A stretch of 24,882 nucleotides of DNA from the IMG/VR virus record IMGVR_UViG_3300006030_000101, positions 1 through 24,882 of that record. One strand, written 5' to 3'. Source of the stretch: a virus. A program made the position numbers and the translations under genes. Positions 1-24,882 of this stretch are shown here, piece after piece. Position 1 is the stretch's first letter, and each line of letters opens with the position of its first letter. The notes beneath the pieces are model-generated. The model searched no databases, was not told the DNA's origin, and saw only the letters and a list, made by a program, of their open reading frames with translations.

Positions 1-8693: not shown

Positions 8694-8848
8694 TTGTTTA
8701 GCTCCTGCTCAAGTTCCGCTACCCGTTTCTTCGCCGCTTCAAGTTCGCGGAACAATTGGCCGACGCGCAGCACTGCCGCATCGAGCGCCGCGTTACGCTG
8801 CTCAATCAGCATCAGCACACGCCCGTCCATTTCAACCGGGTCAGTCAT
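8690..8848 (-). CDS. Short coiled-coil protein
   Basis: This 52-residue, nearly all-helical protein has heptad-like spacing in the C-terminal two thirds (AVLRVGQLFRELEAAKKRVA, then ELEQELNK), so it should form a short coiled coil. The ATG at 8848 overlaps the fibre gene stop by eight bases; an ATG at 8884 would add 12 residues but overlap more. The stop forms ATGA with the first ejection gene. In P22 the gene between 26 and 7 is gene 14, an assembly factor for ejection protein gp7. This gene is in that place but is far shorter and shows no evident similarity. It could be a chaperone or minor virion part; function is unknown. Confidence 0.65.
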   Translation of the reverse strand: MTDPVEMDGRVLMLIEQRNAALDAAVLRVGQLFRELEAAKKRVAELEQELNK

Positions 8849-9686
8849 TTGTCGTTTTCGCATGTAAGTAGACTGTGGTTCCATTCACTGATATGGTCAC
8901 AGTCCGGTTGGGAGACGTTGGGCTTACGGCGTTCAGGCTGTTCCCAATCGAGACAACGCCGGTAACGCCCAACGTGCCGCTCAGTGTCATACTGGCCCCG
9001 GCAATAGTCCCGGTTAGCGTAGGCGAAGCACTCATGACCACGTTACCACTGCCGGTAATGGCGTTACTCACCAAGCCCTTGCTGCCGTCGGTAAACACCG
9101 CCTGCGAAGCCGTCAGCGACGACAGAATCGGTTGACTGCTCAGGGTTTGCACACCGGTGAAGGTCTGCGCCGCGTCGGTTCGTGCAAGCGTCGAATTGGT
9201 CGAGGGGAACGTATGCGCCGTGGAGTCCGTCCCCGCAAGCGTCAGTGAAGCATTCGTCGTCAGCGTCTTGCCGTCTGTCCCCGCAAGCGTCAGCGATGCG
9301 TTCGTCGTCAACGTCTTACCGTCTGTCCCGGCCAACGTCAGTGAAGCATTGGCGGTCAACGTCTTACCGTCCGCAACAGTCAGCGTCGCCCCCGTAGCGG
9401 GCTGCGTCAGCGCCACCTTGTTGATGCTGGTGGCTGTGGCTACCCCCAGCACGGGCGTGACGAGTGTAGGCGAAGTGGCGCGCACAGGTGCCCCGCTGCC
9501 GGTAGCCGTCACCCATGTTGCCAGCGTGTTCGAGCCGCCGCCTACCAAAAGCTGCGTGGTCAACCCCTGCGTCAGTATCAAGGCGGTTCCCGATACGTCC
9601 GCGAAAAAAGCGTACCATTCCCGCGACGGCCTTCCCGTAGCAGGGTCTACGACAGAGGCGGATTGGGCTAAAGGTATCAGTCTCAT
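8841..9686 (-). CDS. Repeat-bearing tail fibre or needle candidate
   Basis: This 281-residue protein is rich in Thr, Ser, Ala, Gly and Leu. The N-terminal part (1-30, LIPLAQSASVVDPATGRPSR and EWYAFFADVSG) resembles virion-attachment ends of phage fibres. The middle (about 105-153) has three copies of a 16-residue unit of the form DGKTLTTNASLTLAGT, followed by further strand-turn patterns (TFTGVQTLSSQPILSSL, GNVVMSASPTLTGTIAG) typical of trimeric beta fibres. In P22 this slot, after gene 10, holds gene 26, the tail needle plug, but gp26 is a coiled coil whereas this protein is beta-rich. It may be a thin fibre or a non-homologous plug. It is joined to gp10 by ATGA. Structural role likely; exact role unknown. 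Confidence 0.87.
   Translation of the reverse strand: MRLIPLAQSASVVDPATGRPSREWYAFFADVSGTALILTQGLTTQLLVGGGSNTLATWVTATGSGAPVRATSPTLVTPVLGVATATSINKVALTQPATGATLTVADGKTLTANASLTLAGTDGKTLTTNASLTLAGTDGKTLTTNASLTLAGTDSTAHTFPSTNSTLARTDAAQTFTGVQTLSSQPILSSLTASQAVFTDGSKGLVSNAITGSGNVVMSASPTLTGTIAGASMTLSGTLGVTGVVSIGNSLNAVSPTSPNRTVTISVNGTTVYLHAKTTND
9229..9372 (-). repeat. Three tandem 48-base repeats inside the fibre gene
   Basis: Three adjacent 48-base copies start at 9229, 9277 and 9325 and encode the 16-residue unit DGKTLTTNASLTLAGT with small changes. The first two copies are the most alike, which suggests recent duplication. The repeat stays in frame, so copy number could change the fibre length without breaking the gene. 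Confidence 0.9.
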
Positions 9687-11089
9687 GCCGCCGCCAGATA
9701 TGCGTCAGTAATCACGCGCTTCACCGGATCGGTGATTTCCACCCAATAGACGCGCGAATTGGGGCTTCGGACGGAACCCAAACGGTTCCACTTGGTCACG
9801 TAGTCATACTCGCCAAGTTGCCCCATGCTGCGCCACACGGGGTTGCCCCAAGTGTGGCCGCTATCATCACTCCACTTGAGCATGGCCTGCGGGTCTGATC
9901 CTTGCCCGGTTTCCAACCCCACGCCAGTCTCAAACTTGATCGCCAGCGATGCGTGAGCCACCGTGGTGTCCGTGTCGCTACCGCCGAGCGAGCGGCACAC
10001 ACGTATCGACGGCATCGGGTCTCCGTCGTCATCGTAAATATCGAGGCTCAAGTCATACAACCTGCCGTCCTCGTAATCCCCTACGATGTGCCTGCCGTTG
10101 AACTCGACATAGCAGTTAGCGCGATGACGCTCCAACTCGCCACTGATCGTATTGCGGTAAGCGCGGCGGTGCCAAAACCCGCTCGCCACATCGAACACCC
10201 ACGTTTGATCGCCGCCGGGGAATTGAAGCCAAATGAACACATGGCCTTCGTCCTTCTGTGCCCACATCATGCAATCGTCGAAGGCGCCCATCGCGCGAAT
10301 TGCGGTTTCAATCGCGTGCGTGGAAACCCGCACGGGCGTGTAAGCGTTCAAGCGCCACACAACACCCTCGCTGCCGAGGAAGAATAGCGAGTTATCGGCC
10401 TTGCAGATCGACGCACGGCCCGCAAGCCCCGTTTCGATAACCGCGCGGCGGGCGAAGGTGAACGACGCATCACCGCTGTTGTACCAAATCTCGCAAGTCT
10501 TTTCGCCGCCCAAGAATAGCTCTTGGTGATCGACTGCGCACCCAATCAGGTTATCCGGCGCGGCTTCGGCGGAAGCAAAGTCCGCCGAATCCCACGTTGT
10601 CCCGTCTACTGAAATCCAAAACCGTTGCGTGCCGCCTTCGACAACAACGAACGTCTGGTCGAGGATACACACGCCTACCGGGAACGCCGGGAAGTCAACG
10701 TCTGCTACGACAGCGAAAGCCCCACCCGCGTAAGTGTAGGTGTATCCGTACTGGCCGTCCACGAGCAGCATCACAAGACCGTTTGTCTCCATCTGGACAA
10801 CGCCGCTATTGGTGGACAGGGTGCCCAATTCGGTGGCTACGTTTCCGGTCGTCACGGAGTAGAACTTATTGCCGCAGACAAAATAACTCGTGCCTGCGTC
10901 TACCCCCGCGCCACGCACTTGCAGCGCCGCGCCCAGCGTGATGAAGGAAGTCGAACCGTGGGTACCGTACAGCACTTTCCCGGACGGGCTGCCGGGGTCA
11001 ACCTCCAAAAACAGGTTGACGCACTGCTGCGCGTCAGCATTCACGCTGCGCGACTGGTACTCACCCCCGATGAAGTCAAAGGACGGCAT
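9683..11089 (-). CDS. Tail hub / packaged DNA stabilisation protein, P22 gp10-like
   Basis: This 468-residue protein is almost the same length as P22 gp10 (472). It opens with DFIGGEYQSRSVNADAQQCVNLF (residues 4-26, where VNLF-type phrases are typical) and continues with repeated beta blades such as FYSVTTGNVATELGT, FLGSEGVVWRLN and HVFIWLQFPGGDQTWVFD, as expected for the beta-propeller-like nozzle. gp10 assembles under the gp4 ring, closes the channel and carries tailspikes and the needle. The ATG shares a base with the stop of the adaptor (TAATG) and the stop forms ATGA with the next gene. Family and position agree, so the call is firm. Confidence 0.93.
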   Translation of the reverse strand: MPSFDFIGGEYQSRSVNADAQQCVNLFLEVDPGSPSGKVLYGTHGSTSFITLGAALQVRGAGVDAGTSYFVCGNKFYSVTTGNVATELGTLSTNSGVVQMETNGLVMLLVDGQYGYTYTYAGGAFAVVADVDFPAFPVGVCILDQTFVVVEGGTQRFWISVDGTTWDSADFASAEAAPDNLIGCAVDHQELFLGGEKTCEIWYNSGDASFTFARRAVIETGLAGRASICKADNSLFFLGSEGVVWRLNAYTPVRVSTHAIETAIRAMGAFDDCMMWAQKDEGHVFIWLQFPGGDQTWVFDVASGFWHRRAYRNTISGELERHRANCYVEFNGRHIVGDYEDGRLYDLSLDIYDDDGDPMPSIRVCRSLGGSDTDTTVAHASLAIKFETGVGLETGQGSDPQAMLKWSDDSGHTWGNPVWRSMGQLGEYDYVTKWNRLGSVRSPNSRVYWVEITDPVKRVITDAYLAAA

Positions 11090-11745
11090 TAGTAGTTTGT
11101 GTATTCCGTTACTTCATTATCGACACACAGGGCATTCAGCTTGCGGATTTGCAACTCCGCGAAACGGGATTCCTTCATCAGCCGGAGAATTCGCGCCTCT
11201 GGCATGGCGAAGTCGTCCGATATGTCATAAGCGATGATATCCCGCAGCCAACGCAGCATAGCCACATCCACGTCGGGTGCGGTGCTCGCCGCTGTGTCGT
11301 CCGCGATCTTCTCGTACGTGAGTTTGATTGTCGTGTTGGACGTAGGGATGGGCCAGAATACAAAAACGCCGGAGCCAGTATGGAGCGCCTTTTGCGGTAC
11401 GCCGGTAGTCGTCTTATCCATTATTTCCGCGTATGAACGCGGCCCTATGATATCCACCGGATCGTCCATCGAAACGTTCCGCGCGGTCATTCTTATGGGG
11501 AATAGATAATCCGATGCTGCGGTAGCCGTCGCAGCGCCAGCAGATAACGTAAAGGACACCGGCTGCGGCGTAACCTTGCGCCAGAATGTTCCGAGGCGGT
11601 GCATTTCCTTCAACCGAAGGTCGATTGCCTCGAACACAATGGCTTCATCGTCAGCGTTCGCCGTCTGCCCGATGGCGAGCGCGCGCACCTTGCGCAGCAC
11701 CATATCGCGCAATTGCTCTCGTGTGCGGGTGAAGGCGACGGTCAT
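11089..11745 (-). CDS. Head-to-tail adaptor, P22 gp4-like
   Basis: This 218-residue protein occupies the place of P22 gene 4, directly before a gp10-like hub. The N-terminal half is helical (REQLRDMVLRKVRALA, then EAIDLRLKEMHRLGTFWRK at about 39-57), a central beta region follows (FTLSAGAATATAASDYLFPIRM and FVFWPIP), and the C-terminal half returns to helices (LRWLRDIIAYDISDDFAMPE, then KESRFAELQIRKL). This helix-beta-helix layout fits tail adaptor proteins of the P22 and SU10 types, which form a dodecameric ring under the portal and seal packaged DNA. P22 gp4 is shorter (166 residues) and also carries peptidoglycan-hydrolase activity; no such active site is obvious here. It starts two bases after the zinc-finger gene. 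Confidence 0.85.
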   Translation of the reverse strand: MTVAFTRTREQLRDMVLRKVRALAIGQTANADDEAIVFEAIDLRLKEMHRLGTFWRKVTPQPVSFTLSAGAATATAASDYLFPIRMTARNVSMDDPVDIIGPRSYAEIMDKTTTGVPQKALHTGSGVFVFWPIPTSNTTIKLTYEKIADDTAASTAPDVDVAMLRWLRDIIAYDISDDFAMPEARILRLMKESRFAELQIRKLNALCVDNEVTEYTNY

Positions 11746-11747
11746 GG

Positions 11748-12020
11748 CTATGCCTTACAGAATTTAATGTGCGTGGCCGCGCCGAAACCGAAACTCTTGT
11801 GGCACTTCGGGCACTCGGTCAGCTTGATGGTGCGCTGCGGTTCAGGGGCTTCCGCTTCAACGGACGGCTCGCTGGCTGGCTGCACACGCTCAAACTCAGG
11901 CATTCGTTTCAACGCTTCGAGGGTTGCATCGTCGTGGATTATGGCGGGCTTGCCGTTCCAGAACACATACCCGCGAAATTCACGGTACGGCCCGCTGGTA
12001 AATCGATACGCTTCGCTCAT
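11748..12020 (-). CDS. Small C2HC zinc-finger-like protein, unknown function
   Basis: This 90-residue protein has an N-terminal part (1-45) that looks like a small mixed fold (YRFTSGPYREFRGYVFWNGK, then a helix DATLEALKRM). A flexible Glu/Pro-rich linker (48-65) leads to a C-terminal candidate zinc finger, Cys70-x2-Cys73-x10-His84-x3-Cys88. It starts by ATGA overlap with the GT8-like gene and ends two bases before the gp4-like adaptor gene, so it bridges cassette and tail module. No relation to a named family was recognised. It could belong to either group; similar short proteins occur next to head-tail connector genes in podoviruses, but that is recollection only. Confidence is good for a gene and low for any role. 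Confidence 0.75.
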   Translation of the reverse strand: MSEAYRFTSGPYREFRGYVFWNGKPAIIHDDATLEALKRMPEFERVQPASEPSVEAEAPEPQRTIKLTECPKCHKSFGFGAATHIKFCKA

Positions 12021-12661
12021 GCCACAGCCTCCAGTCTCAATAGCTCGTTTGCCCGCGCCGCCATGAAATTCTTACGCGGCCCCTTAAAGTGCAGAATCGA
12101 CGCGCCGCCCCCGGCGTCTAGTGAATTCGGCGCAAAGTTGTAATCTTCGCCGGGAACGATGCGCGTGTCGAACCCGCCCCGTTTAATCAATCGGCACACC
12201 GCCAACTGATCGCCCATCCATTCCTGCATTTTCGGTTCGTAGGTCAATAACTCTTTTTCCGCAGCGGCCCAAAACTCAGGACTGCGGGAAAACACCACGC
12301 CCATGTTGTGCGGCATTTCCGCAAAATAGTCATGCTGTGCGCCGTCATTCTTCAAACGGCTGGCGATGGCGATGTCGAACTGCTCATCAAACACGTTTTG
12401 CACGTTCTTTACCACCAGCACGTCCACGTCGATAAATAGCCAATCCCCCGGGGTTTGGTGATGGCGCATACGAAACACCGCCATCGGGCATTCCTTCGGC
12501 ATCCGTTTCACTTCGTCCACGTTCGGGATGCGTGGGCTGTTAATGTCTGTGAGGTGGACAACCTTCACCCCCGGCATTGTCTGCTTCGCCACTTGCGCGG
12601 CCAATCCACCGAGGTATCGGTATTCTGGCGAGCTACCCACAAGGTAAAAGCCTACGCGCAT
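12017..12661 (-). CDS. GT8-like (GT-A fold) glycosyltransferase
   Basis: This 214-residue protein carries the marks of a retaining GT-A glycosyltransferase. It has a DxD-type metal motif in WLFIDVDVLV (74-83), the NMGVVFSRS strand (119-127), GDQLAV (150-155) and the C-terminal ILHFKGPRK (189-197), which recalls the HxxGxxKP loop of family GT8. It lacks the long N-terminal region of many GT8 members, so it is compact. The ATG at 12661 has GGAGG four bases upstream and overlaps the oxidoreductase gene by 10 bases; the stop forms ATGA with the zinc-finger gene. It probably transfers a sugar from a nucleotide donor. Donor and acceptor cannot be read from sequence. It closes the sugar cassette. 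Confidence 0.88.
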   Translation of the reverse strand: MRVGFYLVGSSPEYRYLGGLAAQVAKQTMPGVKVVHLTDINSPRIPNVDEVKRMPKECPMAVFRMRHHQTPGDWLFIDVDVLVVKNVQNVFDEQFDIAIASRLKNDGAQHDYFAEMPHNMGVVFSRSPEFWAAAEKELLTYEPKMQEWMGDQLAVCRLIKRGGFDTRIVPGEDYNFAPNSLDAGGGASILHFKGPRKNFMAARANELLRLEAVA

Positions 12662-13308
12662 AACGCCTCCGTGACTTTAACGCCAAGTTCCATCCCCTGC
12701 GTATCCGGGCGGCCTTCCCCGCACGCGGCCAAGAATTCGCGGATCAACACATCCATGGGGCGCGGGTCGGTAAACGGGTCGTCGTAGGTCAATTCGCCGT
12801 CTTTGGTCACAACGGTGAAGCAGCGCTTCACACGTTCCTTTGTTATCTGCATGTCGTGCGGTGCGAACTCCCCGCCGATGTCCATACGCATCGCCACGTC
12901 ATGAGCGCCCCAATCAAATACCGGGTCGGTCTTACACGGCCCGCCGCTCACCGAGTACACGCCCACTACGCCACCAGCAGCGGCCTTTTTCACTTCACGC
13001 CATGCCGGGGAGTACAGGTGGGTGTGGCCGACAAAGCCCACTACGCCCATACGCTTCGCAAGCTCCAGAAGCGCGCGGGCGTGGTCAACGCGCAGGCACA
13101 TGGGTTTCTCGATAAGAACGTGGCACCCGTGAGAGAGCGCGGCCTTGGCGATGTCGTAATGCGTTTCAGCGGGCGTGGCGATGATAATGGCGTCCGCGTC
13201 GAGCCTCGTGTCACGCGACGTAACCCACGCCAAAGGCTCGCCCAACTTCTCGAAAGTTTTGACGTACACCCGGCCCCAATGACCGTTTCCGATAAGTCCG
13301 ACTCTCAC
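12652..13308 (-). CDS. Short Gfo/Idh/MocA-type NAD(P)-dependent oxidoreductase
   Basis: This 218-residue protein has the dinucleotide loop GNGHWG (residues 7-12), the strand IIIATPAETHYDIAKAAL (41-58), the family hallmark EKP with its catalytic-type lysine (67-69), VGHTHLYSP (93-101) and WGAHDV (133-138), where family members keep an active-site histidine. It would oxidise or reduce a sugar keto or hydroxyl group. Usual members have about 320-350 residues. This one is shortened between the second strand and IIIATP and in the C-terminal sheet, yet keeps the key motifs and reads without interruption. The GTG at 13308 gives a GTGA junction with the methyltransferase; a TTG at 13320 is less likely. 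Reduction of a methylated keto sugar is a sensible role but unproven. Confidence 0.9.
   Translation of the reverse strand: MRVGLIGNGHWGRVYVKTFEKLGEPLAWVTSRDTRLDADAIIIATPAETHYDIAKAALSHGCHVLIEKPMCLRVDHARALLELAKRMGVVGFVGHTHLYSPAWREVKKAAAGGVVGVYSVSGGPCKTDPVFDWGAHDVAMRMDIGGEFAPHDMQITKERVKRCFTVVTKDGELTYDDPFTDPRPMDVLIREFLAACGEGRPDTQGMELGVKVTEALCA
12666..12670 (-). promoter_or_regulatory. Ribosome binding site of the GT8-like gene
   Basis: GGAGG on the coding strand lies four bases before the ATG at 12661, within the final codons of the oxidoreductase gene. It suggests this enzyme is made at a good rate inside the operon. Confidence 0.65.
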
Positions 13309-14402
13309 GCAGTCACCCAATTAAGTTCCGGGTGCTTCGCGCGTAGCTCGCTGGCGAAGTTCCACGCAAAGGGGAAAATCTTGTCGTATTTCCGCGTTCT
13401 GAATTCGTCAAAGGAAATTATCGGCACGTTAAGCCCCGGCGTGTACAGCCCTTGCTTCTCCGGCGTGTCGTCAACGATAAAGTCTACCCGCGCGCCGGTT
13501 TGGTACATGAATGTCGTTGCCTTGGCGGGCGCTCCGTAACCGGCGATGACGCCACGCACCCCCTCAAGCGGGTTTTTCACCGTCTGCACCGCCTGCACCA
13601 ACGCGGCCAAGTCGGGCGGTTGCTCGTCAACCTCAAAGGTCGATGGCGTCTTTTTCGCGTAGACGCGAATCGAGCCGCCTTGGTTGGCCGTGTGCTTTAC
13701 GTCGTGGATATGGAAGCCCTCCGATAGCAGGAATTTCTGCAACGGTTTCAGGTGGTGGTAATCAAGGTGCTCGTGGTAGATCATGTCCCAATGCCGCCCT
13801 TCAATCAGGTCATGAAGGTACTGAACCTCGAAGATAAAGGTTCCGGTGTCCTTTAGGAACACATCGACGCCGCGCACCACTGAGCGCAAATCGTCAATAT
13901 GCGCCAGCACGTTTACCGCTACCACGACATCCACCGGCCCGTTAAACGGGTAGAAGTCCCTCGCAAACCGCAGGTTAAACTCCGCGCGTATGTTGGGCAG
14001 TGTTTTACAACTGCTCGCCGGGTCAACGCCCAGCACGCGATTGCCCTTCGCCGCAAGGTAGTCAAGCAGCGTGCCGTCGTTACTGCCGATTTCAAGCACA
14101 AAACCGGCGTTGCCGATTTCTTCCGCCAGTCCCGATAGGTGCTCTTTGAACGACGATGACACGCCGGACTTATACCGATAGTCTCCGTACAAAACGGCGG
14201 GATCGACAACTACACCAAGCTGGACGTGTCCACACTCCGCGCAGTTCGTAAGCCCGAGCGGGTACACCTCCTGCTCCTTGGGCGCGGGCACATACCCGTT
14301 CGCAAGGGGCGTGGGTTTCAGGTCAAGTAAGGGCTTGACTTGGTTTCCACAGAGCCGACAGGTCTGGCGAGCGCACCAAGTCTGCGGTGTAGGTGTCTTC
14401 AT
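13305..14402 (-). CDS. SAM-dependent sugar C-methyltransferase
   Basis: This 365-residue protein has the three-part layout of the TylC3/TcaB9-type NDP-sugar C-methyltransferases. It has an N-terminal zinc domain with cysteines 15, 18, 54 and 57 (CRLCG, CAECG), a SAM-binding Rossmann domain with EIGSNDGT (104-111), the family signature YHEH (209-212), and a C-terminal domain with AGYGAPAKATTF (287-298) and YTPGLNVPI. Characterised relatives methylate carbon 3 of dTDP-4-keto-6-deoxy sugars; that substrate is an inference here. The ATG at 14402, with GAGGA nine bases upstream, is chosen over an upstream start at 14531 whose first 43 residues look like out-of-frame cupin sequence. The stop overlaps the GTG of the oxidoreductase. 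The family call is strong. Confidence 0.95.
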   Translation of the reverse strand: MKTPTPQTWCARQTCRLCGNQVKPLLDLKPTPLANGYVPAPKEQEVYPLGLTNCAECGHVQLGVVVDPAVLYGDYRYKSGVSSSFKEHLSGLAEEIGNAGFVLEIGSNDGTLLDYLAAKGNRVLGVDPASSCKTLPNIRAEFNLRFARDFYPFNGPVDVVVAVNVLAHIDDLRSVVRGVDVFLKDTGTFIFEVQYLHDLIEGRHWDMIYHEHLDYHHLKPLQKFLLSEGFHIHDVKHTANQGGSIRVYAKKTPSTFEVDEQPPDLAALVQAVQTVKNPLEGVRGVIAGYGAPAKATTFMYQTGARVDFIVDDTPEKQGLYTPGLNVPIISFDEFRTRKYDKIFPFAWNFASELRAKHPELNWVTA

Positions 14403-14745
14403 CTCTGATGTTCCTCGCAAAGCACAGCAGTTGGGTATCCACCGGAAAAACGGTCGTATGCTCCATGTACGGTTCTGTCCGCACCCACTCACCGGCGGGC
14501 ACCGTTTTGTGCGACACGGCTTTCTCGCCAACAGGCCGCTCGTAGTACTCCATGCGCCCGCTCACCACGTAGCAGATGTGCCAATCAGTGCGGTGCCAGT
14601 GATTCGAGCGAATAGACCCCGCCTTGCTATAGATGGCGATGATGCTGTTCACCGGCTCGTGGCAAATGCTCTCGATTAGCCCGCGCGGATCGTCCACAAT
14701 GAGGGAACCAGCCTGCGGATTAAACTTCTGTGTTTCAAGCTGCAT
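14323..14745 (-). CDS. Cupin-fold sugar enzyme candidate
   Basis: This 140-residue, single-domain cupin has a likely metal site from His49 and His51 (SNHWH), His56 and His96 (PYMEH). Other cupin features are the turn YVVSGRMEYYE and the phrase VPAGEWV. Small cupins beside sugar genes often isomerise or epimerise nucleotide-linked sugars, but some are sensors, so the reaction is not settled. The ATG at 14745 is chosen because AAGGA lies five bases upstream and the overlap with the TPR-glycosyltransferase gene is then only 11 bases. Starts at 14766 and 14781 would lengthen it by 7 or 12 residues without a better ribosome site. Its 3' end overlaps the methyltransferase gene by 80 bases. Confidence 0.87.
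   Translation of the reverse strand: MQLETQKFNPQAGSLIVDDPRGLIESICHEPVNSIIAIYSKAGSIRSNHWHRTDWHICYVVSGRMEYYERPVGEKAVSHKTVPAGEWVRTEPYMEHTTVFPVDTQLLCFARNIRDEDTYTADLVRSPDLSALWKPSQALT
14412..14416 (-). promoter_or_regulatory. Ribosome binding site that sets the methyltransferase start
   Basis: GAGGA on the coding strand lies nine bases before the ATG at 14402 and inside the cupin gene. It supports a real 80-base overlap between the two genes. Confidence 0.6.
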
Positions 14746-16087
14746 GTTTTTCCTTGGAGTAGACATGATCGGATAGGTCACGGGCGATGCGTGTAATCAC
14801 AGCGGGCCAGCCTTCGTCGCCCTGCCGGTAGAGGCGAACGCTACGGTACCACGGCATGCGCCCCGAGTTCTGGTAGCGCCACGCCGGAGTTTTGGGTGTC
14901 ATCACCCAGCACGGGACACCGAGCGCCCCGGCGAGGTGGATTACCGACGTGCAACACGATATGACAAGATCGCAAGACTTAACAAGGCAAGCAGTGTCGT
15001 AATAGTCGTTGCTCTTTGCGAGTGGCGTCTGGATGATTTCATACCCTTGCCCCTCCACCATTTTGATTTCATCTTCACAATCGGTGTACTGCAGCGACAC
15101 GAATTCGCAATTCGGCGTGCCCAAAATCGAAGCCCACCACGACAACGGTATCGAACGGCGCAACACGCGGCCCGCCTTCGCTCCACCCGTCCACGAGATA
15201 CCGACACGAAACTTATTGCCCCGGCGCGGCGTGGCCTCGGCCTTCAAATACGCGGCGCCGGGGAACGACTCCTTGGTATTTCTAAAGTATTGGCCTAAAG
15301 AGCCAATCGAAATCTGATAATCGAAGTCAACATCTTTGACCCACGAAGGCGATTGATCCTCGCGGGTGCCGTAGACTTCACAGCCGAACGCGCGTGAGAA
15401 AAGATTTTCCAGCCGGTCGTAGCTCTCAAGAATGACCTTATTGGTTTTCATCAAGTCAGGGATCATCGACGCGAACATGATCTCATCACCAATGCCCTGC
15501 TCGCCGTACACAGCCACAGTGCCGGGGGATTTACCGTCCCATCGCGGTCTGCCGCCAAGCGCGCGATCTATGCGCATCTTGGACTGGAACCCCCAATCGT
15601 ATTCTTTCCAACCTTGCTCCCACTGCCCGTGCTCCAACAGCAGCAGGGAGTAATTCCAGTGCGCGAAGGGGAGCGTGCTGTCCATCGCCAGCGCCTTTCG
15701 GCACAGTTCTTCACCCTTCTCCGGTTCCCCGGTTTCCACATACAGACTTGCGTATGTAGCCAATGTCTCCGCCGTGGGGTTCTTCTTCACGGACTTGTCA
15801 AACCACCTGCGCGCTTCTTCGTGCAGTCCGGCGTATTTGTACGCCAACGCGAGGTTGCAGTAGATATCGGACGGAACTTCCTTCTTGGTGTTTTCGATTG
15901 ACCTGTGGAGAAACACCATCCCCAGCCCCGACTTGCCCATTTGCAAGTAGAGCGTACCCACCGTGGCGAGTAGCCCGGCGTTATCCCTGTTTTGCGTCAG
16001 TAGCTTGTCGTAGGCTTCCAACGCGCCGTCAAAGTCACCAGCGTTGTGAAGGGCTTGCGCTTCCTGCCACAAAGGTATATCGGCCAT
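14735..16087 (-). CDS. TPR-domain glycosyltransferase-like protein (GT-B fold)
   Basis: This 450-residue protein joins about four to five tetratricopeptide repeats (residues 3-165, with typical phrases such as NLALAYKYAGLHEEARRWF) to a C-terminal domain of the heptosyltransferase/O-GlcNAc transferase-like GT-B type. Motifs in that domain are GEQGIGDEIMFAS (195-207), VGISWTGG (295-302) and the nucleotide-sugar site DLVISCCTSVIHLAGALGVP (373-392). Such proteins transfer sugars to lipopolysaccharide, other glycans or proteins; TPRs usually recognise a protein partner. It is the first gene of the sugar cassette and lies 39 bases after the probable decoration protein. No good ribosome binding site is visible, so expression may be modest. 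The fold is confident; donor and acceptor are unknown. Confidence 0.9.
   Translation of the reverse strand: MADIPLWQEAQALHNAGDFDGALEAYDKLLTQNRDNAGLLATVGTLYLQMGKSGLGMVFLHRSIENTKKEVPSDIYCNLALAYKYAGLHEEARRWFDKSVKKNPTAETLATYASLYVETGEPEKGEELCRKALAMDSTLPFAHWNYSLLLLEHGQWEQGWKEYDWGFQSKMRIDRALGGRPRWDGKSPGTVAVYGEQGIGDEIMFASMIPDLMKTNKVILESYDRLENLFSRAFGCEVYGTREDQSPSWVKDVDFDYQISIGSLGQYFRNTKESFPGAAYLKAEATPRRGNKFRVGISWTGGAKAGRVLRRSIPLSWWASILGTPNCEFVSLQYTDCEDEIKMVEGQGYEIIQTPLAKSNDYYDTACLVKSCDLVISCCTSVIHLAGALGVPCWVMTPKTPAWRYQNSGRMPWYRSVRLYRQGDEGWPAVITRIARDLSDHVYSKEKHAA
14751..14755 (-). promoter_or_regulatory. Ribosome binding site that sets the cupin start
   Basis: AAGGA on the coding strand lies five bases before the ATG at 14745, inside the last codons of the TPR-glycosyltransferase gene. 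It favours this start over ATGs at 14766 and 14781. Confidence 0.65.
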
Positions 16088-16093
16088 AGTTCA

Positions 16094-16117
16094 GGGAGCG
16101 GGTTGTTAGCCCGCCCC
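16094..16117 (-). other. Inverted repeat (RNA hairpin) between head genes and sugar cassette
   Basis: The coding strand can fold as GCGGG-CTAACAA-CCCGC, extended by three more G:C pairs past a single bulged base. It fills most of the 39-base gap between the probable decoration gene and the TPR-glycosyltransferase gene. There is no T tract after it, so it is not a standard intrinsic terminator. It could protect or end the abundant capsid mRNA, or reduce expression of the downstream cassette. Confidence 0.55.
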
Positions 16118-16126
16118 CGCCCGTGG

Positions 16127-16531
16127 TTAAGTGTCCATCGAGAAAATCGCCACCATCGTGAAGCCACCAGTACTTGCCGCAGCCGAGACTGCGGAAATAG
16201 TGATGTCGATGGTGTCGTCGATTGAGTACGTGTACGGCGCGTACTGCGTGTTGATAGGCGTGTACGCCCCCGCCGCTGAATACAGGTAGTTATTCAGGTA
16301 GCGGTTAGCCGAGCCACCGTCGCCCACGTTCACCGAGCCAGCGCCGCCCGCCGTGCTCCACACCGCAACGTACACGGGAGTCGCATTCGCGGGCACCTTG
16401 ACCATCTGGATGACATCACCAGCGGACAAGTTCGCAGCAAGGGAGTAAGTGGACGTGACGGCAACAAGCCCGGCGCGCAAGCCTTTCGGCATAACGCCAA
16501 CAGCGGCCTTACCAGCAGTTAAAGTAGCCAT
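16127..16531 (-). CDS. Probable capsid decoration or cement protein
   Basis: This 134-residue protein is rich in Ala, Thr, Ser, Gly and Tyr and looks all-beta, with SLAANLSAGDVIQMVKVPANATPVYV in its first half and YSIDDTIDITISAV plus GGFTMVAIFSMDT at the end. Proteins of this size and character often follow N4-gp56-type coat genes and are annotated as structural or head-stabilising. The ATG has AAGGAG eight bases upstream, which indicates strong translation and supports a high-copy virion component. It is the last gene before the sugar cassette, separated from it by 39 bases that hold a strong inverted repeat. Many exposed Ser and Thr residues make it a conceivable glycosylation target. The exact role is inferred. 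Confidence 0.85.
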   Translation of the reverse strand: MATLTAGKAAVGVMPKGLRAGLVAVTSTYSLAANLSAGDVIQMVKVPANATPVYVAVWSTAGGAGSVNVGDGGSANRYLNNYLYSAAGAYTPINTQYAPYTYSIDDTIDITISAVSAAASTGGFTMVAIFSMDT

Positions 16532-16543
16532 GTGTCAGTCTCC

Positions 16544-17638
16544 TTAATCAGCCGCAGCAGCGAAGAAGCCGGTCACAATCCCGTGATCCTTGGGAGTTGT
16601 GGTATCAGCGCCCGCCGCAGTGCCGAAGCGTAGTTTCTCGATTGCACGAATCTCTTGGATACCGACGCCGTGCAAAAAGTCGTAGTCGGTGTTCTGAGTC
16701 GTGCTCTTGGTGCGTTGCGCCCACGCGAGGCCGATAGCCTGCGCGCCGCAGAGGTACACCGGTTGGATATTCACGCCGGTAGACGCGAAAGAGCTATCCA
16801 GTGAAGCGATTTCCGGTATCTCGCGCAGAATCATGCCGTCCCAAACGAGGGAATCGCCGGTAAACAGCGGGTTGTCCTCGTTACGCGCACGAGCCTCGCG
16901 GTTGGCGAGAGTCAGCACGTTGGTGGTCGGGTTGTTCTCCGTCAGATCACGCCACGCCAGCGATGGGATGAAGCAAACAAACCATTCCTGATCCATTTCC
17001 TTCACGCTGATGGGTTTGATCTTGGGCGACGCGGCTTGCGCCATACGCTTCATCAGGCTCAACGTAAGCGGCGAACACTTGTCGCCCGCGCTGATCGCCA
17101 GACACGCCGTTGCAAAGGTCGCGTTGTAATTGCTGGTGGTGTCGCCAAACAGGATACGATCCTGATTGTTGGCACACCACGTATTGCGCTGCGTCGAGGT
17201 CGAGGATGTGAAGTTCACGCCGTCAATCTGTCCGAGCGCATTGGTGATGCCGTCGCGCAGTTTCTTACGCGCCCATTCGCTCAGTTGATCTTTGGCAGCT
17301 TCGCGCAGGTCGATAGCGGACTTCTGCTCGTCCCAATCGTCAACAGCAACACCGTGGCGCAGCACATCGACGATAACTTTATGAGAACGCGAACCCAGCC
17401 GTTCCTCGTTACCCATCAGGGTGTTGTTGCCGGTGACACCGTTGCCGACCAGTTCATTGACCAGCGCAAAGGTTACGGAATCTCCGCGCTTCTTCGTCAA
17501 GTCGTCCTTGACGTTAATCATGGAGTTCGGGGATGTGCCCATGTACCGGCGGTACCGGCTGGCACGGACGTAATCAGTAAAAAACTGATCGTCCCATAGC
17601 TGCGGGGTCAGGCCCGAAGCAGCATAAGTTTGTGACAT
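16544..17638 (-). CDS. Major capsid protein, N4-gp56 family
   Basis: This 364-residue coat protein builds the icosahedral shell. The N-terminus (MSQTYAASGLTPQLWDDQF) and the region about 50-130, with KRGDSVTFALVNEL, the loop around GNEERLGSRSH and the helix DLREAAKDQLSEWARKKL, match the HK97-fold capsid family named after N4 gp56. The later part contains the typical strand and loop series ending in an RAIEKLRFGTA segment. It follows the scaffold gene, has a strong GGAGG ribosome binding site, and ends 12 bases before a small beta-rich protein that is probably a decoration or cement protein. Note the mosaic: portal and tail genes are P22-like, whereas this coat resembles the N4-gp56 group. Confidence 0.93.
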   Translation of the reverse strand: MSQTYAASGLTPQLWDDQFFTDYVRASRYRRYMGTSPNSMINVKDDLTKKRGDSVTFALVNELVGNGVTGNNTLMGNEERLGSRSHKVIVDVLRHGVAVDDWDEQKSAIDLREAAKDQLSEWARKKLRDGITNALGQIDGVNFTSSTSTQRNTWCANNQDRILFGDTTSNYNATFATACLAISAGDKCSPLTLSLMKRMAQAASPKIKPISVKEMDQEWFVCFIPSLAWRDLTENNPTTNVLTLANREARARNEDNPLFTGDSLVWDGMILREIPEIASLDSSFASTGVNIQPVYLCGAQAIGLAWAQRTKSTTQNTDYDFLHGVGIQEIRAIEKLRFGTAAGADTTTPKDHGIVTGFFAAAAD

Positions 17639-17763
17639 TTAAAGCCTCCGAAAGTTAAGGGAAATGTTTCAACACGCGCCCGTAATGTCGGCGGCACTAA
17701 AACACCCGATAACTCCCGGTGGCGGAGACTTACTCGCCCTTTAGGGTAGGCGTCACCCAGCGG
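17639..17763 (-). other. 125-base gap between scaffold and major capsid genes
   Basis: This is the only gap longer than 100 bases between identified genes. On the coding strand it contains a weak inverted repeat around CCCTAAAGGG close to the scaffold stop and a short CTCC/GGAG pairing, neither followed by a convincing T tract, and it ends in the capsid ribosome binding site. I see no good sigma-70 type promoter. It may be an untranslated leader that sets high capsid expression, or a site of RNA processing. Confidence 0.5.
17645..17649 (-). promoter_or_regulatory. Strong ribosome binding site of the major capsid gene
   Basis: The coding strand reads GGAGG six bases before the ATG at 17638. 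It is one of the best Shine-Dalgarno sequences in the window and fits the need for hundreds of capsid copies. Confidence 0.8.
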
Positions 17764-18561
17764 CTAACGGCGGGCGAGTATCGCGTCAAGCGACGTAGGC
17801 CCGTTCCATACAGGGGCATTGCCGCTTCCGCTCCCGTTCACGTCGCTTAACGACGGCGGGATGCTCGCCAATTTCTTCCGTTCCGCTTCGAGTTTCGCAG
17901 CGAACTCAGCTTCAAGCTGCGCGCGAATCTCGCCCTCCCGCTTGGTCACGATCTGATCGATCCCGCCAAGCTGCTCCAATTCTACACTTCTTTTTGCCGT
18001 TGTATAGGCATACTCGGCGGGATTCATCGATTTTGCGAAACCTTGCAGCAAAGCCGGGTTCTGCTGGGCCAAACTCATGAAGATTTCGGCCTTTTCCGCG
18101 AAATCCGGGTACTTTTCGCGTGCCGCCTGTTCCGACACAGACACACGGTCAGAAAGGATGATGTTGGAGACTTCCGCCTTGAGGGACTCCGCCTGCTCCG
18201 CTTGGCGCCTTAACGCGCCATCCGGGTCGTCCCAAAACGTTTTCTCCGGTTCCTTGGGCTGCTTGGCGCGCAGTTCGGCCAACTCACGCTCCAAGGCCTG
18301 CCGCTTGCGGGCTTCATCCTGCGCACGGGCGAGGAACGCACGCTCCTGTGGCGTCAATTGCTGCTTTGGCGGCTCTGTGGGGGCCGTCGGTGGCTCGGTC
18401 GCAGCCTTGGGCTGTTCTGCCGGTGGCGTAGCTTCCTTGGGCGCTTCTGACGCTACCTTGGGGGCTTCCGTGGCCGCAAACTTCCCCGCTTCGTCACGTG
18501 GTGGGGCTTCCTTACCCTGCGCCGGGGCTTCCTTACCGCTCAGGATGTCATCCAGTTCCAT
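17764..18561 (-). CDS. Capsid scaffolding protein
   Basis: This 265-residue, highly charged, mostly helical protein lies immediately before the major capsid gene, the position of scaffold in P22-like phages. Residues 11-68 are an Ala/Pro/Glu/Lys low-complexity stretch. Residues 70-102 form a coiled coil (RAFLARAQDEARKRQALERE). A segment EKTFWDDPDGAL, often seen in scaffold-like phage proteins, lies near 108-119, and a second charged helical region spans about 200-240. Scaffold directs coat assembly and leaves before DNA entry. The ATG is preceded by AAAGGCGG. It lacks any protease-like motif, so it is probably a dedicated scaffold rather than a protease fusion. The sequence is not conserved enough to name a family precisely; the call rests on composition and position. 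Confidence 0.85.
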   Translation of the reverse strand: MELDDILSGKEAPAQGKEAPPRDEAGKFAATEAPKVASEAPKEATPPAEQPKAATEPPTAPTEPPKQQLTPQERAFLARAQDEARKRQALERELAELRAKQPKEPEKTFWDDPDGALRRQAEQAESLKAEVSNIILSDRVSVSEQAAREKYPDFAEKAEIFMSLAQQNPALLQGFAKSMNPAEYAYTTAKRSVELEQLGGIDQIVTKREGEIRAQLEAEFAAKLEAERKKLASIPPSLSDVNGSGSGNAPVWNGPTSLDAILARR

Positions 18562-18573
18562 AAAACCGCCTTT

Positions 18574-18930
18574 CTATGCGTCAATAAACAGTTCCAGCAG
18601 CAATTTCTCAGCCGCCAAGCGCTGACGGCGCTTTTCAAGCACCTCTGGCAACACTGGCTCAACGTAAGGCTGCGATACGACAGTTCCTTTGGCCGTAACC
18701 TCAACAACCGGCGACGCCACTTCGGGGACTGTCTGCTGCACCGCAACAACCACCGGTTCCGGCTTTTTCTTGCGCCGCAGCGGTTCCCCGGACGGCTTGA
18801 TGATGTTGTGCGACTGCTCGCGTACGTCATAGCCGCCGCTGCTCGTCTTTTCAGACGGAGCTAAATTACCGCCATCCCCCCAATACGCAGGCCCGAAGTA
18901 ACGCGCGCCGAAGTAACGATGTCCGAACAT
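18574..18930 (-). CDS. Small protein with aromatic pentad repeat, unknown function
   Basis: This 118-residue protein opens with three five-residue units, RYFGA, RYFGP and AYWGD (residues 5-19), after MFGH. A Pro- and Val-rich, low-complexity middle follows (about 45-92, with a basic patch RRKKKPEP), and then a charged helix LEKRRQRLAAEKLLLELF near the C-terminus. No known enzyme motif is visible. The ATG shares one base with the stop of the preceding structural gene, so translation is probably coupled. The gene ends 12 bases before the scaffold start. The aromatic head, flexible linker and terminal helix suggest an adaptor peptide that docks onto another virion protein, but this is inference; function is unknown. 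Confidence 0.8.
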   Translation of the reverse strand: MFGHRYFGARYFGPAYWGDGGNLAPSEKTSSGGYDVREQSHNIIKPSGEPLRRKKKPEPVVVAVQQTVPEVASPVVEVTAKGTVVSQPYVEPVLPEVLEKRRQRLAAEKLLLELFIDA

Positions 18931-19502
18931 CAGGTCAAGTCTAGCGTTACCGCAGCTCTGTTCCCGTCAGCGTCCACAGTGGCGCTGATAACGTCTTTGC
19001 TGTCCGCGATGTCCCGGTATTTGGCGTTTGTTGTCGCAAGCCCCGAAGCCTTGCCGAGCATCGCCGCGATAAACCCGCGCATCGCCTGTACCGCCGTGGT
19101 CGTCCCCGTAATCACATACGCCCATATCGACGTGACGGATGCGGAGTCAATACTCACTGTCGCTGTGCCAAGGTCGAAAACATGTTGCGCACTGGCGTTG
19201 CCGTAGGTTTCAACGATAAACCCGGTGTCGTCTACAGCCTTGGTCGCGCTGTCGGCCACCGTCACCATTATTTGCGACGCCTGCATTTCTGTCGCCGTCA
19301 GCGAGAAATCCCAAATAGCGGAGTTACCCATAGCTATAGCCGTGGGCAAATTGGTCACGTTGGCGGTCGCGCCGCCGTCCTTGGAAATCTTCACATCACC
19401 CGCAGCGGGTGTCCAGTCGGCGTTAACCGCGTGATTGGCGCTACCCGCCTTGGGGATGGCGATGTAAATGTGGCGTGCTACGCCGTATTTGCTCAGAAAC
19501 AT
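18930..19502 (-). CDS. Predicted phage structural protein
   Basis: This 190-residue protein has an N-terminal half with strands and the phrase DWTPAAGDVKISKDGG (about residues 29-44), followed by TATEMQASQIMVTVAD and a conserved-looking FIVETYG. This combination recurs in structural proteins of many tailed phages and resembles the N-terminal domain of baseplate or receptor-binding proteins of the BppU type; that resemblance is from memory, not a search. The C-terminal part (about 125-190) contains IWAYVITGTTTAVQAMRGFIAAMLGKASG and ends in short strands. It starts three bases after the 388-residue gene, with GGGG upstream of the ATG, and its stop overlaps the next ATG (TGATG). A minor head or head-fibre protein is likely. 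Confidence 0.85.
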   Translation of the reverse strand: MFLSKYGVARHIYIAIPKAGSANHAVNADWTPAAGDVKISKDGGATANVTNLPTAIAMGNSAIWDFSLTATEMQASQIMVTVADSATKAVDDTGFIVETYGNASAQHVFDLGTATVSIDSASVTSIWAYVITGTTTAVQAMRGFIAAMLGKASGLATTNAKYRDIADSKDVISATVDADGNRAAVTLDLT

Positions 19503-19505
19503 TTT

Positions 19506-20672
19506 TTACCCCACCATTCCGCGCAGCATCGGAGTGCCCGCTATTGTTGTGCCGGTGCCTGACCCGTCACCGTCGTCTATCTGGTCGATAATTAAATGAA
19601 TAAGCGGAATTGCCGTAGTGGTGTCAGTCCACGCCCCGGCAGAACCCGCCGTCCAAGTGCGTGACGAAAGGTAAATCTGTGCCGTCATTGTGCTGTCGAA
19701 CGCGATAACGCCACTGGCCGCCGCGCCCGTCCCCGCCGCGCTCATTGTTACTACGGTGATAGCGTTTGCGTTATCGCTCCTGATACCGGCGTAATAGGTC
19801 GTATCCTTTGCGATTGAGTACGGTGTGGCAAATATGGCGTCGGCGTAGCCGTCATTCGTGATAAACGTGGCGCTGTCGCCGTCCCCGGCGAATTGTGCAA
19901 GTGCGTCACCGTCAGTAGTGCTGGACGCAGGCCACAGCGTAGCCGTGTAGTTTGATCCTGCGGCGGCGTTTGCCATCAGCCACCGGATACCACGGATGCG
20001 GCAAGCATAAGGCAACTGAAAACGCAGGGCGTACTCGTCGGGAGCGCTCGCGCTGGTTATGGCGTTCAGCGTCGGGGCGGAGTTCAGCGGCATCAGGCAC
20101 GCCATGTACTGCGGCCCCGCCGTACCAAACGCTACGACCCATTCCATGGGGCCGTAGCCAATGCTTGAACTCACGCCGACTGCAGAAGCCCACGTGCCCG
20201 CCCCCGTATCGATAAAAAACGCCGGACTCATGGTAGCGCCAGCCGCCAGAGGGCTTGCCATAGCAACCAACTGCATGTTTGGCGTCGTGCCGCTATCGTA
20301 AGTCAGTACGATAGCGATATCCTGCCCCTCGGTTACGCTAGGCGGCGTCCCTATCGTGACCGACTTCCAGATATTGTCATCAGTGTCCGCCACAGTTACG
20401 GTGCCGTTAGCCCCCGCAGCCAGAATCGTTCCGCTCGGCCTGCCGTTGGTAACGCTCTGCACTTCTATCTTGATGACACAACCAGTCGTCACCGTACCAG
20501 TGCGAAAGTAGACCTTGCTCACTGTATCGGTGACTGGCGACGGGCCAACCCAAGCCATGCGGTCAGTCGCGCTATCAAAAGTTGGCGTGTTCACTGCGGT
20601 GGTAACAGACTGCACGCCGCCGGCCACAATCAAATTGGGAACAAACCTCTTCCCGCAAGCGACCATCGTCAT
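19506..20672 (-). CDS. Predicted beta-rich virion protein with two similar halves
   Basis: This 388-residue protein is very rich in Thr, Ser, Ala and Gly and has few Lys residues, a composition typical of extracellular virion proteins. Two halves look alike: about residues 30-190 and 195-365 each begin with alternating hydrophobic strands and pass through a PSG or GD turn. Each ends with a pattern of a proline-led strand followed by a 'G/D-x-x-Y/I-x-I' strand (for example EGQDIAIVL and KDTTYYAGI), which suggests tandem jelly-roll or beta-sandwich domains. The start overlaps the preceding gene by ATGA. Position between portal and scaffold suggests a head-associated fibre or decoration protein, possibly a carbohydrate binder. 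No enzyme motif is visible. The protein-coding call is strong; the role is inferred. Confidence 0.85.
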   Translation of the reverse strand: MTMVACGKRFVPNLIVAGGVQSVTTAVNTPTFDSATDRMAWVGPSPVTDTVSKVYFRTGTVTTGCVIKIEVQSVTNGRPSGTILAAGANGTVTVADTDDNIWKSVTIGTPPSVTEGQDIAIVLTYDSGTTPNMQLVAMASPLAAGATMSPAFFIDTGAGTWASAVGVSSSIGYGPMEWVVAFGTAGPQYMACLMPLNSAPTLNAITSASAPDEYALRFQLPYACRIRGIRWLMANAAAGSNYTATLWPASSTTDGDALAQFAGDGDSATFITNDGYADAIFATPYSIAKDTTYYAGIRSDNANAITVVTMSAAGTGAAASGVIAFDSTMTAQIYLSSRTWTAGSAGAWTDTTTAIPLIHLIIDQIDDGDGSGTGTTIAGTPMLRGMVG

Positions 20673-20905
20673 ACGGTCACCGTCGCGCCAGTTTGTAGCA
20701 ACGCGCGAGCCTGCGCGTTCGTACGACCCAGTTTTGCGAGCCGCGCTACCACACGGATAAATGCCGCCGCGTCCTGCTCCGTAATCGGCGCTGACAAGTC
20801 GTTCAGGTCAATCACCATCGAACGCGACAGGTCACCAGACGCGGTGAACGTCAGGTGGTTACCGCCTGAGCAGATGCCGGTTAACTGGATGATTACTGCG
20901 CTCAT
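20669..20905 (-). CDS. Small phage protein of unknown function
   Basis: This 78-residue protein has no signal peptide or membrane segment. The N-terminal half looks like short beta strands (MSAVIIQLTG, HLTFTASGD) and the C-terminal half is helical (AAAFIRVVARLAKLGR). Small proteins with this general layout are common in phage head regions and have no assigned role. It is fixed as a gene by ATGA junctions on both sides, with the portal upstream and the 388-residue protein downstream, which implies coupled translation. It opens a four-gene block between portal and scaffold that has no counterpart in the P22 order. Function is unknown; a minor head or assembly protein is the most natural guess. 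Confidence 0.8.
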   Translation of the reverse strand: MSAVIIQLTGICSGGNHLTFTASGDLSRSMVIDLNDLSAPITEQDAAAFIRVVARLAKLGRTNAQARALLQTGATVTV

Positions 20906-23136
20906 TGGTAAGTGACCTCCCCGCCAACAAGAATGCCGTCCTTGTAGTTGACCTTGAGCTTCTTCTTAGCGGTAACGGCTTTGGCAAGGTCGCCAATCGC
21001 CAGCACGGTGCGTTCCTGCGCTTTCATCAATTCAAGAATCATGGCGTTGGTCTGCTCCTGCGCTTGGGCGATGGATTGCACAGCGGCGGCGGCTTGGCCG
21101 GACGCGCCGAGCAATTCCTGATGCTTCTGCTCCTTTTTCGCAGCTTCTTCGGCCAGCAAATCGCCTGCGTCCTCAACGCCTTCATCCACGTCAGCCCCTT
21201 TCGATACGTTTCGCATACCGCGCTCAAGACTGTGTTTGGCGATGGCCTTCTGGCGTTCGAGTTTAATATCCTGCTCGCTTTCCGCCGCTTTCAACTTGAA
21301 TTCAGCTTCCGCGACGCTACGTTGCAAATCGAGTTTCGCCCCGGCCACATACCGCTCCAACGCCATCCTCGACCCCTGCAACTGGCGGTCGACTTCGAGC
21401 TTCCTCTGTTCCAACTGCAACTTGGCCTGCTCCTGCGCAACGCCCGCCTGTAATTTCTGATTCTCCTGCTGCAACTGCTGCATCTGCTCCTGCATTTGCG
21501 CAACCTGCTCCTTGACCTTTGGCGGTATCTCGCTCTCCCCGCGCAGGCTCTTAAGCACACGTTCCTTGTGCGGAATGCTGGACGCCATCACCATAGCTTC
21601 CATCAGCACCGGCGGGGCGCCGGACTTGATGACTTCGGCCAAACCCTGAAACTCCTCAACCGTTACGGTCGGCACGTCCGGCGCGTCGGCCAGTTGAAGG
21701 TCAACGTCCAGTTCCGCGACGTTGTTTTCCAGCGACACGACCTGCATTGCGCCGGGGTCTTGCATCAACTGCTGTTGCAGCGCTATCAAATCCTCGTCGG
21801 TCGCCCCTTGTGCCTTTGCCGCGCGCAGCGCCATTTCGCCGCGCGTTACCTTCTTGTTCAAACCGACGAATTTGATGTTTTGCTCGTCATCGGTCACACG
21901 AATCCACGTCTCATCCGTCCAGTACTGCCGTATGCAGTTCCAGACCTTACGATAGACACGCAAATCCATCTCTTTCAAGCCGTCGAATAGTGGCGCAAGT
22001 TCTGTCTGCCCCGCTGCCTGCCGGTTTCGCAACGCGACGCCGCTCTGATCGCCTTGCAGCTTGCCGGAAACCGCCGCCGAAAACCCCACGGAGTCAATTT
22101 CCATCTTGGCCTCGGCCAGAAGGTTGAATTGCGCCGCTGCCATGTCGCCCGTCTTGAGAACTTCGAACTCCATCCCCGGCGTGGTCTCGACTACACCGTC
22201 AGGACGCGCCAACTCGCGCTTGACCTTCCGCACATCATCAACCGCACCCTTTTCCATCCGGATTTGACGCACGCTGTTCAGGTGCAAGGCCTTGGAACGG
22301 CGCTTGTTGATCTCGTCCTGCGGGCCGAGTAGCTGTTTGGTGGGGCTGTAACGGTCGCCTTCGCGCCCCACATTCGCACTGCGGAAGCAATACGGCCACT
22401 CACGCTCCCCGTCCTCGTTTTTATACGGCGAGAGCATCGCCGGCGTCAGTTCGCCAGAGCGTGTGAAGGCACAGTAGTAGACTTCGCCGCCTTCCTTGTA
22501 GTACATCTCGATAATCTTCACCCTGCGGCGCGTTTCGTCCGCCCATTGGGGCTTGTCGTCATACGTCTGCGCGGTGCTATCCATCAGTCCGCCCAGAATT
22601 TCCTCCTTGCCGGGGTACCGCCCGAGAGCGTCATCGTAATCCATCCACACGACCTGCCCCAGCCACTTCGCGTCACTGAAATTCTTACGCCTCGAGCGCG
22701 GATCGTAGATCATCCGGTCCCAGAATATGTGATTGATCCTGACCTTACCCTTGCTGTAGATGACCTCAACGCCGCCCGTTCCTTCCACCACGATGTTATC
22801 GAACGCAGCGGAGCGCAGGTCATTGTAGCGATTCTGGCTGCATACGTAGCGAATCGCCTCCGTCGCGGCGTCAGCGTCGTGATTCTCCTTCGGCGTGCGC
22901 GGAAACGCCTTGCAAGCGGTACGGGTAGTGACTTCCATACCCATCAAACCGTCATTTTTCGGCTTGATCCGGTTAATCACAATGGCGCTCTGGCCCCGCT
23001 TCTCCAGCGTCGCCGCTTCGTCCGCCGTCCACTGCTTGTTATCGTTGTAGTCACGGCACTTCTCAGCCGTGGCGCGGGCCTCCGCCGTCAAATCCTCGGC
23101 TTCCTTGACCCATTTCAGTTTAGTTTCAAGCTCCAT
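20902..23136 (-). CDS. Portal protein, P22 gp1-like
   Basis: This 744-residue protein forms the dodecameric ring at one capsid vertex through which DNA is packaged and ejected. It is also the docking site for terminase and later the tail adaptor. Seen: the N-terminal stretch NDNKQW..., then the segment IVINRIKPKNDGLMGME (residues 52-68), which is typical of P22-type portals. The last third holds a long glutamine- and glutamate-rich coiled coil (about 535-650), consistent with the helical barrel of this family. The length is close to P22 gp1 (725). The ATG at 23136 has AAAGGA six bases upstream. The stop forms an ATGA junction with the next gene. Position directly after the terminase and before the head genes supports the call. 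Confidence 0.95.
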   Translation of the reverse strand: MELETKLKWVKEAEDLTAEARATAEKCRDYNDNKQWTADEAATLEKRGQSAIVINRIKPKNDGLMGMEVTTRTACKAFPRTPKENHDADAATEAIRYVCSQNRYNDLRSAAFDNIVVEGTGGVEVIYSKGKVRINHIFWDRMIYDPRSRRKNFSDAKWLGQVVWMDYDDALGRYPGKEEILGGLMDSTAQTYDDKPQWADETRRRVKIIEMYYKEGGEVYYCAFTRSGELTPAMLSPYKNEDGEREWPYCFRSANVGREGDRYSPTKQLLGPQDEINKRRSKALHLNSVRQIRMEKGAVDDVRKVKRELARPDGVVETTPGMEFEVLKTGDMAAAQFNLLAEAKMEIDSVGFSAAVSGKLQGDQSGVALRNRQAAGQTELAPLFDGLKEMDLRVYRKVWNCIRQYWTDETWIRVTDDEQNIKFVGLNKKVTRGEMALRAAKAQGATDEDLIALQQQLMQDPGAMQVVSLENNVAELDVDLQLADAPDVPTVTVEEFQGLAEVIKSGAPPVLMEAMVMASSIPHKERVLKSLRGESEIPPKVKEQVAQMQEQMQQLQQENQKLQAGVAQEQAKLQLEQRKLEVDRQLQGSRMALERYVAGAKLDLQRSVAEAEFKLKAAESEQDIKLERQKAIAKHSLERGMRNVSKGADVDEGVEDAGDLLAEEAAKKEQKHQELLGASGQAAAAVQSIAQAQEQTNAMILELMKAQERTVLAIGDLAKAVTAKKKLKVNYKDGILVGGEVTYQ

Positions 23137-23329
23137 TGCCTATCCTTTCGGCCTGTTCCAGCACGAAACGCGCAACAGCGGCGTCCTCGCGCCAGCGTAT
23201 GTAGGGTTCCACCAATGAGTGCATGTGCGCGGGCAGCGGGTTCACGTTTACCGGTGGTTTTGGCGCACAGGCCGGGCATTCCGGCGTGCGGAACGTGTCC
23301 ACCTTGGTCTGGCACACCGGGCACGTCAC
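23126..23329 (-). CDS. Small zinc ribbon protein between terminase and portal
   Basis: This is a 67-residue protein of unknown function. Two CxxC knuckles, CPVC (residues 3-6) and CPAC (18-21), are separated by 11 residues, which is the pattern of a four-cysteine zinc ribbon. The C-terminal half is predicted helical and charged. The GTG at 23329 gives a GTGA overlap with the terminase stop, the junction type used repeatedly here. A TTG at 23341, with AGGAG eight bases upstream, would add four residues and is a real alternative. An ATG at 23422 is possible, but it has no ribosome binding site and would overlap the terminase by about 97 bases. The end overlaps the portal start by 11 bases, so the three genes are probably translated together. 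A role in packaging or head assembly is only a guess from position. Confidence 0.75.
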   Translation of the reverse strand: MTCPVCQTKVDTFRTPECPACAPKPPVNVNPLPAHMHSLVEPYIRWREDAAVARFVLEQAERIGNGA

Positions 23330-24780
23330 AATGTCCGCCAATTGTCCGTCTCCTCGTCCTCCCGCCCCGCGAACAGCCAGTCGCGCACCTTGGGCTTGGG
23401 CTTCTCCACGTTTCGCAGCCACGGCCTGCTGGAACAGGCATACATCACATCGTCGCTACAGTGGTCTTCCTGATCCGTGTCGATCTGCTCACTCTGCAAG
23501 CCATAGCGGTGCTCGTCCATGACCAAATCCGGCATGGTGCGCCAGAACCCCGCGTGGCAATTGCGCGTTGCAAACAGCATCGGCCCCTCCTCGTTACCAG
23601 CGATGCGCTGGCGCACCTCGATGTAACCGGCGTGCCGCGACCCCGGCCCCTTGGAACTTGGACGTAATATACACCCGAATCTGCCAAATGTCTCGGCAAT
23701 CGACGGCCCCCCGTCCACCTTCCACATGCTCGAGTCGGCAATCCGGTACGCCATTTTCACGCCCCCCTCGCGCTCAAGGATGCCACGGGCCACCTCCCCC
23801 GCCTCCATCCTCATCCCCTCGTTTGGCGTCCCGTTCCACCCGTACCACTCATCATACCGGATCATCGCCCCCCTCTGAACGTATATCCCCTCCACGTTCA
23901 TCGGTTCCTCGCATATCGCCCACATCCCATACGAGAACGGCTTTGTGCTCCCCCAATCCAGCGACCCGAACCGCAACCAGTGCTTCGGTATGTCGAACGG
24001 GGCAAGCCGGTGTGTGGACACAGCCAGCTTCTCGAACGCCTGCCCCGCGATGATGTTCCAATCCCCGTCCAACATCGCCCGCACCAGCGAGTCCGCCCCC
24101 AGCCCCCGCAATCGGTTCTCATACTCGGGGTCGTCCGCCGTCAGGTGGGGGTTATCGCTCAGTTTCGCCGGTATGAACTGCCGGAGCATCCCGCCTTCCT
24201 CCGGCGGGGTACGCCACACCTCCCCCGGCTGCTTTGGCGATATGAACGACCGCTTCACCCACGCATGGCCCACGCTCCCCGGATTACTCCCGGCCTCTAT
24301 TCGCGGCAGTCTCGCGCGGTGCTGCTCCGGCACCACCAAGCCGGCGCGGCGAACGCGGCTGCGTAGAAACCGATACTGGTATTCCGAGAAGTGCGTCAAC
24401 TCGTCCAGCATGAGCACATGCACCTCAGCCCCCCGGTACTTCTCAACATCATTCTCGGAGTCGCAGTAACACAGGTGCAGGATAGACCCCCCGGGGAAGT
24501 GAAACTCGTTCTCCACCGACTTGTAGACAACCTGCTTACTCTGGATACCGGTGGCGAGCAGGTTAAAGAAACTCGTCGGCCCCCTCAGATGGTTGTCACG
24601 CAGGTCAGTCAGCGTGCGCCGGAACAGATACACCTGCACCCCCGGCACCTCCAGACACCAGCGTATCGCGCTCACACGCAGGTAATACGACTTCCCCCCA
24701 CCCGCCGCGCCCCCATACAACACCTCCGTGGCGGGCGTCAGGTAAGCCTCCGTCTGGCGAGGTTGGAGGGCTATTTGCAT
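23326..24780 (-). CDS. terL: Large terminase subunit (packaging ATPase-nuclease)
   Basis: This 484-residue protein is the motor that cuts concatemeric phage DNA and pumps it through the portal into the procapsid. Seen: a Walker A loop GGAAGGGKS at residues 23-31, a Walker B strand VLMLDE at 122-127, and a C-terminal RNase H-like nuclease with candidate metal-binding aspartates in SLDWG (Asp275), IADSS (Asp349) and the CSDDV segment (443-444). The length is close to that of P22 gp2 (about 499 residues). The ATG at 24780 is the first usable start after an in-frame TAA upstream, although no clear ribosome binding site precedes it. The stop overlaps the GTG of the zinc ribbon gene. Much of the gene, on the coding strand, is unusually rich in runs of G compared with the rest of the window. 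The identification is secure. Confidence 0.97.
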   Translation of the reverse strand: MQIALQPRQTEAYLTPATEVLYGGAAGGGKSYYLRVSAIRWCLEVPGVQVYLFRRTLTDLRDNHLRGPTSFFNLLATGIQSKQVVYKSVENEFHFPGGSILHLCYCDSENDVEKYRGAEVHVLMLDELTHFSEYQYRFLRSRVRRAGLVVPEQHRARLPRIEAGSNPGSVGHAWVKRSFISPKQPGEVWRTPPEEGGMLRQFIPAKLSDNPHLTADDPEYENRLRGLGADSLVRAMLDGDWNIIAGQAFEKLAVSTHRLAPFDIPKHWLRFGSLDWGSTKPFSYGMWAICEEPMNVEGIYVQRGAMIRYDEWYGWNGTPNEGMRMEAGEVARGILEREGGVKMAYRIADSSMWKVDGGPSIAETFGRFGCILRPSSKGPGSRHAGYIEVRQRIAGNEEGPMLFATRNCHAGFWRTMPDLVMDEHRYGLQSEQIDTDQEDHCSDDVMYACSSRPWLRNVEKPKPKVRDWLFAGREDEETDNWRTL

Positions 24781-24882
24781 ATTACGCGCTATGTAGCGTT
24801 ACCGCAGGTATTGGGCGAACGGTAGACACGCATATACGCCACCGACGCCGCCCCCTTGCCTCTGTCTGGCGACACGCCCCCC
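24781..24882 (-). other. Right-edge stretch upstream of the terminase gene
   Basis: These 102 bases upstream of the large terminase probably contain the 3' end of a preceding gene. All three minus-strand frames are open from the edge and close at different stops, so none can be chosen. The frame ending in TAG at 24789 reads most like protein (VAYMRVYRSPNTCGNAT at its end). In P22-like phages the small terminase gene is expected here, but nothing in the sequence proves it. No promoter was recognised. Confidence 0.35.

Follow-up and report, generated by a model that had tools for sequence, protein, structure and literature searches.

The gene that directly follows the gp10 homologue in the window (the whole stretch of viral DNA that was analysed, 24,882 nt; the source record holds part of a genome, 24.9 kb long) probably encodes the needle-slot protein of a P22-like, short-tailed phage, a reading that was given a probability of about 0.6. 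Three copies of the protein would form an axially placed trimer, with residues 1-36 probably entering the lumen of a gp10-type hexamer and closing the DNA channel; the fibre body and its cap would be directed towards the cell, and the length of the protein probably shifts in steps of 16 residues as 48-nt units are gained or lost. Because a front end typical of the slot is joined to the body and end of a tail fibre, an exchangeable fibre of adjustable length may be what closes the DNA exit of this phage. The points in favour of the needle reading are the place after gp10, the survey of the N-terminal motif, the needle of cyanophage Pan3, the sharing of modules and cap with motif-free proteins, the change in unit number between L004 and L011, and the separate tailspike candidate. 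Against it stand the fragility of the Pan3 link, the lack of similarity to gp26 and gp9, a tail spike of ctn9Y15 that bears the motif, and a sheet-free model of the body.

The 281-aa ORF opens with ATG, has the coordinates given in the earlier, sequence-only reading, and lies directly 3' of the gp10 homologue, its start overlapping the end of that gene (Table 1). The gp10 homologue matched PHROG 578 ('head closure Hc3', E 4.6e-111) and, in a sequence search of the PDB, entries 7eeq (E 1.9e-26) and 9vyg (E 2.9e-23). The adaptor gene adjoins it without an intervening gene, and the upstream part of the operon specifies the SU10-type adaptor, a P22-type portal, and a capsid protein. Downstream, the ORF at 7215-8693 encodes a 'DNA ejection' protein (PHROG 598). 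The tail of P22 is formed by gp4, gp10, and gp26 in this order, in agreement with the position of P22 gene 26, and the ORF at 8841-9686 occupies the place of the gp26 needle, between the gp10 and ejection genes; the needle position predicted from gene order was borne out. The PHROG 598 match covered only residues 292-477 of the ejection protein, and not the approximately 290 N-terminal residues. The slot gene is followed, ahead of the ejection gene, by a 52-aa ORF of coiled-coil type (8690-8848), with matches that were weak and of coil type only. The stretch from the capsid region to the adaptor (12017-16087) contained ORFs that by eye resembled glycosyltransferase, oxidoreductase, and methyltransferase genes, and two relatives carried annotated cargo at a similar place.

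Table 1. Coordinates of the slot protein, its parts, and neighbouring genes in the window
Feature	Position	Strand	Residues	Basis or remark
Needle-slot protein with fibre-type body	8841..9686	-	281 aa	Whole ORF including stop
N-terminal motif, presumed gp10 dock	9579..9686	-	1-36	Leave-target-out profile
Promiscuous module	9462..9575	-	38-75	Matches in motif-free proteins
Repeat-bearing body module	9159..9461	-	76-176	Best matches up to 76% identity
Three 48-nt / 16-aa repeat units	9204..9347	-	114-161	
Body module	8946..9158	-	177-247	82-85% identity to L045, L046, L052, L055
C-terminal cap, last 27 residues	8844..8924	-	255-281	Conserved terminal place
gp10-type head-closure protein, presumed socket	9683..11089	-		PHROG and PDB matches
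Adaptor (gp4 position)	11089..11745	-		Pfam SU10_adaptor, E 7.3e-10
Separate beta-helix tailspike candidate	1595..3466	-		Pfam Beta_helix, E 6.6e-14

Standard databases said little about the slot protein itself. Pfam returned a single weak and implausible match (YukD, E 0.11), NCBIfam and a PDB sequence search with the protein alone returned none, and there was a weak match to PHROG 6002 (E 1.6e-4), which the module protein of locus L010 (see below) also matched. By profile, its N-terminus falls into a family whose motif heads the post-gp10 gene of most of the relatives studied. The motif, around VDPxTGxxSREWYxFF, lies within the first ~36 residues. A phage collection held 42 records with a gp10 relative; 27 were examined, the other 15 being duplicates or close relatives by name and score, and 21 of these 27 had a post-gp10 gene that opened with roughly PxxxVVDPxTGxxSREWYxFF. 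The motif was unclear in the post-gp10 gene of ctTUS972, ctkAd229, PBR31, CBW1004C-Prop1, and PfAn1, and in Pam1 a Pan3-like protein, Pam1_10, took the place of a motif protein. Seventeen of the 21 proteins were used to seed a motif profile (four were not), and with the target excluded this profile recovered it as the sole above-threshold match among 456 window ORFs (E 1.7e-7). With a second leave-target-out profile, of 35 rows, the target scored 31.5 bits, and the highest score among 1000 shuffled versions of its sequence was 8.5. No second protein with the motif was seen by profile scan in the 24.9-kb genome piece, and in the tailspike candidate the motif was not found above threshold. A 590-aa protein of ctn9Y15, labelled a tail spike in its annotation, starts with the motif as well. 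In phage DSL-LC05 (L084, about 6420-6500), a gene annotated from 6499 appears to start further upstream, and the in-frame upstream extension bears the slot motif.

A single-sequence scan of IMG/VR with the window gp10 gave no relatives, but a scan with a gp10 alignment did find them, and the best 80 of at least 80 loci were used; L120 ends at gp10, leaving 79 testable loci. The motif (≥8.7 bits) was present after gp10 in 76 of the 79 testable loci among the best 80, starting 9-105 nt past the gp10 stop codon, and the 76 ORFs comprised 74 distinct ones, with that of L110 close to a profile seed. Elsewhere in these loci motif scores rose to 14.1 bits (L145), a value exceeded after gp10 in 71 of the 79, and the five weakest motif loci count mainly by position. 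The motif was not found in L117, L138, or L186, where the starts of the slot genes were vaguely similar by eye. Slot proteins ranged from 48 aa (Pam5_10) to over 1300 aa, that of CBW1004C-Prop1 having 63 aa, and eight IMG/VR loci carried motif proteins of 80-98 codons, all directly after gp10; by eye, the slot proteins of L176 and L179 were spike-like. Slot proteins vary this much in length, and their composition runs from helix-type to Thr/Ser/Gly-rich, which makes P22 gp26 an unsuitable standard for judging them. The target has both the position and the motif by which the class was defined here, and the survey points to a short N-terminal key as the mark of the post-gp10 slot in many uncultured phages. 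The proposal in the sequence-only reading of a 'non-homologous plug' does not hold for an N-terminus of this family. Its choice between a plug and a separate thin fibre loses part of its force, since the protein resembles a fibre body set upon the slot's own N-terminus.

A solved structure offers a point of reference. In cyanophage Pan3, the gene after the gp10 homologue (Pan3_08) corresponds to PDB 9vzi, 'Needle protein', with three chains, and the first 69 residues of this needle form three chains in 9vyg, together with six chains of the gp10 homologue. Pam1_10 is related to the Pan3 needle (E 2.4e-7). A motif profile built without Pan3 did not retrieve the Pan3 needle from the PDB. The motif profile (35 rows) scored 28.0 against a Pan3-clade profile (17 rows), a value reached by none of 200 column shuffles; using the 29 IMG/VR rows only, the score was 12.8, which 9 of 200 shuffles reached and which was not significant. 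A third slot-gene clade (13 rows) linked to both the motif and the Pan3 sets, at 35.0 and 27.4, respectively (0/200 shuffles each). With a moderate sequence linkage, a loss of significance on the IMG/VR rows alone, and a negative PDB search, the presumed dock and the Pan3 needle are probably homologous. The two proteins are alike in being encoded directly after homologous gp10-type genes and in a similar N-terminal pattern (VPIVDxxGRP in Pan3), with a moderate profile-profile match. They differ in that homology with the target is not significant without bridging phages, and in what follows the N-terminus: a helix-type, Ala-rich stretch in Pan3 (by eye), whereas the target passes at once to Thr/Ser/Gly-rich modules. 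When slot genes at 80 loci with a gp10 of the Pan3 clade were read by eye, a good many had neither of the two patterns; within that clade, then, the motif is not universal. The Pam1 gene annotated 'needle' is 51% identical to a Pan3 ejection protein (E 3e-64; L096 8863-9747 and 7714-8445), and the label, named in PMC9382816, looks misplaced because the neighbouring hypothetical protein Pam1_10 is the one that matches the solved Pan3 needle.

Behind the motif, the slot protein is, on its sequence matches, a mosaic of promiscuous fibre-type modules. Residues 38-75, 76-176, and 177-247 all matched proteins without the slot motif, the first of these segments at 33 of 41 loci. For the repeat-bearing module the best 80 of 475 relatives were analysed. 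In 45 of these 80 loci it was carried by a gene of its own that immediately precedes gp10, in most cases by 4 nt, and whose product had a different N-terminus in those read; 37 of the 45 loci also had a motif gene after gp10. The module gene lay downstream of gp10 and the motif gene in 2 of the best 80 loci, and 33 had no gp10 within the available DNA. Motif and module were joined in a single ORF in none of the best 80 of the 475 loci, and the repeat-unit pattern had no other match in the compared slot-protein set; other such fusions may exist, since only best-ranked matches were examined. The proteins encoded directly before gp10 (L002-L031 and similar, repeat-bearing and of roughly 260-350 aa) share the target's body module and 16-aa units at up to 76% identity, and unlike the target they have another N-terminus, without the motif, and another C-terminus. 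With the module on the slot protein and the adaptor adjoining gp10, a fusion or relocation is plausible. Relatives of the body module also occurred in bacterial MAG contigs (13 GTDB loci, L312-L324), including Flavobacterium and candidate phyla, and these contigs are possibly prophages or phage contigs.

The codon-phase repeat units (residues 114-161) are, in order, ASLTLAGTDGKTLTTN, ASLTLAGTDGKTLTTN, and ASLTLAGTDSTAHTFP. Tandem Repeats Finder placed the array at 9225-9371 with a period of 48, 3.1 copies, and a score of 210, and listed only one other array in the window, with a score of 46. At an offset of 48, the sequence matched itself at 81 of 96 bases, compared with at most 51 in 2000 codon shuffles, confirming the three in-frame 48-base repeats that had been described from the letters alone. 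An artefactual array was considered and rejected, as the frame was kept and homologous arrays were found in many contigs. Among the 26 distinct module proteins listed in addition to the target, consecutive units formed chains of up to four, and a few proteins had none. Proteins L004 and L011 agreed at all of their 334 aligned residues, and a single added 16-residue unit set them apart. Differences of 16 residues at the array separated L018 from L034 and L023 from L051, a difference of 32 separated L021 from L011, and L003 and L014 differed by 16 residues at the array plus other small gaps. Gain or loss of units is therefore real for the repeat module, as seen in a protein other than the slot protein, and the possibility that length changes in this manner, raised in the sequence-only reading, is supported by the homologous module of other phages.

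After residue 45, the residues T, S, G, N, V, and Y together made up 0.58 of the slot protein, versus 0.39 in P22 gp26, in keeping with its earlier description as Thr/Ser-rich. Of 96 slot proteins ranked by this content the target came 16th, or 20th when rounded values are used for the ordering, which shows that many proteins of the slot after gp10 have a fibre-like composition; helix-type bodies are likewise common. The description as 'beta-rich' agrees with the composition; the AlphaFold2 monomer, a low-confidence model (mean pLDDT 61), has strands within residues 4-48 and 262-275 only, none in the repeats, and no helix. The repeat region was the best-modelled part (block means of 72-86 for residues 91-150), yet strandless, a combination that is compatible with an intertwined oligomer, and the body may have a beta fold. 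Neither this model nor that of the L011 module protein (mean pLDDT 46) was strong enough to name a fold, and of 216 Foldseek matches none reached E ≤ 0.001, so that comparison was set aside.

A search with the last 51 residues was followed up in the best 80 of 101 relatives (L325-L404), and in all 80 SPTSPNR stood exactly 27 residues before the stop codon. The cap has the form SPTSPNRTxTxxxxGTxxYLxAKTTND, and its bearers are mostly large viral proteins of very different length: there were 75 distinct ORFs, of which 58 had an intact 5' end and measured 184-1268 codons. None of the 80 cap-bearing proteins carried the slot motif. Four were searched further; Pfam gave no match, and PHROGs gave one strong (1.3e-21) and one weak (0.0054) match to 'tail fiber protein' and none for the other two, with no match covering the C-terminal end. 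A PDB search with the cap profile yielded only two chance-level rows, and tblastn of the phage collection with the target C-terminus yielded no match. Among the better matches, identity in the body modules and the cap is 60-85% and the length of the cap does not vary; the modules are shared with fibre-type proteins. On these matches, the 27-residue segment is probably a fibre-end cap, which may serve folding, trimerisation, or contact, and it is a separate lead.

The main rival to the needle reading is a peripheral fibre or spike, in which up to six copies would be attached through the motif to an outer site of the gp10 or adaptor ring, the protein being a side fibre and the channel being closed by something else. 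It holds this rank because of the annotated tail spike of ctn9Y15, where the motif would suit a peripheral site. The spike-like appearance (by eye) of L176 and L179, the fibre type of both cap and body modules, and the occurrence of the body module in another protein, encoded before gp10, at 45 of the best 80 loci all fit such a placement. Slot proteins of 48 or 63 aa, however, are too small to make a useful side fibre, and the window already has another tailspike candidate. The Pan3 slot protein, moreover, was called a needle by its depositors and is present as three chains with six gp10-type chains. The peripheral site is an unlikely choice.

The needle reading could also be true in its front part alone, the motif being the plug and everything distal to it neutral, freely exchanged ballast. 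The shortest slot proteins (48 aa in Pam5, 63 aa in CBW1004C-Prop1, and 80-98 codons in eight IMG/VR loci) speak for this, as does the dispensability in the laboratory of the C-terminal domain of the P22 needle, as described in PMC3741392. Neutral ballast is improbable for a protein whose modules and cap persist at 60-85% identity in the better matches, with a constant cap length, and whose array changes length in whole units. Least credible of all is a true gp26-type needle with an overlooked coiled coil. It has gene position on its side, the same as that of P22 gene 26, but the Thr/Ser/Gly-rich composition is unlike that of gp26 and the motif profiles gave no gp26 match. The monomer model, of low confidence, has no helix, and a coiled coil of P22 type, doubted in the earlier reading, is probably absent.

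Within literature titles and abstracts, a search to which subscription papers were mostly closed, no description was found of the slot motif or of a fibre-bodied protein in the needle slot. A broader proposal, which is tentative and falls somewhat below even odds, is that the gp10 lumen serves as a general socket for a peptide key of ~36 residues behind which phages exchange any shaft, the one here being a length-tunable tail fibre that bears a widespread 27-residue fibre cap and occupies the DNA exit; the needle would then be an adjustable, receptor-touching fibre and not a membrane-piercing coil. The N-terminal key offers a way to annotate needles that have no common body sequence, and a fibre-bodied needle makes it testable whether a needle must pierce, or need only plug and sense.

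Among known systems, P22 gp26 and Sf6 gp9 share with the target the slot between the gp10 and ejection-protein genes. Neither showed significant similarity to the motif profiles; a motif profile searched against gp26 gave E 14 and a profile comparison E 0.65, so that similarity to the virion-binding N-terminal domain of gp26 was not detected. In PMC3741392, P22-like needles are described as exchanging their tip, which is not essential in the laboratory, and keeping their N-terminus. The target resembles them in this general plan, a retained N-terminus with an exchangeable distal part, and differs in that the whole shaft, not the tip alone, appears to be of another kind, that of a fibre. The needle of SU10, gp18, is a nozzle plug with a beta-prism C-terminal domain, according to PMC9509320, and a needle that plugs the nozzle and ends in a beta-type domain is a proposed likeness to the target, drawn from description and not from sequence. 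According to the same paper, the shaft of gp18 is a coiled coil homologous to that of P22, and in this respect it differs from the fibre-type body of the target.
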